From: Selenomonas ruminantium subsp. lactilytica TAM6421
GTDB lineage: Bacteria > Bacillota > Negativicutes > Selenomonadales > Selenomonadaceae
Assembly: GCF_000284095.1 (NCBI RefSeq)
Contig: NC_017068.1
Coordinates: 682,001 to 746,000, forward strand
Direction: 5' to 3'
DNA length: 64,000 nt
Below the pieces are notes generated by a model that was not told where the DNA came from, made no database searches, and saw nothing but the letters and a program-made list of their open reading frames with translations. The position numbers were made by a program, and so were the translations under genes. Each line of letters begins with the position of its first letter. The stretch's first letter is position 1. This document shows positions 1-64,000 of the stretch, in pieces.

Positions 1-321
1 ACGCCGCAGGGTGTAGGAGAGCGGGAGCTCTGTCAGGTGCTCTGCGCTTACCGGATCTTCCTGCCCTATGCGGGAATTACGGTTTCCTCCCGGGAGACGG
101 CCTCTTTCCGCAATGGCATTGCCAAAATCTGCGCCACGAAGATTTCCGCCGGGGTGTCCACGGGCATTGGCGACCATGAGGAAAAATATGAGGGGCATCA
201 GGAAGGCAAGGCCGGTGATGAGCAGTTCGAGATTGCCGATAATCGCAGTATTACCACGATGTATGCGGATATGAGCGGTGAAGGCCTGCAGCCGGTGCTC
301 AATGATTATGTCTATGTCTGA
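1..321 (+). CDS. thiH: 2-iminoacetate synthase ThiH, C-terminal part
   Basis: The reading frame is open from the first base and stops at 319-321, so only about 106 C-terminal residues are visible. ThiH is a radical SAM enzyme that cleaves tyrosine to dehydroglycine for the thiazole ring of thiamin. The visible part has the family's C-terminal look (an IFLPYAGITVSSRE-like stretch, then GVSTGIGDHEEK), but the radical SAM cysteines lie outside the window. It is followed closely by tenI- and thiF-like genes, which supports the assignment. Confidence 0.85.
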   Translation, partial: TPQGVGERELCQVLCAYRIFLPYAGITVSSRETASFRNGIAKICATKISAGVSTGIGDHEEKYEGHQEGKAGDEQFEIADNRSITTMYADMSGEGLQPVLNDYVYV

Positions 322-904
322 TATGGATTGGAAAGATATTTTGGCGGTGACAAACCGCCATCTATGCACAGGGAATTTCCTGCAGCAGGTGGAAAAAGTG
401 GCCAGACGTAAGCCTAAGGCCCTTATCCTGAGGGAAAAGGATCTGCCTGAGCAGGATTACCGGCAGTTGGCAACTGAAGTACAGAAAATCTGCCGTCAGT
501 ATGATGTTCCCTTGCATCTGCATAACTTTCCGCAGGCGGCTGCCGGTCTGTCTGCTGTCGGTTTGCATCTGCCGCTGCCGAAGCTCAGGGAGCGGACAAC
601 AGAGGCACGGCAGCGTTGGAAAGTTTTGGGAACTTCCTGTCATAGTGTGGCAGAGGTGCAGGAAGCAGTGGCATTGGGCTGTACTTATATTGTTGCCGGG
701 CATATCTATGCTACGGACTGTAAGCGGGGCTTGCCGGGCAGGGGGCTGGATTTTTTGCGGGCGGCCTGTCAGGCGGCAAGTACTGTGCCGGTCTATGCCA
801 TTGGCGGCATCACGCCGGAGCGATTGCCTGCTGTATTGGCGGCTGGTGCCGCGGGAGCCTGCGTGATGAGCGGTATGATGAAGGATTCGGAATGGTGGAG
901 GTGA
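314..904 (+). CDS. tenI: TenI-like thiazole tautomerase (ThiE/TenI family)
   Basis: About 196 residues, a TIM-barrel protein of the ThiE/TenI family. The segment GHIYATDCKRGLPGRG matches the TenI signature (GHVFPTDCKKGVPARG in B. subtilis TenI, from memory) better than thiamin-phosphate synthase, and the phosphate-binding end AIGGITPE plus VMSG is present. The expected role is aromatising the thiazole tautomer made by ThiG. Possible ATG starts are at 302, 308, 314 and 323; 314 overlaps the thiH stop by a few bases, and no clear ribosome site decides between them. It sits between thiH and thiF in one operon. A divergent ThiE is the alternative. Confidence 0.75.
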   Translation: MSDMDWKDILAVTNRHLCTGNFLQQVEKVARRKPKALILREKDLPEQDYRQLATEVQKICRQYDVPLHLHNFPQAAAGLSAVGLHLPLPKLRERTTEARQRWKVLGTSCHSVAEVQEAVALGCTYIVAGHIYATDCKRGLPGRGLDFLRAACQAASTVPVYAIGGITPERLPAVLAAGAAGACVMSGMMKDSEWWR

Positions 905-908
905 GTCT

Positions 909-1679
909 GTGGAATGGAATAACGAATTGAATAGCGAAGAGCAGGAACGTTATGCGCGGCAGATCATGCTGCCGGATTTTGGCGAAGCGGGGCAGAAAAA
1001 ATTGAAAGCCGCCCGGGTGCTGGTGATTGGTGCCGGGGGGCTTGGTTCACCGGCCGCCTTTTATCTGGCCGCTGCCGGCATTGGCACGGTGGGACTGGCA
1101 GATTTTGACCATGTGGAGCTGTCCAACCTGCAGCGGCAGCTGCTGCATACTACGGCGGATCTGGGCCGGCGCAAGATTGACAGCGGCCGGGAGACTTTGC
1201 AGGCCTTGAATCCTGCCTTGCAGGTACCTTTATATGATGAGCCGGTCACCGAGGAGTACCTGGCAGCCATCCTGCGCAGCGAGCATTATGATATGGTGGT
1301 GGATGCGGTGGATGACGCCAAGACAAAATTTGCCATCAATGATGCCTGCGTGCAGACGAAAACTGCCTTTGTGCATGGGGGCATCCTGAAATATCAGGGG
1401 CAGCTTATGACTTATGTGCCGGGAAGCCCCTGCCTGCGCTGTCTGTTTCCGGAAGCGCAGGCAGCCCGTGGCGGGAAGAATGGCGTATTGGGTGCCGTAC
1501 CTGGCGTGATCGGCAGCCTGCAGGCCACGGAGGTTATCAAGTATCTGCTGGGTATGGGAAATCTTTTGGCCGGGCGGTTGCTGACCTATGATTCGCTGCC
1601 GCTGTCATTCCGCATATTGAATATTCCCAAGCGCGCCGAATGTAGCTGTCAGGATATTGACAGGTCAGGGCGGGAATGA
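909..1679 (+). CDS. thiF: ThiF/MoeB-family E1-like adenylyltransferase
   Basis: A 256-residue protein that would adenylate the C-terminal Gly of the sulfur carrier ThiS. The GTG start is preceded by GGAGGTGAG at 897-904. The N-terminal motif RYARQIMLPDFG, the nucleotide loop VIGAGGLGSP (about residues 34-43), the zinc-type CLRC pair near 175 and the C-terminal CSC are typical of ThiF/MoeB. No rhodanese domain is attached. The gene follows tenI by 4 bases, so thiazole synthesis is more likely than molybdopterin work, though ThiF and MoeB are hard to separate by sequence alone. Confidence 0.83.
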   Translation: MEWNNELNSEEQERYARQIMLPDFGEAGQKKLKAARVLVIGAGGLGSPAAFYLAAAGIGTVGLADFDHVELSNLQRQLLHTTADLGRRKIDSGRETLQALNPALQVPLYDEPVTEEYLAAILRSEHYDMVVDAVDDAKTKFAINDACVQTKTAFVHGGILKYQGQLMTYVPGSPCLRCLFPEAQAARGGKNGVLGAVPGVIGSLQATEVIKYLLGMGNLLAGRLLTYDSLPLSFRILNIPKRAECSCQDIDRSGRE

Positions 1680-1777
1680 TACTCTAATATAAGAGAAAAC
1701 AGGATGGTTTCAAATTCTGCTGCGGCAGTGTTTGAAGCCATTTTCGTATATTCGTTGCAGTGAAAAAGGAGTAGTTT

Positions 1778-2689
1778 ATGCAGGATATTATCGGTCAGGA
1801 TATCAAGGGGATTACGCAGGATATATTGGCGGACTATGACAAGGAACGTCACATTGATAAGCTGGATGTATTCAACCAGCCGGATACCAAGGTGATTTAC
1901 GAGTTGATTCAGGAATTGACCCGGGTGGCTTATCCCGGCTATGTCAAAGATAACCATTACCGCATTTACGATATCCGCAATAACCTGTCCATGGTCATTG
2001 AAGATATCGCCTTCCGCCTGAACAAGCAGATTGCCATTGCCCTGCGTTATGGGAAAAAGCCGGATGATGAAACACTGATGGCCACGCGGGAAGAAGCACA
2101 GCGGATAACCTTGGAGTTTTTGCGGCAGATCCCCAAGATCCGTGAATATCTGGCCACCGATGTGGAAGCCCTGTTCGATGGCGATCCGGCGGCAGAAAGT
2201 GCCGATGAGATCATCTTTGCCTATCCCGGCCTCTATGCGGTGACGGTGTTCCGCTTTGCTCATGAACTCTATAAGCTTGGTGTGCCGGTGATTCCCCGCA
2301 TCATGACGGAGCTGGCCCATAGCAAAACGGGCATCGATATCAACCCGGGAGCAACCATTGGCAAGTATTTCATGATCGACCATGGCACGGGCATTGTTAT
2401 CGGTGAAACCACGGAGATCGGCGAGCATGTGAAGGTCTATCAGGGGGTGACCCTGGGGGCGCTTTCCACCTCCGGCGGCCGCAAGCTCTTCAACAAGAAG
2501 CGCCATCCCACCATCGAGGATCATGTGACCATCTATTCGGGAGCGTCTATCTTAGGCGGCGATACGGTGATCGGCAAGGGCTCGGTGATCGGGGGCAATG
2601 TGTTCCTGACCCATTCGGTACCGCCGGAAACCCGCGTCAGTGTGAAAAATCAGGAGCTGCGCTATAATATGGGCAGCTGTGATTTGTGA
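1778..2689 (+). CDS. cysE: Serine O-acetyltransferase (CysE/EpsC type)
   Basis: A 303-residue enzyme that makes O-acetylserine from serine and acetyl-CoA, the first step of cysteine synthesis. The C-terminal half is a left-handed beta helix of hexapeptide repeats with the family signatures DINPGATIGKYFMIDHGTG and GETTEIGEHVKVYQGVTLGA (roughly residues 187-230). The N-terminal helical part is long, as in the EpsC-type enzymes of Firmicutes. AAAAAGGAG ends 7 bases before the ATG. No cysK is adjacent. Nearness to the thiamin genes may reflect shared sulfur metabolism, which is only an inference. Confidence 0.93.
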   Translation: MQDIIGQDIKGITQDILADYDKERHIDKLDVFNQPDTKVIYELIQELTRVAYPGYVKDNHYRIYDIRNNLSMVIEDIAFRLNKQIAIALRYGKKPDDETLMATREEAQRITLEFLRQIPKIREYLATDVEALFDGDPAAESADEIIFAYPGLYAVTVFRFAHELYKLGVPVIPRIMTELAHSKTGIDINPGATIGKYFMIDHGTGIVIGETTEIGEHVKVYQGVTLGALSTSGGRKLFNKKRHPTIEDHVTIYSGASILGGDTVIGKGSVIGGNVFLTHSVPPETRVSVKNQELRYNMGSCDL

Positions 2690-2737
2690 TTGATACAGAT
2701 AAATAGATTTTCTTCCTATATTTCTGTCAATTCACAC

Positions 2738-2765
2738 TTGCGCTTTGGAATCAGCATGTTATAAT
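2738..2765 (+). promoter_or_regulatory. Candidate promoter upstream of dhaL
   Basis: TTGCGC (2738-2743), 16 bases, then a consensus TATAAT (2760-2765). The -35 box is only a partial match. Transcription would start near 2772, upstream of the terminator-like hairpin at 2784-2814. Confidence 0.45.
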
Positions 2766-2783
2766 GGTTAGGTGTGTATTATG

Positions 2784-2814
2784 AACTCATTGTTTCCCCA
2801 TCAATGAGTTTTTT
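2784..2814 (+). terminator. Terminator-like hairpin in the dhaL leader
   Basis: AACTCATTG (2784-2792) and CAATGAGTT (2802-2810) form a perfect 9-bp stem with a 9-base loop, followed by a run of T. It lies between the TATAAT box and the dhaL ribosome site, so it could attenuate dhaL as well as end cysE transcripts. Confidence 0.65.
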
Positions 2815-2854
2815 AATTTTTATTCTAATCTACTTATGCAAGGAGTATGTGTGT

Positions 2855-3478
2855 ATGTCGAGAATTAAAGACGCCTTTGATGCCGTAGCTGAAGCGATTA
2901 TTGCGCAGAAAGATTATTTATCGGATATTGACGCCAAGGCCGGCGATGGCGACCATGGCCTGAATATGGCCCGCGGTTTCCGGGCTGCCAAGGAAGCTTT
3001 GGATGATATGGATGATACGACGCAGATTGGCCCCGTGCTCAAGAAAATCGGCAAGAGCCTGATCCAGAATGTGGGCGGCGCTGCCGGCCCCCTCTATGGT
3101 GCGGCTTTTGTCAAAGCCAGTGAGGCCTGCGACGAGGAAACCCGCATGAATATTGCGAGCTTCGAAAAGCTTCTGGCTGCTGCCATTACAGCTATTCAGG
3201 AACGGGGCCGCGCAGAGCAGGGCGACAAGACCATTCTGGATGCCCTGATTCCCATCCATGACTGCTTCCTGCCGGAAAATGTCGAGGACAAGAATCTCTT
3301 TGAGGTACTGCAGGAAGCCTCTAAGGCTGCTGGTGACGGTGTGAACTACACCAAGGAGATCCCGGCGAAAAAAGGCCGTGCCAGCCTCGTGGGCGAGCGC
3401 AGCATCGGCGTGGAAGATCCCGGCGCTGTCAGCACCATGCTGATGTACCGTGCTCTGTATCAGTTCCTGAAGCGTTAA
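2855..3478 (+). CDS. dhaL: Dihydroxyacetone kinase ADP-binding subunit DhaL-like protein
   Basis: A 207-residue all-helical DhaL-family protein. DAKAGDGDHGLNMARGF near residues 30-46 carries the Asp residues that bind Mg-ADP, and NVGGAAGPLYGAAF near 73-86 is the second family motif; GAVSTMLMYRAL closes the domain. The start is the ATG at 2855, since AAGGAG (2840-2845) sits 9 bases upstream; an in-frame ATG at 2774 has no such site. In known systems DhaL works with DhaK and either DhaM or a fused kinase. Neither is present nearby, so the true substrate is uncertain. The length excludes the longer FakA-type fatty acid kinase. Confidence 0.82.
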   Translation: MSRIKDAFDAVAEAIIAQKDYLSDIDAKAGDGDHGLNMARGFRAAKEALDDMDDTTQIGPVLKKIGKSLIQNVGGAAGPLYGAAFVKASEACDEETRMNIASFEKLLAAAITAIQERGRAEQGDKTILDALIPIHDCFLPENVEDKNLFEVLQEASKAAGDGVNYTKEIPAKKGRASLVGERSIGVEDPGAVSTMLMYRALYQFLKR

Positions 3479-3514
3479 GCTTTGTTATATGGTTATTTTT
3501 AGGAGGAAGTTTCA

Positions 3515-4972
3515 TTGAGTCAGAAGGTTCGTACCCGTTTCGCTCCGAGTCCGACGGGATATATGCATATTGGCAATCTGCGCACGGCGCTCTATGGCTA
3601 TCTTTATGCCAAGGCCCAGAAGGGAGATTTCATCCTGCGCATTGAAGATACCGACCGCACCCGCTATGTGGCCGATGCGGTGGATTTCATCAACCGCACG
3701 CTGGAAATGGCCCATATCGTGCCGGATGAAAGCCCCAGCCTGGGTGGCGATTGCGGCCCCTATGTGCAGAGTGAGCGCATGGATATCTACAAGAAGTATG
3801 CCGAAGAGCTCGTAAAGACCGGCCATGCTTATTATTGCTTCTGTGATCCGGACGAAGATCATTCCGCTGGCGAGTTCGGCGGTTATGACCGTACCTGCCG
3901 TGATCTGGATGCTGCTGTGATCGAGGAACATCTGAAGAATGGCGATCCTTACGTTATCCGTCAGAAGATGCCGCTGGATGGTTCCACCACCTTCTTCGAT
4001 GTGCTCCATGGCAATATCACGATCCCCAATTCTGAATTGGAAGATCAGGTGCTGTTGAAGCGCGATGGCATGCCGACCTATAACTTCGCCAATGTTATCG
4101 ACGACCATCTCATGAGCATCAGCCATATCATGCGCGGTGCGGAGTTCATCACCTCCACGCCGAAGTACATCCTGCTCTATGAAGCATATGGCTGGGAAGT
4201 GCCGACCTTCATCCATCTGGCTCCCGTAATGGGCAAGAATGAAGACGGCTCCGTGTCCAAGCTCTCCAAGCGTCATGGCGCTACGAGCTTCGATGACCTC
4301 GTGAAACTCGGTTACCTGCCGGAAGCCATCACCAACTATGTGGCTCTCTTAGGCTGGAACCCCAAGACCACCAATCAGGAAATCTTCTCCATGGAAGAAC
4401 TGATTGCTCACTTCGGTCTGGACGGCCTGTCCAAGTCTCCGGCTGTGTTCGACTATGACAAGCTGGGCTGGATCAACGGCGAATACTTCAAGGCCATGAG
4501 CGATGAGGAATTTGCGAAACGCGCTCATGAGTTCGTGGAAGACCTGCCGGATTATCTGGAAAAGAACTGGCAGACAGTTGCCGCCCTGCTGAAAACCCGC
4601 GTACAGCGCTTCAGCGATGTGAAGGATGAGATTGACTTCCTGGTGGAGATGTCGGCATTCGATGCGAACCTTTACAACAACAAGCGCAACAAGGTCAACC
4701 CGGAAAAGGCTGCGGAACTGATGCCGAAGCTGGTGGAACTGCTGGAAAATGTCAGTGAAGAAGACTGGTATAACGACAGCCTCTATGCCAAGCTGGAAGA
4801 ATACATTGCGGCCAATGAGCTGAAAAAAGGCCTGGTTATGTGGGTGCTGCGCATCGGTGTAGCCGGCAAGTCCGTAACGCCAGGCGGTGCTACGGAAATC
4901 CTGTCCGTTCTGGGCAAGGAAAATTCTTTGGCTCGTCTGAAAAAAAGTCTTGCCAACCTGACGGCAGAGTGA
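3515..4972 (+). CDS. gltX: Glutamyl-tRNA synthetase
   Basis: A 485-residue class I synthetase that charges tRNA-Glu. The start is TTG at 3515 with AGGAGGAAG at 3501-3509. The ATP-binding motif is HIGN (residues 18-21), and the KMSKS equivalent is KLSKR (249-253). The length is normal and the anticodon-binding C-terminal half is complete. Two tRNA-Glu genes follow 37 bases after the stop with no terminator seen between, so enzyme and substrate may be transcribed together. Confidence 0.97.
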   Translation: MSQKVRTRFAPSPTGYMHIGNLRTALYGYLYAKAQKGDFILRIEDTDRTRYVADAVDFINRTLEMAHIVPDESPSLGGDCGPYVQSERMDIYKKYAEELVKTGHAYYCFCDPDEDHSAGEFGGYDRTCRDLDAAVIEEHLKNGDPYVIRQKMPLDGSTTFFDVLHGNITIPNSELEDQVLLKRDGMPTYNFANVIDDHLMSISHIMRGAEFITSTPKYILLYEAYGWEVPTFIHLAPVMGKNEDGSVSKLSKRHGATSFDDLVKLGYLPEAITNYVALLGWNPKTTNQEIFSMEELIAHFGLDGLSKSPAVFDYDKLGWINGEYFKAMSDEEFAKRAHEFVEDLPDYLEKNWQTVAALLKTRVQRFSDVKDEIDFLVEMSAFDANLYNNKRNKVNPEKAAELMPKLVELLENVSEEDWYNDSLYAKLEEYIAANELKKGLVMWVLRIGVAGKSVTPGGATEILSVLGKENSLARLKKSLANLTAE

Positions 4973-5008
4973 TATAATAATTTGAGTCAGCAACAGTGAG
5001 TTGCAAAT

Positions 5009-5083
5009 GGCGCCTTCGTCAAGCGGTTAAGACACTGGCCTCTCACGCCAGGTTCACGGGTTCGAATCCCGTAGGCGTCACCA
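5009..5083 (+). tRNA. tRNA-Glu (anticodon CTC), copy 1
   Basis: Cloverleaf with acceptor GGCGCCT/AGGCGTC, anticodon stem CTGGC/GCCAG enclosing the loop CTCTCAC (anticodon CTC), T arm with GGTTCGAATCC, and encoded CCA at 5081-5083. Confidence 0.95.
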
Positions 5084-5085
5084 TC

Positions 5086-5160
5086 GGCACCTTCGTCAAG
5101 CGGTTAAGACACCGGCCTCTCACGCCGGGTTCACGGGTTCGAATCCCGTAGGTGTCACCA
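5086..5160 (+). tRNA. tRNA-Glu (anticodon CTC), copy 2
   Basis: Near copy of the preceding tRNA, 2 bases downstream. Acceptor GGCACCT/AGGTGTC and anticodon stem CCGGC/GCCGG differ by compensating changes, so both copies fold. Anticodon CTC; CCA encoded at 5158-5160. Confidence 0.95.
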
Positions 5161-5172
5161 ATTGTAAATGAC

Positions 5173-5202
5173 AAGCTCCATCCTTAATGGATGGGGCTTT
5201 TT
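5173..5202 (+). terminator. Terminator after gltX-tRNA-Glu
   Basis: AAGCTCCATCC (5173-5183) pairs with GGATGGGGCTT (5189-5199) across a short loop, followed by T residues. Confidence 0.85.
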
Positions 5203-5232
5203 GAGTGTTGGGGAAAATTTGCCGTCTAATAG

Positions 5233-5261
5233 TTCACTATTTATAAAAAATATGCTAAAAT
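5233..5261 (+). promoter_or_regulatory. Promoter of rsmD-coaD
   Basis: TTCACT (5233-5238), 17 bases, TAAAAT (5256-5261), about 30 bases before the rsmD start. Confidence 0.6.
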
Positions 5262-5292
5262 AATAATGTTTCTTTGCTAGGGAGTGAGTTTC

Positions 5293-5877
5293 ATGCGCAT
5301 AATCACCGGTTCAGCCAGAGGCTGCCGCTTAAAGGCCCCCAAGGGGGCAGAGGTGACAAGGCCTACGGCGGACAGGGTAAAGGAATCCCTGTTCAATATT
5401 CTCGGGGATTTCGTGCCCGGGCGGAAGGTGCTGGATATCTTCGCCGGCACAGGGAATCTTGGCCTGGAAGCGCTCTCCCGGGGAGCACAGTCAGCCGTCT
5501 TTGTGGATAGGGCTACGGCAAAACTCATTGAGGAAAACCTGCGCCTGACCAGACTGGCCGAAAAGGGGACTGTCCGTGGCGGTGATGTGTTTGCGGAATT
5601 ATCCCGGCAGGCAGCCGGCGGGGCGGAGTTCACCCTGATCTTCTGCGATCCTCCTTATCATCAAGGGCTTTGGCAGCGGGCTTTATGCCAGATTGACCAA
5701 TCAGAGGGACTGATGGCAGAAGCGGGAATTCTTGTGGTGGAGCATGGCGCCGATGAAAACGATTATCCGGAGCTTGACCGGCTGCAGCTGGTGCATAACC
5801 GCCGTTATGGTCATACCACCCAGCTGAGTTTTTTCCAATGGCGTTCCTATATGGAAGCAGAGGAGGACGATGTATGA
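5293..5877 (+). CDS. rsmD: 16S rRNA (guanine-966-N2)-methyltransferase RsmD
   Basis: A 194-residue SAM-dependent rRNA methyltransferase. Motif I is DIFAGTGNLGLEALSRGA, and the catalytic FCDPPYHQ motif (the NPPY/DPPY box of N2-guanine enzymes) is intact. The start is ATG 5293 because GGAG at 5281-5284 lies 8 bases upstream; the in-frame GTG at 5284 overlaps that ribosome site. It shares an ATGA overlap with coaD, the usual Firmicute arrangement. Confidence 0.93.
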   Translation: MRIITGSARGCRLKAPKGAEVTRPTADRVKESLFNILGDFVPGRKVLDIFAGTGNLGLEALSRGAQSAVFVDRATAKLIEENLRLTRLAEKGTVRGGDVFAELSRQAAGGAEFTLIFCDPPYHQGLWQRALCQIDQSEGLMAEAGILVVEHGADENDYPELDRLQLVHNRRYGHTTQLSFFQWRSYMEAEEDDV

Positions 5878-6368
5878 GACGGGCGGTATGTTCGGGGAGT
5901 TTCGACCCGGTCACGTTAGGTCATGTGGATGTCTTTGAACGGGCCAGCCGCATGTTTGACGAGCTCATTATCTGTGTGTTCCGCAACGTGGAAAAAAAGG
6001 GATTTTTTCCGGTGGAACAGCGGGTGCAGCTGATCGAGGAGGCTGTGGCCCATTTGCCCAATGTGCGGGTGACGGCCTTTGACAGCCTGATCACGGACTT
6101 CATGACGGCCCAGGATGCGAAGATTATCGTGCGCGGGGTGCGCTCCGTGAAGGATTTGGAATATGAAGAAAACGAAGCTTATATGATCAAGCACCTGAAT
6201 CCTGAAATTGATACCGTATTTCTCCTGACGCGTCCGGATCTGTCCTATGTGAGTTCTTCCGGTGTGCGGGAGGTTTTCCGCTTCGGCGGAAGTATAAATG
6301 GGTTGGTACCTGCCTGTGTGGAACAGGCGATGTTAGATAGAAAAAAAGCAGATGGGGAAAGGAAGTAA
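5874..6368 (+). CDS. coaD: Phosphopantetheine adenylyltransferase
   Basis: A 164-residue nucleotidyltransferase for the penultimate step of coenzyme A synthesis. It begins CSGSFDPVTLGH with the TxGH nucleotide motif at residues 14-17, has RGVRSVKDLEYE in the middle and the SSSGVREV phosphate loop near residue 125. The start at 5874 overlaps the rsmD stop (ATGA); AGGAGG at 5861-5866 serves it. An in-frame ATG at 5838 lies inside rsmD and is not needed. Confidence 0.96.
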   Translation: MRRAVCSGSFDPVTLGHVDVFERASRMFDELIICVFRNVEKKGFFPVEQRVQLIEEAVAHLPNVRVTAFDSLITDFMTAQDAKIIVRGVRSVKDLEYEENEAYMIKHLNPEIDTVFLLTRPDLSYVSSSGVREVFRFGGSINGLVPACVEQAMLDRKKADGERK

Positions 6369-6372
6369 CAGT

Positions 6373-6936
6373 ATGTCAGTACGCGAGACCTTGGATAGAA
6401 TCGAGAATATGGTGGTGGGAGCCTCCCGGGTGCCCTTTACGGAGAAGACTCTGATCAATGACAACGAATTGGTGCATTATGTGGAGGAACTCCGCAATGA
6501 CCTGCCTAAGGAGCTGAACCGGGCCGATGAGATCATGCGGGATCGGGATCAGATCCTGAAGGCTGCGGAAGAAGAGGCAGAGGATATCCGCAAGAAGGCC
6601 AAGGAATATGCGGAAAGCATCACCGAGGAAAGCGAGATCGTCAAGCAGGCACGGGAAAAGGCAAGAGCTATCGTGCAGCAGGCGCAGGATCAGGAACGGG
6701 AGATCATGGAGCGCACCCAGGCCAATGCCACCCAGCTCCAGAGCAATGCCGATGCCTATGCCAATCAGGTATTCGATCAGCTCATCAGCCATGTGAATGG
6801 CACTTTCCAGGGGGTGCGTCAGGCAGAAGCTGGTCTGCAGCAGGCCCTGAACGTCCTGCAGCAGGCAAAGACGCAGATGAACCAGCAGGCTGCCCGTCAG
6901 CAGGAACAGCAGTTCGTGCCGGCTAAAGCTGAATAA
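6373..6936 (+). CDS. Coiled-coil protein of unknown function downstream of coaD
   Basis: A 187-residue, highly charged helical protein. Residues about 25-130 form a long Glu/Lys/Arg/Ala coiled coil resembling the stalk subunits of rotary ATPases (b or H type), and the C-terminal 60 residues are Gln-rich. There is no signal peptide or membrane segment. The start is ATG 6373, with GGAAAGGAAG at 6357-6364. Automatic annotation may call it ATPase subunit H, but no ATPase genes are near and the resemblance may only be shared helical composition. It is the third gene of the rsmD-coaD operon, 4 bases after coaD. Confidence 0.75.
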   Translation: MSVRETLDRIENMVVGASRVPFTEKTLINDNELVHYVEELRNDLPKELNRADEIMRDRDQILKAAEEEAEDIRKKAKEYAESITEESEIVKQAREKARAIVQQAQDQEREIMERTQANATQLQSNADAYANQVFDQLISHVNGTFQGVRQAEAGLQQALNVLQQAKTQMNQQAARQQEQQFVPAKAE

Positions 6937-6947
6937 GATGGAAGAAG

Positions 6948-6972
6948 AAACCGCTCATGGCAGCGGTTTTTT
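6948..6972 (+). terminator. Terminator of the rsmD-coaD operon
   Basis: AAACCGCT (6948-6955), 6-base loop, AGCGGTTT (6962-6969), then further T residues. Confidence 0.88.
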
Positions 6973-7139
6973 GCTTTATGAGGGAATTCCTTGTATTATT
7001 GCTGGTAGACTGGATTCTTAATAAAAAGGTTGTCTAAAATTTTCTTTTAGTAATTACTCTTAACAGGGAGGAATTGGGGGACGGATAGAGAAGTAGAAAA
7101 CCAAGTAACGGATTTTCGCGACGGATAAGGAGTGTTATT

Positions 7140-8072
7140 ATGGGAAAAATGCAAAAATTAGCACTTTTTCTGCTAATGTTGATGGTCAGTATAAGTTTGC
7201 TGGGATGTGGCGGTTCGGAAGTCAGCTCGGGTAAGGTGTATTTCCTGCTGCATAATGATGCGGGCGGCGGCTTCAACGAAGACCTCAAGCAGGCGCTGCT
7301 GAAAAAAGCCCAGGAGGGCGGTGTGGCCATCGAGGTATTGGATGGCAAGGGAGATACGAATCTGCAACTGGATCAGATGAATGAGGTTATCGCCTCCAAG
7401 GCCGGTGCCGTGGTGCTGGCAGCCATGGATGGCGATGCCATCATTCCTGCCGTGAAGAAGGCCAATGAAGCCGGTATCCCCATTATCCGCGTCAGCCGGG
7501 ATATCAACGATGGCCAATTTGTATCCTGCCTCTCCGATGACCGGGAGGCAGGCAAGATGCAGGGAGAATTTATGGCGAAAAATCTGCCACCCAATGCGCA
7601 GATCCTCTATATGAGCGGGGAAATGACACAGGGAGCCGCCATAAAGCGTTGGGAAGGGTTCAAGGAAGCCTGCCTGGACAAGCGCCCCGATGTGAAATTA
7701 CTGGCCTCGGCTGACTGCGGCTGGAATAAGACGGATGCCTTGAAGCAGATGACGCTCTGGCTGAAGATCTATCCGCAGATCGATGGCGTGGTGGGGGCCA
7801 ATGATGAAATGGTCCTGGGGGCTATCCAGTCCCTGAAGGATAATAACCGTTTGAATGGTGTCTGGACCAGCGGTGTTGATGCCACGGATAATGCCTTGAA
7901 GGCCGTACAGGCAGGACTTATGAGCCAGACTGTAAAACAGGATGCCGTCGGTCAGGGGGAAGGGGCCTTTCAACTGGTACAAGCAGCCCTGACGGGGAAT
8001 AAATCCGCTGCTGATGTAGTGGTGCCTTTTGTGTCCATTACCCGGGACAATATTGGTCAGTTCTTGAAGTGA
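7140..8072 (+). CDS. Periplasmic sugar-binding lipoprotein (RbsB-like)
   Basis: A 310-residue type I periplasmic binding protein. The N-terminus has a hydrophobic signal followed by the lipobox LLGC (Cys near residue 23), so it should be lipid-anchored. The mature part has the two-lobed fold of ribose/galactose binders ([30 protein letters not shown] is typical in kind; [15 protein letters not shown] is the second-lobe motif). There is no ABC permease or ATPase beside it. A chemoreceptor follows 16 bases downstream, suggesting that ligand-loaded protein feeds chemotaxis rather than uptake; this is inference from order. Confidence 0.85.
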
Positions 8073-8088
8073 GGAAGGTGGCTGGATC

Positions 8089-9798
8089 ATGTTGAAGCAT
8101 TTGGCCGTCAAGGCAAAAATCCTGCTGCTGGCAGGTATGATGCTGATTATCGTGGCTGTGATTGCCGCTGTCGGCGTTTACTCGAATAATGAGGCCAAGA
8201 AGGCCTTAGATGAGATGTACAATTACAATATCATGTCCTCCCAGTTCCTGAACGATGCCAATAATCGGGTGCGTACCATTGATGTAGATGTTTCCTATAT
8301 CCTGCAGCAGGATTATCCCAAGGAATCCCGGCAGGTGCTGCTGGATGATATCCTGAACCGCATCAAGGACATCCGTGGTGATGCGGAGGAACTGAAAAAG
8401 ATTGACCGCAGCGACAAGGCTCAGAAAGCCTTGGCAGAGCTGAGTCAGAATCTGGATACGGCGGAAGCCAAGGTCGCGGCCGTAGGCAATATGGGGGATA
8501 CACCGGCGGACAAGGAAAAGATCATGGCGAACCTGTCTTCCACGAAGGTCATTGCCTCTAACCTGGCGATACTGACACCGGACAATGTGGCCCAGAGCAA
8601 ACTGCTGTTTGAAGCGTTCACCATCGGTTATGGGCGTACCATCAAGGCCTTTATCGGCATCATCGTCCTGGGGCTGATCCTGGGGCTGGCCGTGGGCATG
8701 TTCATTGCCCGCAATATTGCTGCGCCCCTGCAGGAATCGGTGAGCCATCTCAATGCCGTAGCGGATGGGGATCTGACACAGGATATGCCGGCAGAACTCC
8801 TTGACCGGCAGGATGAAGTGGGCATGGTAGTGCAGGCTCTGGAGAAAATGCAGCAATCATTGCATGGCTTGCTCAAGAATGTTACGGTGGAAGCGGAAAA
8901 AAGTGTGGACATGGTGTTGGAAGTCCAGCAGCTGGTGGGTGACCTGAATGACAGTGCCTATGATATGTCAGCGGTCACGGAGGAAATGTCGGCAGGCATG
9001 GAAGAGACGGCAGCTTCTACCAGCAACATGCAGAATCTTAGCGATAAGCTGCGGGAACAGATTCATGGCTCTGCCGATGAAGCCAAGAAGAGCGAGGGCT
9101 ATACAGAAGAGATCACCAAGCGCGCCAATGGGCTGAAAGCCTCCATGGAGCAATCCAGCAGTGAAGCCCGCCGGATTTATGCCGATACCAAGACGTCGCT
9201 GGAGGAAGCCATCGAATCGGCCAAGGTGGTGGACAACATCACATCGCTGACCCAGGAAATTACCGATATTGCCGAGCAGACGAATCTTTTAGCCCTGAAT
9301 GCGGCTATTGAAGCAGCCCGGGCCGGTGAATATGGCCGCGGCTTTGCCGTGGTAGCCGATGAGGTGCGCAAACTGGCTGAGCAGTCCCATGATACTGCCG
9401 AAAAGATCCGGACCTTGACCAGTCAGGTGACAGGCTCCGTGCAGAATCTGTCCGATGGTGCCTTCAGCCTGCTGAACTTCATGGATACCAATGTAAACAA
9501 CGATTACGATATGCTCAACAAGACTGCCGTACAGTATAAGGAGGATGCGGACTACGTCAATGAGTTTGCCCGCAAGAGCAGTGCCGCTGCCCAGCAGCTG
9601 AGTGAGGAGGTGGAAGTGATGAGCCGGGCCATGGAAGAGATTGCCAAGGCTACCCATGAGGGCGCAGTGGGCAATACCACGGTAGCTGAGAAAGTCACGG
9701 TGGTAGCCGACAAGGCCAATGAGATCCTGGAAAAGATGAATGCTTCCAAGCAGGGCGCCGAGAATCTCAAGAAACATGTGGCGAAATTCAAGGTATAA
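8089..9798 (+). CDS. Methyl-accepting chemotaxis protein
   Basis: A 569-residue transmembrane chemoreceptor. Membrane segments lie at about residues 11-31 and 187-208, enclosing a 4-helix-bundle-sized sensor region. A HAMP domain follows (about 210-262), then the signalling domain with the canonical tip [19 protein letters not shown] near residues 395-413. The sensor has no PAS or Cache motif that I recognise, which fits detection through a separate binding protein. It probably forms an operon with the upstream lipoprotein. Confidence 0.96.
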
Positions 9799-9800
9799 AG

Positions 9801-9829
9801 TTGACAAATAAAATTCCTCTCGTTACAAT
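9801..9829 (+). promoter_or_regulatory. Strong promoter of the RpiB-like gene
   Basis: TTGACA (9801-9806), 17 bases, TACAAT (9824-9829). Confidence 0.85.
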
Positions 9830-9867
9830 CATAATATCCTTTAGGATTGTGACGGGAGGTTTTATTT

Positions 9868-10329
9868 ATGAAAATTGCTATGGCTAACGACCATGCCGGT
9901 ACGCGGCTGAAAGAGGAGATCAAGGCTTATCTGGAAAGCGAAGGCCATGAGGTCAAGGATTTTGGTACCTACGATGAGGAGTCCTGCGACCTGTCGGATT
10001 TCGTATTGCCGGCAGCTACAGCAGTGGCCAAGGGTGAATGTGACCGCGGTGTCTTTGTGGATGGTGTCGGTTACGGCAGTGCCATGATTGCCAACAAGCT
10101 GCGCGGGATTTTCGCCGTGGTCTGCCAGGATCCCTTCTGCGCAGCCTTGGCCCGCCAGCATAACGATTCCAATGTACTGTGCCTGGGCGGCAAGATCATC
10201 GGCGGCGCCATCGCCATGGAAACGGTGAAGACCTGGATGCACACAGATCCCCTGACGGCTGAGAAATACGTGCGTCGTGTGGAGAAGGTCAAGAAAATTG
10301 ATGCAGAGTTTACGGTGGCGGTAAAGTAA
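9868..10329 (+). CDS. RpiB/LacA/LacB-family sugar-phosphate isomerase, Cys replaced by Asp
   Basis: A 153-residue protein with the RpiB fold: ANDHAGTRLKEE at the start and QHNDSNVLCLGGKIIGG in the middle. The loop that in E. coli RpiB carries the catalytic Cys66 (CGTGIG) reads VDGVGYG here, with Asp at residue 65. The mycobacterial enzymes also lack the Cys but use a Glu at another place. So ribose-5-phosphate isomerase activity should not be assumed; another aldose-ketose phosphate pair is possible. GGGAGG at 9854-9859 precedes the ATG. Confidence 0.8.
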   Translation: MKIAMANDHAGTRLKEEIKAYLESEGHEVKDFGTYDEESCDLSDFVLPAATAVAKGECDRGVFVDGVGYGSAMIANKLRGIFAVVCQDPFCAALARQHNDSNVLCLGGKIIGGAIAMETVKTWMHTDPLTAEKYVRRVEKVKKIDAEFTVAVK

Positions 10330-10335
10330 TAAGCA

Positions 10336-10364
10336 TTGACAAAGCCCCATACGGTCGCTATAAT
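10336..10364 (+). promoter_or_regulatory. Consensus promoter of yceD-rpmF
   Basis: TTGACA (10336-10341), exactly 17 bases, TATAAT (10359-10364); a perfect sigma-70-type promoter, as expected for a ribosomal protein gene. Confidence 0.92.
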
Positions 10365-10384
10365 TATGTGAGGTTGATGCTGAA

Positions 10385-10885
10385 ATGATGAATATTAATA
10401 TTGCTGAATTACAAACTGATTTAGGCAGGGAGCTGCCCTTTGATTTTTCCGTGACAGCGGCAGAGATTGATGCCGAAAGTGACGACTATAAGTTCTTAGA
10501 TCCCATCAAGGTGACGGGAACGGTGGTCTACACGGGCATGCGCTGGCGTGTCAGCGGCAGGATCGAAGTGGTCAAGACCTTTGTCTGCAACCGTTGTCTG
10601 GCGGATTGTCGGGAAGAACAGGTGCATGAGTTTTCCGAGGACTTCACCCGTGATGAAGGCGAGGACGACTCCATCAATATCTTCAGCGGCGACTTGCTGG
10701 ATATCGAGGATTTGGTGCATGACACCCTGCTGGCAGCCCAGTCCCTCAGTAATATATGCAAGCCCGATTGTAAGGGGCTTTGCCCAAAGTGCGGACATAA
10801 CCTGAATGAAGGGGACTGCGGCTGTGACCGTTTCGTACCTGATCCGCGCATGGCAGCATTACAGCAGTTATTGAACAAAGACTAA
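10385..10885 (+). CDS. yceD: YceD/DUF177 family protein
   Basis: A 166-residue protein of the YceD family, almost always encoded before rpmF and reported to act in 23S rRNA biogenesis in bacteria and plastids. CNRCL near residue 62 and the C-terminal CKPDCKGLCPKCGHNLNEGDC look like a metal-binding cysteine cluster, common in Firmicute members. ATG at 10385 or 10388 are both possible. rpmF follows after 27 bases. Confidence 0.88.
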   Translation: MMNINIAELQTDLGRELPFDFSVTAAEIDAESDDYKFLDPIKVTGTVVYTGMRWRVSGRIEVVKTFVCNRCLADCREEQVHEFSEDFTRDEGEDDSINIFSGDLLDIEDLVHDTLLAAQSLSNICKPDCKGLCPKCGHNLNEGDCGCDRFVPDPRMAALQQLLNKD

Positions 10886-10912
10886 AGAAAGTTTCAAGGA
10901 GGTGTATCCGAA

Positions 10913-11092
10913 ATGGCAGTTCCAAAGAGAAAAATGTCCAAGGCCCGCCGCGACCAGCGCCGTGCTAATTGGAAGCTGGAGGCTCCGGGGTTCGTAGCCT
11001 GCCCGCAGTGCCACGAACCGAAGATGCCCCATCATGTATGCCCGGAATGCGGCTACTATGACGGCAAAGAGGTCGTTGCTGCAGCTGAATAA
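10913..11092 (+). CDS. rpmF: 50S ribosomal protein L32
   Basis: A 59-residue protein starting [18 protein letters not shown], the L32 hallmark. It has the zinc-binding arrangement CPQC...CPEC (about residues 30-46). AAGGAGGTG at 10897-10904 is the ribosome site. Zinc-type L32 implies no special low-zinc form here. Confidence 0.98.
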
Positions 11093-11102
11093 GCAATAAA
11101 TA

Positions 11103-11147
11103 AAGCGGTGAGAAAGCAAAGATTGTTTTCTCACCGCTTGTTTATTT
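11103..11147. terminator. Bidirectional terminator between rpmF and the DeoR gene
   Basis: AAGCGGTGAGA (11103-11113) pairs with TCTCACCGCTT (11129-11139), with A-rich sequence before and T-rich after, so it can serve both convergent genes. Confidence 0.85.
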
Positions 11148-11891
11148 TCCTACCGGATAGACATGGATGCCCGTGGCATGCAGCTGGCTCATGGTCTCAC
11201 TGTCTGCCAGATCGTCGGTATAGAGGGCGGCTACCTTATCGAAGGGCAGCAGTTTGACTGTGCCATGTGTCTTGAACTTGGCCGATTCGGTCAGCACGAT
11301 GGTCTGTTCGGCCCGCTCAGCCATCATGCGGGTGGCTTCGGCCCGCATCAGGTCGTTGGACATAAAGCCCAGATCGTTGAGTCCGTCGGTGCCCACAAAG
11401 AATTTGCTGACGTAGAAATCCCGCACGCAGCTGCGGATCATGGGGCCGACCATGACCTGGGATTCCTTCTGGTATTCCCCGCCTAACAGGATTACCCGTA
11501 CCTGCGGATATTTGCGGATGTAGTCAGCGATAAAGGCGGAATTGGTGATGATGGTCACATCCCGGCGGTTGGCGGCGATTTCCTCAGCCAGCAGGGCACA
11601 GCAGCTGCCGGACTCGATCATGATGGTTTCCCCGTTATGCACGCTTTCCGCCGCTCGGCGGGCAATGCGCAGCTTGGCCTCATAGTTGAAGGAGAGATGG
11701 TTGCCCACATCATCGCTGGTGGTCAGACGGGCATAGCCGTGTTCTCGGCGCAGCAGTCCCTTTTTCTCCAATATATTCAAATCCTTGCGGATGGTCACCT
11801 CGGAAACATCCAAAGCCTTGGCCAGCTCCGTCACCGCAATGCGGTTGTGCTGGTTCACCAGGCTCAGCAGTTTGCTATGGCGAATATGCAT
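11142..11891 (-). CDS. DeoR-family transcriptional regulator
   Basis: A 249-residue regulator with an N-terminal winged helix (LLSLVNQHNRIAVTELAKAL, then VSEVTIRKDLNILEKKG, the DeoR recognition helix region) and a C-terminal sugar-phosphate sensing domain of isomerase-like fold (IESGSCCALLAEEI, ITNSAFIADYI, FVGTDGLN). The start is ATG at 11891 with AGGGGATGATTTC before it; an in-frame ATG at 11975 lies upstream of the promoter. No sugar operon is adjacent, so the target is unknown. The promoter overlaps a perfect inverted repeat, suggesting autoregulation. Confidence 0.9.
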   Translation of the reverse strand: MHIRHSKLLSLVNQHNRIAVTELAKALDVSEVTIRKDLNILEKKGLLRREHGYARLTTSDDVGNHLSFNYEAKLRIARRAAESVHNGETIMIESGSCCALLAEEIAANRRDVTIITNSAFIADYIRKYPQVRVILLGGEYQKESQVMVGPMIRSCVRDFYVSKFFVGTDGLNDLGFMSNDLMRAEATRMMAERAEQTIVLTESAKFKTHGTVKLLPFDKVAALYTDDLADSETMSQLHATGIHVYPVGK

Positions 11892-11914
11892 GAAATCATC
11901 CCCTGTTGTGTTTG

Positions 11915-11950
11915 TTATGTTCAGTATAACATAATCAGCATGGATTTCAA
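11915..11950 (-). promoter_or_regulatory. Promoter and operator of the DeoR gene
   Basis: On the minus strand TTGAAA (11950-11945), 16 bases, TATACT (11928-11923). The perfect inverted repeat TTATGTT (11915-11921)/AACATAA (11928-11934) covers the -10 box, as expected for an autorepressor site. Confidence 0.7.
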
Positions 11951-11973
11951 ACGAAAGAAGAAAAGCAGGCAAC

Positions 11974-12003
11974 AAAAAAACCGCCCTTACGGACGGTTTT
12001 TTT
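11974..12003 (-). terminator. Terminator of rpsT
   Basis: Hairpin ACCGTCC/GGGCGGT on the minus strand (with one G-T pair) flanked by runs of A and T. The pairing is better on the minus strand, so it belongs to rpsT. Confidence 0.8.
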
Positions 12004-12021
12004 CTATCTCATCTGAGAAAA

Positions 12022-12288
12022 TTACTTAGCGAGTGCGTTCACTTTGCGAGCCAGACGGGACTTTTTGCGAGCTGCACAGTTCTTGTGGAACACGTGGTTA
12101 GCTGCAGCCATGTCGATGGTCTTGCAAGCAGCCGTGAGGAGGGATTTAGCTTCTTCAGCATTTCCAGCCTCAACGGCGTCGAGAACACGACGGGAAGCAG
12201 TGCGTACACGGGACTTCTCAGCAGCGTTCTTTGCGCGGCGCTTAGCGTCAGATTTTACACTAAGAATAGATGCTTTAATATTCGGCAA
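12022..12288 (-). CDS. rpsT: 30S ribosomal protein S20
   Basis: An 88-residue basic helical protein. The family begins MPNIKS-like; here the codon before PNIKAS is TTG (12288-12286), preceded on the minus strand by GAGGGGGGTGAAC, so TTG is taken as the start. KSDAKRRAKNAAEKSRVRT is typical S20. It is transcribed alone, divergent from lepA, as in many Firmicutes. Confidence 0.95.
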   Translation of the reverse strand: MPNIKASILSVKSDAKRRAKNAAEKSRVRTASRRVLDAVEAGNAEEAKSLLTAACKTIDMAAANHVFHKNCAARKKSRLARKVNALAK

Positions 12289-12324
12289 GTAGTTCACCCC
12301 CCTCAATTGATTCGTTACCTTGCT

Positions 12325-12353
12325 ATTTTAGCACGCCCTTTGCCAAAAAGCAA
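12325..12353 (-). promoter_or_regulatory. Promoter of rpsT
   Basis: Minus strand TTGCTT (12353-12348), 17 bases, TAAAAT (12330-12325). Confidence 0.7.
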
Positions 12354-12383
12354 TAGTTTTTTATGCAATGCTGACTATATTTC

Positions 12384-12413
12384 TTGCAGGGGAGGGGGAA
12401 AATGCGTTATAAT
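12384..12413 (+). promoter_or_regulatory. Promoter of lepA
   Basis: TTGCAG (12384-12389), 18 bases, TATAAT (12408-12413), divergent from the rpsT promoter. Confidence 0.65.
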
Positions 12414-12451
12414 GACTGTTATATGGAAAGAAGTGCGAAAGGAAAATGACC

Positions 12452-14248
12452 ATGCAGAACAAGAATATCCGCAATTTCTCGATCATTGCCCATATCGACC
12501 ACGGCAAATCCACCATTGCGGACCGCTTGATAGAATATACCGGTACGCTGACCCAGCGGGAAATGGAAGCCCAGGTTCTCGACAATATGGACCTGGAGCG
12601 GGAACGCGGCATCACCATCAAGGCCCAGACCGTGCGTTTGGATTATAAAGGCAAGGACGGGGAGATGTATCAGCTCAACCTCATCGACACCCCGGGGCAT
12701 GTGGACTTCACCTATGAGGTTTCCCGCAGTTTGGCGGCCTGCGAAGGGGCGCTCCTTGTCGTGGATGCGGCGCAGGGCGTAGAGGCCCAGACTCTGGCCA
12801 ATGTATATATGGCCCTTGAAAATGATCTGGAAATCGTGCCGGTCATCAATAAGATTGACCTGCCCAGCGCAGATCCCGACCGCGTGAAGGAAGAGATCGA
12901 GAACTCCATCGGCCTCGATGCCACGGATGCGGTTTTGGCTTCAGCTAAGACAGGCATTGGTATCGAAGAGATTCTCGATGCCATCGTCGAACGGATTCCG
13001 GCACCGGAAGGAGACGAGAATGCCCCCCTGCAGGCATTGATCTTTGACTCCTTCTTTGACTCCTACAAAGGCGTTATCGCCCATGTGCGCGTCAAGCAGG
13101 GGAAAATCAAGAAGGGCATGCGCCTCAAGATGATGGCCACGGGCAAGACCTTTGAAGTCACGGATGTGGGCTGCTTCAAGCCCCAGCCCGTGGATGTGGG
13201 CGAGCTCAATATGGGCGAGGTTGGCTTTGTAGCCGGCTCCCTGAAGGATGTCCGGGATGTGCGGGTGGGTGATACCATCACCTTTGCTGATAAGCCGGCG
13301 GCAGAGCCCTTGCCCGGCTACCGTGGCGTGACGCCGATGGTTTACTGCGGTCTCTATCCTGTGGAAAGCTCCGATTATGACAATCTCAAGGACGCGCTGG
13401 AAAAGATGCAGATCAACGATGCGGCTTTAGTCTTCGAGCCGGAAACCTCCGTGGCATTGGGCTTTGGCTTCCGCTGCGGTTTCCTGGGACTTCTGCATAT
13501 GGATGTCATCCAGGAGCGTCTGGAACGCGAGTATCACCTGAAACTCATCACCACGGCACCTTCCGTTATCTACCATGTGTTCAAGACGGACGGTTCGGTG
13601 CTCAATGTCAGCAATCCGGCGGAACTGCCGCCCCAGACGGAAATCGAGCATATCGAGGAACCTTTTGTCAAGGCCACGGTGATTGTGCCCAATGATTTCG
13701 TGGGCGCAGTCATGGAGATTTCCCAGGACAAGCGTGGCGTGTTCAAGAACATGGATTATCTCGACACCAATCGGGTTATGATCACCTATCATATCCCCCT
13801 CAATGAGATTATCTTTGACTATTTTGACCGTTTGAAATCCGCCACCAAGGGCTATGCTTCGCTGGACTATGAACTGGCGGATTATCAGGAGTCCAAGCTC
13901 GTGAAGGTGGACATCCTGCTGAATGGCGATCCCGTGGATGCCCTGTCCACCATCGTGCACAAAGACAGAGCCCAGAGCCGCGGCCGTCAGCTGGCGTCCA
14001 AGCTCAAGGAGATCATCCCGCAGCAGATGTTCGAGATTCCCATCCAGGCAGCCATCGGTTCCAAGGTCATCGCCCGCGAGAACGTCCGGGCACGGCGCAA
14101 GGACGTTTTGGCCAAGTGCTATGGCGGCGATATCTCCCGTAAGCGCAAGCTCCTGGAAAAACAGAAGGAAGGCAAGAAGCGCATGAAGGCAGTAGGTTCG
14201 GTGGAAGTACCGCAGGAAGCCTTTATGGCCATCTTGAAGATAGACTAA
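12452..14248 (+). CDS. lepA: Elongation factor 4 (LepA) GTPase
   Basis: A 598-residue translational GTPase that acts on stalled or mistranslocated ribosomes. The P-loop AHIDHGKST is at residues 13-21, DTPGHVDF and NKIDLP follow, and the LepA-specific C-terminal domain ends [21 protein letters not shown] ends at 12442, 9 bases before ATG 12452 but only 3 before ATG 12446, so 12452 is preferred. hemW follows after 12 bases, a common pairing. Confidence 0.97.
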
Positions 14249-14260
14249 AGGAAGATTGTT

Positions 14261-15400
14261 ATGCAATGGGGAGTTTATATCCATATTCCCTTTTGCCGGC
14301 AGAAATGCTTCTATTGTGACTTTCCCTCCTATGCGGGCAGGGAAAATCTTATGGCAAGCTATACGGAAGCCCTGTGTCAGCAGATTGAGATACAGGGCTT
14401 TTCTTATCGGCAAAAGTGGGGCAGGCCTGCCACCGTCTATATCGGTGGGGGCACGCCGACGGCCCTGCCTGAAGAAAATATGGCACAGATCTTAAAAGCG
14501 GTTGCGGCATATATTGGCATGGGCATAGAAGAATTCACGGTGGAATGCAATCCCGGCACGGTGGATGCGGAATATCTGCAGCTGCTTAGGGCACATGGCG
14601 TCAATCGACTGAGCTTTGGCGTGCAGAGCTTCAACGACAGGCTGCTGCGGCGGATTGGCCGCATCCATACCGGTGCTGAGGCTGTGGAGGCCGTGAAGCA
14701 GGCGCAGGCCGCGGGCTTTGAGAATATCAGTTTGGATCTGATATACGGCCTGCCGGAGCAGGAGATGGCGGATCTGCAGGTCAGTGTCCGGCAGGCGCTG
14801 GCTCTGGATATCCAGCATATTTCCATCTATGGCCTGCAGGTGGAAGAAGGTACGGTCTTTGCCCGGCAGCAGGAGCTGGGAAAGTTGGCGCTGCCTGCCG
14901 AGGAAGAAGCCGAGGCCATGTATGATTACATGACGGAGGTTTTGCCTCAATACGGCTATCGGCGCTACGAGGTGTCCAATTTTGCCCAGGCGGGATTGGA
15001 AAGCCGTCATAACCGCAGCTATTGGCATGATGTGCCTTACTTAGGTCTGGGGGCGGCGGCCCATTCCTATCTGGAGGGGAAACGTTATGCTGCTGTGGTG
15101 GATATCCAAGGTTATATTGCCGGCATCAAGGCGGGAACAGAGATTTGGCAGTTGGAAGAAGAACCTACCTGCCAGCACGCTATGGAAGAATTTGCCTTTT
15201 TGGCTTTGCGGACAGCAGAAGGGCTTTCGGCGCAGGCCTTTGCGGAAAAATTTCAGGTTTCCTTGCAGTCTGTTTACGGTGAAGTGATGGAAAAGCTGGC
15301 CCGTCAGGGGCTGCTGTTGGTAGAGGAAGCGGGCTGCCGCCTGACGGAGAAGGGCTTCAAATATGGCAATGTGGCTTTTGCAGAATTTATATTGGATTGA
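14261..15400 (+). CDS. hemW: HemW-like radical SAM protein (coproporphyrinogen oxidase family)
   Basis: A 379-residue radical SAM protein. The cluster motif CRQKCFYC places three Cys at residues 12, 16 and 19, and IGGGTPTALP and GVQSFND follow. The HemN-specific fourth Cys (CxxxCxxCxC) is absent, since the motif continues CDF. This and the lepA partner point to HemW, a heme chaperone, rather than a true oxygen-independent coproporphyrinogen oxidase. Confidence 0.92.
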   Translation: MQWGVYIHIPFCRQKCFYCDFPSYAGRENLMASYTEALCQQIEIQGFSYRQKWGRPATVYIGGGTPTALPEENMAQILKAVAAYIGMGIEEFTVECNPGTVDAEYLQLLRAHGVNRLSFGVQSFNDRLLRRIGRIHTGAEAVEAVKQAQAAGFENISLDLIYGLPEQEMADLQVSVRQALALDIQHISIYGLQVEEGTVFARQQELGKLALPAEEEAEAMYDYMTEVLPQYGYRRYEVSNFAQAGLESRHNRSYWHDVPYLGLGAAAHSYLEGKRYAAVVDIQGYIAGIKAGTEIWQLEEEPTCQHAMEEFAFLALRTAEGLSAQAFAEKFQVSLQSVYGEVMEKLARQGLLLVEEAGCRLTEKGFKYGNVAFAEFILD

Positions 15401-15408
15401 TTTGTCTA

Positions 15409-15438
15409 TCGACAAAATTTGAACAAAAGCGTTATAAT
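15409..15438 (+). promoter_or_regulatory. Promoter of the deacetylase operon
   Basis: TCGACA (15409-15414), 18 bases, TATAAT (15433-15438). Confidence 0.65.
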
Positions 15439-15488
15439 GGGAAGGTATTCGGGAATTTGTGGAATGAAAATAGATTTGGGGGCGCTGT

Positions 15489-16397
15489 ATGGTGAAGAGT
15501 AAGGAGCTTACCAAGATAATCGGTGTCTTGGTGGGAATAGCGGTGTTAGGCGGCATTGTGGGGGCTGCCTGGCTGGCGAAGGTCAAAGCGACGGAACAGG
15601 GAGAAACGGCGGCGGTGGAGGAACCGGGCGTAGAATCGCCGGCTTATACGCTGGCCAAAGGGGATTACAGCAATCTGACCTATGATAACATCCATTTGGA
15701 TAAACCGGTTTATGACCGTTATACGGTAAAGCAACGGCAGGAAAAAGGACTGCCGACCATGCTGCCGGCGTTGCCTCATTATACGGCAGAAAAGGTGGCC
15801 TACCTGACCTTTGATGATGGTCCGGACGATAAGAATACGCCGGCGATTTTGGACATCTTGAAGAATTATGGTGTCCATGGCACTTTTTATGTTCTAGGCG
15901 GCATGGTGGAGAAGCATCCGGATGTGTTGAAGCGGATCTTTGCGGAAGGTCATGCCATTGGCAATCATAGCTATGACCATGACTATCATAATCTCTATGC
16001 CAACAAGGAAAGCTTTATCGCGGAGATGGAGCATACCGATGACATCATCATGAATACCATCGGGGTGCGTCCCTTCATTATTCGCGCACCTGGCGGTACC
16101 GTGGGCATGTTTGCGGCAGATTATTACGATGCGTTGAATCTTCTGGGCTATGTGGAGCATGACTGGAATGTGCTGACGGAGGATGCCACGCCGAAACGGC
16201 CGAATGCTTATCAGCAGATTCATTATGTGGACCGCAGGACTCAGGGGCATTTAAAGGATAATATGGCGCTGATCCTTATGCACTGCAATGGAGGCAAAGA
16301 GGAGACCGTCAACGCTCTGCCGGGAATCATCGAACAGCTGGCGGCCAAAGGTTATCGTTTTGGTGTAGTGACGCCGATCACGCCGCAGCCTTGGTGA
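15489..16397 (+). CDS. Membrane-anchored polysaccharide deacetylase (NodB family)
   Basis: A 302-residue protein with one N-terminal membrane segment (about residues 10-30), so the catalytic domain lies outside the cytoplasmic membrane. The NodB motifs are complete: TFDDGPDD (about 110-117), the metal-binding HSYDH (about 159-163), RAPGGT, and LMHCN near the end. The likely substrate is N-acetylglucosamine or N-acetylmuramic acid in peptidoglycan. The substrate is inferred from the neighbouring cell-wall gene and has no direct support. Confidence 0.9.
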   Translation: MVKSKELTKIIGVLVGIAVLGGIVGAAWLAKVKATEQGETAAVEEPGVESPAYTLAKGDYSNLTYDNIHLDKPVYDRYTVKQRQEKGLPTMLPALPHYTAEKVAYLTFDDGPDDKNTPAILDILKNYGVHGTFYVLGGMVEKHPDVLKRIFAEGHAIGNHSYDHDYHNLYANKESFIAEMEHTDDIIMNTIGVRPFIIRAPGGTVGMFAADYYDALNLLGYVEHDWNVLTEDATPKRPNAYQQIHYVDRRTQGHLKDNMALILMHCNGGKEETVNALPGIIEQLAAKGYRFGVVTPITPQPW

Positions 16398-16418
16398 TTA
16401 TGATTTTGGTAATTCATT

Positions 16419-17384
16419 ATGACAAGGAAGGATCAGCATTCCGTGACTTTTAAACGGGTTCTTACGTTTTTGTGCGTGATGGCCATATTGGAGGCAGGCG
16501 GTATCGTGTCTGCGGCCTTATGGATGCATCATGGTGACGGATCGTTGGCTGCGCAGGCTGCGGCCACACTTTCCGGCGAAATGAAAAACAACATACGTAC
16601 TGACCGGGCAGCTGACGAAGAGGACTTAAACGCCAATACGGCTCGTATTATCGGGGACAGCAAGAATCAGATGTCAGTCTATTTCCTGCGTCCTGACCGG
16701 GAGATAGAGCCTTTCCTTTACAATCAGAGGCAGATGTCTCCGGCCAGCATCATCAAGCTCTTCGTCATGGCCAAGACCATGCAGGATATCCATGATGGCA
16801 AGCTTTCCCTGGATGACAGGATCACGATCAGAAAGAATGATGTGGTGGGCGGTGCCGGTGTCACTACCTGGTATGATATCGGCCAGCAGCGCACGATCCG
16901 GCAGCTTTTGACCGTGATGATCACCGACAGTGACAACACAGCCACCAATATCCTGATTGACAAGCTGGGCATGAAGGAAATCAACCGTTATATCGCCCAG
17001 TCCGGCTACAGTGATACGATGCTGGCCCATAAGATGATGCTGAGTAACGGCGGGCGGAAGAATTTGTCCTCCGTCAGAGATCTGGGGCATCTGCTGACGA
17101 AATTATATTATCATCAATTGGTCGGCCCTGAGGAAGACGAGTTCATGCTGACAATCCTGAAACAGCAGCATGACAAGGAATGTCTGGGGTCGGCTCTGAC
17201 TGGTTATACCGTGGCCCATAAAACCGGCGAAGTCACCGGTGTCTATGCTGATGGCGGTATCTTTTTCGGGGCGCAGGAGGACTTTATCCTGGTCATCCTC
17301 AACAACGGCAATGAAGGCCGTGTCGATACCATCGAGCGGATGCAAAAATTAGCCCAATATTATGCGGGGACAACGAATAATTGA
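16419..17384 (+). CDS. Class A beta-lactamase-like serine hydrolase lacking the Glu166 motif
   Basis: A 321-residue exported protein with an N-terminal membrane segment (about 13-35). The penicillin-recognising motifs are present: SPASIIK (SxxK, about residues 108-114), TDSDN (SDN) and HKTG. The omega-loop ExxLN motif that gives class A beta-lactamases their deacylating Glu is absent; the corresponding stretch reads YSDTMLAHKMM. It is therefore more likely a peptidoglycan-acting hydrolase or penicillin-binding protein than a resistance enzyme. It lies 21 bases after the deacetylase gene, in the same operon. Confidence 0.85.
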   Translation: MTRKDQHSVTFKRVLTFLCVMAILEAGGIVSAALWMHHGDGSLAAQAAATLSGEMKNNIRTDRAADEEDLNANTARIIGDSKNQMSVYFLRPDREIEPFLYNQRQMSPASIIKLFVMAKTMQDIHDGKLSLDDRITIRKNDVVGGAGVTTWYDIGQQRTIRQLLTVMITDSDNTATNILIDKLGMKEINRYIAQSGYSDTMLAHKMMLSNGGRKNLSSVRDLGHLLTKLYYHQLVGPEEDEFMLTILKQQHDKECLGSALTGYTVAHKTGEVTGVYADGGIFFGAQEDFILVILNNGNEGRVDTIERMQKLAQYYAGTTNN

Positions 17385-17394
17385 GTCACAACAT

Positions 17395-17438
17395 AGAATA
17401 AGGCTGGCAGCACATCACATGCTGCCAGCCTTATTCTT
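17395..17438. terminator. Strong bidirectional terminator
   Basis: An 18-bp inverted repeat around a 7-base loop, running from AGAATAAGG at 17395 to CCTTATTCT ending 17437. It lies between convergent genes. Confidence 0.93.
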
Positions 17439-17454
17439 ATGTTTGTCTGCCGGT

Positions 17455-18507
17455 TTACTGTTGCTCGCGTTTCTTTGCCAGCCACCGGGATTCCTGTTCT
17501 TTTTTCCGCATGACCACTCTGTCCTTGTAGATATCTTCAATCACGAGTTTGCAGATCACGATGAAGGGAACGGCCAGGAACATGCCGGCAGCGCCCAGCA
17601 GTTCTCCACCCAGCACGATGCCCAGGATGATGGCAATGGGATGCAGGTTCAGGGATTTGCCAATCAGGGTGGGATAGACGAAATTGTGATTGACCTGGGT
17701 GAGGAGAAGGTAAAAGCCTGCTGTCTGCAGGGCCACCAGGGAATCTACGGTAGCCGTCAGCAGTGTACCAAAGGCCGAAGCCACTGTAGGCCCCAGCACT
17801 GGGATGAATTCGCAGATACCCGAAACCACGGCGAATACCGAAGCATAGGGCAGATTGCGTATGGTGAAATAGAGAAAGACGATTACGGCGGTGATACAGC
17901 AGATGACCAATTGGCTGCAGATGTAGATGCGCAGGGAACCCAGGATGCGATTGAAAAGTTCCAACACCCGGCTGTAATCCCTCTTGGGAAAGAGGCCGGC
18001 CAGATATTTTTTGATCTGTTCCCCATCTTTCAGCAGGTAGAAGGTCACAAACAGGATGATGACCAGATCGATGGCCTTGTTGAAAAGGGAGAGCAATAAG
18101 GTCAGGGAAGACTTCAGCGCCTCCACACTGGCTTCTTTCATTTCAGACCAGATGTCATCGAGCTGTCCTTGCAGAAACTCGGAATCGTGGAGCCAGGAGA
18201 GATTCTGCAGCTGTTCGGTCAATTGGGGAAAGTCCGTGACAAAGCGGCTGAAGGTAGGGATAAAGCTCTTGGATACCAATGCCAGCAGCAACAGTCCCAG
18301 GCTGATGAAGCCCAGCAGCACCAAGCCGGCTGCCAGGGAACGGGGGAGTTTGCCTGACAGTTTGTCCACTACAGGCAGGAGCAGCAGCTGCAACAATAGG
18401 GAAATGAAAATGATAAAAGCCAGCTGCGGCATGAACCAAAAGGTGGACAGCAGCACCGTAAAGCTTACGGCCAAAAGAATCGAGGTGCGATATTTTTTGA
18501 TGGCCAA
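17455..18507 (-). CDS. AI-2E family (PerM-like) membrane transporter
   Basis: A 350-residue membrane protein with about 7-8 hydrophobic segments and the family features FVTFYLLKDGEQIKKYL near the middle and NHNFVYPTLIGKSLNLHPIAI towards the end. Substrates in the family vary, including autoinducer-2 and Na+/H+. The charged C-terminal tail is cytoplasmic. It lies 13 bases downstream of the M48 protease gene and is probably cotranscribed with it. Confidence 0.9.
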   Translation of the reverse strand: MAIKKYRTSILLAVSFTVLLSTFWFMPQLAFIIFISLLLQLLLLPVVDKLSGKLPRSLAAGLVLLGFISLGLLLLALVSKSFIPTFSRFVTDFPQLTEQLQNLSWLHDSEFLQGQLDDIWSEMKEASVEALKSSLTLLLSLFNKAIDLVIILFVTFYLLKDGEQIKKYLAGLFPKRDYSRVLELFNRILGSLRIYICSQLVICCITAVIVFLYFTIRNLPYASVFAVVSGICEFIPVLGPTVASAFGTLLTATVDSLVALQTAGFYLLLTQVNHNFVYPTLIGKSLNLHPIAIILGIVLGGELLGAAGMFLAVPFIVICKLVIEDIYKDRVVMRKKEQESRWLAKKREQQ

Positions 18508-18520
18508 GGGATTTCTCCTT

Positions 18521-19597
18521 TTACTTGATCTTATTCAGGCGTTCGGCAAGGGTTTGGGCGCTTTCGTCGCCGTCGGTGCAGGTGATGATGGGCTGCTGCC
18601 CCAGCATTACCGTATTGCCGTTGGTATAGGCAGCCCGGGTGTTATGACCGTTATGGTAAGCGGCCGCCAGATTGCCCATGACGAAGTAAGAGCGTTCCTT
18701 GGCACTCATGCCGCCAGCTGCAGCTGGGGTGCAGAAGACCGCCGTGTTGACTTTGATCACACCGTCTTTGTTAGTCACATGGCCGTTGCTGTACTGGTTG
18801 AGCTTCTTGGCATAGGCATCCCGGCGGTCATCATTGGCAGGATGATCGGACATGAATTTCTGAAACTCGGAAGGATGGCCCTGAGACTTATCCATGACGC
18901 GCTGCCAGACAGCGGCACAGGCACCGGGGTTGTAGCCGGCGTGGGTGATGTAGTCAAAGGCCAGGGCATCGGCTTCCCGTTCCATGGGTTTGGTGATATG
19001 GCGGTTGTTTACTACGGTGGCCATGACCTGGCCAACCTGAGACCCGGTGGCGGCACCGAGAATCTGTACATTCAGGGCGCGGCGGGCACCTTTGGCCGGA
19101 TGGTCTTTCTGGCCATGGCCTAATTCATGGGCCAGCACCACGGCGATTTCATCCTCATTATGCAATACATTGTAAAGACCGGTATTGACGCTGAGGTTGT
19201 GTCCCAGGGTGCAGAAGGCATTGAAGCTCTTCTGATTGTTGATGAAGTAATTATAGGGCTTTTTGTAAATGGAAGGATCGACGGCACCGATACCCCTGGT
19301 AAGATTGGTCATGATGCGGTTCAGCTGGTTGTTGAGATAGCTGTCGTAATTGACACCGTACTGTTTTTTCATCTGCGCCAGCATTTCCTGACGGCCCTGC
19401 TCGGTGTCGTTGTATTTGTGCAGCGTGCTGTTCAGCTGGCTGTGGGCTGCCGCGCCGCCAATCACCGCACCGGCTATATTCTCAGCCCAGCCGGCTTCCG
19501 CTGCCGGCGACTGAGCCATGCCGAAGCTCAGGGGAAAGGATAGACAGAGGGCCGTGAGTCCGGTGATTACTTTGCGTTTTAACTGTTTGTCATTCAT
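18521..19597 (-). CDS. Exported M48-family zinc metalloprotease
   Basis: A 358-residue protein with a signal peptide (RKVITGLTALCLSFPLSFGMA, about residues 7-28). The zinc site HELGHG and the third ligand in EREADA define an M48 peptidase of the periplasmic BepA/LoiP kind rather than membrane HtpX. The start is ATG 19597, since GGAGG lies just upstream on the minus strand; an in-frame ATG at 19669 lacks a site. In a diderm this could act in outer-membrane protein quality control, which is inference. Confidence 0.9.
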   Translation of the reverse strand: MNDKQLKRKVITGLTALCLSFPLSFGMAQSPAAEAGWAENIAGAVIGGAAAHSQLNSTLHKYNDTEQGRQEMLAQMKKQYGVNYDSYLNNQLNRIMTNLTRGIGAVDPSIYKKPYNYFINNQKSFNAFCTLGHNLSVNTGLYNVLHNEDEIAVVLAHELGHGQKDHPAKGARRALNVQILGAATGSQVGQVMATVVNNRHITKPMEREADALAFDYITHAGYNPGACAAVWQRVMDKSQGHPSEFQKFMSDHPANDDRRDAYAKKLNQYSNGHVTNKDGVIKVNTAVFCTPAAAGGMSAKERSYFVMGNLAAAYHNGHNTRAAYTNGNTVMLGQQPIITCTDGDESAQTLAERLNKIK

Positions 19598-19746
19598 GAT
19601 AAGAAAAACCTCCTGTTGCATCCGTAAAGATTCTATTCTAACATCTATTATAGCGAAAAAATACAGCATTGTGTTGATATTTTCAGATTTTTAATTGAAA
19701 TATAAGAAAAGTCATTTTGCACGTTATGGGGAGGAGCGAAAAGGCC

Positions 19747-19774
19747 TTAACTTTTGTCCGGATCGGACGATAAT
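19747..19774 (+). promoter_or_regulatory. Promoter with palindrome in its spacer
   Basis: TTAACT (19747-19752), 16 bases, GATAAT (19769-19774). The spacer contains GTCCGGATCGGAC (19756-19768), a perfect GTCCG/CGGAC inverted repeat and a candidate repressor site for the kinase gene. Confidence 0.5.
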
Positions 19775-19841
19775 ATTAGTGGAGATTGTCAGAGCAAGGA
19801 AGGACTGCTATGATAGATAGGGATTACAAGGAGGTAGCAAA

Positions 19842-20864
19842 ATGCGTGAAAAAGAATGGCGCACCTGCCGGCTCATGATCAACGGGTTGGCCCATAAGGT
19901 GCAGTATAATCAGGCCACCATTGATAATCTGTTCCTGCCTTTTTTACGGCGGATGAGCAAGATGCAGGCAAAATTGGGACGGCGCATGATTGTGTTTCTG
20001 GCGGCACCGCCGGGAGTAGGCAAGTCCACGCTGGCTCTGTTTTTGGAGCGGCTGTCCAATACCGATGAGGAGCTTGTGCCGGTACAGGCCCTGGGGCTGG
20101 ATGGATTCCATTATCCTAACAAGTATCTGACCACCCATAGCATCGAGCGGGGAGGGCAGCTTATTCCCCTGAGCTCCATCAAGGGCAGTCCGGAAACCTT
20201 TGCCGTGGACAAATTGATCGGCAAGCTCACCGATGTGCGCAAGGAAAATGTGCGCTGGCCGGTCTATGACCGCACCATCCATGATGTGCTGGAGGAAATG
20301 ATCACGGTAAAAAGGCCGATTGTCATCCTGGAAGGCAATTGGCTGCTGCTGGGGGAGGATCACTGGCAGAATGTGCGTTCTTTTGCCGATTACAGTCTGT
20401 TCATCAGTGCGGAGCCGCAGGATCTCAAGGAGCGCCTGATCCGCCGCAAGATGGCGGGGGGCAGTACCATGGAAGCGGCAAAGAAATTCTATCAGAAGAG
20501 CGACAAGCTCAATGTGGAACGCTGCCTCAAGAAATCCTGGCCGGCTAATGAAACCTGGCAGATGCTCTACGATGGCGATTATCAGCTCAAGGGAAAAATC
20601 ATTCCCACCCGCATGGTAGACAGGGATGCCCTCTGGAAAAAGCCCGATGTGCAGCTGAATAATTCCCTGCTGGGGGGACTCAATAACCGCCATGCTGAAC
20701 AGGGAATCAAGCCGCCGCTTTATGACGAAGGCTATGTACAGGGTATGGAAGCTGCCCGCAAGGCAATCCTTAGGAAGCTTTACGAGAATGGAACCATGAG
20801 CAGCAAGGCCATTCTGGATACCTTCCAGGTGACCGCAGAAGAACTCAAGGAAATCATGAAATAG
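19842..20864 (+). CDS. P-loop kinase of the uridine kinase/pantothenate kinase superfamily
   Basis: A 340-residue protein. The Walker A motif APPGVGKST lies near residues 55-63, LGLDGFHYPN follows, and IVILEGNWLLL is the typical Walker B/lid entry of uridine kinase-like enzymes. The substrate cannot be told from sequence; this family is often annotated simply as nucleoside or nucleotide kinase. The C-terminal 100 residues, with no motif I recognise, extend beyond the kinase core and end in a helix-turn-helix-like stretch (MSSKAILDTFQVTAEELKEI). GGAGG precedes the ATG by 7 bases. Confidence 0.8.
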   Translation: MREKEWRTCRLMINGLAHKVQYNQATIDNLFLPFLRRMSKMQAKLGRRMIVFLAAPPGVGKSTLALFLERLSNTDEELVPVQALGLDGFHYPNKYLTTHSIERGGQLIPLSSIKGSPETFAVDKLIGKLTDVRKENVRWPVYDRTIHDVLEEMITVKRPIVILEGNWLLLGEDHWQNVRSFADYSLFISAEPQDLKERLIRRKMAGGSTMEAAKKFYQKSDKLNVERCLKKSWPANETWQMLYDGDYQLKGKIIPTRMVDRDALWKKPDVQLNNSLLGGLNNRHAEQGIKPPLYDEGYVQGMEAARKAILRKLYENGTMSSKAILDTFQVTAEELKEIMK

Positions 20865-20875
20865 CAAAAAGCAAA

Positions 20876-20899
20876 ATGACCGGTCAGTTGACCGGTCAT
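20876..20899 (-). terminator. Hairpin made of two TGACCGGTCA palindromes
   Basis: ATGACCGGTC (20876-20885) and GACCGGTCAT (20890-20899) form a 10-bp stem with loop AGTT. On the minus strand it is followed by TTTTGCTTTTTG, so it can terminate the minus-strand gene that stops at 20902. The same palindrome recurs at 29242 and 29262. Confidence 0.65.
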
Positions 20900-20901
20900 C
20901 A

Positions 20902-21192
20902 TCATTTCACCTTGCTGGAGAAGAGATACACGAGAATCGTCAGCACGATGCCGCCGATACCCCATTCCACGCCTTTTTCCACGAAGGCATAGATGGTGGC
21001 GCCAAGGCAGAAGAGCACTGCCAAAAGCGTCTGTTTGGCGTTTTCCTTGCGGTAAGCAAAGGTCTTGTAATCCACGCCGGTGAGTTTCTGGAAGCATTCC
21101 GGGCAGATGATGCGCTGCTCGCCAGCTTCATTCTTATTGACAAGTGCCTCTTTTTCCGGCAGATCCCGGCCGCACTCCGAACATTTCAACAT
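20902..21192 (-). CDS. Small zinc-ribbon membrane protein, unknown function
   Basis: A 96-residue protein. The N-terminal half has two CxxC pairs (CSEC at residues 4-7 and CPEC near 30-33), a probable zinc ribbon. The C-terminal half has two membrane segments (LLAVLFCLGATIYAF and GIGGIVLTILVYLF). No family is recognised. The gene is monocistronic, convergent with the kinase gene. Confidence 0.75.
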   Translation of the reverse strand: MLKCSECGRDLPEKEALVNKNEAGEQRIICPECFQKLTGVDYKTFAYRKENAKQTLLAVLFCLGATIYAFVEKGVEWGIGGIVLTILVYLFSSKVK

Positions 21193-21270
21193 ATGATTAC
21201 CCCCAAAAAATCCTCAAAGACAAATACCTTTCTATTTTACTTCATTTCTGCCGATTTGACTACAGATTTC

Positions 21271-21299
21271 TTGACACTTATGGGGAAAAACATTAAAAT
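21271..21299 (+). promoter_or_regulatory. Promoter of rny
   Basis: TTGACA (21271-21276), 17 bases, TAAAAT (21294-21299). Confidence 0.8.
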
Positions 21300-21367
21300 A
21301 GTAGGGTATAGTCAATGAACTATCGAAACAAATAAATAATGCATGAACGCAAATAAGCAAGAAGGGG

Positions 21368-22912
21368 GTGAGTATTATCGTTATCGAAGTAGTAGCGGTA
21401 ATAATCGCAGCAATCATCGGTGCCGGTGTTGGTTATACGGCGCGCAAGCGTACCGCCGAAGCCCAGATCGGTTCCGCTGAAGAAGAAGCAAAACGCATTG
21501 TAGCGGATGCAGAAGAAAAAGGCGAAACGAAGAAAAAGGAAGCCCTGCTCGAGGCGAAGGAGGAAATCCATCGTCAGCGTCAGGAGCTCGATCGCGAGAC
21601 GAAAGAACGTCGCAGCGAGCTTCAGCGCCAGGAACGCCGCGTAGTACAGAAAGAAGAAAATCTTGACCGCAAGCTGGATTCTCTGGAGAAGAAGGAAGAG
21701 GGCCTTTCCCGCAAGGAAGCCCGCATCGACAAAACCCAGCAGGCGATTGATGAGATGCACGAAAAGCAGAAGACGGAACTGGAACGCATTTCCAGCCTGA
21801 CTGCTGAGGAAGCAAGGGTAATGCTCATGGCTGAAGCCGAAGAAGAGCTGAAGCATGAAAAGGCCATGAAGATCAAGGAGTATGAGCAGCAGATCAAAGA
21901 TGAATCGGACAAGAAGGCCCGGGATATTCTGAGCCAGGCCATTCAGCGCTGTGCTGCTGATCATGTGGCAGAAACCACGGTATCCGTGGTGGCCCTGCCC
22001 AACGACGAGATGAAAGGCCGCATCATCGGCCGCGAGGGCCGCAATATCCGCACGCTGGAAACGCTGACGGGCATTGACCTCATCATCGACGATACGCCGG
22101 AAGCCGTTATCCTGTCGGGCTTCGATCCCGTACGCCGGGAAACGGCCCGCATCGCTTTGGAAAAGCTGATCCAGGATGGCCGTATTCATCCGGCCCGCAT
22201 CGAAGAGATGGTGGAGAAAGCCAAACGGGAAGTGGATATGCGCATCAAGGAAGCCGGTGAGCAGGCAACCTTTGATACCGGTGTCCATGGTATCCATCCG
22301 GAGCTTATCAAGCTCCTGGGCCGTCTGCGCTATCGCACGAGTTACGGCCAGAACGTGCTGAACCATTCCATCGAGGTTTCTCATCTGGCTGGCGTCATGG
22401 CTTCGGAATTGGGCTGTGATGTAACGCTGGCTAAGCGTGGTGGCCTGCTGCATGATATCGGCAAGGCCATCGACCACGAAGTGGAAGGCAGTCACACCAC
22501 GATTGGTGCTGACATTGCCCGGAAGTTCCGGGAGTCCAAGGATGTAATCAACTGCATCGCCGCCCATCATGGTGATGTAGAAGCCACCAGCGTAGAAGCT
22601 GTGCTGGTAGCCGCCGCCGATGCTGTATCGGCAGCTCGTCCGGGTGCTCGTCGTGAGAGCCTGGAATCCTATCTGAAACGCTTGAAGAGTCTGGAAGAGA
22701 TCGCTGAATCCTATGAAGGCGTTGAGCGTTGCTTTGTTATTCAGGCCGGCCGCGAAATCCGCGTCATGGTGAAACCGGATAAGGTTGACGACACGGAAGC
22801 TGTAGCGCTGGCTCATAACATCGTGAAAAAAATCGAGGAAGAACTGGAATATCCTGGCCAGATCAAGGCCACGATCATCCGGGAAACCCGCGTTGTGGAT
22901 TATGCAAAATAA
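21368..22912 (+). CDS. rny: Ribonuclease Y
   Basis: A 514-residue membrane-anchored endoribonuclease that starts mRNA decay. The N-terminus is a membrane helix ([18 protein letters not shown]), then a coiled coil to about residue 200, a KH domain with [15 protein letters not shown], and an HD domain with [13 protein letters not shown] and [12 protein letters not shown]. No ATG is available: the frame opens after a stop at 21344, and the GTG at 21368 lies inside the ribosome site AAGGGGGTGA. Either that GTG or a non-standard codon just downstream (ATT at 21374) is used. Confidence 0.95.
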
Positions 22913-22927
22913 GGTGCGTGTAAGCGC

Positions 22928-22978
22928 ATAAGTGAGGAGGGTGCAGGCGATGAGCCTTGCGCCCTCTCTTACACTTAT
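22928..22978 (+). repeat. Long hairpin between rny and the next gene
   Basis: ATAAGTG (22928-22934) pairs with CACTTAT (22972-22978), and GGAGGG and GCAGGC inside pair with GCCTTGC and CCCTC. The 51-base hairpin has no T run, so RNA stability or processing is more likely than termination. Confidence 0.55.
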
Positions 22979-22993
22979 GGAGAGGATACAATT

Positions 22994-23533
22994 ATGTTTG
23001 GATTTAACCTGAATGGCAAAAATACCGGCCGTAAGGAAATGAGTACCGGTGTACAGCTTCTGGCCTCGATGCTGGTATGTTATCCGGAACTCTATGCCGT
23101 GGCTTACGATCCCAAAGAGACGGAAATCACGTTGGATTTTGTGGTGGAGGCGAAGATCGGCCGGGAGGAAATGGAGGAATTTGCCAGCCTCGTGGACAAG
23201 AGCGTGCAGACTTACCATGATCTGCATGGTGGCGGCCCGGTGTGGCTGGCCATCGATGCCGATGTGAATGGCAAGCTCATGACGGTTCATGTGCGGCGGC
23301 AGCTGGTTTCCATGCTGCGGGGTGAGCTCAACCTGCTGACGGAATTGTTCCATGAGAAATTCGGTGAGGCCCTGCAGATCGATGTGCATACCCTGGATGC
23401 GCTGGAGCCGGAGTTTTCGACGATGCAGAGCAATCTGCTGGATCAGATGTTCGATCTGGCGCAGTCCAGCCGCATCAAGGAGCGCATGATCGGCATGCGG
23501 GATAAGGATAAGGTTGTAGTCTACAACCGTTGA
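22994..23533 (+). CDS. Hypothetical protein between rny and ymdB
   Basis: A 179-residue soluble protein with no signal peptide, membrane segment or motif that I recognise. It is acidic, mixed alpha/beta (LDFVVEAKIGREEMEEF, AIDADVNGKLMTVHVRRQL), and ends in a basic segment. It starts 13 bases after GGAGAGGAT-type sequence at 22980-22988 and is 12 bases before ymdB, so it belongs to the RNase Y operon. That context suggests a role linked to RNA turnover or signalling, without further support. Confidence 0.7.
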   Translation: MFGFNLNGKNTGRKEMSTGVQLLASMLVCYPELYAVAYDPKETEITLDFVVEAKIGREEMEEFASLVDKSVQTYHDLHGGGPVWLAIDADVNGKLMTVHVRRQLVSMLRGELNLLTELFHEKFGEALQIDVHTLDALEPEFSTMQSNLLDQMFDLAQSSRIKERMIGMRDKDKVVVYNR

Positions 23534-23545
23534 GAGGAGTAAATT

Positions 23546-24325
23546 ATGCGTGTAATGCTGGTTGGCGATGTGGTGGGCAAACCAGGGCGTAAGGCGTTTC
23601 AGAAATACACCCCCCAGCTCAAAGCCGAAAAGAATATCGATGTGGTGATCGTCAACGGAGAAAACTCTGCCGGCGGCAAGGGGTATACCCGCAAGTCACT
23701 GGATGGCCTGTATCATGGTGGGGCGGATATCATCACCTCGGGAAACCATGTCTGGGACAAGAAGGATGTGCTGGAATTCATCGATCAGGAACCCTTCCTG
23801 ATCCGGCCGGCCAACTATCCGGAAGGAGCACCGGGCAAAGGATATTGCGTCTATCCCTTCAAGGCGAAGAATATCGGCGTGGTCAATCTCTCGGGCCGGG
23901 CCTTTATGCCGGATATGGACTGCCCCTTTCAGAAAATCGAGGAAATCCTGCGGGAACTGCAGCGGGAGTGCGATATCATTTTCCTGGATTTCCATGCGGA
24001 GACCACTTCGGAGAAGATGGCCATGGGCTGGTACCTGGATGGTCGGGTAAATGCGGTGGTGGGCACCCATACCCATATCCAGACAGCCGATGACCGCATC
24101 CTGCCGGAAGGCACGGCATACATCACGGACCTTGGCATGGTGGGGCCCTGGAATTCCATCCTCGGGGTGAAGACGGAAATCATCCTGCAGAAGTTCACTA
24201 CCTGCCTGCCCTGCCGTTTCGACCTGGAAGAAAGTGGGCCCATGGTGTACTCGGCCCTGATTGTGGACATCGATGATGCCACGAACAGGACGGTTGGTGT
24301 CGAGCGGATATTGATCAAAGAGTAA
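23546..24325 (+). CDS. ymdB: YmdB-type metallophosphoesterase
   Basis: A 259-residue calcineurin-like phosphodiesterase of the TIGR00282/YmdB family. The metal site residues are visible in GDVVGKPGR (residues 7-15), NGENSAGGKG, SGNHVWDKKD, FHAETTSEK and GTHTHIQTADD. In B. subtilis YmdB hydrolyses 2',3'-cyclic nucleotides and affects biofilm genes. The rny-ymdB-spoVS order is conserved in Firmicutes. Confidence 0.95.
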   Translation: MRVMLVGDVVGKPGRKAFQKYTPQLKAEKNIDVVIVNGENSAGGKGYTRKSLDGLYHGGADIITSGNHVWDKKDVLEFIDQEPFLIRPANYPEGAPGKGYCVYPFKAKNIGVVNLSGRAFMPDMDCPFQKIEEILRELQRECDIIFLDFHAETTSEKMAMGWYLDGRVNAVVGTHTHIQTADDRILPEGTAYITDLGMVGPWNSILGVKTEIILQKFTTCLPCRFDLEESGPMVYSALIVDIDDATNRTVGVERILIKE

Positions 24326-24479
24326 AAAGCAGAAGACCGAAAGATTTTCAGAAGAATTTTCCCTGAGGCAGGATTTTTTCCGCCTATGCAGAATACTAAG
24401 TTAGTATCAGTTAGATATGTCATAGGAAAAATCTAGAACATTGTTGCAGTTTTGTTGCAAGAGAGGACGTGTGCGAATC

Positions 24480-24740
24480 ATGGAAATCTTGAAGGTATCT
24501 GCGAAATCGAATCCGAATTCAGTGGCAGGAGCTTTGGCTGGTGTGCTTCGGGAGCATTCCAGTGCGGAAATGCAGGCCATTGGTGCTGGAGCTCTTAATC
24601 AGGCGGTGAAGGCTGTAGCCATCGCCCGGGGCTTTGTGGCACCGCACGGCATTGACCTGATCTGCATTCCGGCTTTTACCGATATCAATATCGAGGGTGA
24701 AGAGCGCACTGCTATCAAACTTATCGTTGAACCGCGCTAA
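24480..24740 (+). CDS. spoVS: Stage V sporulation protein S
   Basis: An 86-residue Alba-like protein that begins MEILKVSAKSNPNSVAGALA, near-identical in style to SpoVS of Bacillus and Clostridium. ATG 24480 is preceded by AGAGAGGACGTG; a longer frame from 24441 lacks a site. SpoVS also occurs in non-spore-formers, where it probably binds nucleic acid, so it is no proof of sporulation here. Confidence 0.95.
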   Translation: MEILKVSAKSNPNSVAGALAGVLREHSSAEMQAIGAGALNQAVKAVAIARGFVAPHGIDLICIPAFTDINIEGEERTAIKLIVEPR

Positions 24741-24777
24741 AAGAGTCCGCGCTGATTCGGCATAGGAGTGACAATAC

Positions 24778-25614
24778 ATGGCAAGTGATTTGCACATGCA
24801 CACAACATACTCCGATGGAAAACTTACGCCGGAGGAACTTGTGGCAGCGGCAAAAGCTGCCGGTCTCAAATACATAGCCATAACCGATCATGATACGGTG
24901 GACGGTGTCAGCTATCTGTATGAGAACGGAGGATACCCTACGCGGGGGATTCATGTGATTCCGGGAATTGAGTTCAGTGCTCATCATCCGGTGCATGAAA
25001 TTCATATCTTGGGCTTTAATGTGGATATTTACTATCCTGATCTGATTGATAAATTGAACGATGTGACGGAAGCGCGCTGGACGCGGTTCAGTGATATGGT
25101 GGCGAAATTGCAGGAACTTGGTTATCCCATAACCGAGGGCGAGGTGCTTACTCTGGCCGGGGCCAGCAAATCCATCAGCCGTTCCCATATTGCCCGGGTG
25201 CTGGTCAGAAAAGGCTGTTTTTCTTCCGTGAAGGAGGCTTTTGCGGCTGTGCTGCAAAAGGGAAAACCGGCCTATGTGCCGCATTACCATTTGGAAGTGG
25301 AAGAAATCATTCAGCTGGTCAAGGCTGCCGGTGGTACGCCGGTGCTGGCTCATCCCAAATTGGTGGGGGACGATGAGCTGGTGCGGGATTTGTGCCAGCG
25401 GGGCATTGAGGGGCTGGAGGTTTTCTATCCCCAGCATGATGCCGAGGATACGGCCCGCTATTATACGATGGCCAAGGAGTTTAACCTTCTGCCTTCAGGC
25501 GGTTCAGATTTTCATGGTTATCCCACGCGCTATCCGGCAGAGGTGGGAGTCTTTACCATTGAAGACAAGTGGGCGGAAGCCTTTTACCGTCCCTTGGGGA
25601 AGTTCAATAATTAG
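24778..25614 (+). CDS. PHP-domain phosphoesterase
   Basis: A 278-residue protein of the PHP superfamily (TrpH/YciV group). Metal-binding motifs are [11 protein letters not shown] (residues 4-14), [23 protein letters not shown] and SDFHG. E. coli YciV (RNase AM) processes the 5' end of rRNA and degrades short oligonucleotides, so a nuclease or nucleotide 3'-phosphatase role is possible. It lies between spoVS and the P-loop/Asp23 gene, with an RNA-turnover operon upstream. Confidence 0.88.
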
Positions 25615-25628
25615 TCAGGAGTGCTGAT

Positions 25629-26462
25629 ATGGATGTGATTGCTTTAGTCGGGCCCAGTGGTACCGGCAAAAGCCACCATGCGCTGATTGTGGCGCATAAA
25701 CATAAGGCGGACGCCATTATCGATGACGGAATCCTGATTAAGGACGGCAAGATAGTAGGCGGTCATTCCGCGAAAAAAGAACCGAGCAAGATCATGGCTG
25801 TACGGCGGGCAATTTTTGTGCTGCCGGGACATGCTGAAGAGGTGCAGGCGGCCATCAAGGAGGCTAAACCGCACCGTATCCTGATTCTGGGCACTTCGGA
25901 GAATATGGTGTTCAAGATTGCCAAGGCGCTGCATCTGCCGCAGATTGCCAAGATCATCCACATCGAGGATGTGGCTACCAAGCAGGAGATGGCGGCGGCG
26001 CAGTACCATCGGCTGAAGGAAGGCAAGCATATCATTCCGGTGCCTACCATCGAGCTCAAGCCGCATTTTTCCGGTTATCTGGTGGACCCGTTGCAGACCT
26101 TGTTTAAGCGGTCATCCACTAAGCGGCGTCGTTTGGGCGAAAAGTCCATTGTGCGGCCGGTGTTCAGTTATTATGGCAAGCTCAGCATCGACGATTCGGC
26201 AGTCAAGTCCATCGTGCAGGTGGTGCTGAAGAAATTTGAGGCCATCACGAAGGTGGATGGCCTGCAGGTCAAGCATCTGATGCGGGGCGAGGAGGATTTG
26301 GGCCTCAAGATTGTCTGCGGCGTGGTGCTGACCTATGGCAACCATATTCCCACGCTGCTGGGGCAGGCACAGAAAGATGTGCGGGATGCGGTGGAGTATA
26401 TGACGGGCATGATCGTGCATGAGGTCAATATTCAGGTAAAAACACTATATGTAAAAGCATGA
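25629..26462 (+). CDS. P-loop NTPase fused to an Asp23/Gls24 domain
   Basis: A 277-residue two-domain protein. The N-terminal half begins ALVGPSGTGKSHHA, a Walker A motif at residues 8-15, and contains ILILGTSENMVFKIAKAL; I cannot assign its substrate. From about residue 178 (YYGKLSIDDSAVKSIVQVVL) to the end (VNIQVKTLYV) it reads as an Asp23/Gls24 envelope-stress domain, which is normally a free-standing protein. It is the last gene of the spoVS-PHP run, 14 bases after the PHP gene. Confidence 0.8.
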   Translation: MDVIALVGPSGTGKSHHALIVAHKHKADAIIDDGILIKDGKIVGGHSAKKEPSKIMAVRRAIFVLPGHAEEVQAAIKEAKPHRILILGTSENMVFKIAKALHLPQIAKIIHIEDVATKQEMAAAQYHRLKEGKHIIPVPTIELKPHFSGYLVDPLQTLFKRSSTKRRRLGEKSIVRPVFSYYGKLSIDDSAVKSIVQVVLKKFEAITKVDGLQVKHLMRGEEDLGLKIVCGVVLTYGNHIPTLLGQAQKDVRDAVEYMTGMIVHEVNIQVKTLYVKA

Positions 26463-26484
26463 TGGTTTACATCGTGGTGGTAAG

Positions 26485-26570
26485 ACGCCCGGTGGCCGAC
26501 AATTACTTTTCTTCGCTTTGACAAAAAGCGCCAAACGCTACGAAAAGCAATCGCCAGCCACCGGGCTTTT
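26485..26570 (+). terminator. Large branched terminator-like structure
   Basis: The outer stem GCCCGGTGGC (26487-26496)/GCCACCGGGC (26557-26566) is a perfect 10 bp and is followed by TTTT. Inside, CGA/TCG, CTTTTC/GAAAAG and CGCTTT/AAAGCG continue the pairing. It ends the P-loop/Asp23 transcript but is much longer than a usual terminator. Confidence 0.75.
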
Positions 26571-26576
26571 GCGTAA

Positions 26577-27800
26577 TTACCGCAGGGAGTTTATGGTTAC
26601 CAGCAATAGGGCCAGCGCCTGGCCTGCCAGCGCGCCCCAGGCGGGGAGGAAGGGGAGGCCGAAGGGATAGAGAGCACCGGCGGACAGGGGCAGGATTACG
26701 GCGAAGGTGATCAGGGAAATAAGTTTGTTCTGGTTGATGCGGCTCAGGGTGGCTTGGCCGATTTCCCGCAGGACGGCAAAGTCCCAGAGCAGCCCGCTGC
26801 GCAGGAAGATGGCCTGAGGATTTTCCTGCTGGGCGGGTGGCAGGCCGGTTTCATTATCCAGTGGGTGTCTGGCCGGGGCCAGCTCGATAACGGCGTCAAC
26901 GGCTTTGCCCAGTTCATCGGGAACCTTGCCGCGTTCCACGATGGCCACACCGGTGCCGCGGGCTTTCAGGAGCTGGAGCTCCCGGAGCTTGCCTTCCAGC
27001 GTCAGCTGGCCATGGACGGAATCAAGGCCGGCTTTTTGGCCGATGGCTTCAGCCGTGCGTTTGTTCTCCCGCGTGAGCATCACAGTACGGATGTGCTGGC
27101 GCTGCAGCTTGTGGATGGCGGTCAGCGTGTTATTATCCAAAGCATCGTCTACGGCGATGATGCCCCGGCAGTATTTGCCGTTGGCCACAAAGATGGTGCT
27201 ATGGCCTCTTTGGGCCAGCTGGTCGTTTTTGGTGAGGAGATCAGCGCTGATATCAATGCCTTCCTTCTTGAGCCAGAACAGGCTGCCCACCCGCAGGGAA
27301 TTGCGTCCCACGATGGCTTCCACGCCGCCGCCGGGGACTTCGGTGAAGGTGCTGGCTTCGAGGAGCTGGACGCCCCGCTGGCTGGCTGTTTCATAGATGG
27401 CCTTGCCTAAAGGATGGGTGGCTTCCTTTTCAGCAGAAGCCGCCAGAGCCAGTAAGGTGTTCTGGCTGACACCGGCGGGATAGAGGCTGGCCACATAGGG
27501 ATGACCTTCGGTCACAATGCCGTGACGCCCCAGGATCAGGGTGTCGATATTGCCGATATCGGCCAGCTGGCTGCTGTGCTGGAGGATGATATCGTTTTTC
27601 TTTGCCTGCCGGGCACCACGGGTAAAGGGCAGGATCTTTCCCAGCATATAGGAGAGCGGCAGGGCGGCAATAAGCGTGGCTGCTGCTGCATTTATGACCA
27701 GCAGGTCATCAATACCCTGGCTATGCCAATAATAGCCGATGCCGCCAGCCAGGATAAGCGCTAGTACGAATAGATAAAGACTTGTCATATGTTTTTTCAT
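26577..27800 (-). CDS. Catalytically degenerate P1B-type ATPase homologue
   Basis: A 407-residue protein with an intact frame that aligns by eye with the last two thirds of a heavy-metal P-type ATPase, but every key motif is changed. The CPC membrane motif is replaced by NAAAATL (about 37-43). The phosphorylation motif DKTGTLTEG reads GRHGIVTEG (91-99), so the Asp is Gly. TGDN reads TREN (243-246) and GDGINDAPAL reads ERGKVPDELG. The nucleotide-domain HP (129-130) and GGGV (157-160) and the C-terminal VTINSLR are kept. It cannot pump by the normal cycle. ATG 27800 has a better ribosome site than 27821. Confidence 0.8.
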   Translation of the reverse strand: MKKHMTSLYLFVLALILAGGIGYYWHSQGIDDLLVINAAAATLIAALPLSYMLGKILPFTRGARQAKKNDIILQHSSQLADIGNIDTLILGRHGIVTEGHPYVASLYPAGVSQNTLLALAASAEKEATHPLGKAIYETASQRGVQLLEASTFTEVPGGGVEAIVGRNSLRVGSLFWLKKEGIDISADLLTKNDQLAQRGHSTIFVANGKYCRGIIAVDDALDNNTLTAIHKLQRQHIRTVMLTRENKRTAEAIGQKAGLDSVHGQLTLEGKLRELQLLKARGTGVAIVERGKVPDELGKAVDAVIELAPARHPLDNETGLPPAQQENPQAIFLRSGLLWDFAVLREIGQATLSRINQNKLISLITFAVILPLSAGALYPFGLPFLPAWGALAGQALALLLVTINSLR

Positions 27801-27905
27801 GATAATCCCTCGCTTCTCCATTGATATTCGGCATAAATAAGGATTTTTCCTTTTTCATGTAGGAATTGCAGCTGCCTGTGGAAAATATTATTATTGAAAT
27901 GCAGG

Positions 27906-27920
27906 TTTTTTTTTTTTTTT
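27906..27920. repeat. Homopolymer run of 15 T
   Basis: Fifteen consecutive T bases 70 bases upstream of the GGDEF gene. Runs of this length slip during replication, so promoter spacing could vary. Confidence 0.9.
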
Positions 27921-27989
27921 CGCGAATATAATTGTTGATTGAAAATTCGGGAATGAGGAAGAGAGCAGGGATAAGGGGGCAGGGCGTAT

Positions 27990-29219
27990 ATGTATTATTG
28001 CCTGATTGATTTTTTGGCTCTGTTGATACTGCTGATAACCAATCATGATGTGCTGTTCACCCGGGGAAATGCAGAGGCGGAAGGTCCGCAGAGGAGTTAC
28101 CGTCATTTTTTGTATGTGGTCATCCTCTACTATATCACGGATCTGCTTTGGGCCTGGCTATATGATATTTCTGAACTGGATTGGTTGTATGTAGATACTG
28201 AGGTGTATTTTATCGTTATGGCAGTCGGGGTGCTGCTTTGGTTGTATTATGTTGTAATCTATCTGGGGATAAAGGGAGGATTCAGGAAATTCCTGACGTA
28301 CACGGGACTGGTTCTGCTCATTGTAGTGGTAATCAGTACGCTGGTGAACCGCTGGTGCCCCGTGATGTTCTATTTTGATGCGGAAGGAATCTATCATGCG
28401 GGAATAGCCCGTGATATGATCTTTGTCTATCAGGTCATCATGCTGATGGTGATTTCCCTGTACACCCTTGTTTTTGTCTCTACGACTACGGAAAAGCAGC
28501 GCAAGCGTCATTTGGCAATCGGCCTGTCCGGTCTGACCATGATGGTGTTCATTGCGGTGCAGGTATTCTTCCCCACGTATCCCCTCTATGCCATCAGCTA
28601 TATGCTGGGCTCCTGCCTGTTGCGGACTTTCGTCATTGAGAATGAGCGGGAAGAATATCGCAGCAATCTGGAAATCGCCCTGGAACGGGAAAAGGAACAG
28701 TTCCTGGAGCTGAAGTCAGCATGGGGGCTTGCCTATACGGATTCCCTTACCGGCGTCAAGAGCAAGCTGGCCTATGCGGAAAAGACGGAGCTGATTGACA
28801 AGCAGATTGAGCGGGGAAGTGTAGAGGAACTGGCTATTGCCGTCTTTGATGTCAATAATCTGAAATGGGTGAATGATAATCTTGGTCATGATGTTGGCGA
28901 TGAATTCATCCGCCAGGCGTGCAGCCTGATCTGTACGATATTCAAGAAAAGCCCCGTATACCGTGTGGGCGGCGATGAATTCGTGGCCATCCTGGAACGG
29001 GAGGACTATCATAACAGGGCGGCGCTGCTGCAGGCATTCAATCAGGAGGTTGAGAAAAATCAGCGAAATGATGCCGTGGTGATTGCAGTGGGAATGGCAG
29101 AGTATAAGCCTATGCAGGACAACAGTTATAAAAAAATCTTTGAACGCGCTGATGTGCGGATGTACAAGCGGAAGCGTGAGTTGAAAGCCGATTCCTTCCC
29201 GGCTTTCGATGATTCATGA
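27990..29219 (+). CDS. Membrane-bound GGDEF diguanylate cyclase
   Basis: A 409-residue protein with six or seven membrane segments in residues 1-220, a short coiled linker (ENEREEYRSNLEIALEREKEQ in part) and a GGDEF domain. The active-site motif VGGDEF is intact, and DVNNLKWVNDNLGHDVGD and DSLTGVKSK are standard, so it should make cyclic-di-GMP. The region just upstream of GGDEF (ICTIFKKSPVYR) lacks the RxxD inhibitory site. The membrane sensor is of no family I recognise. It is transcribed alone. Confidence 0.92.
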   Translation: MYYCLIDFLALLILLITNHDVLFTRGNAEAEGPQRSYRHFLYVVILYYITDLLWAWLYDISELDWLYVDTEVYFIVMAVGVLLWLYYVVIYLGIKGGFRKFLTYTGLVLLIVVVISTLVNRWCPVMFYFDAEGIYHAGIARDMIFVYQVIMLMVISLYTLVFVSTTTEKQRKRHLAIGLSGLTMMVFIAVQVFFPTYPLYAISYMLGSCLLRTFVIENEREEYRSNLEIALEREKEQFLELKSAWGLAYTDSLTGVKSKLAYAEKTELIDKQIERGSVEELAIAVFDVNNLKWVNDNLGHDVGDEFIRQACSLICTIFKKSPVYRVGGDEFVAILEREDYHNRAALLQAFNQEVEKNQRNDAVVIAVGMAEYKPMQDNSYKKIFERADVRMYKRKRELKADSFPAFDDS

Positions 29220-29239
29220 CTATAGGCAAAGATGCCATT

Positions 29240-29290
29240 TTTGACCGGTCAAATTTTGCGTTGACCGGTCATTTTATGGTAAAATATAAG
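29240..29290 (+). promoter_or_regulatory. Promoter of the ftsEX operon with two TGACCGGTCA sites
   Basis: TTTGACCGGTCAAA (29240-29253) is a perfect 14-bp palindrome. A second TGACCGGTCA (29262-29271) begins exactly 20 bp after the first and overlaps the -35 TTGACC (29261-29266). An 18-base spacer leads to TATAAG (29285-29290). This suggests a repressor binding twice on one DNA face. Confidence 0.6.
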
Positions 29291-29319
29291 CTAGTTTATT
29301 TTATGGAGGAAAATTCCTG

Positions 29320-30006
29320 ATGATACAGATGCGGGAGGTCAGCAAGACCTATGATACAGGCGTGGTGGCCCTGAACCACGTCAATGTGGATATCAAGAAG
29401 GGCGAGTTTGTCTTTGTAGTGGGGCCCAGTGGCGCGGGCAAGTCCACCTTTATCAAGATGCTGTTCCGGGAGGAACTGCCTACGGAAGGAAAACTGCTGG
29501 TGAATGGCCATGATGTGGTGGCCATGGATCGTTCAGAGGTTCCTTATCTGCGCCGTGAGCTGGGCGTTATCTTCCAGGATTACCGCCTGCTGCCGGATAA
29601 GACGGTGTTTGAGAATGTGGCCTTTGCCATGCAGGTTATCGAGGCGCCGCGCCGCACCATGCAGAGAAGTGTCAATTCCGTGTTGGATGTGGTAGGCCTC
29701 AGGGATAAGTACCGCAGCTTTCCCTCCCAGCTATCGGGCGGCGAGCAGCAGCGTGTAGCCATCGCCCGGGCCATTGTCAACAATCCTTCCATCGTGATTG
29801 CAGACGAACCCACAGGTAACCTCGATCCGGAAACCAGCTGGGATATCATGGATATCTTCCGGCGTATCAACAAGGCCGGGACGACCATCGTCATGGCTAC
29901 TCACGACCGCAATATCGTAGATACCATGAAAAAGCGGGTTATCGCCATTGAAGACGGCCGCATTGTGCGCGACCAGCAGCGGGGAGGTTATGGCTATGAA
30001 GCTTAG
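29320..30006 (+). CDS. ftsE: Cell division ATP-binding protein FtsE
   Basis: A 228-residue ABC ATPase that couples cytosolic ATP hydrolysis to cell-wall hydrolase activation during division. Walker [10 protein letters not shown] (about 36-44), Q-loop VIFQDYRLL, signature LSGGEQQR, Walker [15 protein letters not shown] and the H-loop MATHDR are complete. It overlaps ftsX, and the hydrolase activator EnvC and the protease CtpA follow. Confidence 0.97.
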
Positions 30007-30883
30007 GACTGGTGAATATTTCATCCAGGAAGTGCTCCGTTCCCTGCGGCGCAATAACTGGATGTCCTTTGCCTCCATCGGCACGGTGGCTGTGTCCCTG
30101 TTTGTGCTGGGGGTATTTCTGATTCTTGTGCTCAATATGAACCGCATGGCTTCCACTTTGGAATCCCAGGTACAGATCAGCGTCTATCTGCAGGATGATA
30201 TGAAAAAGCAGGCGCGGATCGATCTGCAAAGCGATATTGAAAAGATGCAGGGCATCGATACCGTTAAATACGTGGATAAGGATGAGGCCAAGGAGCGCCT
30301 CTCCGAGCGTCTGGGGGACCAAAAGTATCTGCTGGATGCTCTGGGGGACAAGAATCCTTTGCCGGATGCCTTTGAGGTGACGGTAAAGACACCGGAAATG
30401 GTGGAGACCGCAGCCAAGGCCATCGAGCGCATGGATGGGGTGGAATCGGCCAAGTATGGGCAGGATGTGGTGGAGCATCTTTTTGATATCACCCGGCTTA
30501 TGCGTATTTTCGGCCTGGTGCTGATGCTGCTTCTGGCTGGTGCCACCATCTTCATCATTTCCAATACCATCCGCTTGACGGTGTTTGCCCGGCGCAAGGA
30601 GATTGCCATCATGAAATATGTGGGGGCTACTGACTGGTTCATCCGTTGGCCTTTCCTGATGGAAGGCATCGTGCTGGGCTGTATCGGCGGTATTTTGTCG
30701 GCTATCGCCCTGCGCAGCTTCTATGCGGCTATGGCGGCGAAAATCTACAGTACGCTGGCCTTTTTCCCCTTGATGCCCCAGTATCCCTTTATGAATTATG
30801 TGACGGTGGGGATCGTCCTTTCTGGCATGGTGATCGGTGCCATCGGCTCGGCGTTCTCGTTGAAGCGTTTCCTTGAGGTTTGA
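29996..30883 (+). CDS. ftsX: Cell division membrane protein FtsX
   Basis: A 295-residue permease-like protein with one N-terminal and three C-terminal membrane segments and a large external loop between (about residues 45-165), which in FtsX recruits the peptidoglycan hydrolase or its activator. GGGGAGG at 29981-29987 is 8 bases before ATG 29996; the ATG at 29990 is too close. It overlaps the ftsE stop and lies 4 bases before the envC-like gene. Confidence 0.95.
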   Translation: MKLRTGEYFIQEVLRSLRRNNWMSFASIGTVAVSLFVLGVFLILVLNMNRMASTLESQVQISVYLQDDMKKQARIDLQSDIEKMQGIDTVKYVDKDEAKERLSERLGDQKYLLDALGDKNPLPDAFEVTVKTPEMVETAAKAIERMDGVESAKYGQDVVEHLFDITRLMRIFGLVLMLLLAGATIFIISNTIRLTVFARRKEIAIMKYVGATDWFIRWPFLMEGIVLGCIGGILSAIALRSFYAAMAAKIYSTLAFFPLMPQYPFMNYVTVGIVLSGMVIGAIGSAFSLKRFLEV

Positions 30884-30887
30884 CGTT

Positions 30888-32009
30888 ATGAAAAATTGGC
30901 AGAAGATAACAGCGGCCACCCTTTCGGTGGTGCTGACGGCTTCCACAGCGTATGCTTCACTGGAAGATGACAAGGCCGGTTATGACAAGAAGGCCGAGGA
31001 ACTCAAGGGCAGGAGTGCTGCCTTGCAGTCGAAGATCGAGTCCCTGTCCGAAGAAAAGCGGCAGATTGATGAAGAGGCCGATGCGGCTATAGCCCAGCAC
31101 AAGGAATTGAAGGCAGCGCTGGATGAAACCGTGGAGCGCATGGATAAGAACGAAAGCCGCCTCAAGGAAGTGGAAGCGGACTACGATAAAAAGAGTACGA
31201 AGCTGGGCAAGCGGGTGCGGGATATCTATGTGAACGGTCAGATTTCCTACCTGGATGTGCTCTTCGGGGCCAAGGATTTTTCCGACCTGATGACGCGCAT
31301 GGATCTTTTGAAAAAGGTCATCAAGCAGGATTATGACCTCGTGCATCTGGTGCTGGACGAAAAGGAAGAAATCGAGACCACCCAGAAGAGCCTGGAAAAA
31401 GACCGCAAGGCCCGGGCAGAACAGGAACTCAAGGCCCGGCAGGCCCGGGAAATCATGGAGGAGAAGGTCCGGAAACGCAAGGCCATCATCGATCAGATGA
31501 AGAGTGATAAGGCTACTGTTGACCGGCAGTACGATGAAATGCTGGCTGCTTCCAAACAGATTGAGGATATGCTGCGGCGCAGCAGCATGGCCAACCTGCC
31601 GGCGCCTGTCGGCGGCGGGGGGGGCAATGGCTCCATGATCTGGCCGGTGGGCGGTACGATCACCTCGGAATATGGCTGGCGCACCCATCCTATCACGGGG
31701 ACGCGGAAATACCATAGCGGTATCGATATCGGTGCAGATTACGGCACGCCCATTGCGGCAGCCTCCTCTGGCACCGTGGAATATGCAGGCTGGATTTCCG
31801 GCTATGGCAATACGGTCATCATCAACCATGGCGGCGGCATCACCACCCTCTATGGTCATAATCAGTCCCTGGCGGTGTCGGTGGGGCAGAGCGTAAGTCA
31901 GGGGCAGACCATTGCTTACTGCGGTTCTACGGGCAATTCTACCGGCCCGCACTGCCATTTCGAGGTGCGTCAGAACGGTTCACCGGTCAGCCCCCATGGT
32001 TATCTTTGA
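30888..32009 (+). CDS. EnvC-like murein hydrolase activator/M23 metallopeptidase
   Basis: A 373-residue exported protein. It has a signal peptide (about 1-22), a long coiled coil (about 25-235), then a LytM/M23 domain. The zinc motifs HSGIDIGADYG and HCHFEVRQNG are intact, so it may be an active peptidase rather than a degenerate activator such as E. coli EnvC. A Gly-rich hinge (GGGGGNGS) separates the parts. Location directly after ftsX supports control by FtsEX. Confidence 0.92.
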   Translation: MKNWQKITAATLSVVLTASTAYASLEDDKAGYDKKAEELKGRSAALQSKIESLSEEKRQIDEEADAAIAQHKELKAALDETVERMDKNESRLKEVEADYDKKSTKLGKRVRDIYVNGQISYLDVLFGAKDFSDLMTRMDLLKKVIKQDYDLVHLVLDEKEEIETTQKSLEKDRKARAEQELKARQAREIMEEKVRKRKAIIDQMKSDKATVDRQYDEMLAASKQIEDMLRRSSMANLPAPVGGGGGNGSMIWPVGGTITSEYGWRTHPITGTRKYHSGIDIGADYGTPIAAASSGTVEYAGWISGYGNTVIINHGGGITTLYGHNQSLAVSVGQSVSQGQTIAYCGSTGNSTGPHCHFEVRQNGSPVSPHGYL

Positions 32010-32034
32010 TCGTTTCGATAGAAGGTGAAAATTT

Positions 32035-33177
32035 TTGAGTAAGAAGAAAATAGCGCTGATCGTTCTGATAACGGCCATCGCCTCCAGTTTCCTGACCATT
32101 ATGGGGCTGATGAAGCTCCTGGGACTGGGCGGAGACAAAACCACGGATCTGTTGCGCTTCTTCGGTGTCAAGCGCATGATCGAAACCCGTTATGTCACCG
32201 ATGTGGACAGCAGCAAGCTGATGGACGGGGCCATAGATGGCATGGTGAAGTCCCTGGGGGATCCCCACTCCATTTATATGAAGACTTCCATGTATAAATC
32301 CCTCAAGGAGCATACGGCCGGAGCTTTTGGCGGCATCGGCGTGACCATGGGCTTCAAGGATGACAAGGTCACCATCATGTCGGTGCTGGAGGGAACTCCC
32401 GGCGAAAAGGTGGGGCTCAAGGTCGGCGATGAGATCATGTCCGTGGATGGCACGCCTGTGACGGAATTCCAGCCCGAGGAAGTGGCCATGCATATCCGCG
32501 GCGAAGCCGGCACGGAGGTCAAGCTGATGATTCACCGCGCCGATGCGGAAGATAAGGAATACACCATCGAGCGGGATATGATCAAGGTCCGCTCCGCAAA
32601 GGGCAAGTTGCTCGATGAAAGCAATATGGGCTATATCCGCATTGCCTCCTTTGGAGAAAATACGGCAGCAGAGTTCAAGGAAGAATTTGATAAACTGGAA
32701 GATGCGGGCATGCAGGGCTTGATCATCGATCTGCGGCAGAATCCCGGCGGACTGATTACCAGTTGCGTCGATATAGCGAAGATGTTGGTTCCCCAGGGAA
32801 ATATCGTTTCCGTCGTCCAGAAGGATGGCAGCCGGGAAGAATACGATTCCGACCTGGAAGCAGTCAAATATCCGTTGGTTGTCCTGATTGATGGCAACAG
32901 CGCCAGCGCTTCGGAGATCTTAGCCGGGGCCCTGCAGGATACAGAAGCGGCAACTATCGTGGGAACAAAGTCCTATGGAAAAGGCTCCGTGCAGGTGGTG
33001 GTGCCCCTGTTCCATGATGATGGTTTGAAACTGACCATTGCCAAATATTATACGCCCAGCGGCAAATGCATCGATGGCATTGGCATTGAGCCGGATGTGA
33101 CGGTAAATCTCAGTGAAGAGGATACGGAAGACAAGCAGCTCAATATGGCCAAAGAGATCTTGCAGCAAAAATTATAA
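32035..33177 (+). CDS. ctpA: Carboxy-terminal processing protease (S41)
   Basis: A 380-residue serine protease with an N-terminal membrane anchor (residues 5-27), a PDZ domain (GAFGGIGVTMGF to about 170) and the S41 core. The catalytic Ser lies in GNSASASE and the Lys in GTKSYGKGSVQ. The start is TTG at 32035 after GAAGGTGA. It probably matures or degrades cell-wall hydrolases together with the ftsEX-envC products, based on operon position. Confidence 0.94.
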   Translation: MSKKKIALIVLITAIASSFLTIMGLMKLLGLGGDKTTDLLRFFGVKRMIETRYVTDVDSSKLMDGAIDGMVKSLGDPHSIYMKTSMYKSLKEHTAGAFGGIGVTMGFKDDKVTIMSVLEGTPGEKVGLKVGDEIMSVDGTPVTEFQPEEVAMHIRGEAGTEVKLMIHRADAEDKEYTIERDMIKVRSAKGKLLDESNMGYIRIASFGENTAAEFKEEFDKLEDAGMQGLIIDLRQNPGGLITSCVDIAKMLVPQGNIVSVVQKDGSREEYDSDLEAVKYPLVVLIDGNSASASEILAGALQDTEAATIVGTKSYGKGSVQVVVPLFHDDGLKLTIAKYYTPSGKCIDGIGIEPDVTVNLSEEDTEDKQLNMAKEILQQKL

Positions 33178-33185
33178 GGGCGATA

Positions 33186-33229
33186 AACACAAAAAAACGC
33201 TTGCGCAGCAGCAAGCGTTTTTTTGTGTT
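33186..33229. terminator. Bidirectional terminator after ctpA
   Basis: An inverted repeat with core ACGCTTGC/GCAAGCGT and flanking A7 and T7 tracts, between convergent genes. Confidence 0.92.
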
Positions 33230-33234
33230 TTGGC

Positions 33235-33912
33235 TCAAGCTTTTTTATTCTTCTCGGCCTCTTTGGTGGCATTATAGAAATCCTTGAGATTCTCGATTTT
33301 ATTCATTTTCCAGGTGCCATCTTCCAGCTGGATCATACGGATTTTCAATTCATAATCGGCATTGAGGGATTCATCATGAAGCCCCATAGCAACTACTGTG
33401 CCGGTACCATCTTTTTCTGTGGATTTCACGCCGGTGAATTTCAGCTTATCGGCATTGGTTTCCTTTAACAGATTTTCTGCCGGATTCTCTTTTTGGCGTT
33501 TGGATTTTTTTCCGCCATCCTTTTTATCATCGAGATCTTTGAATTCGCCTGTTTCCACATATTCTTTGACGGAGGATTCAATCAGGCTCGTCAGCGTCGG
33601 CTTCAGCAGCTTGGCAAAGTTGGCGGCCAAGGCTTTGGTCTGGGCGTCCATGGTCGTATCTTCCTCCAGGGATATTTCAATGATATCGTCAAAGGCTGAG
33701 TCGGCCAGACTCTTGGTATCCACATGACGGCTGAACTTTTCCCAGTTGTGTTCTTTGACGGAATCCTGAATCAATTGCAGGGAATAAGCAGGGGTGCGTT
33801 TGTAATACATATAGCCGCCGACACCGCAGGCAATCAGGACGACTGCCACGACTAAGGCAACCAATTTCTTATTCCAGCATTTACCCGTTTCTTTGTTTTC
33901 CATTTCTTCCAT
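33235..33912 (-). CDS. Membrane-anchored DUF2939-like protein
   Basis: A 225-residue protein with one N-terminal membrane segment (KKLVALVVAVVLIACGVGGY) and an extracytoplasmic domain. The motif TPAYSLQLIQDSVKEHNWEK is what I know from DUF2939 proteins, whose function is unknown. A Lys/Asp-rich low-complexity stretch lies near residues 130-145. It is monocistronic. ATG 33912 and 33903 are both possible starts. Confidence 0.7.
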   Translation of the reverse strand: MEEMENKETGKCWNKKLVALVVAVVLIACGVGGYMYYKRTPAYSLQLIQDSVKEHNWEKFSRHVDTKSLADSAFDDIIEISLEEDTTMDAQTKALAANFAKLLKPTLTSLIESSVKEYVETGEFKDLDDKKDGGKKSKRQKENPAENLLKETNADKLKFTGVKSTEKDGTGTVVAMGLHDESLNADYELKIRMIQLEDGTWKMNKIENLKDFYNATKEAEKNKKA

Positions 33913-34038
33913 TTAAACATCATCTCCTCATTTTACATACAGAGACATCATAGCATTATTTGCAAACAATTACAATTAAAGCAAGATTAGAAATTAATCG
34001 CTATGAAATTGCAATGATTGACTTATAGATATAGACAT

Positions 34039-34067
34039 TTGACAAGCTGGAAAGTATGCCATATGAT
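34039..34067 (+). promoter_or_regulatory. Promoter of the YgiB/YgiC-like pair
   Basis: TTGACA (34039-34044), 17 bases, TATGAT (34062-34067). Transcription would start near 34074, which leaves little room for an ATG at 34082 and favours the TTG at 34100. Confidence 0.75.
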
Positions 34068-34099
34068 AAAAAAGAAAGAGGATGAAAGAAGGGAAAAAA

Positions 34100-34666
34100 T
34101 TGTTAAGCAATACAACCACAAGGGCATTGGCCATATTCACAGCGGTGGCGACTACAGCAGCTTTTGCCAATTGGATGAGCGAGGACGGGGAAGTCCCCGC
34201 AGGCCAGGCGGCAAATGAGAATGTTTTGACGGATAGCGAGGGGAATGAGTACACCTTAACCCAGAATGATGATGGCTCGGAAACTGCCACCTATGATGAC
34301 GGACGGACGGTTACCTTCAAGCGGGAGGACGATGGCAATCTGAGCATCCTGAGCGGTTCAGCTTCCCTGCTGGCAGGCTTGGCGGCCGGGTATTATCTGT
34401 TTCATGGGCTCAGCAATGGCCGCGGCGGTTACTACAATGCCAAGACGCATCGTTATACCACCTTCGATCCGGTGCAGCCGGTCAAGGACAAAGAGGATCA
34501 GTCTTCCAGTTCCAGCGGCAGTCGCAGCAGTTCTTCCAGCCGTAAGACTACCAGTGCTTCCACGAGCAAGAGCAGTACGAGCAGTACGAAGAGTACGGCC
34601 AAGAGTAGTTCGACCGGTTCCAAGAGTGGCTTCGGTTCTGCCGGCTCAAGAAGTTCATCCTCGTAA
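34100..34666 (+). CDS. Exported Ser/Thr-rich protein, YgiB-like
   Basis: About 188 residues. A hydrophobic N-terminus (LAIFTAVATTAAFANW) suggests export; the middle is acidic with a second hydrophobic stretch (SASLLAGLAAGYYLF); the last 65 residues are almost only Ser, Thr, Lys and Arg, ending GFGSAGSRSSSS. This layout, and the next gene, recall E. coli YgiB (UPF0441), which is followed by YgiC. The start is taken as TTG 34100 with GAAGGG before it; ATG 34082 abuts its only candidate site. Confidence 0.65.
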   Translation: MLSNTTTRALAIFTAVATTAAFANWMSEDGEVPAGQAANENVLTDSEGNEYTLTQNDDGSETATYDDGRTVTFKREDDGNLSILSGSASLLAGLAAGYYLFHGLSNGRGGYYNAKTHRYTTFDPVQPVKDKEDQSSSSSGSRSSSSSRKTTSASTSKSSTSSTKSTAKSSSTGSKSGFGSAGSRSSSS

Positions 34667-34685
34667 GAAGTGAAGGAGATAGGAT

Positions 34686-35990
34686 ATGTGTGATGATTGG
34701 CGGGATTTACTGAACCGCAATATTTTCCCTTTTGTGGAGTATGAAGGATATGAGGACAAATATCCCACGAAAAATATCGCGCTGATCAGCCGCGAACGGG
34801 CTGAGGAATTGCGCTATGTCAGCGGCGTTCTCTATGGAGCCTTTCAGCGGGCGGTCAGCGTATGCCAACGGTGCGGGGAGAATTTCCTGGTGGATCTGGA
34901 GATTCCGCCCCAGCTGATTCCGTATCTGACCAAGGAGAATCCCTTGCATCTGTCCACCTGGCTTTCCCGGTTCGATTATGTATTGGACAAGCAGGGCAAT
35001 CTCCATATGGTGGAAATCAATGCCGATACCCCCTGCGCCGTGGTGGAGGCTTATTATGGCAATACGGTGGCCTGCACCCATTTCGAGCAGGAAAATCCCA
35101 ATGAGGGAGAATACGACCGCTTGTGCCAATGGCTCAATGAGATTTTCCTGGCTTCTCATCCCGGCGTCAGCATCAGCACGGGGCGGTTTCATCGCAAGCA
35201 TCCCTTTCTGTTTGCCTGTTTCCATGATTATGATGAGGATCTGACTACGACAAGATTCCTGATGAATGCCATGCGGCAGAATACCATGGCGGTGGAGGCC
35301 GATGATGCCATCTGCTTCACGTCGTTCTACGATCTGGCGGTGCGGAATGATGGCAGTATCCTGCTGCCGGATGGGCGTACGGCCAATGCCATCTATCGCC
35401 TGCATCCGCTGGAGATCCTGATTGAGGAAACGACGCCGGAAGGCGATACCTTGGGCAAGGATTTCATGGATGGCTATCTCCATGACCGCTTCATCATGTT
35501 CAATCCGCCTGAGGCGATCATCATGCAGTCCAAGGCGTTCCAGGCATTGGTCTGGGCCTTGAATCAGCAGTCCGGTGCCAAGCGGGTGTTTACCGCTGAG
35601 GAAGCGGATATCATCAGCCGCTATATGCTGCCCTCCTATTTTGCCCGGGACTTTACCCCGGATAAAATGCCCCCTGGTTCGGATTGGATCAAGAAGCCCA
35701 TCTGGGGGAGGGAAGGTGCCGGTATCGAGGTGCTGGACAGACAGGGGGTGAAGCTCGTAAAGGATGTGGATGCGGAAGATATCGTGCGCCGGGACAGCAA
35801 GGACGATATGTATCAGCTCTTCGTGGATCAGCAGGAATGTGAAGCCGATACGGACAGCGGGCGGCTGAAAGGCTATGAGACGCTGAGCTGCTTTATGCTG
35901 GGCAAGAACCCCAGTGCCCTCTATGCCCGCTTCTCGCCGGAGCAGATTGCCGGTACGGAAGCATATTGGCTCCCATTGGGATTGCAATAA
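34686..35990 (+). CDS. Glutathionylspermidine synthase-like ATP-grasp protein (YgiC family)
   Basis: A 434-residue protein with the pre-ATP-grasp and ATP-grasp domains of the glutathionylspermidine synthase C-terminal family. Visible motifs are MVEINADTPCAVVEAYYGN (about 104-122) and WIKKPIWGREGAGIEV (about 337-352), the nucleotide-binding loop. The N-terminal amidase of true Gsp synthase is missing, as in E. coli YgiC and YjfC. The amine and acid substrates are unknown. It lies 19 bases after the YgiB-like gene. Confidence 0.85.
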   Translation: MCDDWRDLLNRNIFPFVEYEGYEDKYPTKNIALISRERAEELRYVSGVLYGAFQRAVSVCQRCGENFLVDLEIPPQLIPYLTKENPLHLSTWLSRFDYVLDKQGNLHMVEINADTPCAVVEAYYGNTVACTHFEQENPNEGEYDRLCQWLNEIFLASHPGVSISTGRFHRKHPFLFACFHDYDEDLTTTRFLMNAMRQNTMAVEADDAICFTSFYDLAVRNDGSILLPDGRTANAIYRLHPLEILIEETTPEGDTLGKDFMDGYLHDRFIMFNPPEAIIMQSKAFQALVWALNQQSGAKRVFTAEEADIISRYMLPSYFARDFTPDKMPPGSDWIKKPIWGREGAGIEVLDRQGVKLVKDVDAEDIVRRDSKDDMYQLFVDQQECEADTDSGRLKGYETLSCFMLGKNPSALYARFSPEQIAGTEAYWLPLGLQ

Positions 35991-36132
35991 TATTCAAAAT
36001 AATTATTTTCTATTACTTAGGGATAGATTTTTCCTAGTAAATATGATAAGATAGGTTTCAGACAATAATAGCAAACAATACCTTACCTTTCCCCAAGATG
36101 TAAGGAAAAATTTATGGGAGTGTGAAAGAACT

Positions 36133-36900
36133 ATGTTTTTGGAAGAACGCCAGGAAATTATTCTGAACATGTTAGCCCGTGACGGCAAGGTTCGCGTACG
36201 TGAACTCAGCGAGAAGTTCAAGGTCACTGAAGACTGCATCCGCAAGGACTTGGGTGCTCTGGAGAAGAAGGGCAAGCTCAAACGTACTTACGGTGGTGCT
36301 GTACGCATCCGTGAAAACAGCCATATGCTGGAGGTCAGCAAGCATCGCAATACCGACGTGGAGGCCAAGCAGCGCATTGCTCAGGCTGCTGTAAAGCTCA
36401 TCCATGAACGTGATATGGTGTTCCTGGATATCTCCACTAGCAATCTGGCCATTGCCGAACTGCTCGTGAAGATGGATCAGGATATCACGGTTGTGACCAA
36501 TATGATCGATATCCTTGTGGTGCTGGCCCGCAATCCGAAAATCCGCGTGGTCTTCGCCGGCGGCAAGATCAACAAGAGCCGCGATGGTTTCTGGGGCGGC
36601 ATGACGCTGGACTTCATCTCCCGTCTGAAACCGGATATCGCTTTTGTCGGTGCGGTAGGCGTTGATGTCAAGGAAAACAGTGTTTCCACCTATGATATCG
36701 ATGACGGCATCAACAAGGCGGCCATCATCCGCCACAGCAAGAAGGCTTATGTGGTGGCTGAAGCCCGCAAGCTCAGCACCGATGGCAACTACAACTACAC
36801 GACGCTGGATACCCTGTCCGGTCTGATCACCGATACGCTGCCGGCTCAGGATATCCAGGAAGCGGCTGATTCTTACGGAGTGGAAATCATCCTGCCATGA
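36133..36900 (+). CDS. DeoR-family transcriptional regulator
   Basis: A 255-residue regulator with an N-terminal helix-turn-helix (RQEIILNMLARDGKVRVREL, then VTEDCIRKDLGALEKKG) and a sugar-phosphate sensor domain (DISTSNLAIAELL, VVTNMIDILVVLA, FVGAVGVD). Its stop overlaps the start of the LtaS-like gene (ATGA), an unusual partner for a DeoR protein. CCTTAC (36081-36086)/GTAAGG (36100-36105) upstream is a possible binding site. Confidence 0.9.
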   Translation: MFLEERQEIILNMLARDGKVRVRELSEKFKVTEDCIRKDLGALEKKGKLKRTYGGAVRIRENSHMLEVSKHRNTDVEAKQRIAQAAVKLIHERDMVFLDISTSNLAIAELLVKMDQDITVVTNMIDILVVLARNPKIRVVFAGGKINKSRDGFWGGMTLDFISRLKPDIAFVGAVGVDVKENSVSTYDIDDGINKAAIIRHSKKAYVVAEARKLSTDGNYNYTTLDTLSGLITDTLPAQDIQEAADSYGVEIILP

Positions 36901-38915
36901 GTATGAATTTTCCCTCAAGACTCAGCTGGGAAAATTTTCATAGGGTTATAGTAGAAGGACTGAAGGTATATGCTTTTTACCTGGCAGTCCTTTCCCTTTT
37001 CCGGCTCTTTTTTATCCTGTGGCTCCATGATTACTGGGGGCCGAATACCGGCAATGACGATATTTTGTTAGCACTCTGGCGGGGCAGCCGTTTGAGCATG
37101 CAGACGGCGGGAGCGCTGACTTTAATAAGTTTTGTGCCGGCCTTTGCCGCGCATTATCTTTGGCCAAAAGTTGAAAAATACTTGTGGCTGGGCATAAATG
37201 GTTTGCTTTTGGGCGCCCTGTCTGTGCTTTATATGGCCAGCTTTCCCTATTACCGCATCTATCGCATGAATTTCAATCAGATGATCTTCACGGGCATGAA
37301 TGAGGATTGGACTGCCCTGTTTTGGACCATGGTGGATCAGTACGGCCTGTTGCCAAGGTTTGCGGGGGCTGTGGTGCTGGCCTTGGTGTTATGGCAGTTC
37401 CTGCGCAGGTTATTGGCCTGGGAAGTTCCCTTGCTGCCCATTCGTCATTGGCCGCTTTGGCAGAAGTTGGCGGTGCGGGCGACGTTCCTCTATGGGGTAT
37501 ATATTGCCGTGCTGTTGGGCATCTTCGGCGGCAGTTTGGGCTGGCAGACGGCGGTGGACTGGGAAAATGCCGGTGTGACCAAGGATGAGTTCCTGAACGA
37601 GGCCATCCTGGACAATCCCCAGGCCATCTACCGGGCCTATAGTCTCAACAGTCGCATGCTGGCCTGCAATGGGCTGGATTTCACCATGGAGGATATCCGG
37701 CAGTTGGCGGCCAACCTGAGCGGCAAACCGGCGGATACCGACAACCTCGATGTTTATCTGCAGAAAAGCGTGGTACAGGGGACGGATAATCCTCCCCGTC
37801 ATGTCTTTGTGATCCTTTCGGAGAGTCTGGCCAACTGGCCTTTATTGGACAAGTACAAGGATATTCCTATTGCGGAGGATTTGCGTGCTTTGGTCGCAGA
37901 GCAGGATACGGATTACTGTCCCACATTCCTGCCAAATGGGGCTAGCACCGTGTCGGCAGTGACCGGCGTGGTAACGGGCTGGGCAGATGCCAACCTCTAT
38001 CTGACCACCATGCCGGAGTCCTTTGCAGCGCCCTATTCTACGGCTTCGGCTCCACAAATGGCAAAGCTCGGCTATGACACGAACTTCTTCTATGCCGGGC
38101 CTGCCACCTGGGAGCGGATTGGCGCTTTTACCCAGGCTCAGGGCTTTGCCCATTTCTACAGCCGGGGCGATTTCGGTGATGTACCGGGCAGCGTCTGGGG
38201 ATGCGAGGATGAATGCCTTTACGCCAATGTGTTGGAGCGTCTGACGGATGCCCCCAGCTTCAATGTAATTCTCAATGCTTCCAATCATTCGCCTTACGAT
38301 GTGGATGTGGAAGCCAAGGGCTATGACAAGGAAAAAGTGCGGGCGGCACTGCCTGCAGAACATCAGCAGGACGAAGAACTGCTGCGGGAACTGGGCCATT
38401 ACTGGTATGCCCAGCGGGAACTGGCAAAATTCGTCCGGGAGGTCAAGGAAAAGTATCCGGACAGCCTGGTTCTCATTGTAGGAGATCATGGCGACCGCTA
38501 CAATATCGAAAAGCAGCCCGATATGTATGCCCGTTATGGCATTCCTTTCATTTTGACTGGTCAGAATGTCCATAAAGGCACATTGCTGGCGGACAGCGCC
38601 GGCAGTCAGATCGATATATTCCCCACGCTGATGGAGCTGGTGGCACCAAAGGGCACAAATTACATGGCCCTGGGGCAGAGCCTAACGACTACCAGCAATA
38701 AAGGCGTCAACTATGGCTTTTGGATCACGCGCAAGGCCATCGGCAAGGCGGATACCACGCCTTTGGTGCCGGAGGCTGTTGCTGGCAGCGAAAATCCCGC
38801 TGTTGACGACCAGGTCATGCAGGATTATATCAACGCGATCAGAGCCATTTCCTGGTGGCGGCCAAAGTATGGACCGATTTTGGACCAAAAGATATTGGAT
38901 GAAAAAGGAAGATAA
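36897..38915 (+). CDS. LtaS/MdoB-like phosphoglycerol or phospholipid-headgroup transferase
   Basis: A 672-residue membrane enzyme with about five membrane segments in residues 1-215 and a periplasmic sulfatase-fold domain from about 300. The metal-site motifs are VILSESLANW near residue 305 and GDHGDRYN near 530. The family moves glycerol phosphate or phosphoethanolamine from lipids to glycans. In a diderm without lipoteichoic acid the acceptor may be LPS or a periplasmic glycan; this is inference. It is translationally coupled to the DeoR gene, and a radical SAM gene follows after 6 bases. Confidence 0.85.
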   Translation: MSMNFPSRLSWENFHRVIVEGLKVYAFYLAVLSLFRLFFILWLHDYWGPNTGNDDILLALWRGSRLSMQTAGALTLISFVPAFAAHYLWPKVEKYLWLGINGLLLGALSVLYMASFPYYRIYRMNFNQMIFTGMNEDWTALFWTMVDQYGLLPRFAGAVVLALVLWQFLRRLLAWEVPLLPIRHWPLWQKLAVRATFLYGVYIAVLLGIFGGSLGWQTAVDWENAGVTKDEFLNEAILDNPQAIYRAYSLNSRMLACNGLDFTMEDIRQLAANLSGKPADTDNLDVYLQKSVVQGTDNPPRHVFVILSESLANWPLLDKYKDIPIAEDLRALVAEQDTDYCPTFLPNGASTVSAVTGVVTGWADANLYLTTMPESFAAPYSTASAPQMAKLGYDTNFFYAGPATWERIGAFTQAQGFAHFYSRGDFGDVPGSVWGCEDECLYANVLERLTDAPSFNVILNASNHSPYDVDVEAKGYDKEKVRAALPAEHQQDEELLRELGHYWYAQRELAKFVREVKEKYPDSLVLIVGDHGDRYNIEKQPDMYARYGIPFILTGQNVHKGTLLADSAGSQIDIFPTLMELVAPKGTNYMALGQSLTTTSNKGVNYGFWITRKAIGKADTTPLVPEAVAGSENPAVDDQVMQDYINAIRAISWWRPKYGPILDQKILDEKGR

Positions 38916-38921
38916 CGCAAA

Positions 38922-39830
38922 ATGCTGGATATTACAAATTGTAATCTCTGCCCGCGCCGCTGTGGTGTCAACCGCACTCAGCGGGCGGGCTTTTGCGGTG
39001 CGGGAGATAAGGTACGGATTGCCCTGGTATCCCTGCACCAATGGGAAGAACCTTGTCTTGTGGGAGAGAAGGGTGCTGGTACGGTGTTTTTCTCTTATTG
39101 CAATCTGCGCTGTGTTTACTGTCAGAATCATGCAATCAGTCATGATGGCAAGGGGATGGAGGTCAGCATAGAGCGGTTGGCAGAGATTTTTCTGGAACAA
39201 CAGGCGCGGGGGGCGGCTACTTTGGATTTGGTAACGCCCACCCATTATGTGCCGCAGATAATTGCTGCTTTAGACATGGCCAAAGAAAAAGGCTTTCATT
39301 TGCCGGTGGTTTACAATAGCAGTGGCTATGAGACGGTAGAGACGATTGAAGCCCTGCGGGGCTATGTGGATATTTTCCTGCCGGACTTGAAATATAAAGA
39401 GGAAGCCAGCGGCAGGGAATATTCAGCGGCGGCAGATTATTTTGCCCAGGCCAGCGCCGCGATTGCAAAGATGGTGGAGATAACCGGACCTGTGCAGTTT
39501 GCTTCTGATGGCCGGCTGACAAAAGGCGTGCTGGTGCGCCATATGATCCTGCCCGGCCACCGTCATGAAAGTATGGCTATCGTGAAGTGGCTCTGGGAAA
39601 AATTCGGGAAAACTATTCAGGTCAGCCTGATGAGCCAGTACACGCCCATGTATAAAGCCTGTGAGCATAAAAAGATAAACCGTCGCTTGACCACCTTTGA
39701 GTATGAGTCGGTAGTGGACTATGCCCTGAGCCTGGGCTTGGAAAATGCCTATATACAGGAAAGGCGCAGTGCTTCGGAAGAATACGTGCCGGATTTCAAC
39801 GGCGCCGGGGTGCAGGGCTGTCTTAGATAA
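38922..39830 (+). CDS. PflA-like radical SAM protein
   Basis: A 302-residue protein of the pyruvate formate-lyase activase-related radical SAM group (COG1313 type). The N-terminus has an extra Cys cluster (CNLCPRRCG, GFCGAG) and the SAM-cluster motif CNLRCVYC lies near residues 61-68. NSSGYE and FLPDLKY are typical. The target is unknown. The last 88 codons occur again, diverged, at 41082-41338, with a toxin-antitoxin pair between. Confidence 0.88.
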   Translation: MLDITNCNLCPRRCGVNRTQRAGFCGAGDKVRIALVSLHQWEEPCLVGEKGAGTVFFSYCNLRCVYCQNHAISHDGKGMEVSIERLAEIFLEQQARGAATLDLVTPTHYVPQIIAALDMAKEKGFHLPVVYNSSGYETVETIEALRGYVDIFLPDLKYKEEASGREYSAAADYFAQASAAIAKMVEITGPVQFASDGRLTKGVLVRHMILPGHRHESMAIVKWLWEKFGKTIQVSLMSQYTPMYKACEHKKINRRLTTFEYESVVDYALSLGLENAYIQERRSASEEYVPDFNGAGVQGCLR

Positions 39831-39920
39831 TATGTAGTGACCCCCATTTGCAAGCATCTGTCCTGCTTTGTATGGGGACTGATGACCGGCCATACTGCTT
39901 AATATAAGTGGCCTAAAAAG

Positions 39921-39974
39921 CTGCCGGAAGGCATCTTGAAGAGACTTTGGCATATTCAAAATGCCTTCTGGCAG
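39921..39974. repeat. 14-bp inverted repeat after the radical SAM gene
   Basis: CTGCCGGAAGGCAT (39921-39934) and ATGCCTTCTGGCAG (39961-39974), one mismatch, 26-base loop. On the minus strand it is followed by a T run like a terminator, but no minus-strand gene remains upstream of it. Confidence 0.6.
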
Positions 39975-40081
39975 AGGAAAAATTGGTGCTTGACAAAAGG
40001 CACTGTAATAAACTGTGTAGCAAAAGCCATTTTCTTGTGCTAGAATAAAGTTAAGGAGAAGGCTTCGAGTGGAGAATATTT

Positions 40082-40369
40082 ATGAACACTTATATAGAAC
40101 GTATACGACAGATGGTACAGTCTATGCTGGCTGATGAAGATGCAAAAATATATCTTTTCGGATCCTGGGCACGAGGTACCGCACGGCATGGTTCGGATGT
40201 GGATGTGGCGGTAGAATTTTCAGGTATGCCTAATGAGCGGAAAATTTCTGACCTGCGGGAGCAGCTGGAAGAATCGACCATTCCTTATCGTGTGGATATT
40301 GTAGATATGAGCAAAGCCGCAGAGTCATTGCGTGAAGAAATCAGAAGGGATGGTATTCGATGGACCTGA
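40082..40369 (+). CDS. mntA: MntA-type nucleotidyltransferase antitoxin
   Basis: A 95-residue minimal nucleotidyltransferase. It has the complete polymerase-beta motif GS-x10-DxD (GSWARGTARHGSDVD, residues 26-40) and the third acidic residue in RVDIVD. In type VII toxin-antitoxin systems MntA inactivates the HEPN toxin by adenylylating a Tyr. A TG-extended -10 (TGCTAGAAT, 40038-40046) and AAGGAG (40051-40056) lie upstream. It overlaps the hepT start by 10 bases. Confidence 0.88.
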   Translation: MNTYIERIRQMVQSMLADEDAKIYLFGSWARGTARHGSDVDVAVEFSGMPNERKISDLREQLEESTIPYRVDIVDMSKAAESLREEIRRDGIRWT

Positions 40370-40806
40370 TAGATAGCAAGCGCTTTCAAGGGGCGGGAAG
40401 AGCATTGGAACGTCTGCATGAAGCGGTGAGCAAGGATAATCTAAGTGAAATCGAGCGTGACGGATTGATTCAGCGGTTTGAATTTTGTTTTGAAATCATG
40501 TGGAAATGCGGCAAGGATTATCTGTATGACCATGAAGGTTTGGATGTGGCCTCGCCTAAAAAGGTAATTCGCTGTCTGCGTGAGGTGGGAATTTTTAGCG
40601 ATGTAGAAACGGAACAGGCATTAAAAATGGTAGATGACCGAAATTTGACTGCTCATACCTATGACGAAGAAATGGCAAAAGAATTGGCAGAACGTATATA
40701 TGTTTACGAATCATTGTTGCAAGCGTGGTATAGTAAAATGGTAAACCAAAAATATGAGCTTGGACCGGGAATGGAAGACCCATCAATGGTGAAGATCAGC
40801 CAGTAA
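40360..40806 (+). CDS. hepT: HEPN toxin, HepT/HI0074 family
   Basis: A 148-residue helical protein of the HI0074 (nucleotidyltransferase substrate-binding) family. The HEPN ribonuclease motif RX4HXY is exact: RNLTAHTY. The Tyr is the known adenylylation site in HepT. Genes overlap as in characterised MntA-HepT pairs. The C-terminus extends about 15 residues past the expected domain. All toxin and antitoxin catalytic residues are present, so the pair looks functional. Confidence 0.87.
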   Translation: MDLIDSKRFQGAGRALERLHEAVSKDNLSEIERDGLIQRFEFCFEIMWKCGKDYLYDHEGLDVASPKKVIRCLREVGIFSDVETEQALKMVDDRNLTAHTYDEEMAKELAERIYVYESLLQAWYSKMVNQKYELGPGMEDPSMVKISQ

Positions 40807-40853
40807 TCACGTATAATGAAGAAAGTAAGTGTTTACAGTTTGCAGGTAATATA

Positions 40854-40961
40854 ATGAGTGGAAAATTAGAGAACTTCAAATTAGTAAAAGATGATAAAGC
40901 ATATCAAGAAGTAAAAGATGCAATAAAAAAAGCAAACAAAGAACAAGCCGAGAAAAAATAA
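40854..40961 (+). CDS. Small Lys-rich ORF after the toxin gene
   Basis: A 35-residue frame (MSGKLENFKLVKDDKAYQEV onwards, ending AEKK), AT-rich unlike its neighbours. Upstream AGGTAATATA is a weak ribosome site. It ends 4 bases before a strong terminator, so it would be the last gene of the toxin-antitoxin unit. It may be a real small protein or chance. Confidence 0.4.
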   Translation: MSGKLENFKLVKDDKAYQEVKDAIKKANKEQAEKK

Positions 40962-40965
40962 TATA

Positions 40966-41010
40966 AAAACGTGTGTATTCCTTGTACGTATGGGAATACA
41001 CGCGTTTTTT
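40966..41010 (+). terminator. Terminator of the toxin-antitoxin unit
   Basis: AAAACGTGTGTATTCC (40966-40981) pairs with GGAATACACGCGTTTT (40993-41008) with one G-T pair, then T residues. Confidence 0.92.
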
Positions 41011-41014
41011 ATAT

Positions 41015-41042
41015 TTGAGAAAAAATCTTTTAGTGATATAAT
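41015..41042 (+). promoter_or_regulatory. Promoter-like sequence before the truncated gene copy
   Basis: TTGAGA (41015-41020), 16 bases, TATAAT (41037-41042). Confidence 0.5.
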
Positions 41043-41060
41043 GGGGCTACGGTTGGTGAG

Positions 41061-41342
41061 TTGGAGTTAGCGTATAACTTGTCGAATCGTCATGAGAGCA
41101 TGGCTATCGTGAAGTGGCTCTGGAAAAATATTCAGGTCAGCTTGATGAGCCAGTACACGCCCATGTATAAAGCCTGTGAGCATAAAAAGATAAACCGCCG
41201 TCTGACCACCTTTGAATATGAGTCCATGGTGGACTACGCCTTGAGTTTAGGGCTGGAAAATGCCTATATACAGGAACGGCGCAGTGCTTCCGAAGAATAC
41301 GTACCGGATTTCAACGGCGCCGGGGTGCAGGAAAGTGATTGA
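41061..41342 (+). pseudogene. Truncated second copy of the radical SAM gene 3' end
   Basis: The frame from a TTG at 41061 encodes 93 residues; from HESMAIVKWLW (about 41088) onward it matches the C-terminus of the radical SAM protein at 38922-39830 except for a 3-residue gap and a few substitutions. The DNA differs at many third positions and by a 9-base in-frame deletion, so this is a diverged allele and not a fresh copy. The radical SAM core is absent, so it cannot be an enzyme. No frameshift or early stop disrupts what remains. Confidence 0.85.
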
Positions 41343-41404
41343 CCTTGTGGTTTCCTGCTGCATCCGCTATAATAAAGCCAATATAACGAGATGAGGAACG
41401 CCCC

Positions 41405-42103
41405 ATGCAGATCCAGGTGGCAGAAGTCGCCATTGAAGTTCAGAAAAAGAAAATCAAGAATATGCACCTGTATGTCAAACCACCCTGCGGCAGGGTGGTT
41501 ATTTCTGCGCCTATGCGCGTGCCCAACAAGACGATTGAATCATTTGCCCGCCAGAACCTTCCCTGGGTGCGGCGGCAGATTGAAAAATTCCGGAAGCAGC
41601 CTCAGCCTGCCAAAAGGCAGTTTGTGTCAGGGGAGAAGATTTATCTATGGGGCGCGGCTTATGGCCTTGTGGTTATCGAATCCGCAAAGCCTGCCTATAA
41701 AATCATGGGGGATAAGATCCTGCTGTATCTGCCGAAAAAATCCTCCGTGGAATGGCGGGAGAAATTTATGCGGGAGGTCTATCGGGCAGAACTCATAAAG
41801 AAGACAGAAATGCTTATGCCAAAATGGGAGGCAATCACCGGTCTTAAAGCCAATGCATGGCGTACCAAATACATGAAAACCCGCTGGGGCACCTGCAATA
41901 TTGTGGCGAAGCGAATCTGGCTCAATGTTCAGTTGGCAGAGAAACCGACGGTGTGTCTGGAATATGTGATACTTCACGAATTGACGCATCTGGTTGAAAA
42001 ATATCATAATAAGCGGTTTTATGGCCTGGTAGCCAAATTTATGCCAAATTGGCGGGAAGTCAGGGCACGGTTAAATAATTTGCGTATGGAGGCAGCAGAG
42101 TAA
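41405..42103 (+). CDS. YgjP-like (DUF45/SprT-related) zinc metalloprotease
   Basis: A 232-residue protein of the M48-like YgjP family. The zinc motif HELTHLVEKYHNKRF with a following acidic/His-rich helix is complete (about residues 182-196), and TRWGTCN is the family's conserved motif. The function of the family is little known. AACGCCCC precedes the ATG, so the ribosome site is weak (GATGAGGAACG at 41391-41401). It directly follows the truncated radical SAM copy and probably marks the right edge of the inserted stretch. Confidence 0.88.
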   Translation: MQIQVAEVAIEVQKKKIKNMHLYVKPPCGRVVISAPMRVPNKTIESFARQNLPWVRRQIEKFRKQPQPAKRQFVSGEKIYLWGAAYGLVVIESAKPAYKIMGDKILLYLPKKSSVEWREKFMREVYRAELIKKTEMLMPKWEAITGLKANAWRTKYMKTRWGTCNIVAKRIWLNVQLAEKPTVCLEYVILHELTHLVEKYHNKRFYGLVAKFMPNWREVRARLNNLRMEAAE

Positions 42104-42174
42104 TATCTGCCCTTGTTTTTTTCAGATGTTCATCATATAATGTAGGAATTGCTATAGGAAAAGGAGTGATAGGC

Positions 42175-43125
42175 ATGCAGTGGGCGGAAGTCAGCATTCA
42201 GACCACCCATGAGGCCACGGATGTGGTGGCGGAGATTTATCATGATTTGGGAGCCTCCGGCGTTGTGATTGAAGATCCGGAGATGCTTAATAATTATATT
42301 GATGCCGGTCAGTGGGATTTTTCGGACATTGAGCGGGCGGCTGATACCAGTATTGTCACGGTCAAGGCTTATTTGCCGGTGAACGAGGATCTGGACGACA
42401 AACTGCGTACTTTTGAACTGCGGATCAAGGAGTTCAAGGCTATGGCCGATGATGATATGGAAAAAGGCCCCTGCACGATTTCCTGGAACACGGTGCGGGA
42501 CGAGGATTGGGCCGATAATTGGAAGGCCTATTTCCATCCGGAAAAGGTTGGCGGCATGATTGTCATCAAACCAACTTGGGAGGATTATGAGGCCAGCCCC
42601 GATGATATCGTGATTGAACTGGATCCGGGCGCTGCTTTTGGTACGGGTACTCATCCGACTACGGCTATGTGCATCCGGGAATTGGAAACGCTGGTCAAGG
42701 GCGGCATGCGTGTCTTTGATGTGGGCACGGGCTCCGGTGTGCTTTCCATTGCGGCGGCGAAGCTTGGCGCTACGGATGTTACGGCCATGGACTACGATAA
42801 GGTAGCCGTGGAGGTGGCAGAAGAAAATATCCGCCAGAATGGTGTGGAAGATGTTGTCAGGACCGGTGTCAGCGATATCCTGAAATCCTTTGACGGCAAG
42901 GCAGATTTGGTGGTGGCGAACATTATCGCTGATATCATCATCATGCTCTTTGACGAACTGGATGAACATCTGGCCGAGGGCGGCCATCTGCTGGCTTCGG
43001 GCATTATTGCCGAGCGCTTGGCTGATGTGACGGAGGCTTGTCTGGCTCATGGTTTCGTCGTAGACAAGGTGACGGAAGAAAGAGGCTGGGTGGCGATGAC
43101 CATCAGCCGTGGAGAAGGCAAATGA
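42175..43125 (+). CDS. prmA: Ribosomal protein L11 methyltransferase
   Basis: A 316-residue SAM-dependent enzyme that trimethylates L11. Family motifs are IELDPGAAFGTGTHPTT (about 146-162), VFDVGTGSGVLSIAA (motif I) and VVANIIADII. AAGGAG at 42161-42166 lies 8 bases before ATG 42175; the GTG at 42166 overlaps it. It overlaps rsmE by ATGA. Confidence 0.96.
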   Translation: MQWAEVSIQTTHEATDVVAEIYHDLGASGVVIEDPEMLNNYIDAGQWDFSDIERAADTSIVTVKAYLPVNEDLDDKLRTFELRIKEFKAMADDDMEKGPCTISWNTVRDEDWADNWKAYFHPEKVGGMIVIKPTWEDYEASPDDIVIELDPGAAFGTGTHPTTAMCIRELETLVKGGMRVFDVGTGSGVLSIAAAKLGATDVTAMDYDKVAVEVAEENIRQNGVEDVVRTGVSDILKSFDGKADLVVANIIADIIIMLFDELDEHLAEGGHLLASGIIAERLADVTEACLAHGFVVDKVTEERGWVAMTISRGEGK

Positions 43126-43859
43126 GACGGCTGTTTTATAAGGGGATGCTGGCAGATACCATCGAGATCACCGGCAGTGATGCCCATCACCTGATGCATG
43201 TCATGCGGGCCAAGGCCGGGCAGGAAGTCATTGTGGTGGACGATGCCGGTCAGGTGGGCCGCATGGAAATGACGGCCTTCCGGGAAGAGGCCGTGACCAT
43301 GCAGTTAAAGGAACGACTGGCGGCGAATACGGAATCCCCGCTGGAGCTGGTATTGGCCCAGTGTCTCTTGAAGGCCGACAAGATGGATTATGTGGTACAG
43401 AAGGCTGTGGAGCTGGGGGTAACGGAAATTGTCCCCGTGAAAAGCCACAATTGTGTCGTGCGCTATGATGCGAAAAAGGCAGCCGCCCGCCAGCAGCGCT
43501 GGCAGAAGATTGCCGAAGAAGCCGCCAAGCAGTGCGGCCGCACTGCTTTGACGGAGGTAACATCCATCGTTGACCTGTCAGCGCTGCTCAAGGATTTTAG
43601 CGGCGAAGATACGGAAATTGTCTTTTGTTACGAAAATGAGGCGGATTATACGGTAAAATCCTGTTTGCAGAGTGCAAAGGGCAAGCGGCTGGTGCTGCTT
43701 ATCGGCCCGGAGGGCGGTTTTACTCTGGATGAGGCTGCAGCCGTGCAGGCAGCAGGCGGCAGGGCCGTGACATTGGGCCCCAGAATCCTGCGGGCGGAGA
43801 CGGCAGCGGTAGCGGCCATTACCGTAGCGCAGTATGAGAACGGCGATTTAGGCGCGTAA
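43122..43859 (+). CDS. rsmE: 16S rRNA (uracil-1498-N3)-methyltransferase RsmE
   Basis: A 245-residue SPOUT-class methyltransferase. The knot motifs are LLIGPEGGFTLDEA and TLGPRILRAETAA. The start ATG 43122 overlaps the prmA stop; a longer frame from 43038 lies inside prmA in another frame and is not needed. It forms an operon prmA-rsmE-mtaB devoted to RNA and ribosome modification. Confidence 0.95.
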   Translation: MRRLFYKGMLADTIEITGSDAHHLMHVMRAKAGQEVIVVDDAGQVGRMEMTAFREEAVTMQLKERLAANTESPLELVLAQCLLKADKMDYVVQKAVELGVTEIVPVKSHNCVVRYDAKKAAARQQRWQKIAEEAAKQCGRTALTEVTSIVDLSALLKDFSGEDTEIVFCYENEADYTVKSCLQSAKGKRLVLLIGPEGGFTLDEAAAVQAAGGRAVTLGPRILRAETAAVAAITVAQYENGDLGA

Positions 43860-43880
43860 GGATAGAAAGGAAGTATTATT

Positions 43881-45179
43881 TTGCCAAAGGTGGCACTCAC
43901 GACCTTGGGCTGCAAGGTCAATCAGTTTGAAACGGAAACCATGGAAGGCCTGTTCAAGAAAAGCGGCTACGATATCGTGCCCTTTGAGGAAAAGGCGGAC
44001 TTCTATGTGATTAATACATGCTCGGTAACGAGCCTGGGAGACCGGAAATCCCGGCAGATCATCCGCCGGGCTCAGCGCACCAATGAAAATGCCATTATCG
44101 CGGTCTGTGGCTGCTATTCGCAGGTGCATCCTGAAGAAATCAAGGCCATTGAGGGTGTGCGCGTGGTACTGGGCACGAAAGAGCGCAGCAGGATTGTGGA
44201 ATATGTGGAGCAGGCGGCCAGAGAAGATGGCATCCTGGATGAAGTGGGCAATATCATGGAAGCACATGAGTTCGAGGATATTCCCATCTACGATATGCCC
44301 CAGCGTACCCGCGCGTTCCTCAAGATTGAGGACGGCTGCCAGAACTTCTGCTCCTACTGCATCATTCCCTATGCCCGTGGCCCCGTGAAGTCCCGTCATC
44401 TGGACAAGATTCACAGCGAGGCGAAGAAACTTGTGGACGCAGGCTTCAAGGAAATCGTGTTGACCGGCATCCACTTAGGCGCTTATGGCAAGGATTTAGA
44501 CGGTGAAGTGACACTGGCGGATGCTTGCCGGGAAGTCTTGAAGGTGGAGGGGCTGAAGCGTTTGCGCCTTGGCTCGTTGGAATCCATTGAGCTTTCGCCG
44601 GATCTGTTTGCACTGATCCGGGAGGATGACCGCTTCTGTGCGCATCTCCATCTGCCATTACAGGCTGGTTCTGATGCCGTGCTCAAGGATATGAACCGCC
44701 ATTATGATACGGCTGAATTTGGCCGTCTGATTGAACAGGTGGAACGGGAAGTTCCCGGTGTGGCGGTATCCACGGATATTATTGTGGGCTTCCCTGGGGA
44801 GACGGAGGAACAGTTTACGGACAGCCTGAAGTTTGTCGAGAAGATGAACTTCTCCCGCATGCATGTGTTCCCTTATTCCAAGCGCAGCGGCACGCCGGCA
44901 GCTGAACGCAAGGACCAGATTCCCGATCCGGTCAAGAAAGACCGCGCCAAGCGCATGCAGGAACTGGCTAATCGCAAGACGGAGGAATTCCATCAGCATT
45001 TCCTGGGGCAGACCAAGCAGGTGCTCTTTGAAACAAACAATGATGGTGTGACCGATGGCCTTACGGATAATTATATTCGCGTGTATACGGACAGCCCGGT
45101 GACATGTGGCGAAATCTATCAGGTGAAGCTCGAGCGTCTCTATCAGGATGGTGTCTGGGGCACGGTCGAAAACAGATAA
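43881..45179 (+). CDS. mtaB: tRNA t6A37 methylthiotransferase MtaB
   Basis: A 432-residue radical SAM enzyme that makes ms2t6A at position 37 of ANN-decoding tRNAs. It has the N-terminal MTTase domain (TTLGCKVNQFET, NTCSVTS), the radical SAM motif CQNFCSYC (about residues 153-160) and a TRAM-like C-terminus. The pattern fits MtaB rather than MiaB or RimO. The start is TTG 43881 after AAAGGAAG. Confidence 0.94.
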   Translation: MPKVALTTLGCKVNQFETETMEGLFKKSGYDIVPFEEKADFYVINTCSVTSLGDRKSRQIIRRAQRTNENAIIAVCGCYSQVHPEEIKAIEGVRVVLGTKERSRIVEYVEQAAREDGILDEVGNIMEAHEFEDIPIYDMPQRTRAFLKIEDGCQNFCSYCIIPYARGPVKSRHLDKIHSEAKKLVDAGFKEIVLTGIHLGAYGKDLDGEVTLADACREVLKVEGLKRLRLGSLESIELSPDLFALIREDDRFCAHLHLPLQAGSDAVLKDMNRHYDTAEFGRLIEQVEREVPGVAVSTDIIVGFPGETEEQFTDSLKFVEKMNFSRMHVFPYSKRSGTPAAERKDQIPDPVKKDRAKRMQELANRKTEEFHQHFLGQTKQVLFETNNDGVTDGLTDNYIRVYTDSPVTCGEIYQVKLERLYQDGVWGTVENR

Positions 45180-45187
45180 ATACAAGA

Positions 45188-45222
45188 AAACAGACTCGCT
45201 AGGGAGCGAGTCTGTTTTTGTA
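45188..45222. terminator. Terminator between mtaB and ohrR
   Basis: AAACAGACTCGCT (45188-45200), loop AGGG, AGCGAGTCTGTTT (45205-45217), then T residues; usable in both directions. Confidence 0.93.
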
Positions 45223-45226
45223 CGCA

Positions 45227-45700
45227 TTATTTGTTTTTCTTGCTGAGATCCTGTTTCTCGTTGCTTACTTCCAGCATGCCGAGCAGTTTGTAAAGAAGTG
45301 CATAGAGCTCTTTGGCATCTTCCATGGGGAAATCTGACATTTCCTGTGTCATGGCCTGAGGGATCTTGCTGGCAGCACGTTTCAGTTTGCGGCCTTCCTC
45401 AGTGATGCAGGCGATAACCACCCGTTCATCGGTAGTGGAACGAGAGCGTTTCAGATATCCCTTGCTCTCCAGCTTCTTCAATAGCGGCGTGAGTGTGCCA
45501 GAATCGAGATGCAGCTTCTTCCCTAAGTCCCGTACACTGACCTGGCCCTCTTCCCAAAGAACCATCATGGAAATGTACTGGGTGTACGTGAGTCCCAGCG
45601 CCTCAAGATGGGGGCGGTAAGCTTTGACCACCTCTCTGGCGCACGCGTACAGGGGGAAACAAAGTTGATTTTCCAGGCGTAATGAATCTTTCTTGTCCAT
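45227..45700 (-). CDS. ohrR: OhrR-like MarR-family peroxide sensor
   Basis: A 157-residue winged-helix regulator. LENQLCFPLYACAREVVKAY closely follows the N-terminus of B. subtilis OhrR (ENQLCFLLYASSREMTKQY, from memory), including the sensing Cys at residue 14. LDSGTLTPLLKKLESKGYL is the recognition region. OhrR represses the organic hydroperoxide reductase gene ohr. No ohr gene is in the window, so the target is elsewhere or the divergent gene. Confidence 0.87.
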   Translation of the reverse strand: MDKKDSLRLENQLCFPLYACAREVVKAYRPHLEALGLTYTQYISMMVLWEEGQVSVRDLGKKLHLDSGTLTPLLKKLESKGYLKRSRSTTDERVVIACITEEGRKLKRAASKIPQAMTQEMSDFPMEDAKELYALLYKLLGMLEVSNEKQDLSKKNK

Positions 45701-45736
45701 AAATCTCCCTCATTTCACAAATTTCTTACACTTACT

Positions 45737-45765
45737 ATGTTATTCTTTGGCATAAAAAAAGTCAA
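45737..45765 (-). promoter_or_regulatory. Promoter of ohrR
   Basis: Minus strand TTGACT (45765-45760), 17 bases, TAACAT (45742-45737). Confidence 0.7.
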
Positions 45766-45821
45766 GCACAAAACTAATTGATTGAAAAAATACTTTAAAT
45801 TTGTGTAAATTAAGAGAAAAA

Positions 45822-45850
45822 TTGACGAAGGTTTTATTTTCGTGTAGAAT
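45822..45850 (+). promoter_or_regulatory. Promoter of the phosphoethanolamine transferase-like gene
   Basis: TTGACG (45822-45827), 17 bases, TAGAAT (45845-45850); divergent from ohrR. Confidence 0.75.
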
Positions 45851-45890
45851 TGACCATGGATTTTTAATACGACTAAAAGGAAGAATGCTT

Positions 45891-47735
45891 ATGTTGATGA
45901 CTGCAAAGCAGCAGGATGAGCTCATTCGTCACCTGACGGCGGCGAGTGTCTATTTTTGCTGTTTGATTGCCTTTTATATCGATATCGGTCAGGATATGGG
46001 GGCAAAGTATTTCATGCCGATACTCATTCCCATAATCTTGGGACTGGTGTTGACGGAGTGGGCAACCAAGGTCAGGATTTTCAGTATGGCGGCGCTGCCG
46101 AATCTTTTTACGGGACTGGCCTGGGCCATGACGTTCCCCTTGCTTTATTCCTGGACCTTCACGACGGGCTGGTATCCATCGAAGATCTGCTTTGATTTCG
46201 TGGTAGGTACTGCGGGCTTTATCCTGCTGATGTGTCTGGAAAGCGTGCTGGTGCGTCTGGGACATGTGAAGATCACCTCCTTCCTGATGGCGCTGCTGAA
46301 TTTTGCCTGCCTCGCGATTCCCTTTGTGCAATGGGTTTACTACTGCCTGTTCTGGCATTGTCTGTCGCCGGCTTCGTTGATGGCGCTTTATCTGACCAAC
46401 TATCGGGAAAGTATTGATTTTATCCAGTCCAATCTGGGGCTTTTGCCCACGTTGGCCATTTTGGCAGGTTTTGCCTTGTTTATCTGGCTCTGCTATCGGC
46501 AGCATCTGAAGTTTGCCCGCTTTACCCAAGCGGAGGACAATGAGGCTTCACAGTTTGGCGTGCTGGCGTTATTGGTAGCGGTGACGCTTTGGGCCCAGAG
46601 CTTCTATCTGCCCCAGACTTCCTGGGCAGAACTCTGGAATGATGTGACCACCTATGTGAGCCAGACGCAGGAATACAGTTCCGGCCATGATGAGCGCTAT
46701 GACAGCCTGATGATTGATGCCAACGCTGCTTTGGCCGCCAAGGCCCCGGGCACGGTGATCGTCATAATCGGGGAGTCGGCTTCCCGCAATTATATGAAGG
46801 CTTATACGCCGGAATTTCCTTTTGAGAATACGCCCTGGTTCAGTGAGAAGATGGCCAATGAGGAACCGGGCTTCCTGAAATTCAACAATGCCTACGCGTG
46901 CTGGTCGCAGACCGTGCCTGTCCTGCAGCGGGCCCTTACGGAGCAGAGCCAGTACAATGGCAAGGAATTCTTTGAATCAGCTTCGATTCTGGATGTGGCG
47001 AAAAAGGCCGGCTATGAGACCTGGTGGTTCAGCAATCAGGGGCGTTATGGACAGTATGACAGTGCGATTACCTTGGTGGCAAAGACCGCTGACCATGCCA
47101 GCTGGACCGATGATTCCTATAATTTCACGGATAAGTATGATGAGGCATTGCTGCCTTATCTGACGCAGATCGATCCGTCCAAGAATAATTTCATCGTGCT
47201 CCATATCATGGGCAGCCATATCTACTATAACAACCGGTATCCGGCAGCTTTTGACAAGTTCAAGACAGAGGAAGGGGAAACCACGATGTTGTCCGCGCCT
47301 TCCTATGCCAACAGCATTCTGTATACGGACTACGTTGTCAGCCAGATCTTTGATTATGCTCAGAAGCATCTGAATCTGCAGGCAATGGTTTATTTCTCCG
47401 ACCATGGAGAAAATCTGCAGATTTCCCATAATCCGGATGTGTTCACCTTTGATATGGTGCGGATTCCTTTCTGGATGTATCTGTCGCCGGCTTATCAGGA
47501 AGCCATGCCCGGACATACACAGGCCCTTTATGACCATCGGAACCAGTATTTCACCAACGATATGCTCTATGATACAATCTGTGGCCTGCTCAATGCACCT
47601 TCCAGCCGCTATAGTCCGGAACAGGATTTTGCCAGCTACACCTACAGTTTCTCCCGCAATGATTTGACCACCATGCTGGGGCAGCATAAATTGACGGAAG
47701 ATGCGGATGGCGGTCCGGAAGAAGCAACAGAATAA
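45891..47735 (+). CDS. Phosphoethanolamine transferase-like membrane sulfatase-fold enzyme
   Basis: A 614-residue protein with five to six membrane segments (residues 15-220) and a periplasmic sulfatase-fold domain. VIVIIGESASRNYMKAY is the EptA/CptA first metal motif, ACWSQTVPVLQRALT holds the Thr nucleophile region, and VYFSDHGENL is the second metal motif. The expected action is adding phosphoethanolamine to lipid A or LPS core, which implies an outer membrane. AAAGGAAG fits ATG 45891 best among three close ATGs. Transcribed alone. Confidence 0.87.
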   Translation: MLMTAKQQDELIRHLTAASVYFCCLIAFYIDIGQDMGAKYFMPILIPIILGLVLTEWATKVRIFSMAALPNLFTGLAWAMTFPLLYSWTFTTGWYPSKICFDFVVGTAGFILLMCLESVLVRLGHVKITSFLMALLNFACLAIPFVQWVYYCLFWHCLSPASLMALYLTNYRESIDFIQSNLGLLPTLAILAGFALFIWLCYRQHLKFARFTQAEDNEASQFGVLALLVAVTLWAQSFYLPQTSWAELWNDVTTYVSQTQEYSSGHDERYDSLMIDANAALAAKAPGTVIVIIGESASRNYMKAYTPEFPFENTPWFSEKMANEEPGFLKFNNAYACWSQTVPVLQRALTEQSQYNGKEFFESASILDVAKKAGYETWWFSNQGRYGQYDSAITLVAKTADHASWTDDSYNFTDKYDEALLPYLTQIDPSKNNFIVLHIMGSHIYYNNRYPAAFDKFKTEEGETTMLSAPSYANSILYTDYVVSQIFDYAQKHLNLQAMVYFSDHGENLQISHNPDVFTFDMVRIPFWMYLSPAYQEAMPGHTQALYDHRNQYFTNDMLYDTICGLLNAPSSRYSPEQDFASYTYSFSRNDLTTMLGQHKLTEDADGGPEEATE

Positions 47736-47743
47736 CACATGAT

Positions 47744-47775
47744 GAAGAGACTTTCGCAGTCTCTTCTTTTTTTTT
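47744..47775 (+). terminator. Terminator
   Basis: GAAGAGACT (47744-47752), 5-base loop, AGTCTCTTC (47758-47766), then nine T bases. Confidence 0.93.
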
Positions 47776-47837
47776 GCAGAAAAATTTAAGCTTATGGCAG
47801 TTTTTGCCGATAAATAACATGAAAGGGAGGTGATTTG

Positions 47838-50288
47838 GTGAACACAGCAAGTTTATTGACGATTTCTCCACAAGCAGGAGCCGCAGTCAAGAGCCAAACA
47901 CCAAGGATGGTTGTAAAAACGGACGCCAGTTCCGCAGGGATGGGTAAGGAAAATTTTGGAGATGTACTGGAAAAAGCTGGAGAAGAAGTAATTGGAAAAG
48001 AAGTCAAGAAAGCAATGGCAAAATCGCCAGCTGAAGCACAGGGAAGTGCCGCAGAAGCTAGGGATGCTAAGATAAATGACGATGTGCCGGAAGGAACGGA
48101 GGCTCTTCCCAAGGATATGGGAAAGCGGGGCGAAGGAACGCCGCAGGAAAGTAAGCCGCAGCAAATCAAGGATGTCAAAGGCTCAGAGAAAAGGATAGCA
48201 GAGCCTGAGGTATCAGGGATGGAAGAACCCGCGGCTGTGATGGCATTTACCATGGAAGGGAATGCCCAACTGATCATGGAGGAAGTGCCGGAGGCAGAGG
48301 AAGTTCAGCCTTCACCTAATCTGCAGAGTCTGTTGCCACAATCTTCAGGTGATGCACAAAAGAACAAGAATTTCCTCGCTATGCTTTCGGGCCAGCAGCT
48401 TAAAAATTTACGGGCAGCGGGAGATGAAGGGACGAACGCAGTTCAGGCTGAATCTTCTGCTGCAAATGCAGCAGAAGCAGGAAATCCGCAGAGAGAACCC
48501 TTGACTGCAGACCTGCTCTTCAGGCAGATGGGAATGCAGCCGGTCAAGGAGGGAGAACCTGTCAAAGCCAACACATTGTTGGAGGTACAATTGGGGAATC
48601 ATCAGCTGGCTAATCATCAGCTGGCTAATCCTCAGCTGGCCAATCATCAGCTGGCTAATCATCAGCTGACTAATCCTCAGCTGGCTAATCCTCAGCTGGC
48701 TGATCGGCAGTTATTTAATAATCAGCCGCCCAATCAGAGGGTGGTCAATCCATTGCTGAATCAACAGGTACAGGAAGTGACGGCAGCGGAAGCTGTTTTG
48801 AACAAGGTAGATCCCGCAGTGATTGAAAATCCTGCAGCGCTTATTAAGGGAACGGAAATGAATCTGCAGATAAGTGGAGCTGACAATGGCAAGGATACAA
48901 TGCTTAATGCCAAAGGAATGGCGCTTTTCCAGCAGAGTGAAGAGACGATGCCGTCCAGGACTGTTGGGGAAGTGATGAGTCAGGTGCACTTACAGCAGGT
49001 GGGGGATAAGGTGTCTACGGTGCAGCCGGCAATGGTTCAGGCAGCGGCGAAAGAAAATATTCTGCCTGTTGATGATTTGTTCGGCAAAGTGCCAGTAACT
49101 GTGGAAAAAGCGGCTGTAATGCCATCACCGCAGCCAGATGTTATGGTTTCGCCAGCAGAGAACAGGATTGATACGCAGAATGTCGTTGCTGAAGTCTTGA
49201 CTAAGGCAGATGTAAAAACTCCTGTAGGGGAAGTTTTTATCGCAGCGGAACAAGGCATCGTGGCACGGCAGTCTGAACCGCGTCAGGAAGTCGATAGCAA
49301 AATACAGATGCCACTGATAAATGAGGAGATTGAGGCTGTTTCTCCAATCGCTGTGAAATCGCAAAAAGCAGACATGCACCAATGGGGAAAACGTCAGGAG
49401 CAGGATTTCCGCCAGCAGATACCGCTGCAACCACCAACAATGAAAGACATGGCAGAGGATAAGGGGCAAACACTAAAAGAATTGTCAGAAGAGAAAGTCG
49501 GGGATAAAGAGTCAGTATTGGCGGATGAAGCGTTGGAGGATATTTCAATCAGCAATGTGAAGCCGCAAAATGCCGATATGCGTCAGATGGGGAACCGTCA
49601 GGAACAGAATTTCCGCCAGCAAAGGCCGCTGCAACCGCCACCGATGGAAAAGGTAGCAGATGATAAGGGCCAAGTAGTACAACAATTGTCAGAAGAGGCC
49701 GTTGGGGATAAGGCGCCAGTATCGCATGTACAGGAAGCCCCTAGTGGTTCGGTAAGCACATTCCAGCAGGATCTGGCCGACAGTATCCGGGGGACGGAGC
49801 GTCAGTCGGAGATACCGCAAAACAGGAATGTGCAGGATAATTTCCAGGTGGCTAAACAGATCGTTGATCAGGCCCGCCTGATCCGTCGGGGCGAAAATAC
49901 GCAAATGGTCATCAAGCTTCATCCTGACCATTTAGGGGAGTTGACCTTAAAGGTTTCCGTATCGGCCAATGGTGCGGTGAATGCTTCTTTCCACAGTGAC
50001 AATGCCCAGGTGCGCACCATCATTGAAAATTCTTTGGTACAGTTGAAGCAGGAGCTGAACAATCAAGGGTTAAAAGTAGATAACGTTGATGTCTATGCCG
50101 GCCTTGATGATGGCGGCTTGCCACAGGGCGAAGGCCAGCAGGCCTGGCAGCAGAATCAGAGTCATAATAGCAGCAGTGCGGGCCATTTTACAGGAAGTTT
50201 GGATGATTATGGTGAAGAGGCCGAGGGCGTGGCTGCTGCGCAGCAGGTAGAAACGGATGCCGCCGATGGCGTTGACTATCGAGTATAA
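47838..50288 (+). CDS. fliK: Flagellar hook-length control protein FliK
   Basis: An 816-residue protein, longer than most FliK. Only the C-terminal domain is conserved: LHPDHLGELTLKVSVSANG (about residues 694-712) and QELNNQGLKVDNVDVYAG, the switch domain that halts hook growth. The remaining 650 residues are Gln/Glu-rich and disordered, with two internal repeats (48597-48701 and 49353-49760). GTG 47838 is chosen since GGAGG ends 7 bases upstream. flgD follows after 18 bases. Confidence 0.9.
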   Translation: MNTASLLTISPQAGAAVKSQTPRMVVKTDASSAGMGKENFGDVLEKAGEEVIGKEVKKAMAKSPAEAQGSAAEARDAKINDDVPEGTEALPKDMGKRGEGTPQESKPQQIKDVKGSEKRIAEPEVSGMEEPAAVMAFTMEGNAQLIMEEVPEAEEVQPSPNLQSLLPQSSGDAQKNKNFLAMLSGQQLKNLRAAGDEGTNAVQAESSAANAAEAGNPQREPLTADLLFRQMGMQPVKEGEPVKANTLLEVQLGNHQLANHQLANPQLANHQLANHQLTNPQLANPQLADRQLFNNQPPNQRVVNPLLNQQVQEVTAAEAVLNKVDPAVIENPAALIKGTEMNLQISGADNGKDTMLNAKGMALFQQSEETMPSRTVGEVMSQVHLQQVGDKVSTVQPAMVQAAAKENILPVDDLFGKVPVTVEKAAVMPSPQPDVMVSPAENRIDTQNVVAEVLTKADVKTPVGEVFIAAEQGIVARQSEPRQEVDSKIQMPLINEEIEAVSPIAVKSQKADMHQWGKRQEQDFRQQIPLQPPTMKDMAEDKGQTLKELSEEKVGDKESVLADEALEDISISNVKPQNADMRQMGNRQEQNFRQQRPLQPPPMEKVADDKGQVVQQLSEEAVGDKAPVSHVQEAPSGSVSTFQQDLADSIRGTERQSEIPQNRNVQDNFQVAKQIVDQARLIRRGENTQMVIKLHPDHLGELTLKVSVSANGAVNASFHSDNAQVRTIIENSLVQLKQELNNQGLKVDNVDVYAGLDDGGLPQGEGQQAWQQNQSHNSSSAGHFTGSLDDYGEEAEGVAAAQQVETDAADGVDYRV
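48597..48701 (+). repeat. 15-bp tandem repeat in fliK
   Basis: Seven consecutive copies of AATCATCAGCTGGCT or AATCCTCAGCTGGCT with few changes, then two decayed copies to 48731. It encodes the pentapeptide N-H/P-Q-L-A. Confidence 0.95.
49353..49760 (+). repeat. Internal duplication of about 204 bp in fliK
   Basis: The segment from 49353 (protein VKSQKADMHQWGKRQEQDFR) recurs from 49557 (VKPQNADMRQMGNRQEQNFR), exactly 68 codons later, and both continue with RPLQPP- or IPLQPP-type and DKGQ, LSEE, VGDK blocks. Confidence 0.85.
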
Positions 50289-50306
50289 GCATAGAAGGTG
50301 AAGAAT

Positions 50307-50828
50307 GTGGCAAATACATTGAATACAATTACAGTTGATGGTGTAACACAAAGCCTGGAAAGCTATCAGGCCGCTAAATCCCAAGCCGCTAAAGGGGATA
50401 ACAGCACATTGGGCAAGGATGCCTTCTTGCAGCTTCTCGTGACGCAGATGAAATATCAGGACCCTTTGGATCCACAGGACAATGGTGAATATCTGGCCCA
50501 GCTGGCTCAGTTCTCTGCGTTGGAGCAGATGACCAATGTATCGGAAGGCCTGAGCAATGTGTCCAAATTGGTGGGCAATATCGATACATCGGTGCTCGTC
50601 GGTCAGCTCAGCAATATGATTGGCAAGGATGTGCAATGGGTGAAGGAGACGTCTTCCACGGATGAGAATGGCAAGACGGTCATCAACAAAGAAACGTTTG
50701 AGGGTAAGGTTACCGGTGTCAGCATCTCCGATGGTTCGCCGACGGTTATTGCTGAATCCGGCGGCAAGTCCTATCAGGTGGCCATTGCCAATATCAGTCG
50801 TATTGGTGATGGGATGAAGAATAGCTGA
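50307..50828 (+). CDS. flgD: Flagellar hook assembly protein FlgD
   Basis: A 173-residue hook-cap scaffold. The N-terminal domain holds the family signature LGKDAFLQLLVTQMKYQDPLDP (in part) and FSALEQMTNV; the C-terminal domain is shorter than in enteric FlgD. GTG 50307 suits GAAGGTGA at 50294-50301; GTG 50298 is inside it. Only fliK and flgD are present, without the usual flagellar neighbours. Confidence 0.93.
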   Translation: MANTLNTITVDGVTQSLESYQAAKSQAAKGDNSTLGKDAFLQLLVTQMKYQDPLDPQDNGEYLAQLAQFSALEQMTNVSEGLSNVSKLVGNIDTSVLVGQLSNMIGKDVQWVKETSSTDENGKTVINKETFEGKVTGVSISDGSPTVIAESGGKSYQVAIANISRIGDGMKNS

Positions 50829-50842
50829 TCTTACTGTCAGTC

Positions 50843-50875
50843 AAAGCCTTTTCGCTTTCCAGCGGAGAGGCTTTT
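50843..50875 (+). terminator. Terminator of fliK-flgD
   Basis: AAAGCCT (50843-50849) and AGGCTTT (50868-50874) with an inner CGCT/AGCG pairing, then T and A residues. Confidence 0.75.
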
Positions 50876-50987
50876 AAAATTTATATGGTAAAATCTGCAC
50901 AATGGCGTTATAATAACATATTGTGTATTTACTTAGGATATCGTTATGAATAGTATAGTAAGAAATCTAAAGGAGATTGTGCATCTT

Positions 50988-51860
50988 ATGCAGAGAAATG
51001 AACTTTGCTGGTGTGGCAGCGGCAAGAAATACAAGAAATGCCACGCAGATTTTGATGAACGGATCAGCGAGATCAAGTACAATGCGTTCAAGGGGCAGGT
51101 AAGACCGCCCAAGAAGATCATCAACAACAAGCATGATATCGAGATGATTCGGGCGGCTGGTGTCATCAATGACGGCGCTTTGGATGTGGCAGCTTCCATG
51201 ATCAAGCCGGGCGTGGATACCGCTGCGATTGACGATGCGGTACGGGAATTCATCGAATCCAAGGGAGGCTATCCTTCCTGCCTGCATTATGAAGGCTTCC
51301 CCAAGAGTTGCTGCATCTCCATCAATGATGTGGTCTGCCATGGCATACCCTCCCAGAAGACCATCCTGAAGGAGGGTGATATCGTCAATGTGGATATCAC
51401 GACCACATTGAATGGTTATTATGCAGATGCTTCCCGGATGTTCATGGTTGGCGAAGTATCGGCAGAGGCCGAACGTCTGGTGCGGGTGACCAAGGAATGC
51501 ATGGAGCGCGGCATTGCCGCCGCAAGGCCCTGGCATTTCCTGGGAGATATCAGCGCGGCCTGCGGTGATTATGCCCATGCCAATGGCTACTCGGTGGTGA
51601 CGGATCTGGGCGGCCATGGTGTCGGCAAGGATTTCCATCTGGAACCCTTTGTGGCTCATGAGGGTGAAGCGGGCACAGGGATGCTCTTGGTGCCGGGTAT
51701 GGTGCTCACGGTGGAACCTATGATCAACCAGGGCAAGAAGACCGTGGTGATTGACAGCAAGGATAACTGGACGGTGCGCACCAAGGATAAGAAACTTTCC
51801 GCCCAGTGGGAGAAGACGATTTTGATTACGGAAACGGGCACGGAGGTACTTTCGTCGTAA
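50988..51860 (+). CDS. map: Methionine aminopeptidase with SEC-C zinc motif
   Basis: A 290-residue type I enzyme that removes N-terminal Met. It carries an N-terminal SEC-C motif (CWCGSGKKYKKCH, residues 7-19) that binds zinc and is thought to help ribosome contact. The dinuclear metal ligands are visible in NVDITTTLNGYYADASRMF, GGHGVG, TVEPM and WEKT. Starts at 50946 (ATG), 50979 (GTG) and 50988 (ATG) are possible; 50988 gives the usual MQRNELC start. TATAAT lies at 50909-50914. Confidence 0.93.
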   Translation: MQRNELCWCGSGKKYKKCHADFDERISEIKYNAFKGQVRPPKKIINNKHDIEMIRAAGVINDGALDVAASMIKPGVDTAAIDDAVREFIESKGGYPSCLHYEGFPKSCCISINDVVCHGIPSQKTILKEGDIVNVDITTTLNGYYADASRMFMVGEVSAEAERLVRVTKECMERGIAAARPWHFLGDISAACGDYAHANGYSVVTDLGGHGVGKDFHLEPFVAHEGEAGTGMLLVPGMVLTVEPMINQGKKTVVIDSKDNWTVRTKDKKLSAQWEKTILITETGTEVLSS

Positions 51861-53173
51861 TGACCAGATTTAAGGAATTGGGAATTTCCCAGGAAATTTG
51901 TGATGTGCTGGCCAAGCGCGGTATCCGCGAGGCTACGCCGGTACAGGAAAAGGCCATTCCCTTGGCGCGGGCGGGCCGGGATATCATCGTGCAGGCCCAG
52001 ACCGGCACGGGCAAGACCTTGGCGTTTTTGCTGCCCATCCTCGAAAAGATCAAGCCGCAGGTGGATGTGGCACAGGCCCTGATCGTGGCGCCCACCCGCG
52101 AATTGGCGATTCAGGTGGCCAAGGTGGCAGCAATTGTGGGGGAAGCAGCCGGGATATCTTCCCTTGTCATCTATGGCGGGCAGGATATCGAGCGGCAGAA
52201 GCAGAAGCTGCGCCGTCATCCTCAGCTGATCATCGGCACGCCGGGCAGACTTCTTGACCATCTGCGCCGCCAGACCATCAATCTGAGCCATGTGAACAAG
52301 GTGGTCCTGGATGAAGCCGATGAAATGATGAAGCTGGGCTTTATTGAAGATGTAGAGCTGCTCTTGAAGGCATCGGCCAGTGACCGGCAGTTCATGCTGT
52401 TCTCCGCCACCATGCCGGCCAGAGTCAAGGCGTTGGCTGCGCAGTATATGAAATCGCCGGAAAATATCCAGATTAAGAGCGAGCATATCACGCTGGATGC
52501 CATTGAACAGGTGATTCTCGATACCACGGAAGAGAATAAGATCGATCGTCTCTGTGAATGCATCAACAGCGACAATCCCTATCTGGCCATGGTATTCTGC
52601 CATACGAAGCAGCGGGCCCATATGGTCACGATGGCCTTGGCGGCCCGTGGTTATCTGGTGGATGAGCTCCATGGCGACTTGTCTCAGGTGCAGCGTGCCC
52701 TGGTACTGAAGCGTTTCCGCAAGGCGGAACTGCAGATCCTCTGTGCCACGGATATTGCGGCCCGCGGGCTTGATATCGAAGGCGTGACCCATGTGTTCAA
52801 CTATGATATTCCCCATGATACGGAAAGCTATATCCACCGCATCGGCCGCACGGGGCGGGCGGGACAGGAAGGCAAGGCTGTGACCTTCGTCAATGCCCGT
52901 CAGTATGATCTGCTGCGCCGTATTGAAGCCGGTATCAAGAGCCGTATCCGCAAGGAACATTCCGAACGCCATCATAAGCGCTTGGAAAAACAGGCCAAGA
53001 TCATGGACGAGATCAAAAAGGAACGGCAGGAGAAGAAAGCCAAGGCTAAACCTTTATCGAAATACGCCAACCGCAAGGGCGCAGCCCACAAGGGGCGCAA
53101 TGACCGCAGCCGCCGGGCGAAGGTGCGCAATAAATCCAATGCCACGAAGCGTTCCCATATGGGGAAGCATTAA
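51860..53173 (+). CDS. DEAD-box ATP-dependent RNA helicase
   Basis: A 437-residue helicase of the CshA/RhlE type. Motifs in order are the Q motif (F..LGI....TPVQ), AQTGTGKT (about 46-53), PTRELA, TPGR, DEAD, SAT and HRIGRTGRAG. The C-terminal 75 residues are very basic (Lys/Arg-rich), which would bind RNA. The ATG overlaps the map stop (TAATG), so translation is coupled. Confidence 0.95.
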   Translation: MTRFKELGISQEICDVLAKRGIREATPVQEKAIPLARAGRDIIVQAQTGTGKTLAFLLPILEKIKPQVDVAQALIVAPTRELAIQVAKVAAIVGEAAGISSLVIYGGQDIERQKQKLRRHPQLIIGTPGRLLDHLRRQTINLSHVNKVVLDEADEMMKLGFIEDVELLLKASASDRQFMLFSATMPARVKALAAQYMKSPENIQIKSEHITLDAIEQVILDTTEENKIDRLCECINSDNPYLAMVFCHTKQRAHMVTMALAARGYLVDELHGDLSQVQRALVLKRFRKAELQILCATDIAARGLDIEGVTHVFNYDIPHDTESYIHRIGRTGRAGQEGKAVTFVNARQYDLLRRIEAGIKSRIRKEHSERHHKRLEKQAKIMDEIKKERQEKKAKAKPLSKYANRKGAAHKGRNDRSRRAKVRNKSNATKRSHMGKH

Positions 53174-53192
53174 AATTTCATAATTAAGCAGG

Positions 53193-53248
53193 AAATCCCC
53201 CTTTTTAGTCGAAATTCTATCACTGTAGACTAGATAAAAGGGGGATTT
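53193..53248 (+). promoter_or_regulatory. Hairpin covering the ribosome site of the phosphofructokinase gene
   Basis: AAATCCCCCTTTT (53193-53205) and AAAAGGGGGATTT (53236-53248) form a perfect 13-bp stem; TAGTC (53206-53210)/GACTA (53228-53232) extends it. The right arm contains the ribosome site AAGGGGG, ending 3 bases before ATG 53252. Confidence 0.75.
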
Positions 53249-53251
53249 GTC

Positions 53252-54526
53252 ATGATTGGTATCAAAAATGTGATTGCCGTGGTTTGCGGTGGGGGACCGG
53301 CTCCCGGCATCAACAGTGTTATTTCCGGTGTCGTCAATGAAGCCACCCGTCAAGGTTGGGATGTGCTGGGCATGTATGACGGCTTTTCCCGTCTGGCCCG
53401 GGGCGAAAAGAATTATATTCGCTTAGAGCCGAAGAATATCAGCCGCATCCATCTGACCGGCGGCTGCATCCTCAAGATGTCCCGCTTCAACCCGACCAAG
53501 AAGGAATCCGATCTGCGCACCGTGGTGGAAACCCTGACGGAACTGGGCGTAACCCATCTCGTGACCATCGGCGGTGATGATACGGCTTACAGCTCTGCAG
53601 CCGTTTCCGATTATGCCCGCAAGATGGGCCGTACCATCAACGTGGTGCATGTGCCGAAAACCATTGATAACGACCTGCCGCTGCCGGAGGGGATTCCGAC
53701 ATTCGGCTTTGAGACGGCCAGAGCCTTTGGTACCCAGGAGGTTGAAAACCTCATGGAAGATGCCCGTACCACCAATAATCGCTGGTACTTCACCATTGCC
53801 ATGGGGCGTACGGCTGGTCACTTGGCACTGGGCATGGGCCGCAGCGCCGGTGCTGCTCTGACCATCATCCCGGAGGAATTCCCCGAGGATAAGATTCCTC
53901 TCCAGCAGGTGGTGGACATCATCACAGGTGCCATCGTGAAGCGCTATCTGACCGGCAAGAACTACGGCGTAGCCGTTATCGCAGAAGGCGTCATCGAAAA
54001 GATTGCGCCGGAAGATTTCAAGAAACTGGGCACGGTGGTCACCGATGAGCACGGCCATATCCGTTACAGCGAACTGGACTTTGGTGAAATCCTCAAGCAG
54101 GCTGTTTTGGCCGAAGTCAAGAAGCTGGGCATCAAGATCACCGTTATCGATAAGGAAATCGGCTACGAGCTTCGCTGCACGGCACCGATTGCTTACGATA
54201 TCGACTATGCCCGCCAGCTTGGTTACTCCGCCGTACAGTTCCTGATGTCCGGGGACAGCGGCGCCTTAATCTCCATTCAGGACAACAAGGCAGTGCCCAT
54301 GCGCTTTGAGGACATCAAGGATCCCGCCACCGGCAAGACTATGGTGCGCAAGGTCAATATCGACTCCGTCCACTATCAGATTGCAAGAGGTCTTATGATG
54401 CGCCTCGAAAAGGGAGACTTGGACGATCCGGGGCTGGCCAATGCTTATCGCATGGAACCGGAAGAATTCAAGCAGAGATACAGCTACCTGTTCCCGGAAG
54501 AGCCCGATGTAACAGCAGAAGCTTGA
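53252..54526 (+). CDS. pfp: Pyrophosphate-dependent 6-phosphofructokinase
   Basis: A 424-residue phosphofructokinase. GGGPAPGIN replaces the ATP-type GGDxPGLN, GGDDTA carries the second Asp that marks pyrophosphate use, and PKTIDNDL carries the associated Lys. MGRTAGHLALG binds fructose-6-phosphate. It would run glycolysis reversibly with pyrophosphate. The gene stands alone behind the hairpin at 53193-53248. Confidence 0.92.
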   Translation: MIGIKNVIAVVCGGGPAPGINSVISGVVNEATRQGWDVLGMYDGFSRLARGEKNYIRLEPKNISRIHLTGGCILKMSRFNPTKKESDLRTVVETLTELGVTHLVTIGGDDTAYSSAAVSDYARKMGRTINVVHVPKTIDNDLPLPEGIPTFGFETARAFGTQEVENLMEDARTTNNRWYFTIAMGRTAGHLALGMGRSAGAALTIIPEEFPEDKIPLQQVVDIITGAIVKRYLTGKNYGVAVIAEGVIEKIAPEDFKKLGTVVTDEHGHIRYSELDFGEILKQAVLAEVKKLGIKITVIDKEIGYELRCTAPIAYDIDYARQLGYSAVQFLMSGDSGALISIQDNKAVPMRFEDIKDPATGKTMVRKVNIDSVHYQIARGLMMRLEKGDLDDPGLANAYRMEPEEFKQRYSYLFPEEPDVTAEA

Positions 54527-54560
54527 TAAAAATAAAGGGGATGTGAATATCCCTTGACAG

Positions 54561-54597
54561 CAAAAGCCCGTTGGCAAAAACGCCAGCGGGCTTTTGC
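54561..54597 (+). terminator. Terminator of pfp
   Basis: GCAAAAGCCCG (54560-54570) pairs with CGGGCTTTTGC (54587-54597) with an inner GGC/GCC, then ends against the palindromic element. Confidence 0.88.
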
Positions 54598-54598
54598 A

Positions 54599-55203
54599 AA
54601 TTGCAGTTTGTCAATGCGAGCCTGAACGCTTTTGTTACAGAGCAGTGGGGCGGCGGTGGGAATACTTTTCCGCCGCTGCACTAAATGTCCCGCCAGCAGA
54701 AGTACGCATCTTCCAGTAACCTGCGCCGGGCAAGTCCGGCGGCGCGTCCATCAACGAAGTATCCAGCACATGCTGTTTGCGGGCCAGCCTTCACTTCGTT
54801 CAGGCAGTCGTTCCGCCGGCGGAAAAGCATCCCCACCGCCACCCAGAGTTACGTTTGTCAATGCTGCTAGGTTCCGGCTGGAGGATACAAGTACATCGAT
54901 GTTCTTGTTACGGGAGAACCGGGTTCGTGCCGATTGCAAAAATCGTGGCTGGGGGCGAACGGGGGAGTGCTTTTTCTGTGGGAGCGACTGTCTGAGCGCA
55001 GCGAAGACCGGCCCGAGGCAGGCAGTTACCAGAAAGCACGCTGAAAGACGCGCCGCCGGTCTTGCCCGGCGCCATCTGGCTAAACAGCTCTAAAATTGCC
55101 GAGAGGGTCGTTTTAGCGGAAACAGAAAAAGTACTCCCCCGTGAACCCTTGACTGCGTATGAACAGGATAACTTCAGCACGAACGCGCCGACAAACTGCA
55201 ATT
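54599..55203. repeat. Nested imperfect palindrome of about 605 bp, no gene
   Basis: The ends are a perfect 14-bp inverted repeat (54599-54612 and 55190-55203, AATTGCAGTTTGTC). Inside, 54723-54748 matches the reverse complement of 55047-55072 at 25 of 26 bases. The centre is an imperfect 22-bp palindrome around ATCGAT (54895-54900). A GGxGGxxTxCTTTTxC motif occurs four times, at 54655 (+), 54837 (-), 54961 (+) and 55140 (-); within each half the pair also forms a hairpin. All pairs share the centre near 54897. Open frames here are Arg-rich and lack family resemblance. Confidence 0.85.
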
Positions 55204-55250
55204 GACTCACATGTTTTTTTACTTTTTTTGAAAAAACTTTAAAAAAGGTG

Positions 55251-55279
55251 TTGACAAGTGAATCCATATGCCCTATAAT
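55251..55279 (+). promoter_or_regulatory. Consensus promoter of the tRNA cluster
   Basis: TTGACA (55251-55256), exactly 17 bases, TATAAT (55274-55279). Confidence 0.92.
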
Positions 55280-55344
55280 CTTTTATTGTCAGCCGGTGAT
55301 ACCGCAGGGCGCGAGAGCGCAGGGCGGTTGAGGCTAAAGGTCAT

Positions 55345-55420
<76 letters not shown>

Positions 55421-55481
55421 AATTGATTAAAACTTTTAAAAAAAAGAGTTTGACAGGGCTGACGAGATATGATAAAGTAAT

Positions 55482-55557
<76 letters not shown>

Positions 55558-55569
55558 AATGTTAATGTT

Positions 55570-55645
55570 GCTGATATAGCTCAGTCGGTAGAGCGTATCC
55601 TTGGTAAGGATAAGGTCACCAGTTCAATCCTGGTTATCAGCTCCA
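55570..55645 (+). tRNA. tRNA-Thr (anticodon GGT)
   Basis: Acceptor GCTGATA/TATCAGC; anticodon stem TATCC/GGATA around TTGGTAA, anticodon GGT; CCA at 55643-55645. Confidence 0.95.
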
Positions 55646-55650
55646 TATAT

Positions 55651-55727
55651 GGCGGCATAGCTCAGTTGGCTAGAGCATGCGGTTCATACCCGCAGTGTCC
55701 GGAGTTCAAATCTCTGTGCCGCCACCA
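55651..55727 (+). tRNA. Elongator tRNA-Met (CAT)
   Basis: Acceptor GGCGGCA/TGCCGCC is fully paired, unlike the initiators; anticodon stem TGCGG/CCGCA around TTCATAC. CAT could also mark a lysidine-modified tRNA-Ile, but the body is Met-like. CCA encoded. Confidence 0.9.
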
Positions 55728-55739
55728 AATTTACCAAAG

Positions 55740-55764
55740 AACCCCTGATGCAGGGGTTTTATTT
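55740..55764 (+). terminator. Terminator of the tRNA cluster
   Basis: AACCCCTG (55740-55747), loop ATG, CAGGGGTT (55751-55758), then T residues. Confidence 0.88.
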
Positions 55765-55824
55765 TATGTTTCATACATATATAAACGTCGCTAAGAAAAA
55801 TTTCAACTTGTCAAGGGTTTTATG

Positions 55825-55853
55825 TTGACAGGCTATTGCAAGTGTGCTAAATT
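55825..55853 (+). promoter_or_regulatory. Promoter of rpmG-secE-nusG
   Basis: TTGACA (55825-55830), 17 bases, TAAATT (55848-55853). Confidence 0.75.
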
Positions 55854-55910
55854 GTATTAGTGACATTATGAAAGAGTCATAGTATCTGAGCGTAAGGGGT
55901 GTAAATAGAG

Positions 55911-56060
55911 ATGCGCAACAATATCACGTTGGAGTGCACGGAGTGCCATAGCCGTAACTACCGTACCAACAAGAACAAGAAGAACAACCCGGATCGTCTG
56001 GAGTTCAATAAGTACTGCAAGTTCTGCAAGAAACATACGACGCACAAAGAAACGAAATAA
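55911..56060 (+). CDS. rpmG: 50S ribosomal protein L33
   Basis: A 49-residue protein, [19 protein letters not shown] at the start, with two CxxC pairs (CTEC and CKFC), so it is the zinc-binding form. It precedes secE and nusG in the order usual for Firmicutes. Confidence 0.97.
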
Positions 56061-56097
56061 TCGCTTCTAGCGGGTTGAACGGAGATGTGAAGTAACT

Positions 56098-56271
56098 GTG
56101 AAGAAATTCATAGACGAAGTTATCGCCGAAATGAAAAAAGTATCATGGGCGACCAAGAAAGAGCTGGTAAACTACACTGTAGTGGTCGGCATCGCCGTGG
56201 CGATTGTTTGCGCTCTGATTTGGTTCTGTGATACGATCTTTGCAAGATTGTTCCACATCATTTTACGGTAA
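56098..56271 (+). CDS. secE: Preprotein translocase subunit SecE
   Basis: A 57-residue single-span membrane protein. It begins with GTG (KKFIDEVIAEMKKVSWATKK), where the VSWATKKEL amphipathic helix is the SecE signature, followed by one membrane helix (VVVGIAVAIVCALIWF). It holds SecY together in the Sec channel. nusG follows 16 bases later. Confidence 0.95.
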   Translation: MKKFIDEVIAEMKKVSWATKKELVNYTVVVGIAVAIVCALIWFCDTIFARLFHIILR

Positions 56272-56287
56272 GCTAAGTGAGGGCAGC

Positions 56288-56836
56288 ATGGCAAACGAAG
56301 AGATGAATCTGCGGCAGGACAATCCTGGCAGAGCTTGGTATGTAGTTCATACCTATTCGGGCTATGAGAACAAGGTCAAAGCCAATCTCGAACGCCTGAT
56401 TCATACGGCCAACATGAGCAACATGATCTTCAATGTTGTGGTTCCTGTAGAGGATGAGGTCGAAATCAAGGACGGCAAGAAAAAAGTCGTTCCGCGAAAA
56501 GTCTTCCCGGGCTATGTGCTGGTTGACATGATTGTCGATGAGCATTCCTGGTACGTTGTGCGCAACACCACCGGTGTTACCGGGTTTGTTGGTTCTGAAA
56601 AACACCCGATTCCGCTTACCGATGCTGAAGCGAAACGTATCTTGAAGTCCATGGGCGAAGAAGAGCTCAAACCTGAACTCGATGTCGAGATTGGGGATGT
56701 GGTTCGCATCAACTCGGGTGTTTTCGAGAATTACACGGGTACTATTTCGGAAATCGATGCCGAAAAAGGCCGCGTCAAGGTTCTCGTCGAGGAAACCCCG
56801 ATTGACCTTGGCTTTGATCAGGTAGAAACCATCTGA
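56288..56836 (+). CDS. nusG: Transcription antitermination protein NusG
   Basis: A 182-residue factor that binds RNA polymerase and links it to Rho or the ribosome. The NGN domain has RAWYVVHTYSGYENKVKANL and FPGYVLVDM; the KOW domain near the end has GDVVRINSGVFENYTG. The start is ATG 56288 after GTGAGGGC; the frame opening at 56228 overlaps secE and is not needed. Confidence 0.97.
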   Translation: MANEEMNLRQDNPGRAWYVVHTYSGYENKVKANLERLIHTANMSNMIFNVVVPVEDEVEIKDGKKKVVPRKVFPGYVLVDMIVDEHSWYVVRNTTGVTGFVGSEKHPIPLTDAEAKRILKSMGEEELKPELDVEIGDVVRINSGVFENYTGTISEIDAEKGRVKVLVEETPIDLGFDQVETI

Positions 56837-56875
56837 TTGAAGCGGTTGTAAATCCTTTTTGGGAGGTGAATATAA

Positions 56876-57301
56876 ATGGCAAAGAAAGTTTCTAAGATTG
56901 TAAAACTTCAGGTTGTTGCAGGTAAGGCTAATCCGGCTCCTCCAGTAGGTCCCGCACTTGGTCAGGCTGGTGTCAACATCATGGGTTTCTGTAAGGAATT
57001 CAACGAAAGAACCAAGGATAAGGCTGGTCTGATCATTCCGGTTGAAATCACGGTTTTCGAAGATAGATCCTTCACTTTCATCACGAAGACTCCGCCGGCT
57101 GCTGTACTGCTGAAGAAGGCTGCCAAGATCGAAAAGGCTTCTGGTGAACCCAACAAGAACAAGGTAGCTAAGCTGCCCCGCGCTGAAGCAATGAAGATTG
57201 CAGAAAGCAAGATGGAAGACCTCAACGCTGCTGATATCGAGGCTGCTACTCGCATGATCGAGGGTACGGCTCGCAGCATGGGTATCGAAATCGTTGACTA
57301 A
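56876..57301 (+). CDS. rplK: 50S ribosomal protein L11
   Basis: A 141-residue protein with [20 protein letters not shown] at the start and a normal C-terminal rRNA-binding domain. GGGAGGTGA precedes the ATG. It is the substrate of PrmA, encoded at 42175-43125. Confidence 0.98.
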
Positions 57302-57368
57302 TTTTTAGTTGGCTTTCGTCCCTGTGGGAGGCAATAACCGTTATTACCACGAGAGGAGAAAACTTACA

Positions 57369-58049
57369 ATGGCTAAAGCTGGTAAGAAATATCAGGACGC
57401 TTGCAAGCTCGTTGAAGCTGGCAAGTTCTACACGGCTGCTGAAGCTATGGAACTCGTTAAGAAGACGGCTACGAAGAAGTTTGATGAAACCATCGAACTG
57501 CACGTACGTCTCGGCGTAGATCCGAAATATGCTGATCAGCAGGTACGTGGCGCTATGGTACTGCCGCACGGCACTGGTAAATCCAAGCGCGTACTCGTTT
57601 TCGCTAAGGGCGAAAAGGTTAAGGAAGCAGAAGCTGCAGGTGCAGACTTCGTTGGTTCCGATGAAATCGTCCAGAAGATCCAGGGCGGCTGGCTCGACTT
57701 CGATGTCGCAGTAGCTACTCCGGACATGATGGGCACTGTCGGTCGTCTTGGTAAGGTTCTCGGCCCCCGCGGCCTCATGCCGAACCCGAAACTGGGTACG
57801 GTTACGATGGACCTCACGAAGGCAGTATCCGAGATTAAAGCAGGTAAAGTCGAATACCGCACCGATAAGGCCGGTAACGTGCATTGCCCGATTGGCAAGG
57901 CATCTTTCGACGCTGAGAAGCTCCAGCAGAACTTCCAGGCCCTGATTGATACACTGAACCGCGTAAAACCGGCGGCTGCTAAAGGCCAGTACATGCGCTC
58001 CATTACGGTCAGCGCAACGATGGGCCCTGGCATCCCCGTTCAGCTCTAA
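57369..58049 (+). CDS. rplA: 50S ribosomal protein L1
   Basis: A 226-residue protein starting [19 protein letters not shown], with [15 protein letters not shown] as the family motif near residue 129. ATG 57369 follows GAGAGGAG; the frame opening at 57309 has no site. In other bacteria L1 represses translation of the rplK-rplA mRNA. Confidence 0.98.
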
Positions 58050-58059
58050 TCCAGAGCAC

Positions 58060-58217
58060 GGTTCAGACGAGGCTCCGGTCTCCACAACTGTATAACGATG
58101 GCTGTAGACAGCAGGTTTGATACTTATCATCTAACGACGATTTATTGTCGCCTGCCGAGGCCGGAGCAGATGAACTTTGAAAATTCTACCTCCGGCGGAC
58201 GCAGCCGGAGGTTTTTT
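58060..58217 (+). ncRNA. L10 leader with attenuator terminator
   Basis: The 210-base gap between rplA and rplJ holds a structured leader with GTAGACAGCAGG (about 58091-58102) and CGCCTGCCGAGG (58149-58160), as in L10 leaders that bind L10-L12. It ends in ACCTCCGGC (58188-58196)/GCCGGAGGT (58203-58211) followed by seven T bases, a terminator just before rplJ. Excess L10 would reduce rplJ-rplL expression. Confidence 0.8.
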
Positions 58218-58261
58218 TACAGGCTTTAATAATCCATAACAGGCAGGAGGTGTAATTGGAA

Positions 58262-58801
58262 ATGGCAAATATGACGAAGAAACAGGCTATCGTTGCTGAA
58301 CTGAAAGATCAGCTGACGAATGCCAAAGGTGTTGTGCTCACGAGCTACCGTGGTCTGACGGTTGCTCAGGATACGCAGCTCCGTCGTGAACTTCGCGCCG
58401 CTGGTGTAACGTACCATGTTGTTAAAAACACGATGCTCCGCCTGGCAGCGAAAGAAGCAGGTATCGAAGGCTTCGATGCTCATCTCGAGGGCACCACGGC
58501 TTTCGCATTCTCCACGGAGGATGCTATTGCTCCGGCAAAGGTTATCTGCAGCTTCATCAAGAAGAACAAGCTTGATGAAAACGAAGTGCTGACTGTTAAG
58601 GTCGGTACGGTAGAGGGCAAGGTCATTGACGCTAACGAAGTCAAGGCTCTGGCTGAACTGCCGTCTCGCGAAGAACTCATCGCCAAGATGCTGGGCAGCA
58701 TGAATGCTCCTATCAGCAATACGGTCAACGTACTGCAGGGTGTTATTCGCAATGCTGTTTATGTGCTTGACGCTGTTCGCGCTCAGAAGGAATCCGCATA
58801 A
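58262..58801 (+). CDS. rplJ: 50S ribosomal protein L10
   Basis: A 179-residue base of the L10-L12 stalk. ANMTKKQAIVAELKDQL at the start and VLTSYRGLTVAQDTQLRREL are typical. ATG 58262 is chosen (GGAGGTG at 58247-58253, 8 bases upstream); a TTG at 58256 is also in frame. Confidence 0.97.
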   Translation: MANMTKKQAIVAELKDQLTNAKGVVLTSYRGLTVAQDTQLRRELRAAGVTYHVVKNTMLRLAAKEAGIEGFDAHLEGTTAFAFSTEDAIAPAKVICSFIKKNKLDENEVLTVKVGTVEGKVIDANEVKALAELPSREELIAKMLGSMNAPISNTVNVLQGVIRNAVYVLDAVRAQKESA

Positions 58802-58862
58802 TCTGCGAGTTCTATATAATTGATTTAGAATTAACAAGAAAGATTTTTGGAGGTATATTCAA

Positions 58863-59231
58863 ATGACTAAAGAAGAAATCATGGAAGCCATTGAAAACAT
58901 GACTGTCCTCGAGCTGTCTGAGCTCGTAAAAGCTATGGAAGAAAAGTTCGGCGTTAGCGCTGCTGCTCCGGTTGCAGTTGCTGCTGTTGGTGGCGCTGCT
59001 GCAGGTGCTGCTGAAGAAAAGAGCGAGTTCACGGTTATGCTCGCTTCCGCTGGCGACAAGAAGATCAACGTTATCAAAGCTGTTCGCGAAGCTACGGGTC
59101 TCGGCCTGAAGGAAGCTAAGGCTCTGGTTGATGGCGCTCCGGCTGCTGTTAAGGAAAACGTTGCTAAGGCTGAAGCTGAAGAACTCAAGGCTAAGCTCGA
59201 AGAAGCTGGCGCTACGGTTGAACTGAAGTAA
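58863..59231 (+). CDS. rplL: 50S ribosomal protein L7/L12
   Basis: A 122-residue stalk protein with an N-terminal dimer domain, an Ala/Gly/Val hinge (about 38-52) and the C-terminal factor-binding domain ([20 protein letters not shown]). TTTTGGAGG lies upstream. A terminator follows instead of rpoB. Confidence 0.98.
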
Positions 59232-59288
59232 TTTCAGTTTGCTGAAATTAGCAAGTTAAAGGAGCACTCCTGCGGGAGTGCTCTTTTT
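59231..59288 (+). terminator. Terminator after rplL
   Basis: A small hairpin TTTCAG/CTGAAA at 59232-59247 is followed by GAGCACTCC (59262-59270)/GGAGTGCTC (59275-59283) and five T bases. Confidence 0.9.
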
Positions 59289-59328
59289 GCTTTTTAATTT
59301 CGAGTCAGGAGGCGATGAAGAAAAGTAT

Positions 59329-60750
59329 ATGCAAAAAAATCTTCTAGGACGAATCCGTAAGGGCGAGTCCTTTACTTTTGGTGAGCTGCTGCTCTTGACA
59401 TGGCAGCTCAGTGTTCCCGCCATCATGGCGAAAATCACCACCGTGATGATGCAGTATATCGATGCTTCCATGGTGGGTATGATTGGTTCTAATGCGGCAG
59501 CGGCCATCGGTCTGGTCAATTCCACGACCTGGCTGATTGGCGGCATCTGCTTTGCTATGTCCATGGGCTACACCATCCAGCTGGCACATGCCATTGGCGC
59601 CGGTGAGGATGTGAAGGCACGGAGTCTGGTGCGTCATGGCCTGATGGCGGTACTGGTCTTCAGTCTGGTCATGGGGATAGGCAGTGCTTTGTGCAGTGCG
59701 CCTTTGACCGTTTTTTTAGGCGGGACGTCTGAAATCGTCCATGATGCGGCGGTATATCTGGCTATATATGCGTTGGGGCTGCCATTTTTGGCAGTGAATT
59801 TTGCGGCGGGTTCCATGCTGCAGGCCAGCGGGAATATGAAAGTGCCCAGCCTGCTGAGCGTGCTTATGTGTGTATTGGACGTGGTATTCAACGCCCTGCT
59901 GATTTTTCCCAGCCGCAGTGTTGAGCTTTGGGGACAAGGGATCTGGATTCCTGGTGCTGACTTAGGCGTGGCCGGAGTGGCCTGTGGCTCGGTATTGGCC
60001 GAAGTATGCTGTATGGCCGCCATGCTCTATGTCCTGCTGAAAAAATCCCGTCAGCTTCATTATCGTCAGGAAAAATGCCTTCCCTGGCAGGGAGAATTGC
60101 GGGAAGCAGCCTGTCTGGGGTTCCCCATTATGTTGGAACAGTTTGTCATGGGCAGTGCTTATGTGGCCTTTACACGGATTGTCTCGCCCTTGGGAACTGT
60201 GGCACTGGCCGCAAATTCCTTCGCCATCACGGCGGAAAGCCTCTGCTATATGCCGGGTATCGGTGTTTCTACGGCGGCGCAGACTTTAGTGGGGCAGAGC
60301 GTGGGCGCCGGTCGCAGCAAGCTGGCCCAACGCTTTGGCTACGTCAGTGCCAGCCTGGGCATCACGGTGATGCTCTTGATGGGCATTGTTATGTACATCT
60401 GCGCGCCACTGATGATGGGACTGCTATCTGCGGATGCCGCTGTTATCCAGGCAGGAGCGGAAATCCTACGCATTGAAGCCTGGGCGGAACCGCTTTTTGC
60501 CGCTGGCATCATTGTCACCAGTATTTTCCGCGGTGCCGGGGAAACGCGCATGCCCACCATACTGAATTTGGTCGCCATGTGGGGCATACGTATTCCCCTG
60601 GCCGTTTATCTGGCTGCAGATTATGGTCTGACCGGAGTTTGGACGGCTATGTGTGTGGAACTCTGTGCCCGTGGTATTTTATCGTTGGGGGTGCTTGTTT
60701 ACCGTGGTGAGGGGTTGTACCATAAAAATAAAGCGAAAATTGCAGATTAA
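59329..60750 (+). CDS. MATE-family efflux transporter
   Basis: A 473-residue membrane protein with 12 predicted segments in two related halves. DASMVGMIGSNAAAAIGLVNS near residue 45 and the mirrored ALAANSFAITAESLCYMPG in the second half are typical of multidrug/Na+ antiporters of the DinF/NorM kind. The substrate is unknown. The start is uncertain: AGGAGG at 59306-59311 is 17 bases before ATG 59329, and the only earlier in-frame start is inside the terminator. Confidence 0.9.
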   Translation: MQKNLLGRIRKGESFTFGELLLLTWQLSVPAIMAKITTVMMQYIDASMVGMIGSNAAAAIGLVNSTTWLIGGICFAMSMGYTIQLAHAIGAGEDVKARSLVRHGLMAVLVFSLVMGIGSALCSAPLTVFLGGTSEIVHDAAVYLAIYALGLPFLAVNFAAGSMLQASGNMKVPSLLSVLMCVLDVVFNALLIFPSRSVELWGQGIWIPGADLGVAGVACGSVLAEVCCMAAMLYVLLKKSRQLHYRQEKCLPWQGELREAACLGFPIMLEQFVMGSAYVAFTRIVSPLGTVALAANSFAITAESLCYMPGIGVSTAAQTLVGQSVGAGRSKLAQRFGYVSASLGITVMLLMGIVMYICAPLMMGLLSADAAVIQAGAEILRIEAWAEPLFAAGIIVTSIFRGAGETRMPTILNLVAMWGIRIPLAVYLAADYGLTGVWTAMCVELCARGILSLGVLVYRGEGLYHKNKAKIAD

Positions 60751-60774
60751 AGGCTGTAGCTAAAATGTGTAAAC

Positions 60775-60835
60775 TTGTAACATTGTTGGATATCGGTTAA
60801 AATGGATACAGTGTGAAAACTGTATCCATTTTTTT
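60775..60835 (+). promoter_or_regulatory. ridA promoter overlapping the MATE gene terminator
   Basis: TTGTAA (60775-60780), 17 bases, TAAAAT (60798-60803). Directly after, ATGGATACAGT (60802-60812) pairs with ACTGTATCCAT (60819-60829) and a T run follows. Read-through from the MATE gene would stop here, but RNA starting near 60810 lacks most of the left arm and escapes. Confidence 0.7.
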
Positions 60836-60849
60836 GAGGAGGAATCATC

Positions 60850-61224
60850 ATGCAAGTTATCCATACTGATAATGCTCCAGCTGCTGTAGGTCCATACAGT
60901 CAGGCTATCAAGGCGGGCAATACCCTTTATCTTTCCGGACAGATTGCCATCAATCCGGCAGAGGGAAAGATTGTGGCGACGACAATCACTGAGCAGGCTG
61001 AGCAATGCTGCCGGAATATCGAAGCTGTGCTGAAGGCAGCCGGTACCGATATGAGCAAGGTGGTCAAGACGACCTGTTTCCTGGCTGAGATTGCTGATTT
61101 CAAGGCATTCAACGAAGTTTATGCCAAACATTTCATCAGCAAGCCTGCCAGAAGCTGCGTGGCGGTCAAAGACCTACCGGCAGGCGCTTTGTGCGAAGTA
61201 GAAGCAATCGTAGTTTTTGATTAA
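60850..61224 (+). CDS. ridA: RidA-family enamine/imine deaminase
   Basis: A 124-residue YjgF/YER057c/UK114 protein. PAAVGPYSQAIKAGNTLYLSG at the start and PARSCVAVKDLPAGALCEVEA at the end contain the conserved Arg and Glu of active RidA, which hydrolyses reactive 2-aminoacrylate from serine and threonine dehydratases. AGGAGGAATC precedes the ATG. Confidence 0.96.
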   Translation: MQVIHTDNAPAAVGPYSQAIKAGNTLYLSGQIAINPAEGKIVATTITEQAEQCCRNIEAVLKAAGTDMSKVVKTTCFLAEIADFKAFNEVYAKHFISKPARSCVAVKDLPAGALCEVEAIVVFD

Positions 61225-61264
61225 GGAAAAGAGGACTGTGAAATTTCACAGTCCTCTTTTCCTT
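61223..61264. terminator. Perfect 42-bp palindromic bidirectional terminator
   Basis: Arms 61223-61243 and 61244-61264 are exact reverse complements (outer AAGGAAAAGAGG, inner CTGTGAAA). It overlaps the ridA stop and the last codons and stop of the opposing gene. Confidence 0.92.
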
Positions 61265-62286
61265 AGGATCATCCTTACGATACAGGGATAACAGAGCATA
61301 ATAAAGAGCAATCTGGTCAGCTGATAAGCGGTCATGGTGGAACTGTCAGCACCCACCACCAAAGCCGTGATGCCAATCTCAGCTAGGCCGCCGGGGGCGG
61401 TAGAAAGGAAGGTGGTGGCAATATCTGATGGGGTGAGCAGGGAAAGGAGGACGCCCATGCCCATGGACACGGCCAGTACCAGCAGGACGCTGCCGATCAG
61501 TACCGGCCCCATGCCCTGATAGTCCCGGATCTTCCGCAGGTCGATGCTGCTGCCGATATAGCTGCCCACGCAGATCTGGGCCATATTCAGGTAATGCACC
61601 GGAATGACGGGGGCGGTGTGTCCGGAACAGACGATATAGATGGCCGTGGCCAATAGCGGGCCTAAAAGCGTGGCTGTAGGCAGATGAATCGCCTTGCCAA
61701 TGACTGCGCCAGCCACTGCCACCAGGGCGAAGATCAGCAGGTTGCCGGTATGCTCTACTGCCAAAAGATGCGCCGATTGCCCCGCAGAGGGCAGCACATG
61801 GATGGCCAGAAAGGGAATCACGAAGACCACGGACAGCATGCGCATGGTCTGCATGATGGTGACCGCCGTCAGGTCAGCTTCTTTCATTTCCGCTGCCAGG
61901 ATCACCATCTGGGACAGGCCGCCGGGGACGCAGCCCAAAAGGCAGCTGGTCAGGTTGATCTTCGTCCGGCGGTACATCAACCAGGCTGAAAAGATGCCGG
62001 CACAGATGGTGACAAAGGTTGCCAGCAGCATAAAGGGCAGCTGGTTTAGGATGGCCTGTCCTGTTTCCAGCGTAAAGGGGCGGCCCATGGAATAGCCCAG
62101 TGGAATCAGGGCGATATTGCGGAGCCAAAGGGGCCAGCGCAGCTTTCGCTTCAATGCCATCGCCGTAAGGGAAACGGCGATGATGGGCCCTAACGTCCAG
62201 GGTAAGGGAGCATTTATCTGCTCCAGCAGAAAACCGCCACAAGTGGCAATTATGATGGTGAGAAGAAAATCCTGCAAGTCATACAC
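61246..62286 (-). CDS. AbrB-family (COG3180) membrane permease
   Basis: A 346-residue protein with 10 or 11 membrane segments in two repeats, of the family once misnamed ammonia monooxygenase and now AbrB-duplication transporter. PLPWTLGPIIAVSLTAM near residue 28 and GCVPGGLSQMVILAAEMKEAD near 118 (mirrored by TAPGGLAEIGITALVVGAD near 300) are the family motifs. The substrate is unknown. Its last residues are encoded within the terminator palindrome. Confidence 0.88.
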   Translation of the reverse strand: MYDLQDFLLTIIIATCGGFLLEQINAPLPWTLGPIIAVSLTAMALKRKLRWPLWLRNIALIPLGYSMGRPFTLETGQAILNQLPFMLLATFVTICAGIFSAWLMYRRTKINLTSCLLGCVPGGLSQMVILAAEMKEADLTAVTIMQTMRMLSVVFVIPFLAIHVLPSAGQSAHLLAVEHTGNLLIFALVAVAGAVIGKAIHLPTATLLGPLLATAIYIVCSGHTAPVIPVHYLNMAQICVGSYIGSSIDLRKIRDYQGMGPVLIGSVLLVLAVSMGMGVLLSLLTPSDIATTFLSTAPGGLAEIGITALVVGADSSTMTAYQLTRLLFIMLCYPCIVRMILRKRGL

Positions 62287-62363
62287 GTCTTTCTATATAA
62301 ACAAAACTAATACGTATTTGATTTTATCATTAGCATGATGGGGAAGCAATGGCAATTTTATCT

Positions 62364-62392
62364 TTGACTTTTTGTTGTTTATGGGGTATACT
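62364..62392 (+). promoter_or_regulatory. Promoter of htpG
   Basis: TTGACT (62364-62369), 17 bases, TATACT (62387-62392), 12 bases before the CIRCE operator. Confidence 0.85.
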
Positions 62393-62404
62393 AAGCATTG
62401 TACG

Positions 62405-62431
62405 TTAGCACTCATTTGAAATGAGTGCTAA
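62405..62431 (+). promoter_or_regulatory. CIRCE operator (HrcA site)
   Basis: TTAGCACTC (62405-62413), 9 bases, GAGTGCTAA (62423-62431): the exact CIRCE consensus. Located at the transcription start of htpG, so HrcA should repress it at low temperature. Confidence 0.97.
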
Positions 62432-62475
62432 TCCTTACGTAAGCAAATAATTTTTATAAAGAGAGGCAATGACAA

Positions 62476-64000
62476 ATGGCTAAAGAAACCCATGAATTTC
62501 AAGCGGAAACAAAACAGCTTTTGGATTTGATGATTCATTCCATCTATACCAACCACGAGATTTTCCTGCGGGAGCTTATCTCCAACGCGTCAGACGCCAT
62601 TGATAAGGTACACTTTGCAAGCCTGACCAACCGCGATATCCTCGAAGGGGATGACAGCTACGAGATCTTCCTCGAGCCGGACAAGGAAAACCATACCCTG
62701 ACCATCCGCGATAACGGTATCGGCATGAGCCGTCAGGAAGTCATCGAAAATATCGGTACCATCGCCAAATCCGGCACCAAGGCCTTTATGGAACAGCTCA
62801 AGAAGGCCAAGGAAGCCAGTGAAGGCGGCGAGGGCAATACGGACAAGGAACTCATCGGCCAGTTTGGTGTCGGCTTCTATTCTGCCTTCATGGTGGCAGA
62901 AAAGGTGGTGATTGAAACCCGCAAGGCCGGCGAAACAGAAGGCACCCGTTGGGAATCCACAGGCGATGGTTCCTATAGCATCGAAGAATGCGATAAGGAA
63001 AAACGCGGCACTAGCATCACCATCACCTTGGGCAAGGAATTCTTCGGTGACGATGCTGAATCCGACTTCACGGAAAACTATACGCTGGAACGCCTGGTCA
63101 AGAAGTACAGCGACTATGTGCGTTACCCCATCAAGATGAACTTCGAGCATGAGGAAACACCGAAGGACGATGAGGGCAAGGAAATCGAAGGCGCTGAGAA
63201 GATCAAGACCATCGAATGCCGCACCCTGAACTCCATGCAGCCTCTTTGGACGAAGAATAAGTCTGATATCACGGAAGAAGAGTATAACGAATTCTTCAAG
63301 AATCAGTTCCACGAATGGGAAAAGCCCATGGAAGTGTTCCATACCAAGGCAGAAGGCTCCGTAGAATATACGGCTTTGTTGGCCATTCCGTCCCGTGCGC
63401 CGTTCAACCTCTATCATACGGACTATGAACCGGGCGTGCAGCTCTATTCCCGTCATGTGTTCATCATGGACAAGTGCAAGGATCTGCTGCCGGATTACCT
63501 GCGCTTCATGAAGGGCCTTGTGGATTCCCCGGATCTTTCCCTGAATATTTCCCGTGAACTCCTGCAGCAGAGCCGCGAACTCAAGGTTATCGGCAAGGCG
63601 CTGGAGAAGAACATCCTGAAATCCCTGGCCCGCAAGCTCAAGAACAAGCGTGAGGACTATGAGAAGTTCTGGAACGAATTCGGCAAGTCCCTGAAAATCG
63701 GTGTTTATAACAGCATGTATGCTGGCAGCGATACCATCGACAAGCTCAAAGACCTGCTGCTCTTTATGAGCTCCAAGGAAGGCAAACTGGTTACGCTCAA
63801 GGAATATGTGGAGCGTATGCCGGAAAGCCAGAAGAAGATTTACTATGCAACGGCTAAGGACAAGGAAACCATCGAGCATCTGCCCCAGATGGAAACCCTG
63901 CGCGACAAGGGCCTTGAAGTGCTCTATCTGCTCGATCCGGTAGATGAGTTCTGCATCGAAACCCTGCGGGAATACGAGGGCAAGAGCTTCCATTCCATCA
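62476..64000 (+). CDS. htpG: Chaperone HtpG (Hsp90), N-terminal part
   Basis: The frame runs off the window after 508 codons. HtpG is an ATP-driven dimeric chaperone. The N-terminal ATPase domain is complete: SNASDAIDKV (residues 36-45), RDNGIGMSR, GTIAKSGTK and GQFGVGFYSAFM. The middle domain includes LNISRELLQQSRELKVI near 355. GAGAGGCAATGACAA precedes the ATG. Regulation by CIRCE is clear; in B. subtilis htpG is not a CIRCE gene, so control differs here. Confidence 0.98.
   Translation, partial: MAKETHEFQAETKQLLDLMIHSIYTNHEIFLRELISNASDAIDKVHFASLTNRDILEGDDSYEIFLEPDKENHTLTIRDNGIGMSRQEVIENIGTIAKSGTKAFMEQLKKAKEASEGGEGNTDKELIGQFGVGFYSAFMVAEKVVIETRKAGETEGTRWESTGDGSYSIEECDKEKRGTSITITLGKEFFGDDAESDFTENYTLERLVKKYSDYVRYPIKMNFEHEETPKDDEGKEIEGAEKIKTIECRTLNSMQPLWTKNKSDITEEEYNEFFKNQFHEWEKPMEVFHTKAEGSVEYTALLAIPSRAPFNLYHTDYEPGVQLYSRHVFIMDKCKDLLPDYLRFMKGLVDSPDLSLNISRELLQQSRELKVIGKALEKNILKSLARKLKNKREDYEKFWNEFGKSLKIGVYNSMYAGSDTIDKLKDLLLFMSSKEGKLVTLKEYVERMPESQKKIYYATAKDKETIEHLPQMETLRDKGLEVLYLLDPVDEFCIETLREYEGKSFHSI

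Follow-up and report, generated by a model that had tools for sequence, protein, structure and literature searches.

The stretch of DNA analysed here, called the window, is 64,000 nucleotides of the chromosome of Selenomonas ruminantium subsp. lactilytica TAM6421 (NC_017068.1, positions 682,001 to 746,000), and coordinates refer to positions within it. It contains a gene on the minus strand whose product is related to the P1B-type ATPases that export copper (Table 1), and the original prediction that its 407-codon reading frame is uninterrupted proved correct. The start codon at 27800 (MKK) is common to most relatives and is preceded by GAGGG, which resembles a ribosome-binding site; an in-frame ATG seven codons further 5', at 27821, is an alternative possible start. 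No consensus sigma-70 promoter was found between 26440 and 28000, where 1.0 would be expected from shuffled sequences. Directly 3' of the gene, at 26484-26572, lies an 89-base stretch with complementary ends (gcccggtggc...gccaccgggc); it is a dispersed repeat, occurring at 10 places in the genome including this one, in matches of 76 to 100% identity that cover it wholly or in part. The neighbouring gene (25629-26459, plus strand) encodes an unusual combination of a P-loop-like GPSGTGKS sequence at its start and an Asp23 domain (Pfam PF03780) at its end, and it is kept beside the PHP, SpoVS and ymdB genes in S. ruminantium genomes. Farther away on the plus strand are a SpoVS gene (24441-24737), in a genus that to our knowledge is not spore-forming, and, between the RNase Y and YmdB genes, a gene (22994-23530) for a 179-residue protein that has no Pfam match and is 70 to 89% identical in relatives. 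Comparison with phage families gave one generic ATPase match.

Table 1. Features of the pseudo-pump gene, in window coordinates
Feature	Position	Strand	Basis
Pseudo-P1B-ATPase coding sequence, 407 residues plus stop	26577..27800	minus	intact frame, profile score, orthologues
First membrane hairpin, equivalent of M3-M4 of CopA, residues 1-68	27597..27800	minus	modelled helices 3-27, 32-46 and 49-68
LPL replacing the CPC copper motif, residues 47-49	27654..27662	minus	alignment
GRHGI replacing DKTGT (phosphorylated Asp to Gly), residues 91-95	27516..27530	minus	alignment
N (nucleotide-binding) domain core, residues 106-215, conserved module	27156..27485	minus	conservation, rates, model
Glu124, equivalent of the CopA nucleotide-site Glu	27429..27431	minus	Glu in 49 of 52 rows
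His129-Pro130, HP motif	27411..27416	minus	His in 48 of 52 rows; HP in 84 of 105
Gly157-Gly158-Gly159, GxG nucleotide loop	27324..27332	minus	first Gly in 42 and last Gly in 52 of 52 rows
TREN replacing TGDN, residues 243-246	27063..27074	minus	alignment
ERGKVPD replacing GDGIND, residues 289-295	26916..26936	minus	alignment
Second membrane hairpin, equivalent of M5-M6, residues 339-406, copper ligands gone	26583..26786	minus	model and alignment columns

The protein matches TIGR01525, the NCBIfam heavy-metal P-type ATPase family, with an E value of 7.5e-44 and 150.5 bits, below the curated cut-off of 346.25; it also fails to meet the TIGR01511 cut-off (93.2 against 397), and HAD-like Hydrolase is the sole Pfam family to exceed its own. 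Its closest named relatives are Selenomonas ruminantium strains. When its motif columns were read against the CopA of the same genome (L027), all four predicted replacements were seen, with ERGKVP standing opposite GDGIND, and so was the predicted retention of the HP and GxG motifs. The suggestion that the C-terminal membrane motifs survive was right only for GALYPFG and N-x-L-R, but not for the copper ligands of M5 (Tyr-Asn) and M6 (Ser-Ser), which alignments show to be missing here and in most of the related pseudo-pumps. The N-terminal metal-binding and first membrane segments are absent, as had been noted, but the loss is larger than was thought and also takes in MA, MB, M1, M2 and all of the A domain. 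What is left starts at the counterpart of helix M3, and the columns of the A domain, with its TGE(S) motif, are gapped. An active P1B pump would be recognized by the Asp of DKTGT, by TGE(S), by the CPx and M5/M6 ligands, by TGDN and GDGIND, and by scores above the family cut-offs, and the protein fails on each. Membership of the P1B superfamily by descent rests instead on an N-domain fold with its E, HP and GxG residues and on orthology to an intact CopA in both phylogeny and synteny, and these it has.

Orthologues were present in 20 of 22 genomes of the same genus, the matches in the other two (83% and 86% complete) being no better than those of ordinary pumps, and in 107 of 121 genomes sampled across the family, representing 27 of 30 genera (labelled g1 to g30 here). 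The gene can be lost, as no copy was located in the other 14 genomes (from g7, g8, g11, g13, g14, g20, g22, g25 and g29), several of which are incomplete; absences were examined closely only in the genomes of g8, g11 and g22 and in two of g13. The interval between ispE and cydA contains no pseudo-pump in g11 and g22, and in g22 the ispE and cydA matches lie 290 bases apart. In g11 it is occupied by a ferredoxin-like protein (L172 7571-8422, L177 7547-8398 and L178 7590-8432), recognized by eye from its CxxCxxCxxxC clusters, and the idea that a hidden degenerate pump lies there was rejected. A search of 151 genomes of the order returned matches from the same family only. Among 120 genomes of the class, searched with E values up to 1e-25, a single open frame of fewer than 500 residues was found outside the family (G186, 432 residues), and it was rejected as an Asp-less pseudo-pump because its locus retains DKTG(T/S). 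Nor were long Asp-less forms found among the 13 loci fetched from outside the family, all of which have DKTG(T/S).

In a motif table drawn from a MAFFT alignment of 112 orthologues, in which single rows may be misaligned in the weak columns (CPC, transmembrane, GDGIND), the catalytic Asp is missing from 105 and is replaced by G (27), N (21), S (18), A (16), P (13), T (5), R (3) or C (2). All motifs are intact in six orthologues (two from g10, one each from g16 and g23, and two from g24), as far as the contigs reach; that of g23 is cut by a contig end inside GDGIND. In g19 (L074 5251-7209) the sequence DRSGT places an Asp at the catalytic column within the Asp-less clade, in a protein that has lost TGE, CPC and GDGIND, and this Asp is either a chance reversion or the product of a misaligned column. 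Measured from the first Met, intact orthologues are 738 to 756 residues long (the g23 copy is cut at 632), degenerate forms with a remnant of the A domain (g6, g7, g14, g19, g20 and g30) are 601 to 734, and the short forms of other genera are mostly 334 to 485, with 529 in g12 and 559 at L113. The g29 copy also has an A-domain remnant, but its frame is broken by a stop. Five g6 loci (L066, L087, L088, L089 and L124) hold a near-full-length degenerate pump with a CopZ-like metal-binding gene still adjoining it on the downstream side, an intermediate stage. Two g5 copies (L169 and L170), left out of all trees and of the count of 112, also lack the Asp, and their HP has become DP or another residue pair as read by eye.

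A quick tree of 83 rows was built with 58 of the 112 orthologues, hand-picked at one to several per genus (52 Asp-less, counting g19 as such despite its Asp, and six intact); counts out of 52 given here refer to these Asp-less rows. All 52 fell into a single clade (SH-aLRT 100), and the Asp state changed once. CPC is rarely kept in them, the first Cys being present in 9 rows and the second in 4, and at the M5 column Tyr is not among the five commonest residues and Asn occurs in 5 rows. A careful tree of 59 rows, including 38 of the 112 orthologues, supported the Asp-less clade at 100/99, its union with the intact g10, g16 and g23 sequences at 100/100, and the group with g24 added, which contains all intact orthologues, at 90/97. 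An origin from the replacement CopA, with the Asp-less rows grouped with it, was rejected by the AU test (p 1.1e-5).

Synteny places the gene at an old copper locus. In g24 (L078 and L091) the intact genes are arranged as prs-glmU-gntR-ispE (divergent), csoR-copA-copZ and cydABDC, and in g16 csoR-copA-copZ likewise adjoins ispE; the g24 arrangement ispE / csoR-copA-copZ / cydABDC is the ancestral place of the gene. Several genera with a pseudo-pump have ispE, the pseudo-pump and cydAB in the same order. Across 82 loci, ispE lies within 1 kb of the gene in 45 (16 genera) and cydA in 25 (8 genera), neighbours inherited from the intact state, and the constant genomic partner that the original prediction had proposed looking for was not seen. 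In the window's own clade the gene adjoins the Asp23-domain gene and not ispE or cyd, and the ispE (L183), csoR-copA (L184) and cyd (L185) stretches of the window genome hold none of these genes together with the pseudo-pump. In a TIGR01511 search of 20 genomes, the intact orthologue was the only match over the cut-off in all six genomes with intact motifs, all six pseudo-pump-bearing genomes searched (G000, G025, G026, G039, G050 and G053) had a separate full-length match of 855 to 895 residues, and genomes without a located pseudo-pump retained a CopA. The computed trees and synteny show that the pseudo-pump descends from the original CopA of the family and that the catalytic Asp was lost once. 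The simplest history, which we infer, is displacement by another CopA, a single loss of catalysis and then reduction.

The original prediction held that this is a retained pseudo-enzyme and that frameshifts or stops in relatives would make it simply a decaying gene. Such breaks do occur, in a minority of six of the 112 orthologues: single in-frame stops at L016, L059 and L082, frame changes at L123 and L125 (both g25), and a C terminus in another frame at L113. They are absent from the other 106, two of which (L022 and L077) are cut by contig ends. A sequence error is likely at L016 (L042 in the named set), because the same assembly also breaks prs and glmU. A permissive frame check flagged 20 of the 112: these six, eight within about 20 codons of an end, and six broken upstream of the present start in comparison with one longer relative (L133, L136, L137 and L140 of g21, L118 of g25 and L097 of g30), as if the N terminus were still being shortened. 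In the four g21 loci the upstream sequence resembles the L095 N terminus except that it contains stops, a pattern suggestive of recent loss of the first hairpin.

The proposed dN/dS comparison gave values of 0.034 to 0.233 for the pseudo-pump (26 usable of 28 close pairs from g1, g3, g7, g9, g18, g21, g25, g27 and g30), indicating purifying selection like that on active CopA. In the window genome and two near relatives, active CopA gave 0.082 to 0.098 (three usable of four pairs) and the pseudo-pump 0.077 to 0.123. These estimates rest on the Nei-Gojobori method alone and on hand-picked close relatives, with dS up to 1.4, and the domain borders used with them are approximate. A slowly decaying pseudogene might be suspected from the graded loss of domains across genera, the six broken frames and the fast evolution of the transmembrane and P domains described below, but dN/dS near 0.1, as for active CopA, frames that are nearly all without internal breaks and an N domain evolving more slowly than in active CopA are not the relaxed selection and broken frames of decay, and we regard decay as very improbable and, as a general account of the clade, as refuted by the selection data. 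It could hold for g25, where L123 and L125 are frame-changed relative to L079 and the highest dN/dS was measured (0.233, L079-L125), and where the pseudo-pump may be decaying. Retention is strongly supported by the single multi-genus Asp-less clade, the CopA-like purifying selection and the small number of internal breaks.

Selection does not act evenly along the protein. In eight genomes in which both the pseudo-pump and the active CopA were in hand, mean pairwise identity (28 pairs) was 0.231 for the pseudo-pump against 0.762 for active CopA in the transmembrane helices and 0.299 against 0.656 in the P domain, but 0.466 against 0.428 in the N domain, a ratio of 1.09 that ranged from 1.03 to 1.17 when each genome in turn was left out. 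Tree lengths on these columns were 10.77 against 1.25 for the helices (8.6 times faster in the pseudo-pump), 7.08 against 2.53 for the P domain (2.8 times faster) and 4.56 against 6.33 for the N domain (0.72 times, slower). The N domain is therefore the fastest part of the active pump and the slowest of the pseudo-pump. An entropy measure over 106 rows agrees with this profile (0.516 for the N domain against 0.20 to 0.39 elsewhere). Eleven positions are newly constrained, that is, fixed to at least 85% among the Asp-less forms but to less than 65% in 29 active copper pumps, and ten of them, including E161, R170, W176, T190, D193 and Q194, lie in the N domain, which accounts for 110 of 407 positions (hypergeometric P 1.3e-5). 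Conversely, 69 positions fixed in pumps are lost in the pseudo-pump and only four of these are in the N domain. Such P values take no account of shared ancestry and are no more than indicative.

Modelling against CopA, another check that had been proposed, gave a full-length model of fair confidence (pLDDT 73, pTM 0.56) that matches CopA structures. The N domain was modelled alone five times, with confidence from 93.8 to 35.4, and the best model (pLDDT 93.8, pTM 0.88) superposes on Archaeoglobus CopA bound to AMPPCP (3a1c_A) at 1.5 A with a TM-score of 0.90 and 31% identity. Most residues of the nucleotide site are kept in the alignment: besides those listed in Table 1, a later Gly is present in all 52 rows. 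According to one report, the isolated N domain of the P1B ATPase ATP7B binds ATP with a Kd of about 74 uM (PMC3203118), which means that binding does not require the P domain. Against a nucleotide reading, only 5 of 52 rows keep the Asn beside the nucleotide-site Gly, the His of HP is missing in g5, and conservation of the N-domain positions could instead reflect contact with another protein. Of the two kinds of sensor that the original prediction envisaged, we favour one for nucleotides, because the N domain alone is kept, with slow rates and new constraint, while noting that there are no binding data; a metal sensor working through the canonical copper site was rejected because most of the clade no longer has its ligands.

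Protein contact leads to the possibility that the N domain is kept as a partner-binding surface in which the nucleotide pocket is incidental. The ten N-domain positions fixed only in the pseudo-pump clade may represent such a new surface, but the nucleotide-site residues are themselves among the most conserved in the protein, and we think this explanation fairly unlikely. The original prediction also raised a partner of a true pump, which is neither shown nor excluded; in its specific form, a protein that assists active CopA or copper homeostasis in general in a regulatory or structural role, such as a subunit of a hetero-oligomer, we hold it to be distinctly unlikely. Derivation from a csoR-copA-copZ locus and the CopZ-like gene that still adjoins the degenerate pump in g6 speak for it. 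However, the copper ligands have gone from most of the clade, csoR-like genes adjoin only 4 of the 82 loci, each in an intact genus, and CopZ-like genes only 10, in intact genera and g6, and genomes without a located pseudo-pump keep their CopA all the same.

A role as an accessory factor of cytochrome bd oxidase draws on the proximity of cydA, which lies downstream (at gaps of 31 to 123 bp in g3), and on g9 and five of the six g3 loci, which show the link to cyd without one to ispE. This proximity is older than the loss of catalysis, as g24 shows, and does not extend to the window's own clade, where the gene is elsewhere; moreover, pseudo-pumps are present where cydA was not found (for example G019 and G027 of g7, G032 of g12, G034 of g14 and G046 of g26) and were not found in the g8, g11 and g22 genomes, which have cydA. 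We consider such a role improbable. Cytochrome bd and CopA are candidate partners only by ancestry or neighbourhood, and the presence and absence data argue against either as an obligatory one. Activity as an enzyme or transporter of altered chemistry seems to us barely credible: the HAD fold is kept and in g19 the catalytic column holds an Asp, but HAD chemistry depends on an Asp nucleophile, the column varies freely among eight other residues, TGDN and GDGIND are not kept, and the g19 protein lacks TGE, CPC and GDGIND.

Overall, the gene is a real, selected, family-wide pseudo-pump that belongs to the P1B lineage by descent and is not a P1B pump by function. Its role is probably regulatory, with ligand and partner only inferred, and the explanation that we prefer, with somewhat better than even confidence, is a membrane-anchored nucleotide sensor or scaffold; nucleotide binding is an inference, and there are no binding, expression or phenotype data. 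On this explanation, the original CopA would have been displaced when another CopA of about 850 to 900 residues, encoded elsewhere in the genome, took over copper export, a step inferred to have come first. The old gene would then have lost its phosphorylation chemistry once, followed by the copper site and metal-binding domain; most genera also shed the A domain and the helices preceding it. It may have been kept because the cytosolic N domain, held at the membrane by the helices that are left, has a use of its own: we infer that it would bind ATP or ADP but not hydrolyse them and that its occupancy might be relayed to a partner protein via the P-like domain and the helices. A more specific version remains speculative and is on balance unlikely: the displaced copper pump would have become a membrane-anchored sensor of adenine-nucleotide state whose transport part is a mere anchor and which, lying immediately ahead of the cytochrome bd operon in several genera, may adjust respiration to energy charge.

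Pseudoenzymes are well known among kinases and phosphatases. For a bacterial P-type ATPase pseudoenzyme, or one with a lost DKTGT, no precedent was found in the open-access literature, seen mostly as titles and abstract openings, and the passages of a review that were retrieved with the terms sought mention no such class (PMC10654040). The pseudo-pump described here can be traced at one syntenic locus from an intact gene through intermediates to a four-helix remnant, for which we found no counterpart in open-access print. Its inverted conservation profile suggests that natural selection has separated nucleotide binding from pumping, and it leads to the prediction that the isolated N domain should bind a nucleotide. 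In practical terms, family matches annotated as "HAD hydrolase" or "heavy-metal ATPase" can mark non-pumps in this bacterial family.

Among known systems, CopA (P1B-1; TIGR01511 and TIGR01525) is related by direct descent and shares the M3-M6 topology, the outline of the P domain, and the N-domain fold with its E, H and GxG residues, whereas the pseudo-pump lacks the phosphorylated Asp, TGE, TGDN, GDGIND, CPC and the M5/M6 copper ligands and, in its short forms, the A domain and first four helices. The N domain of KdpB (PDB 1svj) has the same fold and was solved as an isolated nucleotide-binding domain, but KdpB belongs to an active pump complex. The nearest analogue is human TMEM94, a likeness drawn without comparison of the sequences. 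TMEM94 has a P-type-ATPase-like architecture without TGES and is reported to bind AMPPCP with micromolar affinity while showing no detectable ATPase activity (PMC12134183). Unlike the pseudo-pump, it is eukaryotic, has ten helices and an A-like domain, and is structurally closest to SPCA, and its classification is disputed (PMC12134183).
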